A stretch of DNA of 44,387 nt from contig JAIRVZ010000106.1 in the NCBI GenBank assembly GCA_031253625.1, positions 1 to 44,387 on the forward strand, in the 5' to 3' direction. Both the position numbers and the translations under genes were made by a program. Of this stretch, positions 1-44,387 are shown in pieces. Within the stretch, counting starts at the first letter, position 1. Every line of letters starts with the position of its first letter. The notes beneath the pieces were generated by a model. The model ran no database searches and had not been told where the DNA came from. It was given only the letters and a program-made list of their open reading frames with translations. The DNA comes from Dysgonamonadaceae bacterium (GTDB lineage: Bacteria; Bacteroidota; Bacteroidia; Bacteroidales; Azobacteroidaceae).

Positions 1-246
1 GCTAAGCTTTGTTAAATCGGTTATGTTATCCAAAGATACATTAGCTAATCTCAAGCCTCCGACATAGCCGGTTCCTTTATCGCTATGTAATTCTAACGCT
101 GCACCTTTGACGGGTTCGGTATCTTGTCCGATTTTTACCTGCGCGTGCAAGGAGGTTAAGGAAATTAAGGAAATTAAGGATGCCAATGACATTAATTTTC
201 TTAGATTCCTCAAGTTCTTTAAACTTGTTTTTTGAATAACTTTCAT
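1..246 (-). CDS. Secreted protein, N-terminal fragment
   Basis: Only the first 82 codons are in the window; the gene runs off the left edge. It starts at an ATG (246-244) and begins with a signal peptide ending near Leu-His-Ala-Gln, followed by a mature start with VKIGQDTEPVKGAALEL. That pattern (a VxIG..T.P..GA.L.L opening) is common in secreted Bacteroidetes surface proteins, but the family cannot be fixed from this piece. The signal peptide is odd: residues 8-34 repeat a three-residue pattern (SLK, NLR, NLR, KLM, SLA, SLI, SLI, SLT, SLH) because the DNA beneath is a 9-bp repeat array. A long structured leader and a -7 box lie upstream on the same strand. Confidence 0.6.
   Translation of the reverse strand, partial: MKVIQKTSLKNLRNLRKLMSLASLISLISLTSLHAQVKIGQDTEPVKGAALELHSDKGTGYVGGLRLANVSLDNITDLTKLS
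145..225 (-). repeat. 9-bp iterated array inside a signal peptide
   Basis: Read on the minus strand, nine consecutive 9-nt units follow one another in the reading frame, with the core TCCTTAATT and variants such as AACTTGAGG and AATCTAAGA. Leu sits at the middle of every unit. The unit resembles the AATCCTTAA-type units flanking the four-helix-bundle gene at 20996 and those coding a linker at 37021. Confidence 0.7.
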
Positions 247-321
247 AATCATTTTCTTCTTTTATTTTTAATTTATGTATTGTTGTTAATTATTAATTGT
301 CAACTGTCAATTATCAATTGT

Positions 322-459
322 AAAAAACTCCGGTGTTCCTTATCATACACATAAATAAAAAAGATAAAAAAGAAACTTTTTTCACAAAAAGTCTATTTGC
401 CGTATTTTCACAAATATGGACTGCCAAATTTCTTGACAATGAAAAAGGAAACACCGGAG
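322..459 (-). promoter_or_regulatory. Candidate structured leader or attenuator upstream of the secreted-protein gene
   Basis: On the minus strand CTCCGGTGTTTCC (459-447) can pair with GGAACACCGGAG (339-328), with one bulge, and the second arm is followed directly by six T residues (327-322), as in an intrinsic terminator. The 107-nt loop holds a further perfect 7-bp hairpin (ACTTTTT/AAAAAGT, 375-392) and a weaker one around 397-430. The element lies between a -7 box (522-515) and the ATG at 246, so it could act as an attenuator. I know no family name for it. The rest of 247-678 holds period-7 AATTGTC-like iterations at about 295-320 and a repeat fragment at 610-672. Confidence 0.4.
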
Positions 460-514
460 ATAATAAATTATTATAATTTCAAATCAGTTTAGCATGTGTA
501 TAAATAACACGGTA

Positions 515-522
515 CAAAAATA
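515..522 (-). promoter_or_regulatory. Bacteroidetes -7 box (TATTTTTG)
   Basis: The minus strand reads TATTTTTG, matching the TAnnTTTG consensus. It is about 270 nt upstream of the secreted-protein start at 246 and would give a transcript that includes the structured leader. Confidence 0.4.
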
Positions 523-609
523 AAACGGATGTTTTAAAACGATAGGAAAAAACTACCTTAAAATGGGAAAATTCTCCATTTTCCTAAAGGTCAGCAAGTT
601 GCAATGGCG

Positions 610-672
610 AAATAACGGGAGGTTTCTCGCTATGCTCGAAACAACGTTCGGCATTAGCCAAATGACAGCCGG
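610..672. repeat. Dispersed repeat fragment
   Basis: Non-coding sequence just past the end of the TPR/AraC regulator. It contains TCGGCATTAGCCAA (648-661), which recurs exactly at 30428-30441 inside another repeat composite, plus a stretch reading TTTCTCGCTATGCTCGAAAC that resembles a dispersed Bacteroidetes repeat from memory. The shared 14-mer is seen directly; family membership is inferred. Confidence 0.45.
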
Positions 673-678
673 TTGTAT

Positions 679-2478
679 TTAGTTTTCTCCGGTGGAAATG
701 TCACCTTTTTGTATTGAATTTCGGTAATCTTTGGGAGTCATGTTGTATTTGGCATTGAATTGATTTCGGAAAGTGCGCGCTGTTCCAAAACCCGCTATGT
801 CGGAGATTTCTTCTATCGACAAGTCGGATTGTTCGAGCAGCTGTATGGCATCTTTCAGGCGAAGGAAGTTGATGTAATCTTTGAATGGCATTTTGAAACA
901 GTATTTAAAAGCTTCGGGAAATACACCTTTGTTTGTGCCCAAAATTTCAATCACAAGTTCTTGGGTAAGGGCAGGGTTACGATAAATCTTGTCTATAAGC
1001 AAGAGGTCGCGGATGGCAGCACACAATTTATCTATGCGGCTTTCGATACACAAATCATTATCGACCGGTTCCGATTTTTCCGGTTCGGGTGCAAAAGAAG
1101 TTTTGTTGATCATCTCATTGATTTGTTCTTCTTGTAATGTCGTTAATTCTTTGATTTCTTGTGCGAGTGTGCGGTTCTTTTTGGTAATTTTCCGGCTGTA
1201 ATGTATCCATACTCCGAGTAAAATTACCAACAAAATGCAGCTACCGATGGCAAAAAGCAAATAGTTGTGTAGGTATTCTTCTCTTGCAATGTGTTTATCT
1301 ACTTCGTATTGGGTACGGATTTCGTCTAATTGGGCATTATTCTTCAATAGGCGAAGAGAATCACTCATCTGAAATGCTCTGTCAAAAACCAAATATGTTT
1401 CTTCCATGCGTCCCATTTTGCTTAATATGCGCACTTTTTCTTTTAGTAAGTGAGCCACTTCATTTAATTCTCCGATATTAGCACTTTGGTCAACATGTTT
1501 ATCGATCCAATCAATGGCACTATCGTAGTCTTTGCGTTTCTCACAAATTTTGGATTTGATATTCCACACAGTGCGTAACCCCAATGGAGTGATGTTTTTA
1601 AGTTCTATGGAATCGCAATATAACTCGGCTTCGTCGTATTTTTCTTTGGCGATTTCAGCTAAGGCACAGAAATTATAATAATATATTAAACAAGGATCAG
1701 AATGCCCGAAAATTTTTTCAGAGGCAATCAGATGTTTTTTCCAAACAGGCATTAGAGCAAGTAACTCGTTTAGTTTCTTTTGATCAATCAAAGAATTTGC
1801 TAATCCATTGTATCCAGCTGATGCCAAGTGATAATTAGCAGACTGGTCAGGTTCTTCTTTAATCAGTTCTAATGCATTTTTTATTGTTTCTTTGTAGTAT
1901 TTTTCGGCATCTTTGTTACGCTCTTCCCCAATGTACATATGTGCCATTAGCAAGGTGGCTCGAGTTATTCCATATAAATAGTTTTCTTGTTTGGCTTCTG
2001 CATACATTTGTTTGATTCCTTCTATTGTCTGTTCGAGATTACTATTTGTTGATAATATAATCAACAGAGACTCATAGGCATCATAATATCTTTTAGGGAA
2101 ACCATTTTTCTTAAAGATGGGCATATATTCGTTTGCTTTTCGCTTATACTCCTCGTCTCTTAAAGAATTCCACAAAAAAGAAAGTTCCACCTCGCAAGCT
2201 ATAGTTTCGTATTCTTTGTTTTGCTGTTTGCGTGCTTCGCGGAGAAAGTCGTTTGCATATTGCAACATTAAATCAACTTCTTCATCCGGAAATTGTAGGA
2301 ATGCCAATTCTTTGTATGTTTTTAACCTTTCCTCGCCTTGTGTCGATGCAATTACTTTTAGGAGCGAATCTTTTTTATGTAGAAAATTGTTATTTTGCCC
2401 GTGAATAGTTGTTGCTGATATGAAACAAATAAATAGGCAAGATAACCCTCGCGTAAAAAATCGGGTAGTAAGTTTCAT
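679..2478 (-). CDS. Membrane-anchored TPR protein with AraC-type DNA-binding domain
   Basis: A 599-residue sensor-regulator. It has a signal peptide (cleavage near IHGQ, residue 28), a long helical TPR-like extracytoplasmic region, one transmembrane helix at about 402-424, a coiled-coil linker with LAQEIKELTTLQEEQ, and a C-terminal AraC-family helix-turn-helix at about 490-590 (SIEEISDIAGFGTARTFRNQF then YNMTPKDYR). This architecture is the Bacteroidetes type in which a periplasmic TPR sensor drives a cytosolic AraC domain without a kinase. It has its own -7 box 24 nt upstream of the start, so it is probably transcribed apart from the sigma/FecR genes that precede it. Target and ligand are unknown. 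Confidence 0.85.
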   Translation of the reverse strand: MKLTTRFFTRGLSCLFICFISATTIHGQNNNFLHKKDSLLKVIASTQGEERLKTYKELAFLQFPDEEVDLMLQYANDFLREARKQQNKEYETIACEVELSFLWNSLRDEEYKRKANEYMPIFKKNGFPKRYYDAYESLLIILSTNSNLEQTIEGIKQMYAEAKQENYLYGITRATLLMAHMYIGEERNKDAEKYYKETIKNALELIKEEPDQSANYHLASAGYNGLANSLIDQKKLNELLALMPVWKKHLIASEKIFGHSDPCLIYYYNFCALAEIAKEKYDEAELYCDSIELKNITPLGLRTVWNIKSKICEKRKDYDSAIDWIDKHVDQSANIGELNEVAHLLKEKVRILSKMGRMEETYLVFDRAFQMSDSLRLLKNNAQLDEIRTQYEVDKHIAREEYLHNYLLFAIGSCILLVILLGVWIHYSRKITKKNRTLAQEIKELTTLQEEQINEMINKTSFAPEPEKSEPVDNDLCIESRIDKLCAAIRDLLLIDKIYRNPALTQELVIEILGTNKGVFPEAFKYCFKMPFKDYINFLRLKDAIQLLEQSDLSIEEISDIAGFGTARTFRNQFNAKYNMTPKDYRNSIQKGDISTGEN

Positions 2479-2501
2479 TTTGTTATCACTTATGTGTGAT
2501 G

Positions 2502-2509
2502 CAAAGATA
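2502..2509 (-). promoter_or_regulatory. Bacteroidetes -7 box (TATCTTTG)
   Basis: Minus-strand TATCTTTG lies 24 nt before the ATG of the TPR/AraC regulator (2478) and matches TAnnTTTG. Confidence 0.6.
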
Positions 2510-2550
2510 GTAAAAAAGTTTGGTTGGGCAATCAGTTATTCTTAATCAAA

Positions 2551-4173
2551 TTACTCGATTTCTTCAATTTTGGATGATATTTGGCTGATGGCTTCGTTTA
2601 ACCGTTCTTCCGGAAGTATAATATTGAAATCATCCCAGAAGTGATTGTCGTATTGAAATGTTGTTTCGGAAAATATTTTGTGTGTCATAATACTTTCCTT
2701 GCGAGGAAATCTTTTTACGTCTGTCGTATCGATTTTACAAACTACCATCTCAAAAAAAGTATGGATGGATTTGGAGGGTTGAAGAAAAGCATTCTTCTTT
2801 TTAATTTTGAAAGTCAAATCTCCCCGAAGGTGATTTAAGTAGTACTTTCCGTTCCAATATTTGTAATGCACATAATAGTTTGCGTTTTCCGGCTTAATAT
2901 CAACACCTCTAGGTTTTTTGAGTACAAGTGTGCCGGTCGCTTTATCTATGTATTGTGGATTGATTTCAAAATGGGCGACTAATAATGCGCTGTTGTTTGC
3001 ATCGATGTAGAGTTTTCCTTTATAAAGCGGTTCTTGGATTCCGGTTTTTTGCTCAAACTCAATTACATGTGCCAAGCCGGAATCAGTTACCGTCATGTCT
3101 ATTTTGGTATAGTTAAAAGGATTTTCGCCGTTGAAATCAAGAAAATCAGGAAGATGTTTCATAATATCCAAGTGTAACGATGCATCAATCCCGGCTCTCA
3201 TTTTCAGGATAATGGAATCTTTTTCGTCGCTATTACTTATTTTTCTCATTTTTAATAGCTTGACTTGGTCTTCGGCAGATGAATCGAAACCTGTTTTATG
3301 AATTTGAATGACTGCCTCGGTCAGACTAACGATTGAATTTTTCCTCTCCACTCCTTCGCGATAAAATCCGGTGAAATGAACGGGTTCGGTCTGACAATTA
3401 ACAGATCGTGCGTTAATCATTTCTCGCACAATTTTTTGCGGATTGACTAACCCGACAATAACTTCTTGCAGGGGAACCATTTTGGTTTGCAAGTAAATAT
3501 CGATCGTACTGTTCAAAAATAATCCCACAGGAATAATTTGCTGGTTATAGCCAACATGAGAAATTTGAATATTTCGAATCGTATCGGATTGAGGTATTTT
3601 GAGCATAAACTCGCCCGATTGATTGGAAACAGTTCCGATTCCGGAATTTTCGAGACTGGCAGAAACATAAGGAACCGGCTCTTTGGTGTGAGCGTCTCTT
3701 ACAATAGCCTTTGCGACAATAAAATTCGAACTGTCTTTTTTTATTACCGGTATCGCTTTTTCACTGACGGAGATAGATATTTCTTTCTTATACAGAAGAA
3801 TATGCCGGTCGATTACCTTGATTTGTATATTCGGATTTTGGGTAATCAGATAAATGGATTGTCTCACGGAATGCGTTCCTCCGGGAAATTTGACTTTTTT
3901 CTCATTGTTAACGATGTCGCTATCGTAGATGAAAAAGAATCCGGTGAGGTCGGAAATCCGGTTGAGTAATTCGTAGGTTGTTTCTTTGGTCTTAGGCAAT
4001 CGTATTTCTCGATCGAGAATCTCTGTTGCGCTTGTCGAAAAACAATAGCAAAAGAGAAACGTCATTGCGAGGGCGGTGGTCCGAAGCAATCCAATAAAAA
4101 TCAATATAGATTGCCTCGTGCCTCGCAATGACGAACTCTTGCAGTTCGCAGTGACGGGAATAAACGCTTTCAT
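2551..4173 (-). CDS. STN-CarboxypepD_reg surface protein
   Basis: 540 residues. After the signal region there is an STN (secretin/TonB short N-terminal) domain at about 57-128, then a carboxypeptidase-regulatory-like domain at about 152-225 (AHTKEPVPYVSASLENSGIGT, then SHVGYNQQ), then a region homologous to the protein at 6093-7352 (FTGFYREGVER here, LTGFYRETVQK there). STN domains receive signals in FecR/ECF circuits, and this gene overlaps the FecR gene by 4 nt (ATGA), so it is probably the outer-membrane input of that circuit. Residues 10-36 are encoded by a dispersed palindromic repeat and contain SLRGTRQS. An alternative start is Met37 (4065), which still leaves a short hydrophobic leader. 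Confidence 0.7.
   Translation of the reverse strand: MKAFIPVTANCKSSSLRGTRQSILIFIGLLRTTALAMTFLFCYCFSTSATEILDREIRLPKTKETTYELLNRISDLTGFFFIYDSDIVNNEKKVKFPGGTHSVRQSIYLITQNPNIQIKVIDRHILLYKKEISISVSEKAIPVIKKDSSNFIVAKAIVRDAHTKEPVPYVSASLENSGIGTVSNQSGEFMLKIPQSDTIRNIQISHVGYNQQIIPVGLFLNSTIDIYLQTKMVPLQEVIVGLVNPQKIVREMINARSVNCQTEPVHFTGFYREGVERKNSIVSLTEAVIQIHKTGFDSSAEDQVKLLKMRKISNSDEKDSIILKMRAGIDASLHLDIMKHLPDFLDFNGENPFNYTKIDMTVTDSGLAHVIEFEQKTGIQEPLYKGKLYIDANNSALLVAHFEINPQYIDKATGTLVLKKPRGVDIKPENANYYVHYKYWNGKYYLNHLRGDLTFKIKKKNAFLQPSKSIHTFFEMVVCKIDTTDVKRFPRKESIMTHKIFSETTFQYDNHFWDDFNIILPEERLNEAISQISSKIEEIE
4060..4133. repeat. CGTCATTGCGAGG palindromic repeat inside a coding sequence
   Basis: An imperfect inverted repeat: CGTCATTGCGAGG at the left end and CCTCGCAATGACG at the right, with GAAGCAATC and GATTGC as inner pairs. 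It resembles the widespread CGTCATTGCGAG element seen in many bacterial genomes. It lies in frame in the signal-peptide region of the STN protein. A small GAACT/AGTTC hairpin follows at 4134-4148. Confidence 0.75.
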
Positions 4174-5021
4174 TTTCTAATAAAAATGGTATCTTGTTTA
4201 TTTATTTGTTTCAGGTTTAATGCACTACAGATTAATTCCATCATGTTTTCTACGGAATTATTTTCAAAAGCGACAGTCAACGTTCTGTTATTTAATGATT
4301 CATCAGCGATTATCGTTGGTGTTCCGTAGGCAATATTGATGGCGCGAACAATATTATTCAGCTTTTCATCTTTAAAGCACATCTTATCGGTATAACGATC
4401 GAATATACGGAAATTCGTGATGCCGGACTTGTTCAACCCGCTTTTATTTAACTGAACAGTTTCTCCGGCTACTACCGGGATGCGAGTTTGATTATTTTTA
4501 GAATGAACATTTACTTTTCCTTCTTTTACCAAAAGTTCAAACGAGTTGTCGAGAGAAGATTGAACCGCGAAAACTGTTCCTACGACTTCAACTGTTATTC
4601 CGTTGGCTTCAACAATAAAAGGACGGTTTGCATCTTTCGTTACACAAAATAAAGCATCTCCATTTAATTCTACTTTTCGTTGATCCTCTTCAAAAGCGGC
4701 TGGATAGGAAATTGATGCATTGGCTGACAAATAGACTGTTGAACCATCTTCGAGCGTGACAACCAATACACCTGAACTTTCCGTATTTTGCAGGGATAGC
4801 AGCGAATCATCGTTTCTGCTGTGAAGTATATTGAAAATGGAGACCATAAATCCCAAAATAGTTGCTGCCGCAGCTACCCGTCGAAAAATCATTTTTCGTT
4901 TTTGAAGTGACAAATATTTTACTTCATCGGGCAATAGCTGCTCTTCTTCCAATCGGGCATGAAGGGTATTCCATGCTTTATCCACATCAATTGGGAATGT
5001 ATTTTCTTTGTTTTGTTTCAT
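4170..5021 (-). CDS. FecR-family anti-sigma factor
   Basis: 283 residues with a cytosolic N-terminus, one transmembrane segment at about 50-67 (VAAAATILGFMVSIFN), a periplasmic FecR domain (VVTLEDGSTVYLSANASISYP, then VEVVGTVFAV) and a C-terminal DUF4974-like STN-partner domain (NIAYGTPTIIADESL, then LTVAFENN). It should hold the adjacent ECF sigma factor inactive and release it when the STN-domain protein signals. Both ends overlap neighbours by 4 nt (sigma factor upstream, STN protein downstream), a sign of translational coupling. Confidence 0.9.
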   Translation of the reverse strand: MKQNKENTFPIDVDKAWNTLHARLEEEQLLPDEVKYLSLQKRKMIFRRVAAAATILGFMVSIFNILHSRNDDSLLSLQNTESSGVLVVTLEDGSTVYLSANASISYPAAFEEDQRKVELNGDALFCVTKDANRPFIVEANGITVEVVGTVFAVQSSLDNSFELLVKEGKVNVHSKNNQTRIPVVAGETVQLNKSGLNKSGITNFRIFDRYTDKMCFKDEKLNNIVRAINIAYGTPTIIADESLNNRTLTVAFENNSVENMMELICSALNLKQINKQDTIFIRK

Positions 5022-5566
5022 GCGTTTGAATTCTTGAGTTGTATTCGACTTCGTAATTCCCGAAGGACTTTACTGATTTCTGCCTCAACTGTTTTTATTG
5101 AAATATCGAGTTCCTGTGCAATTTCGTTATATTTTTTTCCTTCCAAGCGATTCATACGGAATATTTTTTGCCGACGTTCAGGTAAAAGACAAAGCGTTTC
5201 CTCGATTTGTTGTTCTAATTCTTTATATTCCAATTCCTCCTGAGGAGTAGAAGTTTCTATGTTTGCATTTTCGATGTGCATTTTCCGGTAGGTATCCCGT
5301 ACCTTTTCTTGCTCAAGATATTGAAGTGATTTGTTTTTGACGGAGCGATACAAATATCCGTTTACCGATGTGAAGATTTGCAAGTTTTCTTTTTCTTTCC
5401 AAAGAACATAAAACAAATCCTGTACGATTTCTTCTGCAGTTTCCATACCTCCAACAAATTGGTATGCGTAACGGCACAAAGGCTCGTAATACGATCGGAA
5501 AAGGGTTTCAAATGCCTTGATGTCTCCTTCTTTAATCTGCTTAAATACCAATAAGCTAACTGTCAT
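5018..5566 (-). CDS. ECF RNA polymerase sigma-70 factor
   Basis: 182 residues. Region 2 spans about 12-75 (FRSYYEPLCRYAYQF, then AEEIVQDLFYVLWKEK) and region 4 about 120-178 (LPERRQKIFRMNRLEGKKY, then EIAQELDISIKTVEAEI). This is the size and motif order of the Bacteroidetes ECF group that pairs with FecR. It overlaps the FecR gene by 4 nt and sits 17 nt after the Tat-signal protein gene. Targets probably include this locus itself, which is inference. Confidence 0.93.
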   Translation of the reverse strand: MTVSLLVFKQIKEGDIKAFETLFRSYYEPLCRYAYQFVGGMETAEEIVQDLFYVLWKEKENLQIFTSVNGYLYRSVKNKSLQYLEQEKVRDTYRKMHIENANIETSTPQEELEYKELEQQIEETLCLLPERRQKIFRMNRLEGKKYNEIAQELDISIKTVEAEISKVLRELRSRIQLKNSNA

Positions 5567-5583
5567 CGGCGTTTTTGTCGTTT

Positions 5584-6087
5584 TTATTCATCAATACGCT
5601 CTATTTTAAAAATAACAGGACGGGTTCCGTCAACACAACTTACAATCATTACTTTTTCATCTTTTGTCCAACCTCTCAGCAACGAACCACCTTGTAATGC
5701 TGCATACACAAACTTACCAACAGCATCCCAAGCATAGGAGCAAAACGATTGCCCATTAAGCATCTTCCAATAATTTTCCTCATCTACAATCCACTCTTGT
5801 CCTTCTTCAAAAAGGTCGCATTTACCGGCTTTGGGATAAGCCAAATATTCAGCTTGTAAGTCTTCATACAATTCCCTTCTTAAAACAGTAATTTTACATT
5901 TATGCCTTTTCTCTGCCGTAGTTGATTCATTTTGAATAGCTGTTATTGAATTGTCTGAAGCTTTCAGTAACGAACCGGTTCCGAAAACTGCCGCAGCTCC
6001 CAATAATGAAGATTTTACAAACTTCCGTCGTCCACAACCTGTAAAGACTTGCTCCTCGTTTGTTTCATTGCTTTGTGTCGATTTCAT
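5584..6087 (-). CDS. Tat-signal TIGR04076-family protein
   Basis: 167 residues. The N-terminus carries a twin-arginine motif (GRRKFVKSSLLGAAAVFG, residues 19-36), so export folded via Tat is predicted. The rest (CKITVLRRELYEDL, then CDLFEEGQEWIVD, then GTRPVIFKIERI) matches my memory of the TIGR04076 family, small proteins of unknown role that often sit near redox genes and are usually cytosolic. The leader makes this member unusual. It lies 5 nt after the CarboxypepD_reg gene and 17 nt before the sigma gene. Confidence 0.7.
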   Translation of the reverse strand: MKSTQSNETNEEQVFTGCGRRKFVKSSLLGAAAVFGTGSLLKASDNSITAIQNESTTAEKRHKCKITVLRRELYEDLQAEYLAYPKAGKCDLFEEGQEWIVDEENYWKMLNGQSFCSYAWDAVGKFVYAALQGGSLLRGWTKDEKVMIVSCVDGTRPVIFKIERIDE

Positions 6088-6092
6088 ATTTT

Positions 6093-7352
6093 CTACTTGT
6101 GTTCTTTTTTCAATTTATTAACTGCTGATTCTAATGATTCGGTAGGCTCGATAATGTTGTATGTTCCCCAAAAATTGTCATCATAAAAGCTCATTACTTT
6201 ATCGCTTAGCGATTCGTATTTATTGAACGAATCTTTGCGGGGGATATTGCTTACCGCATCTTCTTTACATTCTGTTACAACCATTTCGTTCAACATTGTA
6301 TAGTTGGTTGCAAATAATCTGCGTTTCCAGTCGCATTTGAATTTCACTTCATTGCGAATATAGTTCAGATAACTTTTTCCGTCGCGTTGTTTATAAGAAA
6401 CGATAAAGGACATTTCTTCTGGTCTGAAACGAAGTCCGGCCGGTTTTTTGCGCAAGATAGATTCTGTAGCTTTAATCCGGTCTCTCATATCCAAATGAAA
6501 TTCCGCACGGGTAAAAGCCAAAGTTTCTTTGTCGATGTATAAAGTTCCTAAATACAAGGGATAATGTAAATCTACTACCGGAGTAAAAGATACTACATAT
6601 TGTTGACGATTATCTAAAAATTCGGAATTTTCCATTTTGAAAATAAAGTTCGATAATGATTCTTCGTCGAGTAATATGTCGGGATTTTTTACAATATCGG
6701 CATAAATAGCTAAGTTTGGTCCACCCTGCAATTTCACGGCTAATGTGTCGCTGGATTTGGTGGTTAGCAATTCCCGGCCTTTGAGGATTTGCACCCGGTC
6801 GGAGGTTGCATTTCCTGCGTATGAGTTTTTATACATATCGATAACTGCCTCTGAAATATTGATGAATTTGTTTCCTTTTTGTACGGTTTCGCGATAAAAT
6901 CCGGTCAACATATTGGGTTTGTTACTGTAATTTTTATCCACTCGCCTTATTGCCTCCCGCACTAAGCTTTCGGGATTTTCCCAACTCTTAACAACAACTT
7001 CTTTTAATTGTTTTTCGTTTGGATTCATGTAGAATGTTTGGCCAGATAAATTTTTCCCATCGATAGGAATGCGAGTACTGAAATAACCGATTCGAGAAAA
7101 TTCGATTTCTTTCGCTTGAATAGAATCTTTGACTTTAAGTGTAAATGCTCCTTCTTCATTTGTGATGCCGCTCAGATTAGTTCCTGATACAGTGATGTTT
7201 ACATATTCCAACTTTTTGTTGTTCGATTTATCTTTTACCACTCCGCTGATAGTAAAAAACTTTTCATCGTTTTGAGCAAATACGTTTGTAATTCCCGAAA
7301 ACAATAAAAAGAACAAGGTTGCGATACCGATTTGTTTAATACGTGTTTCCAT
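6093..7352 (-). CDS. CarboxypepD_reg-domain secreted protein, paralogue of the STN protein
   Basis: 419 residues with a signal peptide ending at about residue 26 (NVFAQN), a carboxypeptidase-regulatory-like beta-sandwich at about 33-110 (ISGVVKDKSNNKKLEYVNITV, then FSRIGYFSTR), and a C-terminal region paralogous to that of 2551-4173 but without the STN domain. The shared parts include NPESLVREAIRR / NPQKIVREMINA, GFYRE and the ending FWGTYNIIEP / FWDDFNIILP. It is the first gene of the run leading into the sigma/FecR genes and may be a structural or ligand-binding surface partner. No clear -7 box was found upstream. Confidence 0.7.
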   Translation of the reverse strand: METRIKQIGIATLFFLLFSGITNVFAQNDEKFFTISGVVKDKSNNKKLEYVNITVSGTNLSGITNEEGAFTLKVKDSIQAKEIEFSRIGYFSTRIPIDGKNLSGQTFYMNPNEKQLKEVVVKSWENPESLVREAIRRVDKNYSNKPNMLTGFYRETVQKGNKFINISEAVIDMYKNSYAGNATSDRVQILKGRELLTTKSSDTLAVKLQGGPNLAIYADIVKNPDILLDEESLSNFIFKMENSEFLDNRQQYVVSFTPVVDLHYPLYLGTLYIDKETLAFTRAEFHLDMRDRIKATESILRKKPAGLRFRPEEMSFIVSYKQRDGKSYLNYIRNEVKFKCDWKRRLFATNYTMLNEMVVTECKEDAVSNIPRKDSFNKYESLSDKVMSFYDDNFWGTYNIIEPTESLESAVNKLKKEHK

Positions 7353-7455
7353 TTCTTTATTTGTTTTAATTGTAAATAATATTTCTGTTACTATTCCTTC
7401 GACCGGTCAGCAACGAAATACCCTATAAAGATTTTGAAAATTTATGTTAAATGTT

Positions 7456-8307
7456 TTATATCTCTTTTATCATTTCAAATTGTTTCCCTGTTATATCTAT
7501 ATTTTTTGCTTTCAGGAAATGGGTAATTGAATCGCACGAAATGTCTGTATTTACAACTTTAATGGCATCATTTTTATTCAATTTGATGATTTTGTTAAAT
7601 AATAATGTTGCGATTCCTTTTCCTCTGTTTTGTTTGTCGACCGCGATTTGAGTAATATCTCCGGAGGTGGGTTCAAAAACGCAATATCCTATGAGTTGTT
7701 CGCCAATAAATGCTCCCAAGCTAACAAAGTCTTCGCGTGTTCTTTTAATGGATTCAAAACTATTTTGCCATGAAGGATAAAAATCCCAAAAATCCGGAAT
7801 AGAATTGAATTTTTCGATGTCGATTTGCTTAATTGAGCAAGAAATATCTGAGATTTTTGTTTCGTTTTTGATTGCTCCATTTTTCTGTATGAAATAATTG
7901 AATTCACGGGTTGTTTCAAATCCAAGATTTTTATAGACAAAAATAGCTTTTGTATTGTGTTGCAATACTTCTAACAGGTATTGTTTAATATTCGCCTCTC
8001 TTAAGTATGGGATGGAATACTCGAAAATTTTTGTGGCTAAACCTTTCCCTCTGTAATCTTTCAAAGTGCCTGTTCCGGTATCGTAAGCCGTTGGCATTCC
8101 GTTGAAATTTCCAATTCCATTAAGCGTAAAAGCGACAATTTCATTCTCGTCAAATGCGGCAAAAGACAAATTAGGATTAAATCCTCGTCTTTTTAACATG
8201 GTTTGAAGTTGCTCCTTGTTTAATTGAACTTCATAATCGGCAAAAGCTTGATTGAATGCCTTGAATATCGTATCGAAAGTTATTTTGCTAAGTGATTTTA
8301 TTTCCAT
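7456..8307 (-). CDS. Two-domain GNAT N-acetyltransferase
   Basis: 283 residues with two GNAT folds. The first has its acetyl-CoA motif at YRGKGLATKIFEYS (about residue 90) followed by NTKAIFVYKNLGFET; the second has ITQIAVDKQNRGKGIATLLF near residue 235. Both contain the R/Q-x-x-G-x-G/A loop that binds acetyl-CoA. The acceptor is not predictable. It starts 3 nt after the stop of the QueG-like gene, so the two are likely co-transcribed from the -7 box at 9041-9034. Confidence 0.8.
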   Translation of the reverse strand: MEIKSLSKITFDTIFKAFNQAFADYEVQLNKEQLQTMLKRRGFNPNLSFAAFDENEIVAFTLNGIGNFNGMPTAYDTGTGTLKDYRGKGLATKIFEYSIPYLREANIKQYLLEVLQHNTKAIFVYKNLGFETTREFNYFIQKNGAIKNETKISDISCSIKQIDIEKFNSIPDFWDFYPSWQNSFESIKRTREDFVSLGAFIGEQLIGYCVFEPTSGDITQIAVDKQNRGKGIATLLFNKIIKLNKNDAIKVVNTDISCDSITHFLKAKNIDITGKQFEMIKEI

Positions 8308-8310
8308 TTG

Positions 8311-8985
8311 TTATATTCCAAATTTTCTTGGACAGATTGTCCTGCATTTATTACAATTAACGATATCAAATCCTCTGTCATTGGTTCCATAAGTATTGGG
8401 TCTGCATAATTTCTGATTAGCTGTTTGGCTGTCCAACGCTTTTGCAGGACAATTATCCAAACATAAACGGCAATTTGCCAAACACAATTCTTCCGACAAA
8501 GAGTCGGATTTCAAATCTAAATTTGTCAGGATGGCGCCCACTGTTAAGAAATTACCATATTGCCGATTGATGAGAAGCGTGTTTTTTCCTAAGCTGCCTA
8601 ATCCGGCTAATACCGCTGCATGACGCATAGATAAAAGTCCTTTTCCTTTAAGGTTATCTTTTTCCCAGTATTCATACGGGCTGTCGCAAGGTAATGGAAC
8701 AGTTATGCAACCCAATTGCTCTATCGTGATTGAGGCTTCGTAAGTAATTTTATCTACTGTATCTTTACCCAAGTTATTGGCATGGCAATAAATAATTCTT
8801 GGATTAACGTAGGCAAGACCTTTTGGCAACCTTTTGGCAAATACGATTACCGACTTGCAATCTTTATATATATCTAAAGGATGAAAGCCGGCCGGTGTAT
8901 TCGAAAACCGGTCAATGTTAGCTATTCCGCACAAATCTGCTCCTGCGTCAAAAATGATTTGTTTTACTTTTTCTTCGATTGTCAT
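8311..8985 (-). CDS. QueG-like double 4Fe-4S protein
   Basis: 224 residues from the chosen ATG at 8985. It resembles a shortened epoxyqueuosine reductase/DUF1730-type protein: an N-terminal half with DLCGIANIDRF and the GLGSLGKNTLLIN motif, then two cysteine clusters (CLANCRLCLDNCPAKAL and CNKCRTICPRKF) for 4Fe-4S binding. True QueG is longer and ends in a HEAT-like region that is missing here, so the queuosine role is uncertain. An upstream in-frame ATG at 9036 is rejected because it overlaps the -7 box (9041-9034) that drives the gene. Confidence 0.7.
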   Translation of the reverse strand: MTIEEKVKQIIFDAGADLCGIANIDRFSNTPAGFHPLDIYKDCKSVIVFAKRLPKGLAYVNPRIIYCHANNLGKDTVDKITYEASITIEQLGCITVPLPCDSPYEYWEKDNLKGKGLLSMRHAAVLAGLGSLGKNTLLINRQYGNFLTVGAILTNLDLKSDSLSEELCLANCRLCLDNCPAKALDSQTANQKLCRPNTYGTNDRGFDIVNCNKCRTICPRKFGI

Positions 8986-9033
8986 TGCTTCTGTTTCTTG
9001 CTTATTATTTTCTACAATTCCTATTATAATATA

Positions 9034-9041
9034 CAAAGATA
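9034..9041 (-). promoter_or_regulatory. -7 box of the QueG-like/GNAT pair (TATCTTTG)
   Basis: Minus-strand TATCTTTG, a TAnnTTTG match about 49 nt before the start at 8985. It is back to back with a plus-strand -7 box at 9055-9062. Confidence 0.6.
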
Positions 9042-9054
9042 CAATTATAATATT

Positions 9055-9062
9055 TATTTTTG
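9055..9062 (+). promoter_or_regulatory. -7 box of the phosphopantetheinyl transferase gene (TATTTTTG)
   Basis: TATTTTTG ends 5 nt before the ATG at 9068. Transcription should start at or next to the start codon, so the mRNA may be leaderless. Confidence 0.5.
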
Positions 9063-9067
9063 CAACT

Positions 9068-9721
9068 ATGTTTCGACTTCAAACTACTCCGGAATCCATT
9101 ATTTGGGCTGTTCGTGAAATTCGCGAATCGGTTGATGATTTGTTAAATTTATTGCAAAAAAAAGAACTCTATCTTCCTTATCTTTCTCAAATAACGTCGG
9201 AGAGCAGAAAAAAAGAATGGCTCACAGTCAGGGTTTTACTAAGAGAAATGTTGGGTGAAGAAAAGGAAATCCTTTACACTTCTTCCGGAAAACCTTACCT
9301 ATCCGATAATACTTATCAAATCAGTATCAGCCACACCAAGGGTTTTGTGGCGGTTTCCTTACATCCTGAAATGAAAATAGGGATTGATATTGAGCATATT
9401 TCTCCGCGCATACATAAAATTCGTTCGCGATTTATGAACGAAAATGAAGAGATGAATTTGAACAAAGAGCACGAAGAAACACACTTACTTCTTCATTGGT
9501 CAGCGAAAGAAAGTATATTCAAGATGTTGGGTGAACAAGATGTTGATTTCAAAACAGATTTACATATAAATCCTTTTCATCCTGTTTTGAACGATTTATC
9601 CCGTTTTTCTGCTTATGAAACCAAAACGGAGCAACAACATAGGTTTGCAGGTTATTATTTGGCAAATTCTCTTTATGTGTTAACTGTTGTTTACTACCTT
9701 TGCGCCACTATTCCAAAGTGA
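9068..9721 (+). CDS. 4'-phosphopantetheinyl transferase superfamily protein
   Basis: 217 residues, the size of Sfp/HetI-type enzymes that move phosphopantetheine from CoA to a carrier-protein serine. Motifs: ISISHTKGFVAVSL (substrate-binding His), KIGIDIEHI (Mg-binding GIDIE) and HWSAKESIFKML (WxxKES). The frame extends upstream to 8915, but that part crosses the divergent promoter, so the ATG at 9068 (MFRLQTTPES) is chosen. There is no polyketide or non-ribosomal peptide gene nearby; it may serve the fatty-acid carrier protein. Confidence 0.85.
   Translation: MFRLQTTPESIIWAVREIRESVDDLLNLLQKKELYLPYLSQITSESRKKEWLTVRVLLREMLGEEKEILYTSSGKPYLSDNTYQISISHTKGFVAVSLHPEMKIGIDIEHISPRIHKIRSRFMNENEEMNLNKEHEETHLLLHWSAKESIFKMLGEQDVDFKTDLHINPFHPVLNDLSRFSAYETKTEQQHRFAGYYLANSLYVLTVVYYLCATIPK
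9695..9702 (+). promoter_or_regulatory. -7 box of the TonB receptor gene (TACCTTTG)
   Basis: TACCTTTG lies inside the last codons of the phosphopantetheinyl transferase gene, 45 nt before the receptor ATG at 9748. Confidence 0.55.
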
Positions 9722-9747
9722 GAGTGGAAACTTAAGTGTCGTTGTAA

Positions 9748-11802
9748 ATGAAAAAAAACTTCAAGCAAAAACAAGCCTATCGTTTCAAACGATTTGCCCG
9801 CAAAGCATACAGTGCCTTTAACAGTATGCACAGAGTGGTCAACATCGGAGTCGTTACCGGCTGTGTATTGACAATGGTTCACACAACCGAAACATCGGCT
9901 CAAAGACAAACGGATGTTAATCGCGATTCGATTCCAGAACAGGCCTTAAAAGAGTTGATTGTAACGGGTTCTAAAGCCGAATTAACGCTGAATCAAATGG
10001 CAAAAATTGTTACGGTTATCATGAGAGACGAGATTGCGCGACAGCCGGTACAGAGTGTACAAGATTTACTGAAAAACATCGTTGGTTTAGATGTTCGCCA
10101 ACGAGGACCCAATGGGGTTTTAGCAGGCATCTCAGTGCGTGGCGGCACTTTCGAACAAACAGCCATTCTTCTCAATGGAGCTAATCTTACCAATCCGCAA
10201 ACAGCACACTACTCTTTAGACATTCCGGTCAATCTTTCAGACATCGAACGCATCGAAATTATTCAGGGACCTACTTCCTTATTGTATGGAGCAGGAGCTT
10301 TTTCGGGAGGAATCAATATTGTTACAAAAAAAGATTCTGAAACAGGAATTTACATGAGTGTAGAAGGAGGAATGTACGAACTTTTCGGTGCGGAATCTCG
10401 TGTTTCTCTTGAAAAAAAATCTTCCAATCACAGTTTTTCCGCCAGATATAATTCTTCGGGCGGATATATCGACAACAGTGATTACAAAATTTTCAATGCG
10501 CTGTGGCAAAGTAGTTTTCGAGTAGATGATTCCAAACTGGATTTTTTGTTTGGAGTAAATAATAAAGAATACGGAGCCAATACTTTTTATTCTCCTGCTT
10601 ATGCCAATCAATTCGACGATACCCGGTCGCTTTTTGCTACGATAAAAGGAGAAACAGGCAAACAATTAAAATTTACTCCGCAATTGTACTGGAAACGTCA
10701 TTATGACGAATTTCATCTTTTTCGTCCGAATACACCCAATATTCCCGAATGGTACAAACAGCCCAATTTTCATCGTTCGGATGTTTTCGGATTTAGTCTG
10801 AATAGTCAATACAAATGGGCAGGCGGTATAAGCAATTTCGGTGGAGAACTTCGCAACGAAGGAATTTATAGCAGTGTTTTAGGAAAACTGCTCGAACAAC
10901 CCATCGGAAACTATTTATATTCCGACAATCGCACAAATATAAGTTACTTTCTGGAACATACTTATTTGCACAAAGGTTTTACGGCAAGCGCAAGTATATT
11001 AGCTAATTACAACAGTGCTTTCAAAGATGAATTTGATTTTTTCCCGAATATCAATTCATCTTATTGGGTGAATAACTCATGGAAAATTTTTGCCTCTTGG
11101 AACAATGCTATTCGAATGCCGACCTTCACTGACCTATATTATAAAGGAGCGACTCACAAAGGAAATTCGGACGTAAAACCGGAAAAATCGGAAGCATTTG
11201 AATTAGGAATACGTCATGCAAACCGCCCTTGGTTCGGCGTAGTCTCTGACTACGTCGTTACTGTTACCGGATTTTATATGAAAGGAAAAAACTTAATCGA
11301 CTGGGTAAAAGAAAATCCGGAAGATTTATGGGAATCACGCAATTTAACGAATTTAGATAAAGTCGGATTTGAAATCAACTCGTCTATTTTGTTCAAAGAA
11401 TTGATTCCGCAACTATCTGCAACTCGTTTGGATGTAGGTTATATGTATATGAATCAAAGCAAAAATGCCGGCAATTTAATTTCCAATTATGTGTTAGATT
11501 ACTTAAGACATCATTTGACAATCGGCTTATATCAACCTATTTACAAGAATTTGAGTGTCGATTTTCGCTTTCGCTGGCAAGACCGACAAGGAACTTACAC
11601 GCATTACGAAAACTCGAAACCAGCATCCGAAAGAAACTATAAACCGTTCGGAATTTTAGATGTGAAACTGAATTTGGAAAAAAGCAATTTCAAAATATAT
11701 GCCTCAATCAATAACGTATTTGATACCCATTATTTTGATTTAGGAAACGTTCCACAACCCGGGTTTTGGCTTTGGGGTGGAGTTAGTTGGACATTGAAAT
11801 AA
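9748..11802 (+). CDS. TonB-dependent outer-membrane receptor
   Basis: 684 residues. It has an extended basic N-terminus (KKNFKQKQAYRFKRFARKAY) before a hydrophobic signal ending near ETSAQ, a plug domain at about 70-190 (VQDLLKNIVGLDVRQRG, then GISVRGGTFEQTAILLNG, then IERIEIIQGPTSLLYGAGAFSGGIN), and a 22-strand-type barrel ending in an aromatic-rich strand (WLWGGVSWTLK). The size and extended signal fit small-ligand receptors of the BtuB/iron-complex type, which I recall from Bacteroides; the substrate is not shown. A dispersed hairpin lies in frame at 11238-11254 (SDYVV region). Confidence 0.85.
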   Translation: MKKNFKQKQAYRFKRFARKAYSAFNSMHRVVNIGVVTGCVLTMVHTTETSAQRQTDVNRDSIPEQALKELIVTGSKAELTLNQMAKIVTVIMRDEIARQPVQSVQDLLKNIVGLDVRQRGPNGVLAGISVRGGTFEQTAILLNGANLTNPQTAHYSLDIPVNLSDIERIEIIQGPTSLLYGAGAFSGGINIVTKKDSETGIYMSVEGGMYELFGAESRVSLEKKSSNHSFSARYNSSGGYIDNSDYKIFNALWQSSFRVDDSKLDFLFGVNNKEYGANTFYSPAYANQFDDTRSLFATIKGETGKQLKFTPQLYWKRHYDEFHLFRPNTPNIPEWYKQPNFHRSDVFGFSLNSQYKWAGGISNFGGELRNEGIYSSVLGKLLEQPIGNYLYSDNRTNISYFLEHTYLHKGFTASASILANYNSAFKDEFDFFPNINSSYWVNNSWKIFASWNNAIRMPTFTDLYYKGATHKGNSDVKPEKSEAFELGIRHANRPWFGVVSDYVVTVTGFYMKGKNLIDWVKENPEDLWESRNLTNLDKVGFEINSSILFKELIPQLSATRLDVGYMYMNQSKNAGNLISNYVLDYLRHHLTIGLYQPIYKNLSVDFRFRWQDRQGTYTHYENSKPASERNYKPFGILDVKLNLEKSNFKIYASINNVFDTHYFDLGNVPQPGFWLWGGVSWTLK
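11238..11254. repeat. Short palindrome inside the TonB receptor gene
   Basis: CGTAGTC-tct-GACTACG forms a perfect 7-bp stem. It codes for part of FGVVSDYVV between two barrel strands. It looks like the core of a dispersed repeat, but only one copy is seen in the window. Confidence 0.35.
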
Positions 11803-11821
11803 ATGAGGCAGATAAAATTTC

Positions 11822-11842
11822 AAGATCACAATTTGTGATCTT
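11822..11842. terminator. Palindrome after the TonB receptor gene
   Basis: AAGATCAC-aattt-GTGATCTT, a perfect 8-bp stem 20 nt after the receptor stop codon. No strong T-tract follows, so it could be a weak terminator or a dispersed palindrome. The next gene has its own -7 box. Confidence 0.4.
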
Positions 11843-11911
11843 AAACGACAGTAAATAGAACTTTTTAGATTTGTTATACAGAATTAAAAGTCTGATATGA
11901 AATATTTTCCG

Positions 11912-11919
11912 TAACTTTG
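11912..11919 (+). promoter_or_regulatory. -7 box of the PBP1A-MutS2 pair (TAACTTTG)
   Basis: TAACTTTG lies 31 nt upstream of the ATG at 11951 and matches TAnnTTTG. Confidence 0.6.
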
Positions 11920-11950
11920 TGGTCGCTAAAAGAAAAAGATTACAAACAAA

Positions 11951-14287
11951 ATGAAATTCAACGCTAAAAAAATCATTCTGTGGTTTTGGATTATCTTTGC
12001 CACAGGAATCGTTTCCCTGTTTTTGATATTTTTCCTTATCTCTCAAGGCATAATTGGTTATGTGCCTCCTGTAGAAGATTTGGAAAATCCTATCGACAAA
12101 TATGCTTCGCAGGTAATTTCTTCAGACAATAAATTGTTGGGAACTTATAGTAGAGAAAGAGAAAACCGGATATTTGTAACTTATAACGACCTGAATCCTA
12201 ATTTAGTAAATGCACTAATTGCTACGGAAGACGAACGTTATCGCGACCATTCGGGAGTTGATTTTTATGCATTGGGTAGGGTTTTTATTAAAACCGGTAT
12301 TTTCGGGGAAGAAGGTGCAGGTGGAGGAAGTACCATCACTCAACAATTGGCCAAGCTATTGTGGTCGCCCAAATCAAACAGTTTTTTAGACAGAGCGATG
12401 AAAAAACCCATCGAATGGGTGATTGCTGTAAAATTGGAACGATATTATACCAAAGAAGAAATTGTGAATTTGTATCTTAACAAGTTCGATTTTCTACACA
12501 ATGCCGTAGGTATTCAATCGGCTGCATGGGTTTATTTCGGGAAAACTCCCAAAACTTTATCCACAGAAGAATCGGCAGTTTTGATTGGAATGTGCAAAAA
12601 TCCATCTCTTTTTAACCCGATAAGAAGACCGGAATTGACCAAAGGACGCAGAAATGAAGTGCTTAATTTGATGTGTAGAAATGGGTATATTACTGTCGAT
12701 GAACGCGATTCGCTGAAAGCATTACCTCTTGTATTGACTTACAATAAAGTTGACCACAAAGATGGATTGGCTCCTTACTTCCGTGAATTTCTTCGTTTAC
12801 TGATGACTGCCAAAGAGCCAAACAAAAATGATTATTCTTTGGCTCAAAAACAAAAATTCGCTGAAGATTCTTTGGCATGGCTTAACAATCCTTTATACGG
12901 TTGGTGTAACAAAAATAAAAAAGCCAACGGTGATAATTATAACCTTCATATCGATGGTTTAAGAATTTATACAACCGTTGATTCTCGTATGCAGACTTAT
13001 GCCGAAGAAGCAATAAAAGAGCATGTCGGATTGGATTTGCAAGATCGTTTCTTTAAGGAGAAAAAAGGTCGGTCGTATGCTCCATTTTCCAGAGATATGA
13101 AAACGAACGATATAGAAGGAATTATAAACCGGGCAATGAAACAGTCAGACCGTTACAAAAGACTGAAAAAAGAAGGGTTGAGCGAAAATAAGATCAGAGA
13201 GAATTTCGATATGCCTGCTGATATGACTCTTTTCTCATGGCATGGATTGAAAGACACAACGATGACTCCGTGGGATTCTATCAAATATATGAAATCTTTT
13301 CTACGTTCGGGAATGATGTCGATGGAAGTCCCTACCGGTCATGTTAAAGCTTATGTGGGCGGAGTAGATTTCCAGTATTTTCAATACGATATGGTAAATA
13401 CGGGACGTCGTCAGGTTGGATCTACCATCAAGCCTTTTCTTTATTCTTTAGCGATGCAAGACGGTATGACTCCTTGCGACCAAATGATGCATGTACAGCC
13501 GTATTTAGATGCGGGACCCGGACAAGCTCCTTGGGAACCAAAGAATCCGGGGGGCAAGCGAATCGGAGAAATGGTTACGATCAAATGGGGACTTCAAGTT
13601 TCGAGTAACTGGATTACGGCTAATATTATGAGCCGGGTGAGTCCGGTTGCATTTGTCAAGTTGTTACGCTCTTACGGATTAAAAGGAGACATAGATCCGG
13701 TTGTTTCGCTTTGTTTGGGTACTTGCGATGTTTCGATAGCCGAAATGGTAAGCGGATATTCTGCATTTGCCAATCGAGGCGTTCGGATGGAGCCTGTATA
13801 TGTAACTCGTATAGAAGATAAAGAAGGTAATACCATCGCATCGTTTTCTCCCCAAATATACGATGTGATAAATGAAGAAACTGCTTTCAAAATGCTGGAT
13901 ATGTTGCGAGGTGTTGTCGATGGCGGTACTGCCGGACGCTTGCGTGTCCGTTACGGTATAACTGCTCAAATGGGGGGAAAAACAGGAACCACACAAAATC
14001 ATTCCGATGGATGGTTTATGTGTTTCACGCCCACGCTGGTTAGTGGTGTTTGGGTTGGAGGAGAAGACCGTTCGATTCACTTCGATGGCATGAATAACGG
14101 ACAGGCGGCCGAAATGGCACTTCCGGTTTATGGTCTTTTTATACAAAAAGTATATGCAGAACCTTCTTTAGGTTATTTTCAATCCGAACGATTTGAGGTA
14201 TCTAAGGAATATCAGAATCCATGTAAGAATGCTGTGGTTTTGCCTTATCACTCCACTCCGGTAGGAATTGATGACGTATTTGAGTAA
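11951..14287 (+). CDS. Class A penicillin-binding protein 1A
   Basis: 778 residues; a bifunctional peptidoglycan glycosyltransferase/transpeptidase anchored by one N-terminal helix (about 7-31). The GT51 domain shows EDERYRDHSGVD with the catalytic Glu (about residue 92), GGGSTITQQLAK and the NLYLNKFDF region. The transpeptidase domain shows the nucleophile motif STIK (491-494), SSN and KTGT (677-680). Length and motif order are normal. MutS2 begins 2 nt after the stop, so the two genes are probably co-transcribed. Confidence 0.95.
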   Translation: MKFNAKKIILWFWIIFATGIVSLFLIFFLISQGIIGYVPPVEDLENPIDKYASQVISSDNKLLGTYSRERENRIFVTYNDLNPNLVNALIATEDERYRDHSGVDFYALGRVFIKTGIFGEEGAGGGSTITQQLAKLLWSPKSNSFLDRAMKKPIEWVIAVKLERYYTKEEIVNLYLNKFDFLHNAVGIQSAAWVYFGKTPKTLSTEESAVLIGMCKNPSLFNPIRRPELTKGRRNEVLNLMCRNGYITVDERDSLKALPLVLTYNKVDHKDGLAPYFREFLRLLMTAKEPNKNDYSLAQKQKFAEDSLAWLNNPLYGWCNKNKKANGDNYNLHIDGLRIYTTVDSRMQTYAEEAIKEHVGLDLQDRFFKEKKGRSYAPFSRDMKTNDIEGIINRAMKQSDRYKRLKKEGLSENKIRENFDMPADMTLFSWHGLKDTTMTPWDSIKYMKSFLRSGMMSMEVPTGHVKAYVGGVDFQYFQYDMVNTGRRQVGSTIKPFLYSLAMQDGMTPCDQMMHVQPYLDAGPGQAPWEPKNPGGKRIGEMVTIKWGLQVSSNWITANIMSRVSPVAFVKLLRSYGLKGDIDPVVSLCLGTCDVSIAEMVSGYSAFANRGVRMEPVYVTRIEDKEGNTIASFSPQIYDVINEETAFKMLDMLRGVVDGGTAGRLRVRYGITAQMGGKTGTTQNHSDGWFMCFTPTLVSGVWVGGEDRSIHFDGMNNGQAAEMALPVYGLFIQKVYAEPSLGYFQSERFEVSKEYQNPCKNAVVLPYHSTPVGIDDVFE

Positions 14288-14289
14288 CG

Positions 14290-16854
14290 ATGATTTATCC
14301 CGAAAATTTCGAACAAAAAATAGGTTTCGATAAAATAAGGCAGTTGGTTGAGTCCAAGTGCCTTTGTGCTTTAGGCGTGGAGAAAACCGAAAATATGTCT
14401 TTTTCAGACAATTATGAGTTGGTTGAAAAACAACTTCACCAAACCGAAGAATTCATAAAAATTATTCAGGAAGAAGACAATTTTCCTTCAAACCATTTTT
14501 TTGATGTACGCGATTCACTGAAAAAAATACGAATCGAAGGGACTTATCTCATCGAACGAGAATTATTCGATATTCGTCGTTCTTTGCAAACCATCAACGA
14601 AATCGTACATTTTTTTCGGCTCAAGGAAGAAGACGGAAACCTTTATTCGTATTTGAGCGAGTTAGCCGAACCGGTTTGCGATTTTCCTCGCTTAACAAAA
14701 CAAATCGACCTGATTTTAGATAAATTCGGAAGAATTAAAGACAATGCTTCATCTGAGTTGTCGCGCATCCGCACGGAACTAAACCGTACCATGGGAAGTA
14801 TTTCCAAAACACTTCAAAGTATTTTACGTTCGGCTCAATCCGAAGGTTTGGTTGATAAAGACGTATCGCCCACCATGCGCGACGGCCGCTTGGTAATCCC
14901 GATTGCACCGGCTCTAAAACGCAAACTGAAAGGGATTGTGCACGACGAATCGGCTAGCGGAAAAACCGTTTTCATTGAACCGGCCGAAGTGGTTGAAGCC
15001 AATAACCGCGTGCGAGAATTAGAAAGCGAAGAAAAACGCGAAATTGTGCGAATACTGACAGCATTTACGGATTCAATCCGCCCCGAAATTCCTGAAATAC
15101 TTAATTCGTACAACTTTTTAGCCGAAATTGATTTCATCCGCGCAAAAGCGATTTTCTCTATCGACATCCGCGCGATTTTACCTGTATTTGAAGATAAACA
15201 ACAAATTGATTGGGTTCACGCAATACATCCGTTGCTCTTTCTTTCTTTGCGAAAACAAAATAAACAGGTTGTACCTTTAGATATTGAGTTAAATTCTATA
15301 ATCCATTCCCGTAGGGAATATAGCTCGGTAGAAGAAAATAACAACACCACCCTAAACAGCGTGCCGTCAGGTACGCAACCTTGCGAAGCACGAATCCTCT
15401 TAATCTCCGGCCCCAATGCCGGTGGAAAATCTGTCTGCTTGAAAACAGTAGGATTGCTACAATATATGTTGCAATGCGGCATGCTAATCCCTTTGCGTGA
15501 AAATTCAAGAACAGGAATTTTCAAAGATATTTTTATTGATATTGGCGATGAGCAATCAATCGAAAATGATTTGAGTACTTACAGTTCGCATCTCACGAAC
15601 ATGAAGTTTTTTGTCAGGAATTGTACTCCAAACTCATTGATTCTAATTGATGAATTCGGCGGAGGAACTGAACCACAAATAGGCGGAGCCATCGCAGAAT
15701 CACTCCTCGAACGTTTCAACCGGAAAAAATGCTTTGGCGTTATCACAACCCACTATCAAAATTTAAAACATTATGCCGAAGAGCACGAAGGTGTTGTGAA
15801 TGGTGCCATGCTGTATGACCGGCACGAAATGCAACCGCTATTCAAACTTTCAATCGGAAATCCGGGAAGTTCATTTGCTATAGAAATTGCCCACAAAATC
15901 GGATTACCCGAAGATGTCATCGCTGATGCCTCCACCATCGTGGGACAAGACTACATCAACATGGACAAATATCTTCAAGATATTGTTCGCGATAAACGTT
16001 ATTGGGAATCGAAAAGGCAAAATATCCGCCAACAAGAAAAACGACTGGAAGAACTGACCGCTCGCTATGATACCGATTTGCAAAAAATCAATGCTGAACG
16101 CAAAGATATTCTTGCCAAAGCCAAATCTGATGCCGAACATATTTTGGCAGAAACAAATGCTCGCATCGAAAATGTAATCAGAGAGATTCGCGAGGCTCAA
16201 GCAGAAAAGGAGAAAACAAAATCTATCCGCAAATCGTTGGATGAGTTCAAAGAAGACATACTTTCTACCAAAGAAACCGACGAAAAAATTGCGCGAAAAA
16301 TCCAAAAAATAAAAGACAAAGAAAACAAAAAGCAGAAACCAAAGCCAAACCAACCGAAAGAAGTTAAACCAATATTCAAGCCTGATGTGATTGAAACCGG
16401 TGATTTCGTAAAAATCAAAGGTCAAAACACGGCGGGCGAAGTATTGGAAGTGCAAGGTAAAAATATTGTAGTAGCCTTTGGTTCAATCAAATCCACAATC
16501 AAATCCGACCGTTTGGAAAAAGTCAGCAAAAATCAATTAAAAAAAGCAGACACTAAATATACTTTCGTAAGTGAGCAAACCTCCAGTTCGATGCACGAAA
16601 AGAAATCTCATTTTAAAACAGAAATCGACTTAAGAGGTATGCGAGCAGATGAAGCCCTCCAAGCCGTAACCTACTACATCGACGATGCGATACAATGCAA
16701 CATCGGACGAGTACGCATCTTGCATGGTACCGGAACCGGAGCTTTACGTCAAGTAGTGCGTGATTATCTATCCGGCACTCACGGCATCCACAATTACCAC
16801 GATGAAGACGTCAGATTCGGCGGCGCAGGAATAACCGTTGTAGAGTTTGAATAA
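14290..16854 (+). CDS. mutS2: Endonuclease MutS2 (Smr-domain DNA mismatch-like ATPase)
   Basis: 854 residues, somewhat longer than usual. Order: N-terminal core and clamp helices, the ABC-type ATPase with Walker A GPNAGGKS (374-381) and Walker B LILIDEFGGGTEP, a coiled-coil/KOW-like linker, and the C-terminal Smr nuclease (IDLRGMRADEALQ, then ILHGTGTGALR). MutS2 acts on branched DNA or stalled ribosomes. Just before Walker A about 30 residues (roughly 336-366) read through two small palindromes and look like an in-frame repeat insertion; relatives, from memory, go almost directly from LDIEL to RILLISGPNAGGKS. Confidence 0.93.
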   Translation: MIYPENFEQKIGFDKIRQLVESKCLCALGVEKTENMSFSDNYELVEKQLHQTEEFIKIIQEEDNFPSNHFFDVRDSLKKIRIEGTYLIERELFDIRRSLQTINEIVHFFRLKEEDGNLYSYLSELAEPVCDFPRLTKQIDLILDKFGRIKDNASSELSRIRTELNRTMGSISKTLQSILRSAQSEGLVDKDVSPTMRDGRLVIPIAPALKRKLKGIVHDESASGKTVFIEPAEVVEANNRVRELESEEKREIVRILTAFTDSIRPEIPEILNSYNFLAEIDFIRAKAIFSIDIRAILPVFEDKQQIDWVHAIHPLLFLSLRKQNKQVVPLDIELNSIIHSRREYSSVEENNNTTLNSVPSGTQPCEARILLISGPNAGGKSVCLKTVGLLQYMLQCGMLIPLRENSRTGIFKDIFIDIGDEQSIENDLSTYSSHLTNMKFFVRNCTPNSLILIDEFGGGTEPQIGGAIAESLLERFNRKKCFGVITTHYQNLKHYAEEHEGVVNGAMLYDRHEMQPLFKLSIGNPGSSFAIEIAHKIGLPEDVIADASTIVGQDYINMDKYLQDIVRDKRYWESKRQNIRQQEKRLEELTARYDTDLQKINAERKDILAKAKSDAEHILAETNARIENVIREIREAQAEKEKTKSIRKSLDEFKEDILSTKETDEKIARKIQKIKDKENKKQKPKPNQPKEVKPIFKPDVIETGDFVKIKGQNTAGEVLEVQGKNIVVAFGSIKSTIKSDRLEKVSKNQLKKADTKYTFVSEQTSSSMHEKKSHFKTEIDLRGMRADEALQAVTYYIDDAIQCNIGRVRILHGTGTGALRQVVRDYLSGTHGIHNYHDEDVRFGGAGITVVEFE
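15305..15376. repeat. Repeat pair inserted in frame in mutS2
   Basis: Two hairpins lie close together: ATTCCC-gta-GGGAAT (15305-15319) and GCGTGCC-gtca-GGTACGC (15359-15376). Between them runs sequence such as TATAGCTCGGTAGAA that resembles dispersed Bacteroidales repeats from memory. The frame stays open across both. Confidence 0.55.
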
Positions 16855-16867
16855 ATAATTATAAAAA

Positions 16868-16881
16868 TAGTTGTATAACTA
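16868..16881. promoter_or_regulatory. Candidate BlaI-type operator
   Basis: TAGTT-GTAT-AACTA is a dyad with 5-bp arms, 12 nt before the -7 box of the BlaI-like gene; a second TAGTTATA half-like site lies at 16888-16895. BlaI/MecI repressors bind dyads near their own promoters, so autoregulation is likely but inferred. Confidence 0.4.
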
Positions 16882-16893
16882 AAAATATAGTTA

Positions 16894-16901
16894 TATATTT
16901 G
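16894..16901 (+). promoter_or_regulatory. -7 box of the BlaI-like gene (TATATTTG)
   Basis: TATATTTG ends 4 nt before the ATG at 16906, implying a leaderless or nearly leaderless mRNA. Confidence 0.55.
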
Positions 16902-16905
16902 CGCC

Positions 16906-17289
16906 ATGGAAAGTAAAGAACTAACAAAAGCAGAAGAACAAGTAATGCAATTCCTTTGGAAAATAAACAAAGGTTTTCTTAAAGACATTGTAGACCAATT
17001 TCCGATACCCAGACCCGCTTATACCACTGTATCGACGGTTATAAGAATCTTGGTAAAGAAAGGATTTATCGGCTACAATACTTATGGGAAAATCAATGAA
17101 TATTATCCATTGGTTTCTAAGAATGATTATTTCCGGAATCATGTAAAATCTATCGTTACGAATTATTTTCATGGTTCAATCCCTGAGTTTGCATCATTTT
17201 TTGCAAATGACCAATTGAAACTTTCGGAATTGGAAGAAATCAAACAAATGATTGAAGAAAAGATTAAGACAATAAAATCAAATAAATAG
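16906..17289 (+). CDS. BlaI/MecI-family transcriptional repressor
   Basis: 127 residues, normal for the family. The winged helix contains LTKAEEQVMQFLWKINKG, PRPAYTTVSTVIRILVKKGF (recognition helix) and YNTYGKINEYYPLVSK; the C-terminal helices mediate dimerisation. These repressors are cleaved or displaced when a partner M56 membrane peptidase senses a signal, and such a gene follows 4 nt downstream. A dyad upstream could be the operator. No beta-lactamase is adjacent, so the regulon may be envelope genes such as the OMP gene at 18607. Confidence 0.9.
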   Translation: MESKELTKAEEQVMQFLWKINKGFLKDIVDQFPIPRPAYTTVSTVIRILVKKGFIGYNTYGKINEYYPLVSKNDYFRNHVKSIVTNYFHGSIPEFASFFANDQLKLSELEEIKQMIEEKIKTIKSNK

Positions 17290-17293
17290 ATTT

Positions 17294-18253
17294 ATGGCCA
17301 TTTATTGGTGCTATATACTTAAGGTAAGTGTGTGTATAATTGTGTTTTATGCCTTTTACATTTTGGTACTCCGCAATTGTACTTTTTTCTTACTCAACAG
17401 GCTATATTTACTTTTAGGTCTTATTCTTTCATTTATTCTTCCCGTTCTAAACTTTTCAATATTTAAAAGCCAATCAAACAGCGCATTGTCAAATGTCATT
17501 CAGCCTCTTTTGATTGAGCCGGAATACGAATTTTTCCAACCGCAAAATTTATCAAATCATGTAACAACAATAAATTATTCAATGATTTTGCCGGTAATAT
17601 ATTTTACCGGCGTATCAATTTTGTTCTTTAAACTTTTATTTTCCATAATAAGAATTATTCGAATTAGTAATCATTCGGAAACTTGCCAAATTGGTTCAAA
17701 AAAGATTATTAAAATGGATTCGATTTCGCCGTTTTCATTTTTTAATATGATTTTTTTGCCCAAACATGAAAATCATCAAATGATAATTGAGCATGAAATA
17801 ACTCATGTAAAACAGTTTCATTGGGTCGATTTGGTTTTAGTTGAAATTGTTTCTGTGTTACTTTGGTTTAATCCTTTTGTTATTTTTTACAAAAAATCGT
17901 TGAAACTTCAACATGAATATCTTGCTGATACAAGCATTATTAAAGATAGAAATCAAATAGAATCGTATCTAAATTGCATGTTAAAGCAAGTTCAAGTTGT
18001 CAGTTGTAACGGAATCATCAGTCAATTTTATTGTAAAACAATCAAAAAACGTATCGTTATGATCACAAAAAATAAAACATCAAATAAATATTTAGGAGTT
18101 TATTTATTCGTATTACCGCTTGTATGTTTCATGTTATTTGCCTTTTCAAGTAATAAGGGATTCGCTCAAAAAATTCGATTCAACCTTCTATTGAAATGGC
18201 TCAAAATAGCTCAAATCAACCTTCAATTTATCCGGTTGACAAAGAGAAAATAA
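17294..18253 (+). CDS. M56 (BlaR1/MecR1-like) sensor peptidase, likely the first part of a frameshifted M23/M56 protein
   Basis: 319 residues. Membrane helices occupy about 1-60 and 95-120, the gluzincin motif HEITH lies near residue 170 followed by a downstream Glu in LQHEYLADTS, and a last helix (LGVYLFVLPLVCFMLFAFSS) ends at about 285. The frame then runs on for about 30 residues of basic sequence unlike a natural domain. A -1 shift at the run of six A (18178-18183) joins SNKGFAQK to NSIQPSIEMAQ and continues into the M23 domain. M56-M23 fusions are known in Bacteroidetes, so this is either a pseudogene break, a sequencing error or programmed frameshifting. Confidence 0.75.
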   Translation: MAIYWCYILKVSVCIIVFYAFYILVLRNCTFFLLNRLYLLLGLILSFILPVLNFSIFKSQSNSALSNVIQPLLIEPEYEFFQPQNLSNHVTTINYSMILPVIYFTGVSILFFKLLFSIIRIIRISNHSETCQIGSKKIIKMDSISPFSFFNMIFLPKHENHQMIIEHEITHVKQFHWVDLVLVEIVSVLLWFNPFVIFYKKSLKLQHEYLADTSIIKDRNQIESYLNCMLKQVQVVSCNGIISQFYCKTIKKRIVMITKNKTSNKYLGVYLFVLPLVCFMLFAFSSNKGFAQKIRFNLLLKWLKIAQINLQFIRLTKRK

Positions 18254-18597
18254 AGCGTATTTCCGCTGGTTATGGAGAACGAAAAAAGGGTTTTCATTAT
18301 GGAATAGATTTTGCAATTTCAGAAGGAGAAAAAGTTGTATCGACAGCAGATGGAGTTATTATTGATGCAAAATTTGATTCAAAAAGAGGAAATTATGTTA
18401 TAATTCAACATGACGGAATATTTTCAACTCTTTATTCTCATCTCAAAAGCATATCAGTGCAGGTTGGTGATAAATTGGAAAAAGATGAGGTGATTGGCTA
18501 TGTGGGTAATACCGGATATTCAACAGGTCCCCATTTGCATTATGAAGTATTCAAAGAGGGTAAGAACGTAAATCCGGAAGATTATTTACCGGAATGA
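18196..18597 (+). CDS. M23 peptidase domain, downstream part of the frameshifted M56 protein
   Basis: 133 residues from an internal ATG. It is a LytM/M23 zinc endopeptidase domain: HYGIDFA (His-x3-Asp zinc ligands), VVSTADGVIIDA, and the HxH pair in GPHLHYEV, so the active site looks intact. It has no signal peptide or membrane helix of its own and overlaps the M56 gene by 58 nt in another frame. The frame is open upstream to the A run, and the sequence there (QPSIEMAQNSSNQPSI) makes a natural linker. It would sit in the periplasm and may link peptidoglycan status to the BlaI switch. Confidence 0.7.
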   Translation: MAQNSSNQPSIYPVDKEKIKRISAGYGERKKGFHYGIDFAISEGEKVVSTADGVIIDAKFDSKRGNYVIIQHDGIFSTLYSHLKSISVQVGDKLEKDEVIGYVGNTGYSTGPHLHYEVFKEGKNVNPEDYLPE

Positions 18598-18606
18598 GTA
18601 TATCTG

Positions 18607-20877
18607 ATGTTATATCTTGTAATTAAATTCTACGGACGGTTCCATCTGCCGGTTATTACATGTTTTGTTTGTTCGTTGATGATGACCTTTTGTGCTATGT
18701 CAACAGCACAAGTCCATGATTTACAACTAAAAGGTCAAGTATCCGAACAAAACAATGATTCTGTACCTTTCGGTGATGTGCTATTAAAAGGGGTAGAAGT
18801 AATTGCAAATGTGAAACGTCCACCTATTCAAATGAAGGCAGATAAGATAGTCGTGAATGTAGCCGGTAGTATTAATTCAACCGGTCTTTCTGTAATTGAA
18901 ATTCTGCGAAAAGCCCCCGGTGTCAGGATTGTCGGAGAAGATAATATCATGCTGAATGGCAAATCAGGATTACTGTTATACCTTGACGGCAACTTGATAA
19001 ACCTGAAAGGGAAAGACCTCGCTGATTTCCTCAGCTCAATGCCTTCTTCCAATATTGAATCCATTGAAATTATTTTGAATCCTTCTTCAAAATATGATGC
19101 GTCGGGAAATGCGGGTATTATTAGTATAAAAACGATGAAGAATACTAACTTGGGATTTAATGGAAATATTTCCCTTAACTCAGCCTTCAGTAATTATATG
19201 CCCAAATATAGCGGTGCATTAAATCTGAATTATCGCTCAAAAGCATTGAATATATATGGTAATTATAACTACTTCCATAATGATAACAGATTTAGAATGG
19301 ATTACTTCCGTAGACAAGAAGTTCGAAATAATCCGGTAACTTTTGACCAAAAATACGAGAATAAGTCTACTACAGAGGGACATGATTATAAAGGAGGGAT
19401 AGACTTTTTTCTATCAGCAAAGAGTACGGTAGGCATCATGGTGGAAGGCAATACCGGCAATGGAAACGCTTTGCTGAATTCTAATACATATATTTTTGGC
19501 GCTAATAATCACCTTGATTCCCTACTGACGGCAAGAAATGATATTCGGCGAAATAATAACCGCAATACTTATACACTTAATTATAATTACAGCGATACAT
19601 TAGGACGCGAGTTCAATGTTACAGGTAACTATGGCAAATTCAATAAGTACAGCGACAGCTACCAGCAAAATATTTACCTTGACCCACAAGGAAATGAAAC
19701 CAGCAAAGCGATATATTATAATCAAACGGCTACCAATATCGATATCGCTTCTGCTATGTCTAATTATAAACAACGCTTATGGGATGGATTCTTGGAAACG
19801 GGCATAAAATACAGCTGCGTTAAATCAGAAAATGACCTGCAATATTTCAATCAAACAACAGACACCTTTATTCCCGATACAAGCCGTACTAATCAGTTTC
19901 TATACAAGGAAGATATTGCAGCAGCATATCTGAATTATAATTTTACCCTTCAATCCTGGTCATTCCAGCTTGGATTGCGTAGTGAATATACTTCCTCTAA
20001 AGGAGAACTGGAAAGTCTTGTAAATGCACTCAAACAGTCTAATGATACTACTTATTTCAATCTGTTTCCTAATGTTATGATAACCTATGCTATTAACAAG
20101 CAGCATAGTCTTTGTTTGATTTATAACAGAAGAATAGACAGACCCGCCTATCAGGATTTGAATCCGTTTGAGTTTGTGATGGATGAACTATCGTATGTGA
20201 AAGGAAATCCTTTTCTCAGACCTCAGTTCGAGGATAATTTTAAACTAAGTTATATTTATCGGCAGCGGTATTCGACGTCCGTCAGCTATGCTAATACGCA
20301 CGATTTTATCCTTAATTACCGAGATACACTGTCGGGAGGTAAAACATTTGCAACACCCATCAATGTTACTTCAATGCGTACTTTTTCAGCAGATTTGTCT
20401 GCCCGGTTCAATGTTACCGACAGGTGGGAAGCGTATTGTGGTCTTAACGGATTTTATCAAGAGATAAAGGGTATAGGTAAAAATACGTCGGCCAGCTTAT
20501 CTCAAAAGACTTGGAGTTGTCATGCCAACAATACTTTTAATCTGCCGTATAAATGGAGTGCAGAACTATCAGGCTATTACAATGCGGCCTTTCTGGACGT
20601 TCCGGCAATCGTTTCACCTCAATGGTCTATAGATGCAGGTATTCAGAAAAAGCTATTGAAAGATGCCATGGTAGTGAAACTTAGTATATCCGATTTGTTT
20701 AATTCACTTGAATATCGCCTCAAGAGAGACTTTGGAGGATTGTACTATCGTAGTTGCAGTAAATGGGAGAGCCAGCAGGTAAGACTTACACTTAGCTATA
20801 AGTTAGGCAACAAAAAACTCAAAGACCCGGATAACAGAGATAATGGCTTGAAGGATTTTAAAAACAGGATAAAATAA
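18607..20877 (+). CDS. Outer-membrane beta-barrel family protein (TonB-receptor-like)
   Basis: 756 residues with a signal peptide (ending about STAQ, residue 35), a plug-like domain (VEVIANVKRPPIQMKADKIVVN, then EILRKAPGVRI, then SIEIILNPSSKYDASGNAGII) and a long OMP_b-brl_3-type barrel. Most relatives carry a full CarboxypepD_reg domain of about 80 residues before the VEVIA motif; here only about 27 residues (LKGQVSEQNNDSVPFGDVLLKG) remain, which suggests an internal deletion that kept the frame. It starts 9 nt after the M23 stop, so it is likely under the same BlaI control. Confidence 0.8.
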   Translation: MLYLVIKFYGRFHLPVITCFVCSLMMTFCAMSTAQVHDLQLKGQVSEQNNDSVPFGDVLLKGVEVIANVKRPPIQMKADKIVVNVAGSINSTGLSVIEILRKAPGVRIVGEDNIMLNGKSGLLLYLDGNLINLKGKDLADFLSSMPSSNIESIEIILNPSSKYDASGNAGIISIKTMKNTNLGFNGNISLNSAFSNYMPKYSGALNLNYRSKALNIYGNYNYFHNDNRFRMDYFRRQEVRNNPVTFDQKYENKSTTEGHDYKGGIDFFLSAKSTVGIMVEGNTGNGNALLNSNTYIFGANNHLDSLLTARNDIRRNNNRNTYTLNYNYSDTLGREFNVTGNYGKFNKYSDSYQQNIYLDPQGNETSKAIYYNQTATNIDIASAMSNYKQRLWDGFLETGIKYSCVKSENDLQYFNQTTDTFIPDTSRTNQFLYKEDIAAAYLNYNFTLQSWSFQLGLRSEYTSSKGELESLVNALKQSNDTTYFNLFPNVMITYAINKQHSLCLIYNRRIDRPAYQDLNPFEFVMDELSYVKGNPFLRPQFEDNFKLSYIYRQRYSTSVSYANTHDFILNYRDTLSGGKTFATPINVTSMRTFSADLSARFNVTDRWEAYCGLNGFYQEIKGIGKNTSASLSQKTWSCHANNTFNLPYKWSAELSGYYNAAFLDVPAIVSPQWSIDAGIQKKLLKDAMVVKLSISDLFNSLEYRLKRDFGGLYYRSCSKWESQQVRLTLSYKLGNKKLKDPDNRDNGLKDFKNRIK

Positions 20878-20921
20878 GTATATCGTTACCTAAAATAATT
20901 CAAATAATTGCCGAAAAAGAT

Positions 20922-20929
20922 TATCTTTG
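20922..20929 (+). promoter_or_regulatory. -7 box before the four-helix-bundle cassette (TATCTTTG)
   Basis: TATCTTTG lies 66 nt before the ATG at 20996; the repeat hairpin at 20939-20975 would be in the 5' leader. Confidence 0.5.
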
Positions 20930-20938
20930 CCATTAAAA

Positions 20939-20995
20939 TCTTTAAAATCCTCAGAGTCGTTGAGGATTTTAAAGAACTTAAAGATTTTAAAGAAA
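20939..20995. repeat. Hairpin and 9-bp array upstream of the four-helix-bundle gene
   Basis: TCTTTAAAATCCTCA (20939-20953) pairs perfectly with TGAGGATTTTAAAGA (20961-20975) around a 7-nt loop. From 20964 the sequence runs as 9-bp units GATTTTAAA, GAACTTAAA, GATTTTAAA up to the start codon. The same unit type returns in inverted orientation after the gene. Confidence 0.7.
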
Positions 20996-21574
20996 ATGGA
21001 AGACCAACCGCTTATTCGACCGACCGGAGATTACAAAAAACTTATCTGTTATCAAAAAGCAGAAACTATTTTTGATATTACTTATTATTTTGTGCAGACT
21101 TATTTGCGACGTGGCGATAGAACAATTGACCAAATGCAACAGGCAGCACGTTCGGGAAAACAAAATATTTCAGAGGGTTATTCACGGGCAGGAACATCTG
21201 CCGATACAGCCATACGTTTGATCGATGTGGCTAAATCCAGTCTAATAGAACTATATGATGATTATAGCGACTATTTACGAACGAGAGGCTATCGTCAATG
21301 GGAAGAAAATTCTAAAGAATGGCAAACTATGCGGGATTTAGGAAGGAAATACAATCATTCCGCATATTATATGGAACTTATTGTTAGTAGACCTCCAGAA
21401 ACTATCGCTAATATGGCTCTCATTTTATTGAAACAAACCGATTATTTGTTGGCGAAGATGTTGGAGTCATTAAGCAAGCATTTCCTGCAAAGCGGTGGTT
21501 TTCGTGAGCGTATGACAAATATGCGTTTAAACCATCGGAAAAATCGTTGGAAAATCTCCCCTCAAAATCTTTAG
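20996..21574 (+). CDS. Four-helix-bundle suffix-domain protein
   Basis: 192 residues from the ATG at 20996. It matches, from memory, the TIGR04258-type four helix bundle suffix-domain proteins: LICYQKAETIFDITYYFVQTYL, AARSGKQNISEGYSRAG (the conserved bundle core also seen in 23S rRNA intervening-sequence proteins) and a distinct second half (PPETIANMALILLKQTDYLL). Function is unknown. It is bracketed by 9-bp arrays in opposite orientation, and its stop codon (21572-21574) lies inside the right-hand array. The start sits directly on the end of the left array. Confidence 0.75.
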   Translation: MEDQPLIRPTGDYKKLICYQKAETIFDITYYFVQTYLRRGDRTIDQMQQAARSGKQNISEGYSRAGTSADTAIRLIDVAKSSLIELYDDYSDYLRTRGYRQWEENSKEWQTMRDLGRKYNHSAYYMELIVSRPPETIANMALILLKQTDYLLAKMLESLSKHFLQSGGFRERMTNMRLNHRKNRWKISPQNL

Positions 21575-21599
21575 AATCCTTAAACTCTTTAAATTCTTT
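21564..21599. repeat. 9-bp array at the end of the four-helix-bundle gene
   Basis: Four units in a row: AAAATCTTT, AGAATCCTT, AAACTCTTT, AAATTCTTT. They are the inverted counterpart of the units at 20964-20995, and the first two provide the last codons and the TAG stop of the gene. Confidence 0.7.
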
Positions 21600-21626
21600 A
21601 AAAACAGGTCATTGAAAAAAAAAGCT

Positions 21627-21634
21627 TACCTTTG
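21627..21634 (+). promoter_or_regulatory. -7 box of the phosphoglycerate mutase gene (TACCTTTG)
   Basis: TACCTTTG lies 51 nt upstream of the chosen ATG at 21686. Confidence 0.6.
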
Positions 21635-21685
21635 TGCCCGAAAAATAATTTAAAATCATCAAACAAAAAATACATCAAAAGACTT

Positions 21686-23212
21686 ATGGCAAAAAAGAAA
21701 GCAATGTTGGTTATCCTCGACGGATGGGGAATCGGAGACAAACAAAAAAGAGATGTAATATTTAGTACAGAAACTCCATATTGGGATTATCTTATAAAAA
21801 CATATCCTCACTCACAACTTCAAGCATCGGGCGAAAACGTGGGACTTCCCGACGGACAAATGGGTAACTCGGAAGTAGGACACTTAAATATCGGCGCCGG
21901 TCGCGTAGTCTATCAAGACCTTGTAAAAATCAATATTGCTTGCCGCGAAAACACCATTTTGGAAAATCCCGAAATCAAAAGAGCCTATTCATACGCCAAA
22001 GAAAATAACAAAAAAATCCATTTAATGGGATTGGTTTCAGACGGTGGTGTGCACAGTTCATTAGAACATTTATTCAAATTAACAGATATTTCTAAGATTT
22101 ACGGAATCGACAAAACATACGTGCATTGTTTTATGGACGGTCGTGATACCGACCCGAAAAGCGGAAAAGGTTTTATCGAAGACTTGGAAAACCATTTGAA
22201 ACAATCGACCGGAAAAATTGCATCCATCGTAGGTCGTTATTACGCTATGGACCGCGACAAACGTTGGGAGCGCGTAAAAGAGGCATACGATTTAATCGTA
22301 AATGGTGTCGGCGACGTGACTGAAAATCCGGTAGCCGCTATGCAAAAATCATACGATGCAGGTGTTACCGACGAATTTATTAAACCCATTGTTTGTGTTG
22401 AAGACGGCAAACCCATCGCTACAATTGAAGAAGGCGATGTAGTTATCTTCTTCAACTACAGAAACGACCGCGCCAAAGAACTAACAGTCGTATTGAGCCA
22501 ACAAGATATGCCGGAAGCAGGAATGAAAACCATTCCTAACCTCCAATTCTTCACCATGACTCCCTACGACCCGACTTTCAAAAATGTTCATATCTTGTTT
22601 GATAAAGACAACGTAGAAAATACACTCGGAGAACTCCTCGAAAGTTTGAATTTGGCCCAATTACATATTGCCGAAACAGAAAAATACGCTCACGTTACTT
22701 TCTTCTTCAATGGCGGACGCGAAGCTCCATACAAAGGAGAAGAACGAATCTTGGTGGCCTCTCCCAAAGTAGCTACTTACGATTTGAAACCTGAAATGAG
22801 CGCGTTTGAAGTCAAAGACCAATTGGTAAAAGCAATCGCATCTCAACAATTTGATTTCATCGTTGTAAATTATGCCAACGGCGATATGGTTGGCCACACA
22901 GGTATCTACGAAGCTATCGAAAAGGCGGTAAAAGCCGTCGATTCTTGTTTGAAAGACACTATTGAAACAGCTTTGTCCAACGGTTACGAGTCAATTATCA
23001 TTGCCGACCACGGAAATGCCGACTATGCACAAAACGAAGACGGTACTCCCAATACGGCTCACTCCCTGAATCCAGTTCCTTTTGTATATGTTACGGAAAA
23101 CAAATCTGCCCAAGTACAAAATGGTATTTTGGCCGATGTGGCTCCTTCCATCTTGAAAATCATGGGATTGGAGCAACCCAAAGAAATGACGGGGAAAAAC
23201 TTGATAAATTAA
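21686..23212 (+). CDS. gpmI: 2,3-bisphosphoglycerate-independent phosphoglycerate mutase
   Basis: 508 residues, the usual length. It interconverts 3- and 2-phosphoglycerate in glycolysis using two Mn ions. Motifs: [10 protein letters not shown] (first metal Asp), [15 protein letters not shown] (catalytic Ser), [22 protein letters not shown], and [12 protein letters not shown] with IADHGNAD (remaining metal ligands). An in-frame extension to 21632 exists but begins with GTG next to the -7 box, so the ATG at 21686 (MAKKKAMLV) is chosen. Confidence 0.96.
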
Positions 23213-23216
23213 TCTA

Positions 23217-23789
23217 ATGTTTCAAATAGAAGATACTATCGTCAGTTTAGATGTGCTTGAAGAAGACTTCTTTTGCGACCTCAACGCCTGCAAAGGAATG
23301 TGTTGTATCGAAGGAGAATCCGGTGCGCCTGTTGAAAGAGAAGAATTATCATTACTGAACGAAGTATTACCGATTATTTGGAACGATTTATCTCCCGAAG
23401 CTCAAAAAGTTATTAATAAACAAGGAGTGACCTATATTGATGTGGAAGGCGAATATGTTACTTCTATCGTCAACGGAAAAGACTGTGTTTTTACATGTTA
23501 CGATGATAAAGGAATTTGTATGTGCGCTATCGAAAAAGCATATAAAAATGGCTTGATTGATTTTTATAAACCGGTTTCTTGTCATTTATATCCCATTCGA
23601 GTTGCGAAATACAAAGAATTCAGAGCAGTGAACTACCATTGCTGGAGTGTTTGCAAAGCTGCAACCGTATTGGGAAAATCGAAAAACGTCAAAGTATATC
23701 AATTTTTGAAAGAACCTTTGATTCGAAAATTTGGAGAAGACTGGTACGAACAACTTTGTTCGGCCGCTAATTATAACAACAATTTATGA
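23217..23789 (+). CDS. DUF3109 family protein
   Basis: 190 residues with the DUF3109 pattern: FFCDLNACKGMCCIEGESGAPV at the N-terminus, then CVFTCYDDKGICMCAIEKA, then KPVSCHLYPIR and CWSVCKAA. The many conserved Cys suggest metal or iron-sulfur binding, as in the related YkgJ-type CxxC proteins; the function is not known. It starts 4 nt after gpmI and overlaps the acyl-CoA ligase by 4 nt (ATGA), so the three are probably one operon. Confidence 0.85.
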   Translation: MFQIEDTIVSLDVLEEDFFCDLNACKGMCCIEGESGAPVEREELSLLNEVLPIIWNDLSPEAQKVINKQGVTYIDVEGEYVTSIVNGKDCVFTCYDDKGICMCAIEKAYKNGLIDFYKPVSCHLYPIRVAKYKEFRAVNYHCWSVCKAATVLGKSKNVKVYQFLKEPLIRKFGEDWYEQLCSAANYNNNL

Positions 23790-25591
23790 AACAATTACTT
23801 TTATCAGACCTTGTTCATCACAAGGCTGAGATGTTGAGAGAAAGAGCTGCTCTTAAAATTCGGAATAAGCAAACAGGAGAATGGTCGCCCATTTCTTGGA
23901 AAAAATTCTCCGAAAGAATCATGGATACGGCTTATGCTCTCTGTGATTACGGTGTAAAAGAATTTTCAAATGTAGGAATCTATATGCAAAATATGGCAGA
24001 ATGTTTCTATTTGGATTTCGCTTTATTCGCCAACCGGGCAGTTGCAGTACCGATGTATGCCACCTCGACTGTTCCGCAAATAGAATATATCATCGATGAG
24101 GCGCAAATAGAAATCATATTTGTAGGGGAACAATTCCAATATGATAATGCTTATGCCGTTCTAAAAAAGAGTAAGTCCCTGAAGAAAATCGTTATTGTTG
24201 ATAATGAGGTAAGCAAAGCTGATGACGATACGACTTCTATTTATTTTGAGGAATTCATTTCAAAACAAAAAGCAAGCGAAGAAAACAAATCGCTCGTAGC
24301 AAAACGGATGGGAGAGGCACAGGAGGAAGATATTACACATATTCTCTACACTTCGGGTACGACCGGAGAACCCAAAGGCGTTATCCTGCATCATTCAAAT
24401 TATCTCGAAGCATTCAGAATTCACGATATACGCTTGGGTTTCCTGCCCAAAGGATTTACATCCATGAGTTTCTTGCCGTTGACGCATATTTTTGAAAAAG
24501 CGTGGGCTTTTTTGTGCATTCACAATGATTGTACGATAGCTATCAACTTAGATCCAAGAGAAATACAGGATACAATCAAAGAAGTCAGACCGGAGGGAAT
24601 GTGCTGCGTTCCTCGTTTTTGGGAAAAAGTCTATGCCGGAGTACAGGAAAAAATCGCGACTTCAAGTCCCCTTTTGAAGAAAGTATTTTTAGATGCCATC
24701 GAAACCGGTCGGATTCACAACTTGGAATATCGCAATAAAGAGAAACGTGCTCCGTGGCAAATAAGAATGAAATTTAATTTTTATGACAAAACGATTTATA
24801 AAATATTGAAGAAAGTTGTTGGGATTGAAAACGGACTTATTTTCCCTTGTGCCGGTGCCGCGCTTTCCGATAAAATCAATGTCTTTTTGCAATCGGTTAA
24901 CATTCCTTTGCGATACGGTTATGGTTTAACAGAAACTACCGCAACCGTAAGTTGTTTCCCTCAAATCGACTTCGAAATCGGAACTGTGGGAAAAGTGATG
25001 CCCGGTGTTGAAGTGAAAATTGGTGAGAACAGCGAAATTTTAGTTAAAGGAAAAACCGTCATGCACGGTTATTACAAGAAACCGGAAGAAACCGCCAAGG
25101 TATTCACCGAAGATGGCTTTTTCAGAACGGGAGATGCCGGTTATCTGACCGAAAAGGATGGTATTGTTTTAACTGAAAGAATCAAAGATTTGTTCAAAAC
25201 TTCCAATGGAAAATACGTTGCTCCACAACAAATCGAAATATGTTTGTCGGAAGATAAATACATCGATATGATTGCCACAATCGGCGACCAAAGGAAATAT
25301 GTAACCGCTTTGATTGTTCCGGTTTACGAAAATTTGAAAGCATACGCTGCACAAAACGGAATTGAATATAAAGATATGACCGACTTGTGCCAAAATCCTC
25401 AAATATATAAGATGATTGAAACCCGTATTCAAGATCTTCAGAAGGATTTCGCCAATTACGAACAAATCAAGAAATTCACGCTGTTGCCCGAAAGTTTCAC
25501 GATGACGACAGGCGAATTAACGAACACGCTGAAAATCAAACGACAATTCATAACCGAGAAATATAAAGATATTATCGAATTGATGTATTGA
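23786..25591 (+). CDS. Long-chain fatty-acid-CoA ligase (AMP-binding enzyme)
   Basis: 601 residues. It activates a fatty acid with ATP and joins it to CoA. The motifs are intact: P-loop ILYTSGTTGEPKGVIL (about 188-203), YGYGLTETTATVSCFPQ, TGDAGYLTEKDGIVLTERIKD and the C-terminal Lys region TTGELTNTLKIKRQF. Size and the KTSNGKYVAPQQIE motif fit the FadD/FAA-like long-chain branch found in Bacteroidetes. It could feed phospholipid synthesis; its gene is coupled to DUF3109 by a 4-nt overlap. Confidence 0.9.
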   Translation: MKQLLLSDLVHHKAEMLRERAALKIRNKQTGEWSPISWKKFSERIMDTAYALCDYGVKEFSNVGIYMQNMAECFYLDFALFANRAVAVPMYATSTVPQIEYIIDEAQIEIIFVGEQFQYDNAYAVLKKSKSLKKIVIVDNEVSKADDDTTSIYFEEFISKQKASEENKSLVAKRMGEAQEEDITHILYTSGTTGEPKGVILHHSNYLEAFRIHDIRLGFLPKGFTSMSFLPLTHIFEKAWAFLCIHNDCTIAINLDPREIQDTIKEVRPEGMCCVPRFWEKVYAGVQEKIATSSPLLKKVFLDAIETGRIHNLEYRNKEKRAPWQIRMKFNFYDKTIYKILKKVVGIENGLIFPCAGAALSDKINVFLQSVNIPLRYGYGLTETTATVSCFPQIDFEIGTVGKVMPGVEVKIGENSEILVKGKTVMHGYYKKPEETAKVFTEDGFFRTGDAGYLTEKDGIVLTERIKDLFKTSNGKYVAPQQIEICLSEDKYIDMIATIGDQRKYVTALIVPVYENLKAYAAQNGIEYKDMTDLCQNPQIYKMIETRIQDLQKDFANYEQIKKFTLLPESFTMTTGELTNTLKIKRQFITEKYKDIIELMY

Positions 25592-25605
25592 AAACGTAGG
25601 ATTTA

Positions 25606-25618
25606 ACCGCTATGCGGT
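25606..25618. repeat. Small hairpin before pnuC
   Basis: ACCGC-tat-GCGGT, a perfect 5-bp stem in the 25-40 nt gap between the acyl-CoA ligase and the PnuC gene. It may be a short dispersed palindrome; no T-tract follows. Confidence 0.3.
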
Positions 25619-25628
25619 GTTATTGTGT

Positions 25629-26225
25629 ATGATGAATTGGTTAGCTGACAATTGGCTCGAAATATTCGGAGTAATAACTGGTTTGGGGTATCTGTATCTT
25701 GAAATCAAACAGAAACCTCAAATGTGGATATTGGGTATTCTCACTTCTTTTGTCTACATTTTTGTCTTCTTTGGCGCAAAAATATATGCCGGAATGTCGC
25801 TCAATATTTATTATGTGATAGTCAGCATATACGGTTTTATTCTTTGGCAAAAAGACAAGCCTTCCGCAGAAAACAAAAAAGACGATTCTGCCGATGCGAT
25901 TTCCTATAACAATTTATATTTAAAATTAGGAATTATCTTGTTGTTCATTACGGCATTAATATATATTTTGATGGTTTATGTCTTGAAAAATTACACAGAT
26001 TCTCCGGTTTCATATAAAGATTCATTGGTAACATCATTGAGTATAATAGCAACTTGGATGTTGGCAAAAAAAATCATCCAACATTGGTTTATCTGGATTT
26101 TTGTAAACTTTTTTTCTGTTTATTTATACTATACAATGGAATTACGTCTAACAGCAATCCTGTATATTGTATATGGAGCACTCTCTATCATCGGATATTT
26201 GAATTGGAAAAAGAATGGAATATAA
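25629..26225 (+). CDS. PnuC-family vitamin transporter, probably for thiamine (PnuT type)
   Basis: 198 residues with about seven transmembrane helices: WLEIFGVITGLGYLYLEIKQ, MWILGILTSFVYIFVFF, LNIYYVIVSIYGFILWQ, LKLGIILLFITALIYILMVY, and ending AILYIVYGALSIIGYLNWKK. The WxxGxxxxxxY and W-x-W-like features fit the PnuC/SWEET-like fold that moves vitamins by facilitated diffusion. Its end overlaps a thiamine pyrophosphokinase gene by 11 nt, and PnuT-kinase pairing is known for trapping thiamine as its diphosphate in Bacteroidetes; thiamine is thus the best guess over nicotinamide riboside. Two adjacent ATGs (25629, 25632) are possible. Confidence 0.85.
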   Translation: MMNWLADNWLEIFGVITGLGYLYLEIKQKPQMWILGILTSFVYIFVFFGAKIYAGMSLNIYYVIVSIYGFILWQKDKPSAENKKDDSADAISYNNLYLKLGIILLFITALIYILMVYVLKNYTDSPVSYKDSLVTSLSIIATWMLAKKIIQHWFIWIFVNFFSVYLYYTMELRLTAILYIVYGALSIIGYLNWKKNGI

Positions 26226-26838
26226 ATATATCATTTTAGCCGACGGACTTTTCCCTTCTTCCGAACAAGTGCAAAACTTGTTGAAAAAGGCAGAAACCAT
26301 TGTGTGTTGTGATGGTGCTGCTCAAAAGTTATTGGATTTTGGTATCGAACCTCAATATATTGTCGGAGATTTGGATAGCTTATCGAAAGAATTCAAACAG
26401 CGTTTTGCTCAAAAAATCATTCAAAATTCCGATCAGGAAACCAATGATTTAACAAAAGCCGTCGAATTTTGTATCTCAAAAAATTGGAAGCAAGTTGCCA
26501 TTTTGGGAGCAACGGGATTACGCGAAGACCATACGCTGGGTAATATCTCCTTGCTTTGCAATTACAAAAAACAGCTTGATGAAGTAGTGATGATTTCGGA
26601 TTTTGGCATATTTACACCCATCTTTGAAACAACAATATTTAAATCATTTCCCGAACAACAAATTTCAGTTTTTTCTCTTAATCCGGAAACAAAACTAACT
26701 TTCAAAGGATTGGAATATCCTGTTGAAAATCAATCTTTTACTTCTTGGTGGCAGGGAACATTAAATGCTGCCTTAGGTGATTCTTTCGAAATCATTTTAC
26801 ACAACAAAGGAGAAGTGATTGTTTATATAACATTTTAA
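26215..26838 (+). CDS. Thiamine pyrophosphokinase
   Basis: 207 residues, normal for the family. It transfers pyrophosphate from ATP to thiamine. Motifs: CCDGAAQKLLDFGI, YIVGDLDSLSKEF (metal-binding GDLDS), NSDQETNDLTKAVEF (D-x-x-T-D/N) and GATGLREDHTLGNISLL. It overlaps the PnuC-family gene, which points to a transport-and-trap pair for thiamine. No TPP riboswitch was recognised upstream of the pair. Confidence 0.9.
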   Translation: MEYKYIILADGLFPSSEQVQNLLKKAETIVCCDGAAQKLLDFGIEPQYIVGDLDSLSKEFKQRFAQKIIQNSDQETNDLTKAVEFCISKNWKQVAILGATGLREDHTLGNISLLCNYKKQLDEVVMISDFGIFTPIFETTIFKSFPEQQISVFSLNPETKLTFKGLEYPVENQSFTSWWQGTLNAALGDSFEIILHNKGEVIVYITF

Positions 26839-26870
26839 ACACATAGGCACATAGAATACCCTATGTGTTT
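26837..26870. terminator. Bidirectional terminator
   Basis: AAACACATAGG pairs perfectly with CCTATGTGTTT around a 12-nt loop. It lies between the convergent thiamine pyrophosphokinase and DNA methyltransferase genes, with TTTT before it and AAAAA after it, so it can serve both strands. The methyltransferase stop codon overlaps its right arm. Confidence 0.75.
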
Positions 26871-27816
26871 AAAAAGATTTCTTCAAAGATTTACTATTCC
26901 TTTCCCAAAAAACGCCATCTTCATAACCCTGTATGGTTTTGTCGGCAGTCGCTTTCTCCAACCGCTTTTCTGCCCAGCAGCAAAATTCAAGATTCATCTC
27001 GATACCGCAATAGCGACGACCTAATTTTTTCGCAACTACCGAAGTCGTTCCCGAACCTAAAAACGGATCAAAAACAATCCCTTCGGGCGGACAACTTGCA
27101 AGAATTAACTTGGCAATCAATTTTTCCGGTTTTTGTGTTGGATGATCAGTGTTTTCGGGCATTGACCAATAAGGCACTGTCAAATCATCCCAAAAATTCG
27201 AAGGATGAGTCATGCGAAAATTACCTTCAGGCGTTTCTTCCCAATCTTTAGGTTTGCCATCTTGTTTATAGGGAGCAAGCACTTTTCGTCTTACTTTTAC
27301 GGCATCAATATCGAAATAATAATCTTTCGGATTTTTAACGCCAAACCAAATATCTTCCATGCTGTTTTTCCAGTTGGTTTTGGCACCTTTTCCTTTTTCC
27401 CGTTGCCAAGTGATACGATTGATAACAGAAAGATTTTCGTTCATCACGGTATATAAAGCAGCAGTGCATTTCCAATCACCACAAAGATAAAGCGAACCGT
27501 TCGGTTTAAGTTTTTTCACCACTTGAGGAAACCACGACCGCAAATAATCCAAATAAGCATTATCATTCATTTGGCGAAATTTCATTCCCGAAAAATCTTT
27601 ACTAAGATTGTATGGCGGGTCGATGATGATAAGGTCGGCAAATGCGTCCGGAAGTAAATCTATGGTTTGAAACAAATCGCTGCAAATTGTTTTGTCGGTC
27701 AATAGATCTTCTGAAATCGGCAAACCGGCAGGAAACAACAAACGTTTTTTAAACTCAATTATTTCATTTTCATTCACTTGCAATGTTTGATTGCGAGGAG
27801 CTCTTTCTTTAATCAT
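26869..27816 (-). CDS. Orphan DNA (adenine or cytosine-N4) methyltransferase
   Basis: 315 residues from the ATG at 27816. It is a beta-class amino-methyltransferase: the catalytic motif DPPYNLSKDF comes first (about residue 70) and the SAM-binding motif FDPFLGSGTTSVVA comes late (about residue 265), with HPTQKPEKLIAKLI between them. No restriction nuclease gene is adjacent, so it may be regulatory or a solitary protective enzyme. An in-frame extension to 27837 starts with TTG inside the -7 box and is rejected. Confidence 0.9.
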   Translation of the reverse strand: MIKERAPRNQTLQVNENEIIEFKKRLLFPAGLPISEDLLTDKTICSDLFQTIDLLPDAFADLIIIDPPYNLSKDFSGMKFRQMNDNAYLDYLRSWFPQVVKKLKPNGSLYLCGDWKCTAALYTVMNENLSVINRITWQREKGKGAKTNWKNSMEDIWFGVKNPKDYYFDIDAVKVRRKVLAPYKQDGKPKDWEETPEGNFRMTHPSNFWDDLTVPYWSMPENTDHPTQKPEKLIAKLILASCPPEGIVFDPFLGSGTTSVVAKKLGRRYCGIEMNLEFCCWAEKRLEKATADKTIQGYEDGVFWERNSKSLKKSF

Positions 27817-27834
27817 TCTAAAATTTATTTTGTG

Positions 27835-27842
27835 CAAATATA
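27835..27842 (-). promoter_or_regulatory. -7 box of the DNA methyltransferase gene (TATATTTG)
   Basis: Minus-strand TATATTTG lies 18 nt before the ATG at 27816; it decides against the upstream TTG start. Confidence 0.55.
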
Positions 27843-27873
27843 GGTGATATTTTCAAAATTGAATAAAAAGCAC

Positions 27874-27881
27874 TAAATTTG
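27874..27881 (+). promoter_or_regulatory. -7 box of the propeller redox cluster (TAAATTTG)
   Basis: TAAATTTG lies 50 nt before the ATG at 27932 and is the only clear -7 box seen before the long run of plus-strand genes that reaches 41681. Confidence 0.5.
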
Positions 27882-27931
27882 AAACTCACAATCGGAAAAA
27901 TGTAAAAATAATTAATTGAAAATAAAAAAAT

Positions 27932-29134
27932 ATGAAAGTAACTAATCTTTTAATTTTGATGTGTGTCGCATTTTCATTGTCGGCACAAAACGCAATTCAG
28001 TGGAGAAACGACCGTACAGGTATCTACAACGAAAAGAATTTATTAAAATCTTGGCCGGAAGAAGGGCCTCAATTGCTGTGGCACTACGATGATTTGGGCG
28101 AAGGACATTCGTCGATAGCTGTTGATGCCGATAAAATCTATGTTACCGGCATGACCGAAAATGTTGGTTATCTCTATGTGTTCGATTTAAACGGTAAATT
28201 ATTGGATAAGAAAAATTATGGTTCGGAATGGGCTAAAAATTACAACGGCCCTCGCGGAACTATTACCATCAATGATGGCAAATTGTATCTTTTCACTGGA
28301 ACCGGACATTTGATTTGCATGAATCAAAATTCTTTGGAAATCCTTTGGAAAAAAGACATTGAGGCTGATTTTGGAGGAAAAAACATCATGTGGGGCGTGA
28401 ATGAATCACCACTTGTTGTAAACGAAAAAGTAATACTTTCTGTCGGAGGAAAAGAGCACAACATTGTGGCACTGAATAAAAACGACGGTTCGCTTATTTG
28501 GTCGTCTCCGGGAGAAGGAGATCCCACCGCTTATTGTTCTCCGCTTTATATCGGAGATGTAGAGGTTCCACAAATAACAACCACGATGGCCGGTCATATT
28601 TTGGGAATTGATGCCGCAACTGGAGAAAAACTTTGGTCGCATCCATACAAATCACAAAGAAGTATTCATCCCAATACACCTATTTACAATGATAATATGC
28701 TACTTTTTTCCAACGGATACGGAATCGGCTCTGTCATGTTTCGTCTGATAAATGGCGGTCGCAATATAGAAAAAGTATGGGAATCGACCGATTTGGAACC
28801 CAAAACCGGAGGAATCGTGAAAATAGGTAATTATGTATATGGTTCCGGAGACCAACGTAAATTTTGGTACTGTTTGGATTGGAATACAGGTGAAACGAAA
28901 TATAAAGATAATACTTTCGGAACAGGAGTTACAATTGCCAACAATGGAATGCTTTATTGCTATTCCGAGAAAGGCGAAATGGCTTTGGTAAAAGCTACGC
29001 CCGAAAAATTCGATTTGGTAAGCAAGTTCCCAATAACACTCGGAACCGACCAGCATTGGGCACATCCGGTTATTTATAAAGGAGTTTTGTATGTGAGACA
29101 TGGAAATACATTGATGGCATATCAAATCAAGTAG
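27932..29134 (+). CDS. Secreted PQQ-like beta-propeller protein, copy 1
   Basis: 400 residues with a signal peptide cleaved near LSAQN (residue 19). The rest is a repeated PQQ-like beta-propeller: blades with tryptophan-docking motifs such as GSLIWSS, GEKLWSHPY and GETKYKD, and the opening QWRNDRTGIY. It is closely similar along its whole length to the next gene, pointing to a tandem duplication. PQQ-like propellers often do not bind PQQ; with no cysteine-pair or dehydrogenase domain here, a structural or binding role in the periplasm is more likely. An 8-bp array starts right after its stop codon. Confidence 0.85.
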   Translation: MKVTNLLILMCVAFSLSAQNAIQWRNDRTGIYNEKNLLKSWPEEGPQLLWHYDDLGEGHSSIAVDADKIYVTGMTENVGYLYVFDLNGKLLDKKNYGSEWAKNYNGPRGTITINDGKLYLFTGTGHLICMNQNSLEILWKKDIEADFGGKNIMWGVNESPLVVNEKVILSVGGKEHNIVALNKNDGSLIWSSPGEGDPTAYCSPLYIGDVEVPQITTTMAGHILGIDAATGEKLWSHPYKSQRSIHPNTPIYNDNMLLFSNGYGIGSVMFRLINGGRNIEKVWESTDLEPKTGGIVKIGNYVYGSGDQRKFWYCLDWNTGETKYKDNTFGTGVTIANNGMLYCYSEKGEMALVKATPEKFDLVSKFPITLGTDQHWAHPVIYKGVLYVRHGNTLMAYQIK

Positions 29135-29166
29135 TTAGTAAGTTTGTAAGTTGATAAGTTAGTAAG
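29135..29166. repeat. 8-bp array between the two propeller genes
   Basis: Exactly four 8-nt units: TTAGTAAG, TTTGTAAG, TTGATAAG, TTAGTAAG. It abuts the TAG stop of the first propeller gene. The same unit flanks the four-helix-bundle gene at 43920 in inverted pairs; here only one arm is present. Confidence 0.75.
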
Positions 29167-29173
29167 TATTGAG

Positions 29174-30382
29174 ATGAATAGATTGTTTTTTGTGTTGTTT
29201 TTGGCAATGATGTTCACTTCATTGTCTGCTCAGGTTCAATGGCGAGGCGACCGAACAGGTGTTTATCACGAAGAAGGATTACTACAGAAATGGCCTGCCA
29301 ATGGTCCCGAATTACTTTGGCATTTCGATGGCTTGGGCTTAGGCTATTCTTCCATTACCATCGAAAAAGACAAAATATTTGTTACAGGATATATCGACGG
29401 TCATGGTTATCTTTATGTATTGAATACAGAAGGTAAACTTCAACATAAGATTGACTACGGTCGCGAGTTCGACGATAGCTATACCGGTGCCCGCAGTGCA
29501 GTGATGCACGACGATGGAAAATTGTATGTCGTAAGCGGAATGGCTGAATTATTCTGTTACGATATGCAATCGCTAAAACTATTGTGGAAAAAGAATTATG
29601 CAAAAGAATACGCTGCAGAAAACACCAAACACGGTTGGCACGGCCCGCCTCTGATTGTTGGCGAAAAGCTAATCATTGCCCCCGGAGGAAAAATACACAA
29701 CATTGTAGCCCTGAATAAAACAACAGGCGAAATGATTTGGAGTCCGGAAGGTGCAGGTAGTATGGCCGGATATGGAGTACCAATCTACATCAGTGACCAA
29801 CAAGTGCCGCAAGTAGCGGTAATGATGTCCGACCATATTATCGGATTAGATATATCAAACGGCGAATTGCTTTGGTCATACCCGCACACGAATCGATTTC
29901 GAGAGCATCCCAATACACCGATATACAGCAATGGTATGTTATTCTGTACCAGCAGTTACGGCAAAGGCTCCGTCATGTTGCGCCTAACAAATGGTGGCCG
30001 CAATGTAGAAAAACTTTGGGAAAAATCCGAATTAGACGGTCGCACCGGACACATGCTCAAAATTGGCAATTACATTTACGGTTCGGGAGATAGAGCCAAC
30101 TGGTATTGCATTGATTGGCAAATCGGCAAAGAAATGTATAAAGACAATACGCTCACATCGGGAGCAATCATCGCCAACAACGATATGCTCTATTGTTATA
30201 CTCAAAAAGGTGAAATGGCCTTGGTAAAAGCCACACCCGAAAAATACGATTTGATAAGCAAGTTTTCCATAACCATAGGCACAGGCGAACACTGGGCACA
30301 TCCTGTTATTTTTCAAGGTGTTTTATATGTGCGGCATGGCGATAGTTTAATGGCGTATAGGATTAAGCAACTAACTAATTAA
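29174..30382 (+). CDS. Secreted PQQ-like beta-propeller protein, copy 2
   Basis: 402 residues; signal peptide ending near LSAQV (residue 20), then VQWRGDRTGVY and a PQQ-like propeller aligned end to end with the preceding protein (shared runs include GKIHNIVALNK / GKEHNIVALNK and GEMALVKATPEK in both). The pair must have arisen by duplication and has since diverged. Both keep HWAHPVI and VRHG near the C-terminus, which may mark a shared functional face. It is placed 40 nt after copy 1 and before a large repeat composite. Confidence 0.85.
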   Translation: MNRLFFVLFLAMMFTSLSAQVQWRGDRTGVYHEEGLLQKWPANGPELLWHFDGLGLGYSSITIEKDKIFVTGYIDGHGYLYVLNTEGKLQHKIDYGREFDDSYTGARSAVMHDDGKLYVVSGMAELFCYDMQSLKLLWKKNYAKEYAAENTKHGWHGPPLIVGEKLIIAPGGKIHNIVALNKTTGEMIWSPEGAGSMAGYGVPIYISDQQVPQVAVMMSDHIIGLDISNGELLWSYPHTNRFREHPNTPIYSNGMLFCTSSYGKGSVMLRLTNGGRNVEKLWEKSELDGRTGHMLKIGNYIYGSGDRANWYCIDWQIGKEMYKDNTLTSGAIIANNDMLYCYTQKGEMALVKATPEKYDLISKFSITIGTGEHWAHPVIFQGVLYVRHGDSLMAYRIKQLTN

Positions 30383-30427
30383 TAGAGAAGTATAATGAAA
30401 TTTGCTTTTTTCGATTTGAATCGAAGA

Positions 30428-30659
30428 TCGGCATTAGCCAATTGGAAGTTATTTATTGCAAGCCTAAAGTCCGATAGGACTTTTATGTGGATAGCCCCGT
30501 GCAAGCGTAGCGCAGCTCGGGGTAAGATGATACACCCGCCCTTTCGGAACTCCGTAGGAGTTCAACCCGTTACGGGGTTGTGGTTGAGGAGGGGTGTTCT
30601 ACAACCCCGAGCTGCGCTACGCTTGCACGGGGCTATCAATATTTGTCTCCTACGGAGAC
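30428..30659. repeat. Composite of nested palindromes
   Basis: This fills most of the 318-nt gap 30383-30700. Outer arms of 34 nt are perfect inverted copies (30490-30523 and 30604-30637, starting GATAGCCCCGTGCAAGC). Inside are GAACTCC-gta-GGAGTTC (30547-30563) and CAACCC/GGGTTG. Outside are AAAGTCC-gata-GGACTTT (30466-30483) and GTCTCC-tac-GGAGAC (30645-30659). The left end holds the 14-mer TCGGCATTAGCCAA also found at 648. A 90-codon open frame across it is judged spurious. It is GC-richer than its surroundings. Confidence 0.8.
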
Positions 30660-30700
30660 TTGCGTAATGTCAATTATTAAATTGTATAAATATTATCAAT

Positions 30701-32092
30701 ATGAAACCTCTTTTTTCTCTTTTATTCTTGTTGTTAAGTCTTAGCGTAAGCGCGCAGCAACAAAAAGGTATCAACAATACCTACACTCAAACCGAAGTAG
30801 ACTTAAAGTTGCAACTACAACAAAAAGAAGTTGAAGGCTTGCAAAAAGATTTTAAAGTGTTGCAACAACAAATACAAGATAATATTGATAATCAGGAAAA
30901 ATGTATTCAATCGATGGATAAAAGAATAGATAGAACACTTACTGTCATAGCTATTATTGTGGCACTTATTGCTGCTATATTAGCACTTATTGGCATTATA
31001 TCAAGCTATTGGGTTAAATTGAAAATAAAAGAAGTAAAGGCAACGTCGGAAGAAGTAACGCAAATGAAAGAAAACATTGAGGATATGGAAAGAGAAGCGC
31101 GTATTTTCTTTGAAGAAGCAAAACAAGAAATACATACTATTTTAGAAGATGCAAGAAATAAAAATCAGGAATTTAATGAAATAATGGAATTTGCTAAATC
31201 AGTAGTACCAACAGAAGCACCTAAGGGAGAAATAAAAAAGGTTGAAGAACAAATTAAAAAGACAGAAAAAATGAAAGCTAAGGATGAATATACTTTTGAT
31301 GACTGGTTTTTGAAAGCTTTTGATGCTCAAGCAAAAAAAGAACTTGAAAAAGCTTGCTTGTACTATGAAAAAGCTATAGAATTAGGAGCCGCTGATATAA
31401 ATTTGGCTACAGCATACTACAATTGGGGAATTGCGTTAGATGATTTGGGAAAAATAAATGGAGAAGAGAAACTATTTAAACAAAGTATTGAGAAATATAA
31501 AAAAGCCATAGGGTTAAAGCCAGACTATGCTACAGCATATTGCAATTGGGGAACTGTGTTAGTTCGTTTAGGAAAAATGAAAAGTGATGAGAAACTACTT
31601 GAACAAAGCATTGAAAAGTGTAAAAAAGCCATAGAGTTAAAGCCGGACTATGCTATGGTATATTACAACTGGGGAATTGCGTTAACTGGGTTAGGAAAAA
31701 TAAAAAAAGATGAAAAACTCTTTGAGCAAAGTATTGAAAAGTATAAAATCGCTACAGGATTAGAAGCAGATTATGATGATGCATATTGCAATTGGGGATA
31801 TGTGTTAATCGAATTAGGAAAAATGAAAGAGGATATTTTTTCATATAAAGAGGAAATAAAATATGTTTTACTAAAAGCAGAAGACATAAAAGAAGGTGCA
31901 GGAAGCTATAACTTAGCATGTCTGCACTCACTGTTGGAAGACAAAAATAAAGCTTTAGAGTGGTTAGAAAAAGATTTACAAAATAACAAAAGGCCCAAAA
32001 AGGAAATTGAAAAAGATGATGACTTTGCCAATATAAAAGGCACTTCCGAATTTAAGAATTTACTTGACAAGTATTTTCCCGATGGCAAATAA
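30701..32092 (+). CDS. Membrane TPR protein with coiled coil
   Basis: 463 residues. A signal peptide (to about SAQQ, residue 20) is followed by a glutamine-rich coiled coil (about 28-75), one transmembrane helix (VIAIIVALIAAILALIGIIS, about 85-108), a second coiled coil, and TPR units at about 205-380. Three of the TPR units are near-copies of about 46 residues (AYCNWGTVLVRLGKMKSDEK / VYYNWGIALTGLGKIKKDEK), so recent internal duplication is likely. The C-terminus has the TPR end-of-group pattern (SYNLACLHSLLEDKNKALEWL). It could scaffold the surrounding envelope proteins. No -7 box was seen. Confidence 0.75.
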   Translation: MKPLFSLLFLLLSLSVSAQQQKGINNTYTQTEVDLKLQLQQKEVEGLQKDFKVLQQQIQDNIDNQEKCIQSMDKRIDRTLTVIAIIVALIAAILALIGIISSYWVKLKIKEVKATSEEVTQMKENIEDMEREARIFFEEAKQEIHTILEDARNKNQEFNEIMEFAKSVVPTEAPKGEIKKVEEQIKKTEKMKAKDEYTFDDWFLKAFDAQAKKELEKACLYYEKAIELGAADINLATAYYNWGIALDDLGKINGEEKLFKQSIEKYKKAIGLKPDYATAYCNWGTVLVRLGKMKSDEKLLEQSIEKCKKAIELKPDYAMVYYNWGIALTGLGKIKKDEKLFEQSIEKYKIATGLEADYDDAYCNWGYVLIELGKMKEDIFSYKEEIKYVLLKAEDIKEGAGSYNLACLHSLLEDKNKALEWLEKDLQNNKRPKKEIEKDDDFANIKGTSEFKNLLDKYFPDGK

Positions 32093-32112
32093 GATTAAAT
32101 AACTTTGATAAT

Positions 32113-33534
32113 TTGAAAAGAAAAAATATAATCAGGATTATTACCTTACTCGTTGTATTGATTTACATCGGTGCCATCGTATTTTGGCATCTCTACACGC
32201 CCGATTATAATTTAACTATTCAAAACCCCGGAGCAGATAATCGTCCCGAAGGAAGTGCACGCAAAACCAATGATGTTGTTATCGGAGAGTTTTTTATGCG
32301 TTATGTCGAAAGTTCTTCAATTTTGAAAGGACAATGGCCATGTTTCAGAGGAAACGATTATAAAAATATTGCACGCACAAACGATGTAATCAATACTTCA
32401 TCTGATTTTCCTGTACAGTGGAAAGTAGAAACAGGCGAAGGGCACGCTGCGCCTGTTATTTACAACGGTCGGGTGTATTTGCTCGATTACGACGAGAAAC
32501 TCAGTTCGGATATGTTGCGTTGTTTTTCATTAGAATCAGGTATGGAACTCTGGCGCAGATGGTATCGCGTGCCAATGAAACGCAATCATGGATTTTCGCG
32601 TACTGCCCCTGTTGTAACCGATAAATATGTGATTTCCATCGGTCCGGAAGCGCACGTGATGTGCTGCGATCCAATCACGGGCGAACTGAAATGGACGTTA
32701 GACGTACAAAAACAATTCGAGACAGAAGTGCCGTTTTGGTATGCCGGGCAATGCCCGAGAATAGAAAACAACCAACTGATTTTAGCACCTGCCGGAAAAG
32801 GCATTCTGATGGCTGGAATCGATTGCGAAACAGGAGAAATTGCTTGGCAAACGCCCAATTCAGTCGGATATAAAATGTCGCATTCATCCATTATGCCAAT
32901 GACACTTAGCGGAAAGAAAACATACGTGTATGCCGGAATCGGAGGCGTTTGTGGAGTATCAGGCGAAACATCCGATAAAGGTAAATTGCTGTGGAACGTA
33001 ACATGGAAACCTTCGGTAATTGCACCTTCTCCATTGCAATTATCATCTACTGAAATCGCAATGACGGCTGGTTACGGAGCCGGAGGCGCCTTGCTGCAAG
33101 TGAAAAATACAGACGATAGATGGACGGCAACCATTACCGACCAATACAAACCGAGCGAAGGATTATCGAGCGAACAGCAAACCCCAATATTATACGAACA
33201 AATGGCGATAACCATCCTGCCGAAAGATGGCGGTGGAATGCGTGGAAAATTAGTTGCATATTCACCGACCAATTTACGCACGCCCATTTGGGAATCGGCA
33301 GCAGACGAGCGTTTCGGATTAGGGCCTTACATGATAATCGGCAATCACTTGTTTGCACTGAAAGAAGACGGAGAATTGTATCTCTATAAATTAGAACAGA
33401 GGAGAATGTCATTTGTCAAAAAACAACGCATCATGGAAGGCATTGATGCGTGGGGACCAATGGCATACGCTGATGGATATTTATTATTGCGTGATGCTCA
33501 TTGGGTTTATTGTTTAAAAATAGAACGCGGATGA
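32113..33534 (+). CDS. Membrane-anchored PQQ-like beta-propeller protein
   Basis: 473 residues from a TTG start at 32113, chosen because it gives KRKNIIRIITLLVVLIYIGAI, a basic anchor helix that no ATG start would keep. The propeller begins at CFRGNDYKNIART and has blades with GHAAPVIYNGRVYLLDYD, GMELWRRWYR, GELKWTLD, GEIAWQT. Cysteines are more frequent than in copies 1 and 2 (DMLRCFSLE, HVMCCDPIT, GQCPRIE). The last codons (Glu-Arg-Gly) and TGA stop come from the repeat at 33523, so the natural C-terminus may have been altered slightly. Confidence 0.8.
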   Translation: MKRKNIIRIITLLVVLIYIGAIVFWHLYTPDYNLTIQNPGADNRPEGSARKTNDVVIGEFFMRYVESSSILKGQWPCFRGNDYKNIARTNDVINTSSDFPVQWKVETGEGHAAPVIYNGRVYLLDYDEKLSSDMLRCFSLESGMELWRRWYRVPMKRNHGFSRTAPVVTDKYVISIGPEAHVMCCDPITGELKWTLDVQKQFETEVPFWYAGQCPRIENNQLILAPAGKGILMAGIDCETGEIAWQTPNSVGYKMSHSSIMPMTLSGKKTYVYAGIGGVCGVSGETSDKGKLLWNVTWKPSVIAPSPLQLSSTEIAMTAGYGAGGALLQVKNTDDRWTATITDQYKPSEGLSSEQQTPILYEQMAITILPKDGGGMRGKLVAYSPTNLRTPIWESAADERFGLGPYMIIGNHLFALKEDGELYLYKLEQRRMSFVKKQRIMEGIDAWGPMAYADGYLLLRDAHWVYCLKIERG

Positions 33535-33612
33535 CGCAGATGACGCGGATTTACACAGATTTTTAAAATTTATTATCTGCGAAAATCTGCGTTATCTGCG
33601 TCATCTGCGTTC
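33523..33612. repeat. Inverted pair of 9-bp arrays (GATGACGCG units), copy 1
   Basis: Left arm GAACGCG, GATGACGCA, GATGACGCG, GATTTACAC; the right arm ends in TCATCTGCGTTC and is its inverted counterpart over about 40 nt. It overlaps the stop of the upstream propeller gene and ends 15 nt before the next start. Other copies: 36421 and 40246. Confidence 0.85.
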
Positions 33613-33627
33613 TAAAAAAATAAAATT

Positions 33628-34617
33628 ATGAATAAAAAAACTTTGAAAATCGGGTTGAACATTTTAGTATTTCTTTTGATTGCTGGATTTGGATATTATA
33701 TGATTCGTTCGATAATGTCGGACAAAAATACTACTCAATCGAGCGACGAAAATGCGAAAGATGTGTTTGTTTCCCCTTACGAAAAAGTGGGTAGTTTCGA
33801 TGCTGATTCCGAAATATGGTATTTCTATATTTACGAGAATGCCATTTATGTTGCTTTGCAGGATAAAGTTTCCATTTTCGATTTGTCGGGTAAACATCAA
33901 CGAGATTTTGCGATAAAAGAAAATCCTCGCGAAATTGCGGTTGATAAAACGGCAATTTTCTTACTGTACGATACATGGGTAGATTTGTATTCTTCCGATG
34001 GACAAAAAATAGGCGGATGGGAAGCGTGTAGCGATAATTCCGAATATTGTTCGATTACAACAACTAAAGATTATGTTTTTGTGACTGATGCGGAAAACAA
34101 AAACATCGTTCAATATGATAAGCAAGGAGGATTAGTGCGATTCATCAAAAGTCCCAAAGGATTTATTATCCCAAGTTACGCATTTGATATCATCAACATA
34201 AACGACACAATCTATTGTGCCAATTCAGGCAGACATCAAATTGAAAGTTATACGCTCGATGGAGAATTTATCGCATCGTTTGGCCAAAGCGGAGCACAAG
34301 CCGGAGCCTTTGCCGGATGTTGTAACCCGATTTATCTTGCTAAAAATTCCGACGGGAATATCCTAACCTCGGAAAAAGGAAATCCTCGTATTTCATGCTA
34401 TGGGAGAAACGGAAAATTCCGCTCAATTTTATTCGATGCCAATATGTTGGGTGGCGGAACTGATGCTTACGAAATGCAGGTTTCGGGCGAAAACATATAC
34501 ATTGCAAGCGGAAAAACAATTTCAATTTATTGTAGAGACATTGCGCGCAACGTCTCTACGAAAAAATCATGTGCCGGTTGTGAAAAAGATTGCCCAATGC
34601 GTAAAGGGTTAAATTAA
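33628..34617 (+). CDS. Membrane-anchored NHL/6-bladed beta-propeller protein with a C-terminal Cys motif
   Basis: 329 residues. One N-terminal helix (about 6-26, IGLNILVFLLIAGFGYYMI) anchors an extracytoplasmic six-bladed NHL-like propeller (repeats with VFVTDAENKNIVQYDKQGG, YCANSGRHQIESYTLDGEF, ILTSEKGNPRISCYGRNGKF). The C-terminus is CAGCEKDCPMRKGLN, a C-x2-C-x3-CP stretch like part of a 4Fe-4S motif; with the earlier Cys in SIYCRD it might bind a metal. A 30-bp palindrome codes for the residues just before it. The ferredoxin gene begins 8 nt later. Confidence 0.75.
   Translation: MNKKTLKIGLNILVFLLIAGFGYYMIRSIMSDKNTTQSSDENAKDVFVSPYEKVGSFDADSEIWYFYIYENAIYVALQDKVSIFDLSGKHQRDFAIKENPREIAVDKTAIFLLYDTWVDLYSSDGQKIGGWEACSDNSEYCSITTTKDYVFVTDAENKNIVQYDKQGGLVRFIKSPKGFIIPSYAFDIININDTIYCANSGRHQIESYTLDGEFIASFGQSGAQAGAFAGCCNPIYLAKNSDGNILTSEKGNPRISCYGRNGKFRSILFDANMLGGGTDAYEMQVSGENIYIASGKTISIYCRDIARNVSTKKSCAGCEKDCPMRKGLN
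34531..34560. repeat. Palindrome read in frame in the NHL protein
   Basis: TGTAGAGAC-attgcgcgcaac-GTCTCTACG, near-perfect over 30 nt. It codes for CRDIARNVST. It resembles a widespread GTAGAGACGTTGC element that I recall from several phyla; that link is from memory. Confidence 0.65.
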
Positions 34618-34625
34618 AGCTAAAT

Positions 34626-35174
34626 ATGAAAGCATACGAAAGAAGGGAATTTCTACGCACCTGCGGACAAGTGATTGCAGGCGGAACAATATTAACGCTT
34701 TTCGAACTTTCTCTTCGCAAAGCAATGGCAAAGGGAGCGACTTATTTCTGGCAAATCGACCCAACAAAATGCACTTTTTGCGGACGTTGTGAAACCGATT
34801 GTGTATTACCGATGTCGGCCGTCAAAGCCGTACACTCAGTAAAAATTTGCGGTTTTTGCGATTTGTGCGGAGGCTACTATCGTCCCAATGTGAAAGAACT
34901 GAATACAGCAGCCGAAAATTTGATGTGTCCAACCGGAGCAATCAGCCGCAGATTTGTAGAAGAACCCTACTTTGAATATAGCATCGATGAAGATCTTTGC
35001 AACGGTTGCGGAAAATGCGCCAAAGGCTGCAATTCATTCGGCAACGGTGCGCTTTACTTGCAAATCAAGCAGAATTTGTGCAAAAACTGCAATGAGTGCG
35101 AAATCGCGAAAGTTTGTCCGGCTGATGCTATCAGGCGTGTTCCGATTGCAAAAGCATATAATTTGAAACTTTAA
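34626..35174 (+). CDS. Tat-exported ferredoxin with four 4Fe-4S motifs (NapG/MauM-like)
   Basis: 182 residues. A twin-arginine leader (ERREFLRTCGQVIAGG) precedes four cysteine clusters: CTFCGRCETDC (about 50), CGFCDLC...CPTGAI (about 76-100), CNGCGKCAKGC (about 123) and CKNCNECEIAKVCP (about 150). This is the plan of NapG and MauM, periplasmic electron carriers that work with NapH/MauN-type membrane proteins, and such a gene follows 13 nt downstream. It probably receives electrons from that partner and passes them to an extracytoplasmic acceptor. No molybdoenzyme is nearby. Confidence 0.88.
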   Translation: MKAYERREFLRTCGQVIAGGTILTLFELSLRKAMAKGATYFWQIDPTKCTFCGRCETDCVLPMSAVKAVHSVKICGFCDLCGGYYRPNVKELNTAAENLMCPTGAISRRFVEEPYFEYSIDEDLCNGCGKCAKGCNSFGNGALYLQIKQNLCKNCNECEIAKVCPADAIRRVPIAKAYNLKL

Positions 35175-35187
35175 CCTTCTTAATCTT

Positions 35188-36432
35188 ATGAATCTTATAA
35201 ATCATATTAAAATCATAGTTCAGACGACAAACCGTTTTCCGAAACCCGATTTCGAATCGGGCTATGATTACCCTGAACGTCATTACTTCGTTCCTAACGA
35301 GGCTTTTTGGTCGTATATAGATATTGCGATGCTCGTGTTGCTAATGAGTTTTGTCGCTTGGGCAGTCATTAGAAAACAGGTTCGGTGGCCTGTTATCCTG
35401 ACTTCAATAATTTCGGTTGCTTATTTCGGATTTTTCAGACACGGCTGTGTTTGTAGCATCGGTGCGGTGCAGAATGTAGCGTTGGCTTTAGCGAGCGATT
35501 CGTATACAATTCCATTGTTTGTGCTATTGATGTTTATTCTTCCTATCATTTTCACGTTATTTTTCGGAAGAGTATTTTGTGCCGGAGTGTGTCCGTTCGG
35601 AGCATTGCAAGAATTGGTAAATATCAAAAATTATAAGTTATCGAAAACCGTTACAACCATTCTAAGTATTTTCCCTTGGATTTATTTGGGTTTCGCAGTA
35701 CTTTTTGCAGTAACAAACAGCCGCTTTATCATTTGTCGTTTCGATCCTTTTGTCGGGATTTTTCGTTTGGGAGGCGAATTGCCATTGATTCTTTTTGGAG
35801 TAGTACTACTGATTATTTCAGTTTTTACCGGCCGGCCATTTTGTCGTTTCATTTGTCCTTACGGGGCTATCTTGAGCCTTTTTTCAAGGGTTTCATTTTC
35901 GCGAGTGAAAATCACCAAAAAGGGATGTATCAATTGCCAACTTTGCCACAATGCTTGTCCGGTCGATGCGATACGCGCGCCTTATGAAAATAAAGTCAAA
36001 GAAAACCGTTCTGCGGGAGTGAACCGAATTTTACGGTATATTATTTTCTTACCGCTAATGATGATAGCAGGAGCAACCACGATGTATTTGCTGAGCGATA
36101 ATTTCAGTAAAGTAAACAAGGAAGTTCAATTGTATGATAAGGTAAGTGAAAACGAAATTCGGCCGCAAGAAATACAATCGTTGGAATTACAAGCTTTTTA
36201 TGGACAAGGAAGAACCGTTGAAGAACTTAAAACACAAGTTGCCGCAATCAAAAAAGATTTTCGCATATATTCGGGAATAATCGGAGCATTTTTCGGATTG
36301 GTCATTGCGCTGACACTCATTAGTTTATCAACAAAAAGAACTCGAAAATTATACGAAATTGATGGTGCCGATTGTGTCGGTTGCGGAAGATGTTTTAGTT
36401 ATTGCCCACAGAATCAAATAGAACGCGGATAA
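35188..36432 (+). CDS. NapH/NosR-like membrane polyferredoxin
   Basis: 414 residues with about five or six transmembrane helices and several Cys motifs: GCVCSIGAVQ, CAGVCPFGALQEL and CRFICPYGAIL (the C-x3-CP pairs typical of NapH/NosR), a 4Fe-4S motif CINCQLCHNACPVDAI and a final CVGCGRCFSYCPQNQ. It would carry electrons across the membrane to the NapG-like protein. The first 13 residues (MNLINHIKIIVQT) are encoded by a 9-bp repeat array, and the last three plus the stop by the GATGACGCG repeat; the chain ends right after its last cluster. A start at Met1 is therefore uncertain. Confidence 0.85.
   Translation: MNLINHIKIIVQTTNRFPKPDFESGYDYPERHYFVPNEAFWSYIDIAMLVLLMSFVAWAVIRKQVRWPVILTSIISVAYFGFFRHGCVCSIGAVQNVALALASDSYTIPLFVLLMFILPIIFTLFFGRVFCAGVCPFGALQELVNIKNYKLSKTVTTILSIFPWIYLGFAVLFAVTNSRFIICRFDPFVGIFRLGGELPLILFGVVLLIISVFTGRPFCRFICPYGAILSLFSRVSFSRVKITKKGCINCQLCHNACPVDAIRAPYENKVKENRSAGVNRILRYIIFLPLMMIAGATTMYLLSDNFSKVNKEVQLYDKVSENEIRPQEIQSLELQAFYGQGRTVEELKTQVAAIKKDFRIYSGIIGAFFGLVIALTLISLSTKRTRKLYEIDGADCVGCGRCFSYCPQNQIERG
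35191..35225. repeat. 9-bp array of the TTCAGAC family, copy 1
   Basis: Units AATCTTATA, AATCATATT, AAAATCATA, then GTTCAGAC. The inverted counterpart at 38268-38302 differs at one base over 35 nt. One more unit (AATCTTATG) precedes it. Confidence 0.85.
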
Positions 36433-36506
36433 CGCAGATGACGCGGATTTCCACGGATAAAATAAAAAATCTGCGAAAATCTGTGTTATCCGCGTCATCT
36501 GCGTTC
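36421..36506. repeat. Inverted pair of 9-bp arrays (GATGACGCG units), copy 2
   Basis: Begins GAACGCGGATAACGCAGATG and ends CGTCATCTGCGTTC. It supplies Glu-Arg-Gly and the TAA stop of the polyferredoxin gene, and ends 16 nt before the next start. Confidence 0.85.
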
Positions 36507-36522
36507 AAAAAAATAAGAAGAA

Positions 36523-38268
36523 ATGAAAAGAACAATAAGCAGAAATATAGCCATAGTATCGGCAATCTTTATTGTCGCTTTCTCCATTATGCTTATAACC
36601 AATTATTTTCAGGTTAGCAGCACGGATACTATTCAGTCGGAAGTGATTGAAAAACTAAAGCAGGCAAACGAAGAAAACAGCGATAATCCGCAGCTACAGG
36701 AGCAAATCAGAGAATTAGACCTGTTAGCGAGAAAAGCATATTTCACAAACCTCGACAGGCTCAAAGTTGGAGCCGCCATTTTGTTGATTATGGTTATCGT
36801 GTTTGTGATTTCTCTGCGGATTTATTTTGCAAAAAACAAAGACATTCCCGACAAAGACATCGATCCCATCGACGATTGGATAATCAAATCAAAAACAAGA
36901 AAATACATCATTTGGATAGCAGGATGTTTGGCTTTGAGTGGCATTCTCTTTGCTGCACTAACTTCTCCTTACCTAAAAAACAAAACTCAAAAAGCAATTT
37001 CAGAAACAGAAATCGTTACTGATTCCCTAAACTCCTTAGAGCCCTTAGATTCCTTAGACCAAGAAACAGCCACTCCAACCGACACCGCAGCCGCCCCAAT
37101 TGCAACCGACACCATCGAAATCTCAAAAGTAACTCACAACGCTTTTAGAGGAAATAATTCGACCGGCATAAACAACGCAAAAAAGATCCCGACATCTTGG
37201 AATTTATCGTCGGGTAAAAATATCCTATGGAAAGTAAAAGTGCCGCGCAAAGGCTATAATTCTCCGGTAATCAATGGAAATAAAGTTTTCTTTTCCGGAG
37301 CCGACGAAAATGTCAGAGAATTATTTTGCTACGAATTAAATTCGGGCAAGGAATTATGGAAATTAGCAGCTAAAAATATTCCGGGAAGTCGAGTTCCGGC
37401 AACAACGGAAGATACTGGATTGGCTGCTCCAACCGTAGCAATTAACGGCAAACAGGTATGCGCTATTTTTGCCACAGGAGACGTTATTTGTGCCGATATG
37501 GATGGCAAACAACTCTGGGCAAAAAACATCGGTGTTCCCGACAATCATTACGGATACGCATCTTCACTTCTCATTTTCGGAAATTCATTGATTATACAAT
37601 ACGATAATTTAAATGCCAAAAAGGTTATCTCGTTAGATTTGACGACCGGTAATCAACGCTGGGTTAAAGAACGAACGGAAAAGCATCCGGCATGGAGCAG
37701 TCCGATAATTGCATACGTTAACAAAAAGCCACAATTAATTTTGGTCGGCAATCCGGGTATCACCTCTTACAATCCGAATAACGGAGAACAATACTGGCGA
37801 GTGGAAGCCATGTCGGGAGAACCTACTCCAAGTCCTGCCTACGCCAACGGAATCGTTTTCGCAGCAACTGAATATGCAACGATGGTTGCTATCAATGCGG
37901 AAGACGGTTCGGAACTTTGGAGAAACGATGAGTTTATGCCCGAAGTGTCCAGTCCTGTTGCTACAAAAGATTTTGTGTTTGTAGCAACATCCTACGGTGT
38001 AGTCGCCAGTTTCAACGCGCAAACCGGAGAATTAATAAAATCAATGGAAACAAATGTCGAATTTTATTCTTCTCCCATAATCGTTGAAGGAAAAATTTAT
38101 CTGATTTGCACCAAAGGAAAAGTATTTGTATTCTCTGCGAAAGGCGATTTCAGTTTGATGAACTCCTTTGAAACAGGAGAAAAAACATTTGCTACGCCGG
38201 CGTTTACAGACAAAAAGATTGTGATTAGAACTCAAGAGGGTATTTATTGTGTGTCGTCTGAGCTATAG
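36523..38268 (+). CDS. Three-helix membrane protein with PQQ-like beta-propeller
   Basis: 581 residues. Transmembrane helices at about 8-28, 80-100 and 126-147; a linker; then a PQQ-like propeller from about 205 (AFRGNNSTGINNAKKIPTSW) to the end, with blades such as GKELWKLAAKN, GKQLWAKNIGV, GEQYWRVEAMSG, GSELWRNDEFMP. The opening FRGN and PTSW resemble the other propellers of the cluster. The linker contains DSLNSLEPLDSLD, encoded by a 9-bp array in frame. The propeller should face the periplasm. A repeat arm begins at its stop codon. Confidence 0.8.
   Translation: MKRTISRNIAIVSAIFIVAFSIMLITNYFQVSSTDTIQSEVIEKLKQANEENSDNPQLQEQIRELDLLARKAYFTNLDRLKVGAAILLIMVIVFVISLRIYFAKNKDIPDKDIDPIDDWIIKSKTRKYIIWIAGCLALSGILFAALTSPYLKNKTQKAISETEIVTDSLNSLEPLDSLDQETATPTDTAAAPIATDTIEISKVTHNAFRGNNSTGINNAKKIPTSWNLSSGKNILWKVKVPRKGYNSPVINGNKVFFSGADENVRELFCYELNSGKELWKLAAKNIPGSRVPATTEDTGLAAPTVAINGKQVCAIFATGDVICADMDGKQLWAKNIGVPDNHYGYASSLLIFGNSLIIQYDNLNAKKVISLDLTTGNQRWVKERTEKHPAWSSPIIAYVNKKPQLILVGNPGITSYNPNNGEQYWRVEAMSGEPTPSPAYANGIVFAATEYATMVAINAEDGSELWRNDEFMPEVSSPVATKDFVFVATSYGVVASFNAQTGELIKSMETNVEFYSSPIIVEGKIYLICTKGKVFVFSAKGDFSLMNSFETGEKTFATPAFTDKKIVIRTQEGIYCVSSEL
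37021..37056. repeat. 9-bp array coding a linker
   Basis: Four units: GATTCCCTA, AACTCCTTA, GAGCCCTTA, GATTCCTTA. Since 9 is three codons, they encode a three-residue repeat (D/N/E-S/P-L). The unit type is the one around 20996-21574 and in the signal peptide at 145-225. Confidence 0.75.
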
Positions 38269-38302
38269 TCTGAACCATGATTTTAATATGATTTATAAGA
38301 TT
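38268..38302. repeat. 9-bp array of the TTCAGAC family, copy 2 (inverted)
   Basis: Starts GTCTGAACCATGATTTTA, the inverse of 35191-35225 with one mismatch. It begins on the last base of the propeller gene's stop and fills most of the 48-nt gap to the DUF3788 gene. Confidence 0.85.
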
Positions 38303-38316
38303 AATAGGATTGAAAT

Positions 38317-38730
38317 ATGGAAACACAATTATTAAGAAAACAGGAAATTTTCCCATCAAAGGAAGTTTTGAAAGATGTGCTTGGCGATGTCTACGCAGTG
38401 TTTGAAACATTAGAAACACAAGTTACACAAGATGAATTTGCTTTAACATTCGATTGGCATTATTATAATGATGGTAAATCGTGGTTGTGTAAAGTCTGTC
38501 ATAAGAAAAAAACGGTCTTTTGGTTATCGGTTTGGGATGGATTTTTTCAAACAGGTTTTTTCTTTTTGGAGAGACATTTAGAAGGAATTGCTGCATTAGA
38601 AATCGACGAAAATAGTTTCGTAATGGAAAAAAATGTGGGCAAATTTATTCCGCTGATTTTCAGGATTAAAAGTGAAAAACAAATCCTCGGTTTGTTGAAA
38701 ATGGTTGAATTTAAAAAGAAAGCGAAATAA
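38317..38730 (+). CDS. DUF3788-like small protein
   Basis: 137 residues, cytosolic, no cofactor motif. The aromatic pattern (FALTFDWHYYNDGKSWLCKVC, then KKTVFWLSVWDGFFQTGFFF) recalls DUF3788, a family of unknown function found in Bacteroidetes and clostridia. It is 4 nt upstream of the HXXEE gene and so lies in the middle of the redox cluster, though nothing in it indicates an electron-transfer role. Confidence 0.65.
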   Translation: METQLLRKQEIFPSKEVLKDVLGDVYAVFETLETQVTQDEFALTFDWHYYNDGKSWLCKVCHKKKTVFWLSVWDGFFQTGFFFLERHLEGIAALEIDENSFVMEKNVGKFIPLIFRIKSEKQILGLLKMVEFKKKAK

Positions 38731-38734
38731 AATT

Positions 38735-39217
38735 ATGGATAACCTACCATTTTGGATATTGACAGTAGCATACACAGGGCACATATTAGAAGAATATGTA
38801 TTTGATTGGCGCAAATGGGCACAAGAAACATCAGGATTAAAACTCGAATGGACTGAGTTTTTTATTGCAAACTTTGCAGTTATTGTTTTAGGAATTGCTT
38901 GTTCGGTTGTAGGTTTTGATTGCCCTGTTTTCTCATATCTGTTCGTTGGCTTGGCTGCGACAAATGCAATATTTGCACATATTTGCACAACAATTGTCAA
39001 AAGAAGATTTTCACCGGGATTAATCACTTCGATTTTTTTATTTATCCCTATTTGTACATGGGCTTACATCGTTGCCGGAGAAAAAGGAATATTGACCTTT
39101 CCGTTTATCCTGATTACTCTTGGAGGTGGATTACTAATCATGTTATTTCCTATATTTTTGCAGTTTATTAAAAACAAGACAAATCTAATAGAAAAAAAGA
39201 ATATAAATGACCTGTAA
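38735..39217 (+). CDS. HXXEE-domain membrane protein
   Basis: 160 residues with about four or five transmembrane helices and the family signature H-x-x-E-E in TGHILEEYVFDWRKW (residues 15-19). HXXEE proteins are of unknown function; the His and Glu pair suggests metal binding or an enzyme active site in the membrane. The gene overlaps the NuoE-NuoF fusion by 11 nt, so the two are probably translationally coupled. Confidence 0.75.
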   Translation: MDNLPFWILTVAYTGHILEEYVFDWRKWAQETSGLKLEWTEFFIANFAVIVLGIACSVVGFDCPVFSYLFVGLAATNAIFAHICTTIVKRRFSPGLITSIFLFIPICTWAYIVAGEKGILTFPFILITLGGGLLIMLFPIFLQFIKNKTNLIEKKNINDL

Positions 39218-41681
39218 CTGCAACAATAGTAATCCTCACAATAATGTCGACTTTATTGCTGAAACAGACGTTATTATAAATCAAATCGGAACATCCCGAA
39301 GTGATATTATCCCTTTGTTGCAAGCCATACAAAATGAGTTCGGTTATCTGCCACACGTAGCTATCGAACGTGTTTACGAAAAAACAGAAATCGACCGAGC
39401 GCAACTGATCAGTGTTTCTACATTTTATTCACAATTCAAACATGTTCCTTTGGGAAAGCATATCATAAAAGTTTGTACTGGTTCGGCCTGCCATATCAAA
39501 GGTGCAAGTAACGTTTACGATGCTTTTATTCGTGAATTGAAAATCAGCGAAGGAGAAACAACTACTGAAGATAAGTTGTTTTCCATCGAAAAAATTGCCT
39601 GCTTGGGATGTTGCACTTTGGCTCCGGTTGTACAGATTGATGAGAAAATTTACGGTCATGTTCAACCCGGAAAAATCAGCGAAGTCGTTGAAGATTTTTT
39701 TGCTCTTGCCGAAGAAAAAGAGAAAGAAGATTTGAAAAATGAACGAAAACGTTTGACCGGAGAAGTTCGTTTGGGATTGGGTTCTTGTTGTGTTGCAAGC
39801 GGTTCGGGCGATATTTATAAAGAATTGTTGCAAGCCTCCCGTCAACTGGGGATCGAAATTCATATCAAACCGGTAGGATGTGTCGGCGTTTGTAGTAAAG
39901 TGCCTTTGATTGATGTTGTCCAATCCGATGGTTCGGTGGTGCGATACCCGAATGTGAAAGCAGCTGAAATAAAAGAGATTTTGCATCATCATTTCAAACC
40001 TGCCACGTATTTTAAACGCTTAAAAAACAGTTTGCTGGGGCATTTGGATATGTATCATACCGATACAACTTGGGATAACGTGGTTTGGAAATCGGAAAAT
40101 GAACGTACCGACACCATAAACAACTTTCTTTCCAATCAATTACACATCTCTACCGAAGGATACGGAAATCTAACGCCCTTAAATATTGACGAATATTGTG
40201 TATACGGTGGTTTCGATGCTTTGAAAAAAGTATTAGAAGAAGAAAGAACGCAGATGACGCGGATAACGCAGATTTACGCAGATAATAATTTTAAAAATCC
40301 GCGACAATCCGCGTTATCCGTGTCATCTGCGTTCAAAAAGAAAATCATTGAATCTGTTTTGAGTAGCGGAATACGTGGAAGAGGTGGAGGCGGTTTCTCC
40401 ACCGGAAGAAAGTGGGAGATTATTTCAAAAATAGAAAGCCCGGTTAAATACGTCATTTGCAATGGAGACGAGGGCGACCCGGGTGCATTTATGGACCGGA
40501 TGTTGCTGGAATCTTATCCGTTTCGGGTAATCGAAGGAATGTTGATTGCTGCTTATGCAGTCGGAGCCTCCGAAGGTATTTTTTACATCCGTGCCGAATA
40601 TCCCTTGGCCGTTACACGCATTCGTGCTGCCATAGAAATATGCAAAGAACGTAAACTAATCGGTGAAAATATCCTCGATAGCGGATTTTCTTTTAATGTT
40701 GAGGTTTACGAAGGAGCCGGCGCATTTGTCTGTGGAGAAGAAACTGCGTTGATAGCCTCAATCGAAGGGAGTAGGGGATTTCCCAAGCAACGCCCTCCTT
40801 ATCCTGCCGAAAAAGGATTGAATGGATTTCCGACGTTGGTTAACAATGTGGAGACGTTGAGTCAAATTCCTTTTATCATTAGAAATGGTGCCGAAAGCTA
40901 TGCACAAATAGGAACCCTTAATAGCAAAGGTACCAAAGTTTTTGCCCTTGCCGGAAAAGTCAAACACGGTGGTTTGATAGAAGTACCGATGGGTATAACA
41001 TTAAATCATATCGTTGAAAAAATCGGCGGAGGAGTGGAAGGAAATGCCAAACTCAAAGCCGTTCAGGTAGGAGGTCCTTCCGGAGGGTGTATTCCTGCAG
41101 AGTTGTGCGATGTTCCGGTCGATTTCGATGCTTTCAACCGCATGGGCGCCATGATGGGTTCCGGTGGATTGGTCGTGCTGAACGAAAAAGACTGTATGGT
41201 CGATGTGGCGCGTTATTTCCTTAATTTTTCCTGCGAGCAATCATGCGGAAAATGTACATTCTGTCGTGTCGGCATCAGAAGAATGCTCGATATATTGGAT
41301 AAAATAACATCGGGCAAAGCCGAACCGGCCGACATCGACAAATTAGAACAATTGGCTTTGAACATCAAAAAAGCCTCTTTGTGCGGACTTGGAAAAACCG
41401 CTCCCAATCCGGTGCTAACTACCATTAAATATTTCCGTAAAGAATACGAAGAACATATCAACGGAATTTGTCATACCGGTGTTTGCAAAGCGATGGTAAA
41501 ATATGTCATCAACGACAGTTGCACAGGATGTACCAAGTGTGCCAAAGTTTGTCCGGAAGATGCTATTCCTTACACGCCTTATCAAATTCACATGATTGAT
41601 GTCGAAAAATGTGTACAATGCGGGTTGTGCATTGACGAATGTAGTTTTGATGCTATTCGGAAGGTCCCATTGAACAATTAA
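39207..41681 (+). CDS. NuoE-NuoF (HydC-HydB-like) fusion, NADH-oxidising iron-sulfur flavoprotein
   Basis: 824 residues. Order: NuoE-like 2Fe-2S domain (about 10-165; VCTGSACHIKGA, then ACLGCCTLAP), a thioredoxin-like 2Fe-2S domain (SCCVASGSGDIY, then GCVGVCSKVP), the NuoF core (NADH/FMN: RGRGGGGFSTGRKWE, then NGDEGDPGAFMDR), SLBB, the 4Fe-4S helix domain (CEQSCGKCTFC with a later Cys in SLCGLGK), and a C-terminal two-cluster ferredoxin (CTGCTKCAKVCP, then CVQCGLCIDEC). It should oxidise NAD(P)H or reduce it with ferredoxin, as in bifurcating HydBC. About 30 residues (347-376) before the GRGGGG loop come from an in-frame repeat. Confidence 0.9.
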   Translation: MTCNCNNSNPHNNVDFIAETDVIINQIGTSRSDIIPLLQAIQNEFGYLPHVAIERVYEKTEIDRAQLISVSTFYSQFKHVPLGKHIIKVCTGSACHIKGASNVYDAFIRELKISEGETTTEDKLFSIEKIACLGCCTLAPVVQIDEKIYGHVQPGKISEVVEDFFALAEEKEKEDLKNERKRLTGEVRLGLGSCCVASGSGDIYKELLQASRQLGIEIHIKPVGCVGVCSKVPLIDVVQSDGSVVRYPNVKAAEIKEILHHHFKPATYFKRLKNSLLGHLDMYHTDTTWDNVVWKSENERTDTINNFLSNQLHISTEGYGNLTPLNIDEYCVYGGFDALKKVLEEERTQMTRITQIYADNNFKNPRQSALSVSSAFKKKIIESVLSSGIRGRGGGGFSTGRKWEIISKIESPVKYVICNGDEGDPGAFMDRMLLESYPFRVIEGMLIAAYAVGASEGIFYIRAEYPLAVTRIRAAIEICKERKLIGENILDSGFSFNVEVYEGAGAFVCGEETALIASIEGSRGFPKQRPPYPAEKGLNGFPTLVNNVETLSQIPFIIRNGAESYAQIGTLNSKGTKVFALAGKVKHGGLIEVPMGITLNHIVEKIGGGVEGNAKLKAVQVGGPSGGCIPAELCDVPVDFDAFNRMGAMMGSGGLVVLNEKDCMVDVARYFLNFSCEQSCGKCTFCRVGIRRMLDILDKITSGKAEPADIDKLEQLALNIKKASLCGLGKTAPNPVLTTIKYFRKEYEEHINGICHTGVCKAMVKYVINDSCTGCTKCAKVCPEDAIPYTPYQIHMIDVEKCVQCGLCIDECSFDAIRKVPLNN
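40246..40334. repeat. Inverted pair of 9-bp arrays (GATGACGCG units), copy 3, inside the nuoF-like gene
   Basis: Begins GAACGCAGATGACGCGGATA and ends TGTCATCTGCGTTC, matching the intergenic copies at 33523 and 36421. The frame stays open and reads ERTQMTRITQIYADNN... to SVSSAF. Confidence 0.9.
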
Positions 41682-41709
41682 TAAAAAATAATCCTTAAAG
41701 ATTTTTGTT

Positions 41710-41717
41710 TATCTTTG
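41710..41717 (+). promoter_or_regulatory. -7 box of the small NuoG-like gene (TATCTTTG)
   Basis: TATCTTTG ends 7 nt before the ATG at 41725, so transcription should begin very close to the start codon. Confidence 0.55.
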
Positions 41718-41724
41718 CTCTCGT

Positions 41725-42327
41725 ATGAAAATCAAAATAAACAACAAAGAAATAGAGGTTTTCGTAGGCGAAAAACTAATAGAAGTTGCGCATTCCCATG
41801 GAATTGAAATACCGGCACTATGTTATGCTCCCGGCTATCAACATCAGGCATCTTGTATGGTTTGTGTAGTGAAAAATTTGACTACCAATCAAATAATTCC
41901 TTCATGTACTACTTTGGTAACCGAAGGAATGGAAATCGATACGGAAAGTGAGGAAGTAAAACGGTTACGAACAATGTCGCTCGAATTATTGTTGAGCGAT
42001 CATATTGCTGTGTGTCGCCCACCGTGCAATCCGAAAAAATGTAAGCTGCAAAAATATGCTGTCGCTTATCATGCCAAATGGAATAGATACTTGCGTTATT
42101 CGGCAATAAAAGCAACGCATCCTCAACATATAAAAGGTAATTTTTGGTTTGATGTTACCAAATGTATTCGCTGTGGCTTGTGCGTGTATAACAGCAAAGA
42201 TGGCTTTACATTCAAAGACAGAGGATTCGGAATGCAGGTTGTATTGCCCACTGAAAGTGTAATTAATGTGGATGAGTTTTTGTGTGAAATATGCCCGACA
42301 CAGGCGTTGTATTTGTCTGAATTATGA
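41725..42327 (+). CDS. NuoG/HoxU-like small iron-sulfur protein
   Basis: 200 residues. An N-terminal 2Fe-2S ferredoxin fold (CYAPGYQHQASCMVC with a later Cys in PSCTT) is followed by a His/Cys cluster motif (HIAVCRPPCNPKKC, about 91-104) and further cysteines (CIRCGLC, then CEICP). This is the layout of HoxU or the NuoG N-terminus, without the catalytic part of NuoG or HydA. The His motif spacing, H-x3-C-x3-C-x4-C, differs from the usual H-x3-C-x2-C-x5-C. It is the likely electron partner of the NuoE-NuoF fusion. Its last codons and TGA stop lie in a repeat arm. Confidence 0.85.
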   Translation: MKIKINNKEIEVFVGEKLIEVAHSHGIEIPALCYAPGYQHQASCMVCVVKNLTTNQIIPSCTTLVTEGMEIDTESEEVKRLRTMSLELLLSDHIAVCRPPCNPKKCKLQKYAVAYHAKWNRYLRYSAIKATHPQHIKGNFWFDVTKCIRCGLCVYNSKDGFTFKDRGFGMQVVLPTESVINVDEFLCEICPTQALYLSEL

Positions 42328-42330
42328 TTT
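42315..42330. repeat. Left inverted arm of the GxxExxY cassette
   Basis: GTCTGAATTATGATTT; the TGA at 42325-42327 is the stop of the upstream gene. It matches the inverse of the right arm (42719-42746) at 14 of 16 positions from the tip and is related to 38268-38302. Confidence 0.7.
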
Positions 42331-42336
42331 ATTGCT

Positions 42337-42717
42337 ATGACAAAGGAAGAACAGGATAAAATAGTAATTGAAGTAGCCCAATGTGCGAGGGAAGTTTATG
42401 ACGCTTTAGGACATGGATTTCAGGAAACTGTTTACAAACGGGCATTGTCTACAGAAATGATGTTACGAGGTATTGAACATCAGCGTGAATTTAGAGTGCC
42501 ATTATTTTATAAATGTGTTGATGTTGGACAAAAGCGAGTAGATTTTTTAGTTGAGGGTAAAATACCGGTTGAAGTAACAGCATTTGTCAATTTAGCAGAT
42601 GTGCATTTAGAACAAGCCCTAAGATACATGAAAGCATACAACTTCGGAATAGGATTGTTAATCAATTTTGGTGCCGAAGGTTTGAAAATTAGAAAAATAT
42701 TAACTAAAAATACATAA
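42337..42717 (+). CDS. GxxExxY protein (PDDEXK-like)
   Basis: 126 residues, the standard length. The name motif is present in LGHGFQETVYKRAL (G-F-Q-E-T-V-Y), followed by RVDFLVEGKIPVEV and GIGLLINFGAEGLKIRKI. The family is assigned to a PDDEXK nuclease-like fold, role unknown. The catalytic pair that is normally E-x-K (as in VELKA) reads E-V-T here, so the Lys is missing and nuclease activity is doubtful. The gene sits tightly between two redox genes and is bracketed by inverted repeat arms. Confidence 0.88.
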   Translation: MTKEEQDKIVIEVAQCAREVYDALGHGFQETVYKRALSTEMMLRGIEHQREFRVPLFYKCVDVGQKRVDFLVEGKIPVEVTAFVNLADVHLEQALRYMKAYNFGIGLLINFGAEGLKIRKILTKNT

Positions 42718-42718
42718 G

Positions 42719-42746
42719 ACTTAATTATGAAAATCTTAGTTCAGAC
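42719..42746. repeat. Right inverted arm of the GxxExxY cassette
   Basis: ACTTAATTATGAAAATCTTA followed by GTTCAGAC. It contains the ATG (42727) and first codons (MKILVQT) of the downstream lipoprotein gene. Confidence 0.7.
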
Positions 42747-43863
42747 TATCTTTTTTATTTTCCTTTTTTCTGCTTGTGCTAATAAAAAAGAAAGCAACGA
42801 ACCCGATTCTATTGATTGGAGCATCTTTAGAGGAAATCCGGCACTTAGTGGTTATACAAATGTATCGTTGCCGGATAATCCTGAACTTTTATGGACGTTC
42901 AAAAGTGATTCTTATACCAAATCTTCGCCCATAGTGTATAACCAAGTTGTCTATTGGAGTAATAGGCGTGGACGTATTTATGGTGTGAACAACGAAGGAA
43001 AACAAATTTTCGATTATTCGATGGAAACAGCAGTCGATGCAACTCCAATGATTTACGATTCGACGTTGTATATCGGACGTATCGACGGTAAACTATGTGC
43101 CATATCTTTAGAAAAGCAAGATACTTTATGGACTTTTGAAACGCTCGGACAAATTGCAGCTTCTCCGAACCAAATTAGTTTTGAAGGGAAAAATGCTATT
43201 GTCGTAGGAAGTTACGATAACTATCTTTATTGTATCGACAGCAGCGATGGAAAAGAAATCAATCGTTTTGAATCGGGTTATTACATCAATGGAGCAGTAG
43301 CGCGAAACAATAACTTTCTCGTATATGGCGGATGCGATGGTTGGTTTAGAGTGGTCGACTGCATTTCCGGCATACAAACCGATTCATTGGAAGTTGAAAC
43401 TTACATCCCTGCCTCTCCTGCTATTCAAGACAATTGGTGCTATATTGCCGATCATTCGGGAAATATTTACGAAATCGAATTATACAAAGGAAAGATCGCC
43501 TCATCCAAAAAAATAATGGAATCACAAGAAGGTTCGCTTGTTTCGGTTCCTGCCGTTTCCGACAAAATGGTTTATATCGTTTCCGACGACAGAAACATAT
43601 ATGCAATCAACCGAAAAGACGGTTCTATTGCATGGAAATACCTCTTGAAAGGCGATACCGGAGAAAGTTCGCCCATTGTCTGTGACGACAAACTGCTGGC
43701 CTGCACCAAATCGGGAATTGTTTCCATACACGATGCAAAAACCGGAAACTTGCTGTGGGAATACGATACCGGAGAGCAAATCATTGCCTCGCCCGCTGTA
43801 ATTAACGGATATTTTTATATCCTGACATTCAAAGGAACATTGTTTTGCTTTGGGAGAAGTTAG
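42727..43863 (+). CDS. PQQ-like beta-propeller lipoprotein (BamB-like fold)
   Basis: 378 residues. A lipoprotein signal (LFSAC, lipidated Cys17) precedes a PQQ-like propeller opening at IFRGNPALSGYTN, with seven or so blades such as PELLWTFKSDSYTKSSPIV, KQDTLWTFETLG, GSIAWKYLLKGDTGESSPIV and GNLLWEYDTGEQIIASPAVI. Size and blade style resemble BamB, but the locus context points to the redox cluster. The signal peptide begins inside a repeat arm. Its TAG stop is the first codon of an 8-bp repeat array. Confidence 0.85.
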   Translation: MKILVQTIFFIFLFSACANKKESNEPDSIDWSIFRGNPALSGYTNVSLPDNPELLWTFKSDSYTKSSPIVYNQVVYWSNRRGRIYGVNNEGKQIFDYSMETAVDATPMIYDSTLYIGRIDGKLCAISLEKQDTLWTFETLGQIAASPNQISFEGKNAIVVGSYDNYLYCIDSSDGKEINRFESGYYINGAVARNNNFLVYGGCDGWFRVVDCISGIQTDSLEVETYIPASPAIQDNWCYIADHSGNIYEIELYKGKIASSKKIMESQEGSLVSVPAVSDKMVYIVSDDRNIYAINRKDGSIAWKYLLKGDTGESSPIVCDDKLLACTKSGIVSIHDAKTGNLLWEYDTGEQIIASPAVINGYFYILTFKGTLFCFGRS

Positions 43864-43902
43864 TAGTAAGTTAGTAAGTTAGTAAATTAATAAGTTGGTA
43901 AG
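43863..43902. repeat. 8-bp array, left side of the four-helix-bundle cassette
   Basis: Five units: GTAGTAAG, TTAGTAAG, TTAGTAAA, TTAATAAG, TTGGTAAG. It starts at the stop codon of the propeller lipoprotein and has the same unit as 29135-29166. Confidence 0.8.
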
Positions 43903-43919
43903 TTGAAAATTAAATAACA

Positions 43920-44279
43920 ATGACTATTCTAAAATTTGAAGATATATTTGCGTGGCAAAAGGCGCAAAATTTGGCTGTTGAAATTTATAAAAATCTTGGC
44001 AATATAAAAGATTATGGTTTTAAAGACCAAATATGTAGAGCAGTAGTATCTATTTCAAATAATATTGCTGAGGGTTTTGATAGAAGTTCGAATGCTGAGT
44101 TTGTTAGATTTTTGTATATTTCATTAGCATCTTGTAGTGAGGTAAAGTCAATGCTTTATCTTTCCGAAAAATTGAATTATACAACAAATGAACAAAGTAA
44201 AATTTTACTTGTACAAACTTCCGAAGTCCATAAAATGACAAGAGGCCTTATTGCCTACATAAAAAACCAACAAAAATAA
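43920..44279 (+). CDS. Four-helix-bundle protein (23S rRNA intervening-sequence protein family)
   Basis: 119 residues, typical length. It has the family pattern FEDIFAWQKAQNLAVEIY, GFKDQICRAVVSISNNIAEGF, and FVRFLYISLASCSEVKSMLYL (TIGR02436/PF05635 type). Members were first noticed in intervening sequences of 23S rRNA genes; their function is unknown. Here the gene is not in an rRNA gene but between a propeller lipoprotein and an ABC ATPase, flanked by 8-bp arrays in inverted orientation. Confidence 0.9.
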   Translation: MTILKFEDIFAWQKAQNLAVEIYKNLGNIKDYGFKDQICRAVVSISNNIAEGFDRSSNAEFVRFLYISLASCSEVKSMLYLSEKLNYTTNEQSKILLVQTSEVHKMTRGLIAYIKNQQK

Positions 44280-44283
44280 TTAA

Positions 44284-44307
44284 CATACTAACTTATTAAC
44301 TTACTAA
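44284..44307. repeat. 8-bp array, right side of the four-helix-bundle cassette
   Basis: Units CATACTAA, CTTATTAA, CTTACTAA, the reverse complement of the left-hand units, ending 6 nt before the ABC ATPase start. Confidence 0.8.
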
Positions 44308-44313
44308 CTAATT

Positions 44314-44387
44314 ATGCTAAAATTATCAGGAATAACAAAAAAATACCCCGACGGAGAAAATTCATTCAATCATGTGCTCCGTGGAGT
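44314..44387 (+). CDS. ABC transporter ATP-binding protein, N-terminal fragment
   Basis: Only 24 codons are in the window. MLKLSGITKKYPDGENSFNHVLRGV matches the start of MacB/LolD-type ATPases (L-x-L-x-x-I-x-K-x-Y ... V-L-x-G-V). The Walker motifs lie beyond the edge. Its closeness to the propeller lipoprotein may mean a lipoprotein- or envelope-related exporter belongs to the cluster. Confidence 0.75.
   Translation, partial: MLKLSGITKKYPDGENSFNHVLRG

Follow-up and report, generated by a model that had tools for sequence, protein, structure and literature searches.

A short GxxExxY gene lies between two inverted arms at the junction of two other genes, at positions 42315 to 42746 of a 44,387-nucleotide stretch of DNA from a Dysgonamonadaceae bacterium (hereafter, the window), and the locus raises the question of whether gene and arms form a mobile unit and, if so, of what kind.

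The GxxExxY gene and its inverted arms

The initial annotation had placed inverted tips on both sides of the gene, the left one supplying the last codons and TGA of a NuoG-like protein and the right one supplying the start of a lipoprotein. The features concerned are as follows.

41725 to 42327, plus strand: neighbour F, a short 2Fe-2S/4Fe-4S protein of 200 aa that terminates in the left arm
42315 to 42330, plus strand: left arm tip GTCTGAATTATGATTT, contributing LSEL and the stop to the upstream Fe-S gene
42337 to 42717, plus strand: GxxExxY / PDDEXK_3 gene of 126 aa (TIGR04256/PF13366 profiles, predicted PD-(D/E)XK fold)
42731 to 42746, minus strand: right arm tip GTCTGAACTAAGATTT (read on the reverse strand), which, together with adjoining nucleotides, encodes the start of the lipoprotein (ATG, MKILVQT)
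42727 to 43863, plus strand: neighbour G, a PQQ-like beta-propeller lipoprotein that begins in the right arm

The two tips agree as inverted repeats at 14 of 16 positions and are separated from the ends of the open reading frame by 6 nt on the left and 13 nt on the right, confirming that they bracket the gene. When the inverted match of the flanks was compared with dinucleotide-preserving shuffles, it was reached in 0 of 3000 for 40-nt flanks, with P of about 0.0003 for 60 nt and 0.013 for 100 nt; together with the family-wide controls described below, these shuffles rule out arms formed by chance. Each tip is one mismatch away from GTCTGAACYRTGATTT, and 16-mers like GTCTGAACYRTGATTT occupy four sites in the window versus 0.17 expected, the other two being at 35210 and 38268. 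Read as codons, the left arm gives TTG TCT GAA TTA TGA, i.e., LSEL and a stop that ends the upstream Fe-S protein, and the lipoprotein ATG is at 42727 in the right arm, as had been claimed for both. The arms of this cassette are short and decayed, compared to 30-50 nt in intact relatives, and a search of Rfam over 34000-44387 returned zero matches. The description of the upstream neighbour as NuoG-like needed refinement: it is a short Fe-S protein, nearest to the N terminus of FeFe hydrogenase A6/NuoG. Its length is 200 aa compared to about 330 aa in relatives, with a middle segment of ~125 residues absent between residues 102 and 104.

Assignment of the gene to the GxxExxY family was correct, evident by scores of 106 bits against TIGR04256 (cut-off 35) and 104 bits against PF13366 (cut-off 22), with E of 1e-30. 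In the GxxExxY alignment, E30, D69, E79, and Q93 are near-invariant and K81 is present in 104 of 108 aligned rows; the window protein retains E30, D69, and E79 and has Thr at the catalytic position of Lys81 (EVT), leaving its ExK incomplete. The missing E-x-K Lys is therefore a property of this copy and not a trait of the family, and the window protein, judged from its sequence, is a catalytically doubtful member. Two other genes without the Lys, L085 and L091, likewise have weak arms.

An AlphaFold2 model of the window protein adopts a PD-(D/E)XK fold with pLDDT of 92.6. Among the matches listed, its best solved structure was Cas4 SSO0001 (E of 4e-4, Z of 8.7); several restriction-like folds came next, and Hjc scored a Z of 6.4. 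Cas4/SSO0001, Hjc, and PD-(D/E)XK homing endonucleases share the fold and the E...D...ExK residues with this family, whereas the window copy is without the Lys and a sequence search of its protein against solved structures gave nothing useful. Comparison with PHROGs returned a weak match to one family of unknown role and nothing else. Because this fold is common in defence nucleases and the gene is patchy among relatives, with GxxExxY genes present in 23 of 61 related genomes, the protein could be a defence or toxin-like nuclease that spreads by horizontal transfer, its arms being autoregulatory or antidote-like hairpins. We regard this as highly improbable, since the protein matched none of the PADLOC defence models at E of 0.01, no partner gene accompanies it, and the gene-less copies and junction insertions described below would go unexplained. 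Among 5.39 million papers, the name GxxExxY occurs in two, one of which mentions it in passing.

Arm classes and gene-less palindromes

At 30 loci from related genomes, most GxxExxY genes are enclosed by inverted arms. When the two flanks of one locus were paired locally, the score averaged 24.7, compared to 10.5 (sd 3.7) for flanks mixed between loci, and the arms fall into several classes (GTCTGAACC.TGATTT..., GAACGCAGATGACGCGGATT..., AACCACATAGACACATAG..., and others). By Mantel test, protein identity correlated with cross-flank arm similarity with rho of 0.41 (p of 2e-4), and with rho of 0.36 when orthologous leuCD insertions were left out. The proteins nearest to that of the window, L084 and L090 (60%), have the same tips; next come L074, L075, L070, L067, L083, and L078, and the majority of these nearest loci have GTCTGAAC-type arms. 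The clade was also scanned by profile with one genome per species, which gave 80 named loci, 78 of them scored; the tip pattern GTCTGAACYnnGATT with up to 2 mismatches was searched within 200 nt of each gene, with windows 1 kb away used as controls. The clade tip was detected upstream in 54/78 loci and, inverted, downstream in 44/78, while the control windows gave 0/118. Loci with this tip are mainly from Bacteroidota, but others exist, e.g., single loci of Anabaena, Ignavibacteriota, and Myxococcales. One member with a complete ExK, L113 of Mucilaginibacter pankratovii, has near-perfect arms of 40 nt, and 22 tips were counted in its genome. A survey of other GxxExxY flanks had been proposed in the initial annotation, with a lack of inverted arrays there counting against a mobile unit; such arms are present far above controls. 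Altogether, as far as sequence comparison reaches, arm class tracks protein clade, which shows that arms and gene form one unit, although this linkage by itself cannot separate recognition of the arms from joint inheritance.

The GTCTGAAC tip is similar to the central part of the uptake sequence of Neisseria DNA (GCCGTCTGAA), a likeness that we take as coincidence; apart from Neisseria papers containing GTCTGAAC, a literature search with the arm sequence gave nothing but noise from primers.

Arms and palindromes also occur elsewhere in the window, as listed here.

33523 to 33612, no strand assigned: gene-less palindrome of the GAACGCAGATGACGCGGAT class, lying where two genes meet
35172 to 35225, minus strand: lone arm of the same class as the cassette arms, with its tip at 35210-35225; the next open reading frame begins inside it (MNLINHIKIIVQT...)
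36421 to 36506, no strand assigned: gene-less palindrome of the GAACGCAGATGACGCGGAT class at the A|B junction, giving an ERG-stop end to the upstream open reading frame
38268 to 38316, plus strand: complete left arm of the same class as the cassette arms (GTCTGAACCATGATTTTAATATGATTTATAAGATTAATAGGATTG), at the B|E junction and immediately preceding a DUF3788 gene
40246 to 40334, no strand assigned: gene-less palindrome of the GAACGCAGATGACGCGGAT class, in frame within ORF E (39207-41681)

At 38268-39217, the lone GTCTGAAC arm is followed by the DUF3788 gene and a 170-aa open reading frame between B and E, and a right arm was not found; these two reading frames may be a different cargo carried by this type of element.

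Gene-less palindromes with the GTCTGAACYRTGATTT tip consist of two arms joined over 90-110 bp and reach dozens per genome. The exact tip was counted 66 times in G026, 54 times in G019, and 24 times in G016, with 0 in most other relatives; as a control, the reversed pattern gave 1 match across 61 genomes and 0 in G026 and G019. Many tips in these last two genomes form convergent pairs that enclose palindromes of 90-102 nt. The palindromes fold to near-perfect hairpins (z of -7 to -18), and arms within one copy are more alike than arms between copies, even within the tips (p of 1e-4). Copies that carry a gene between the repeats of their gene-less counterparts were found at G026:C57, G022:C24, G029:C185, and C134 of the window's own genome. 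At some palindrome ends (L241, L237, and L246, with GTCTGAACTGTGATTTTC repeated), a tip of 18-20 nt is multiplied in tandem, which suggests that tips become duplicated when elements move or are repaired.

In the window's own genome, the expanded class is a second one, with 64 CGCAGATGACGCGGATTT sites (up to 2 mismatches) versus 0 for the control; the sites are mostly paired and mostly make up palindromes of 81-121 bp with GAACGC ends. Among 15 distinct GAACGC palindromes, 10 separate genes in tandem and 2 separate convergent genes, 0 were seen between divergent genes, and 2 are within open reading frames. An intact GxxExxY gene of this genome, L003, lies between leuC and leuD with second-class arms, and another, L002, has an internal stop. 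The window copy probably represents an old element with an inactive nuclease whose class now has few sites, while the class with an intact nuclease has expanded, the contrast between the expanded and the sparse, decayed class being a correlation from a single genome. Three GAACGC palindromes lie in the window itself, at 33523-33612, 36421-36506, and 40246-40334. The last of these, within ORF E, encodes an insert of ~30 aa that is missing in five relatives, and a near-identical peptide, RTQMTRITQIYADNN(F/L)KNPRQSALS(V/A)SSAFKK, occurs in a permease-like open reading frame of the same genome (C17:57852-57934, L358).

These data bear on a rival reading in which arms and palindromes are MITE- or REP-like repeats moved by an unrelated transposase (e.g., of the IS200/605-type HuH kind), with GxxExxY as captured cargo. 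Palindrome families without a dedicated transposase gene do exist (CGTC REPs, PMC3733652), the gene-less palindromes outnumber the genes and occur without them (G016, G002, and G003), and the arm ahead of the DUF3788 gene, as well as the like layout around S23 genes, which are unrelated to PD-(D/E)XK, would fit a cargo role; the arm-protein covariation is equally expected if the gene is merely cargo. Tips are more numerous in genomes with the clade gene (61 genomes, p of 4e-4), and they also occur without an intact clade gene in G016 (24), G002 (14), and G019 (54, with a gene fragment only), as well as in G003, so that several genomes call for either a different agent or an earlier loss of the gene. 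Nevertheless, one protein family is accompanied by different arms in each clade and shared arms within a clade, arms are the rule across the 78 scored loci, and repeated capture of cargo would not always give this family with its own arm type. We therefore consider the cargo reading unlikely, while giving it real weight.

Occupied and empty gene junctions

The operon A-B-E-F-G is conserved in G009, G011, G016, G029, and G059, the lipoprotein of G016 being on a separate contig, and these five relatives are without a GxxExxY gene at the F|G junction, contrary to what would be expected if the gene were always carried here with unrelated flanks. The F|G junction, which holds the cassette in the window, has an unrelated, gene-less heptamer array in G011 and G029, inside which the lipoprotein reading frame of both begins, and a plain, repeat-free spacer of 43 bp in G059. 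At A|B, the GAACGC palindrome of the window corresponds to a GTTTAAGGTTTC-type palindrome in G011 and G029 and to 17-26 bp in G059, G009, and G016. The B|E junction carries the GTCTGAAC arm with two small open reading frames in the window, a decayed arm of the same class in G009, and 7-14 bp in the other four. Between leuC and leuD, a GxxExxY cassette is present in G000, G011, and G035, decayed in G024, with remnants in G025 and G029; at the same junction G055 has an S23 cassette and G015 an S23 gene directly before leuD, and most others have 3-54 bp. A gene-less palindrome at G026:C5 is missing from the orthologous site of G019 (85% identity), and this one gene-less empty site compared is not exactly base-precise. 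The empty sites anticipated in the initial annotation were thus found, as was the predicted preference for gene junctions, at F|G, A|B, B|E, and leuC-leuD, although some gene-less copies lie within genes. The target duplications that were to accompany them did not appear in clean form: there was none in the GTCTGAAC class, and target sites of the GAACGC class showed a weak A/T-rich excess (P of about 0.01-0.03) and no consistent duplication.

Palindromic repeats unrelated to these classes were seen at the same junction types, i.e., between leuC and leuD at L264 (G022) and L260 (G038), and at G013:C90 (L297), and such spacers seem to serve repeats of several families as common insertion sites.

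A position behind genes at operon junctions and strong hairpins, reminiscent of REP-type 3' hairpins, would also suit fixed regulatory hairpins of the operons (terminators or mRNA stabilisers), with the gene as an ordinary resident. The comparison of junctions makes this very unlikely: orthologous junctions are without the hairpins or have unrelated classes, one class is inserted in frame in coding sequences, and near-identical copies number dozens per genome with none in most relatives.

Orientation was scored for the clade loci by mechanical open reading frame calls, for which random small open reading frames, many of them spurious, gave no useful control; the upstream neighbour was co-directional in 56 of 56 loci, while downstream neighbours were co-directional in 46 and convergent in 10. 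The co-directional upstream gene fits read-through expression and insertion at 3' ends.

A further cassette follows the lipoprotein gene in the window.

43920 to 44279, plus strand: S23 / four-helix-bundle gene with inverted TTAGTAAG-type arrays on either side, at ~43866-43905 and 44280-44312

At 30 loci of relatives (L204-L233), S23 genes are likewise enclosed by inverted tandem arrays of 7-8-nt units in many sequences, with an own-flank score of 17.8 compared to 9.6 for mismatched flanks, and they occupy the same kind of operon junctions as GxxExxY cassettes. By their architecture, S23 genes represent another family of cassettes arranged in the same way. S23 is encoded by intervening sequences of 23S rRNA (PMC4990558), which are similarly small selfish units with one short open reading frame and complementary ends; those sequences, however, lie in rRNA, whereas the S23 gene of the window lies with arrays of its own between operon genes, and the protein encoded by the GxxExxY cassette is a different one. 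The shared layout, together with the invariably co-directional upstream gene, could mean that arms pair in the transcript and that the element spreads via an RNA intermediate like S23-bearing intervening sequences. We assign very little probability to such a route, as the element has no reverse transcriptase, the gene-less copies are symmetric, and co-directionality is also expected from a need for read-through.

A candidate hairpin-element family

Altogether, the feature is probably a degenerate gene-bearing copy of a palindromic mobile-element family that is REPIN/RAYT-like in organisation and carries a PD-(D/E)XK gene. A complete element consists of an arm of 35-50 nt with tip GTCTGAAC and TGATT/AGATT units every ~9-10 nt, the GxxExxY gene, and the inverted arm. 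It is inserted between genes, almost always behind a gene of the same direction, and because its ends carry in-frame stops and starts, the neighbouring genes are kept intact; expression would most likely occur by read-through from the upstream gene. The GxxExxY nuclease most likely recognises palindromes of its own class as hairpins or cruciforms and cuts them, after which host repair or replication would produce copies at other places; the protein would act in cis on the gene-bearing copy and in trans on those without a gene. The window copy, with its catalytic Lys lost and its arms short, is probably immobile. The small mobile unit proposed in the initial annotation is thus supported by empty sites, family arms, and junction insertions, while mobilisation of the palindromes and transposition by the encoded protein are steps that we infer. 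It is also conceivable, at a little under an even chance, that GxxExxY proteins are dedicated mobilisers of an undescribed class of prokaryotic hairpin elements, each clade recognising its own palindrome, which it would spread in trans across gene junctions by means of a PD-(D/E)XK nuclease instead of the HuH transposase used for REPINs; S23/four-helix-bundle cassettes with inverted arrays of 7-8 nt would then be a second, parallel class.

The closest parallel is REPIN/RAYT (REPtron; PMC3116915, PMC3733652), which likewise has hairpin-forming inverted doublets without a gene, in many copies per genome and mostly extragenic, one or few gene-bearing copies between the same repeat, and lineage-specific classes paired to protein clades. 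RAYT, however, is a HuH tyrosine (Y1) transposase, unlike the PD-(D/E)XK-fold GxxExxY protein, and the present hairpins are 90-110 bp long, built of 9-10-nt subrepeats, tipped by GTCTGAAC or GAACGC rather than GTAG-tagged, and found mostly in Bacteroidota; since both gene and tags differ, the element is not a REPIN/RAYT member. Rickettsia palindromic elements (PMC10969869), palindromes of about 90-150 bp that lie in frame within genes of unrelated proteins and encode a conserved peptide, are matched in this respect by the GAACGC class, but they have no known gene-bearing partner, whereas this second class is also found on GxxExxY cassettes of the same genome and most of its copies are intergenic. 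MITEs and insertion sequences with terminal inverted repeats likewise have short inverted ends, gene-bearing and gene-less forms, and empty sites; the present element, in contrast, contains no DDE or HuH transposase, and a consistent target duplication was not detected.

In a literature search that mostly covered papers from outside subscription journals, no description of a GxxExxY-palindrome association was found, and the element type appears to be widespread but undescribed. Class-specific palindromes would give GxxExxY, a widely annotated family of Bacteroidota, a concrete role. If this is true, REPIN-like populations within genomes have evolved with more than a single type of nuclease at their centre, and many hairpin repeats between operon genes of Bacteroidota, as well as some in-frame peptide inserts, would be insertions rather than regulation.
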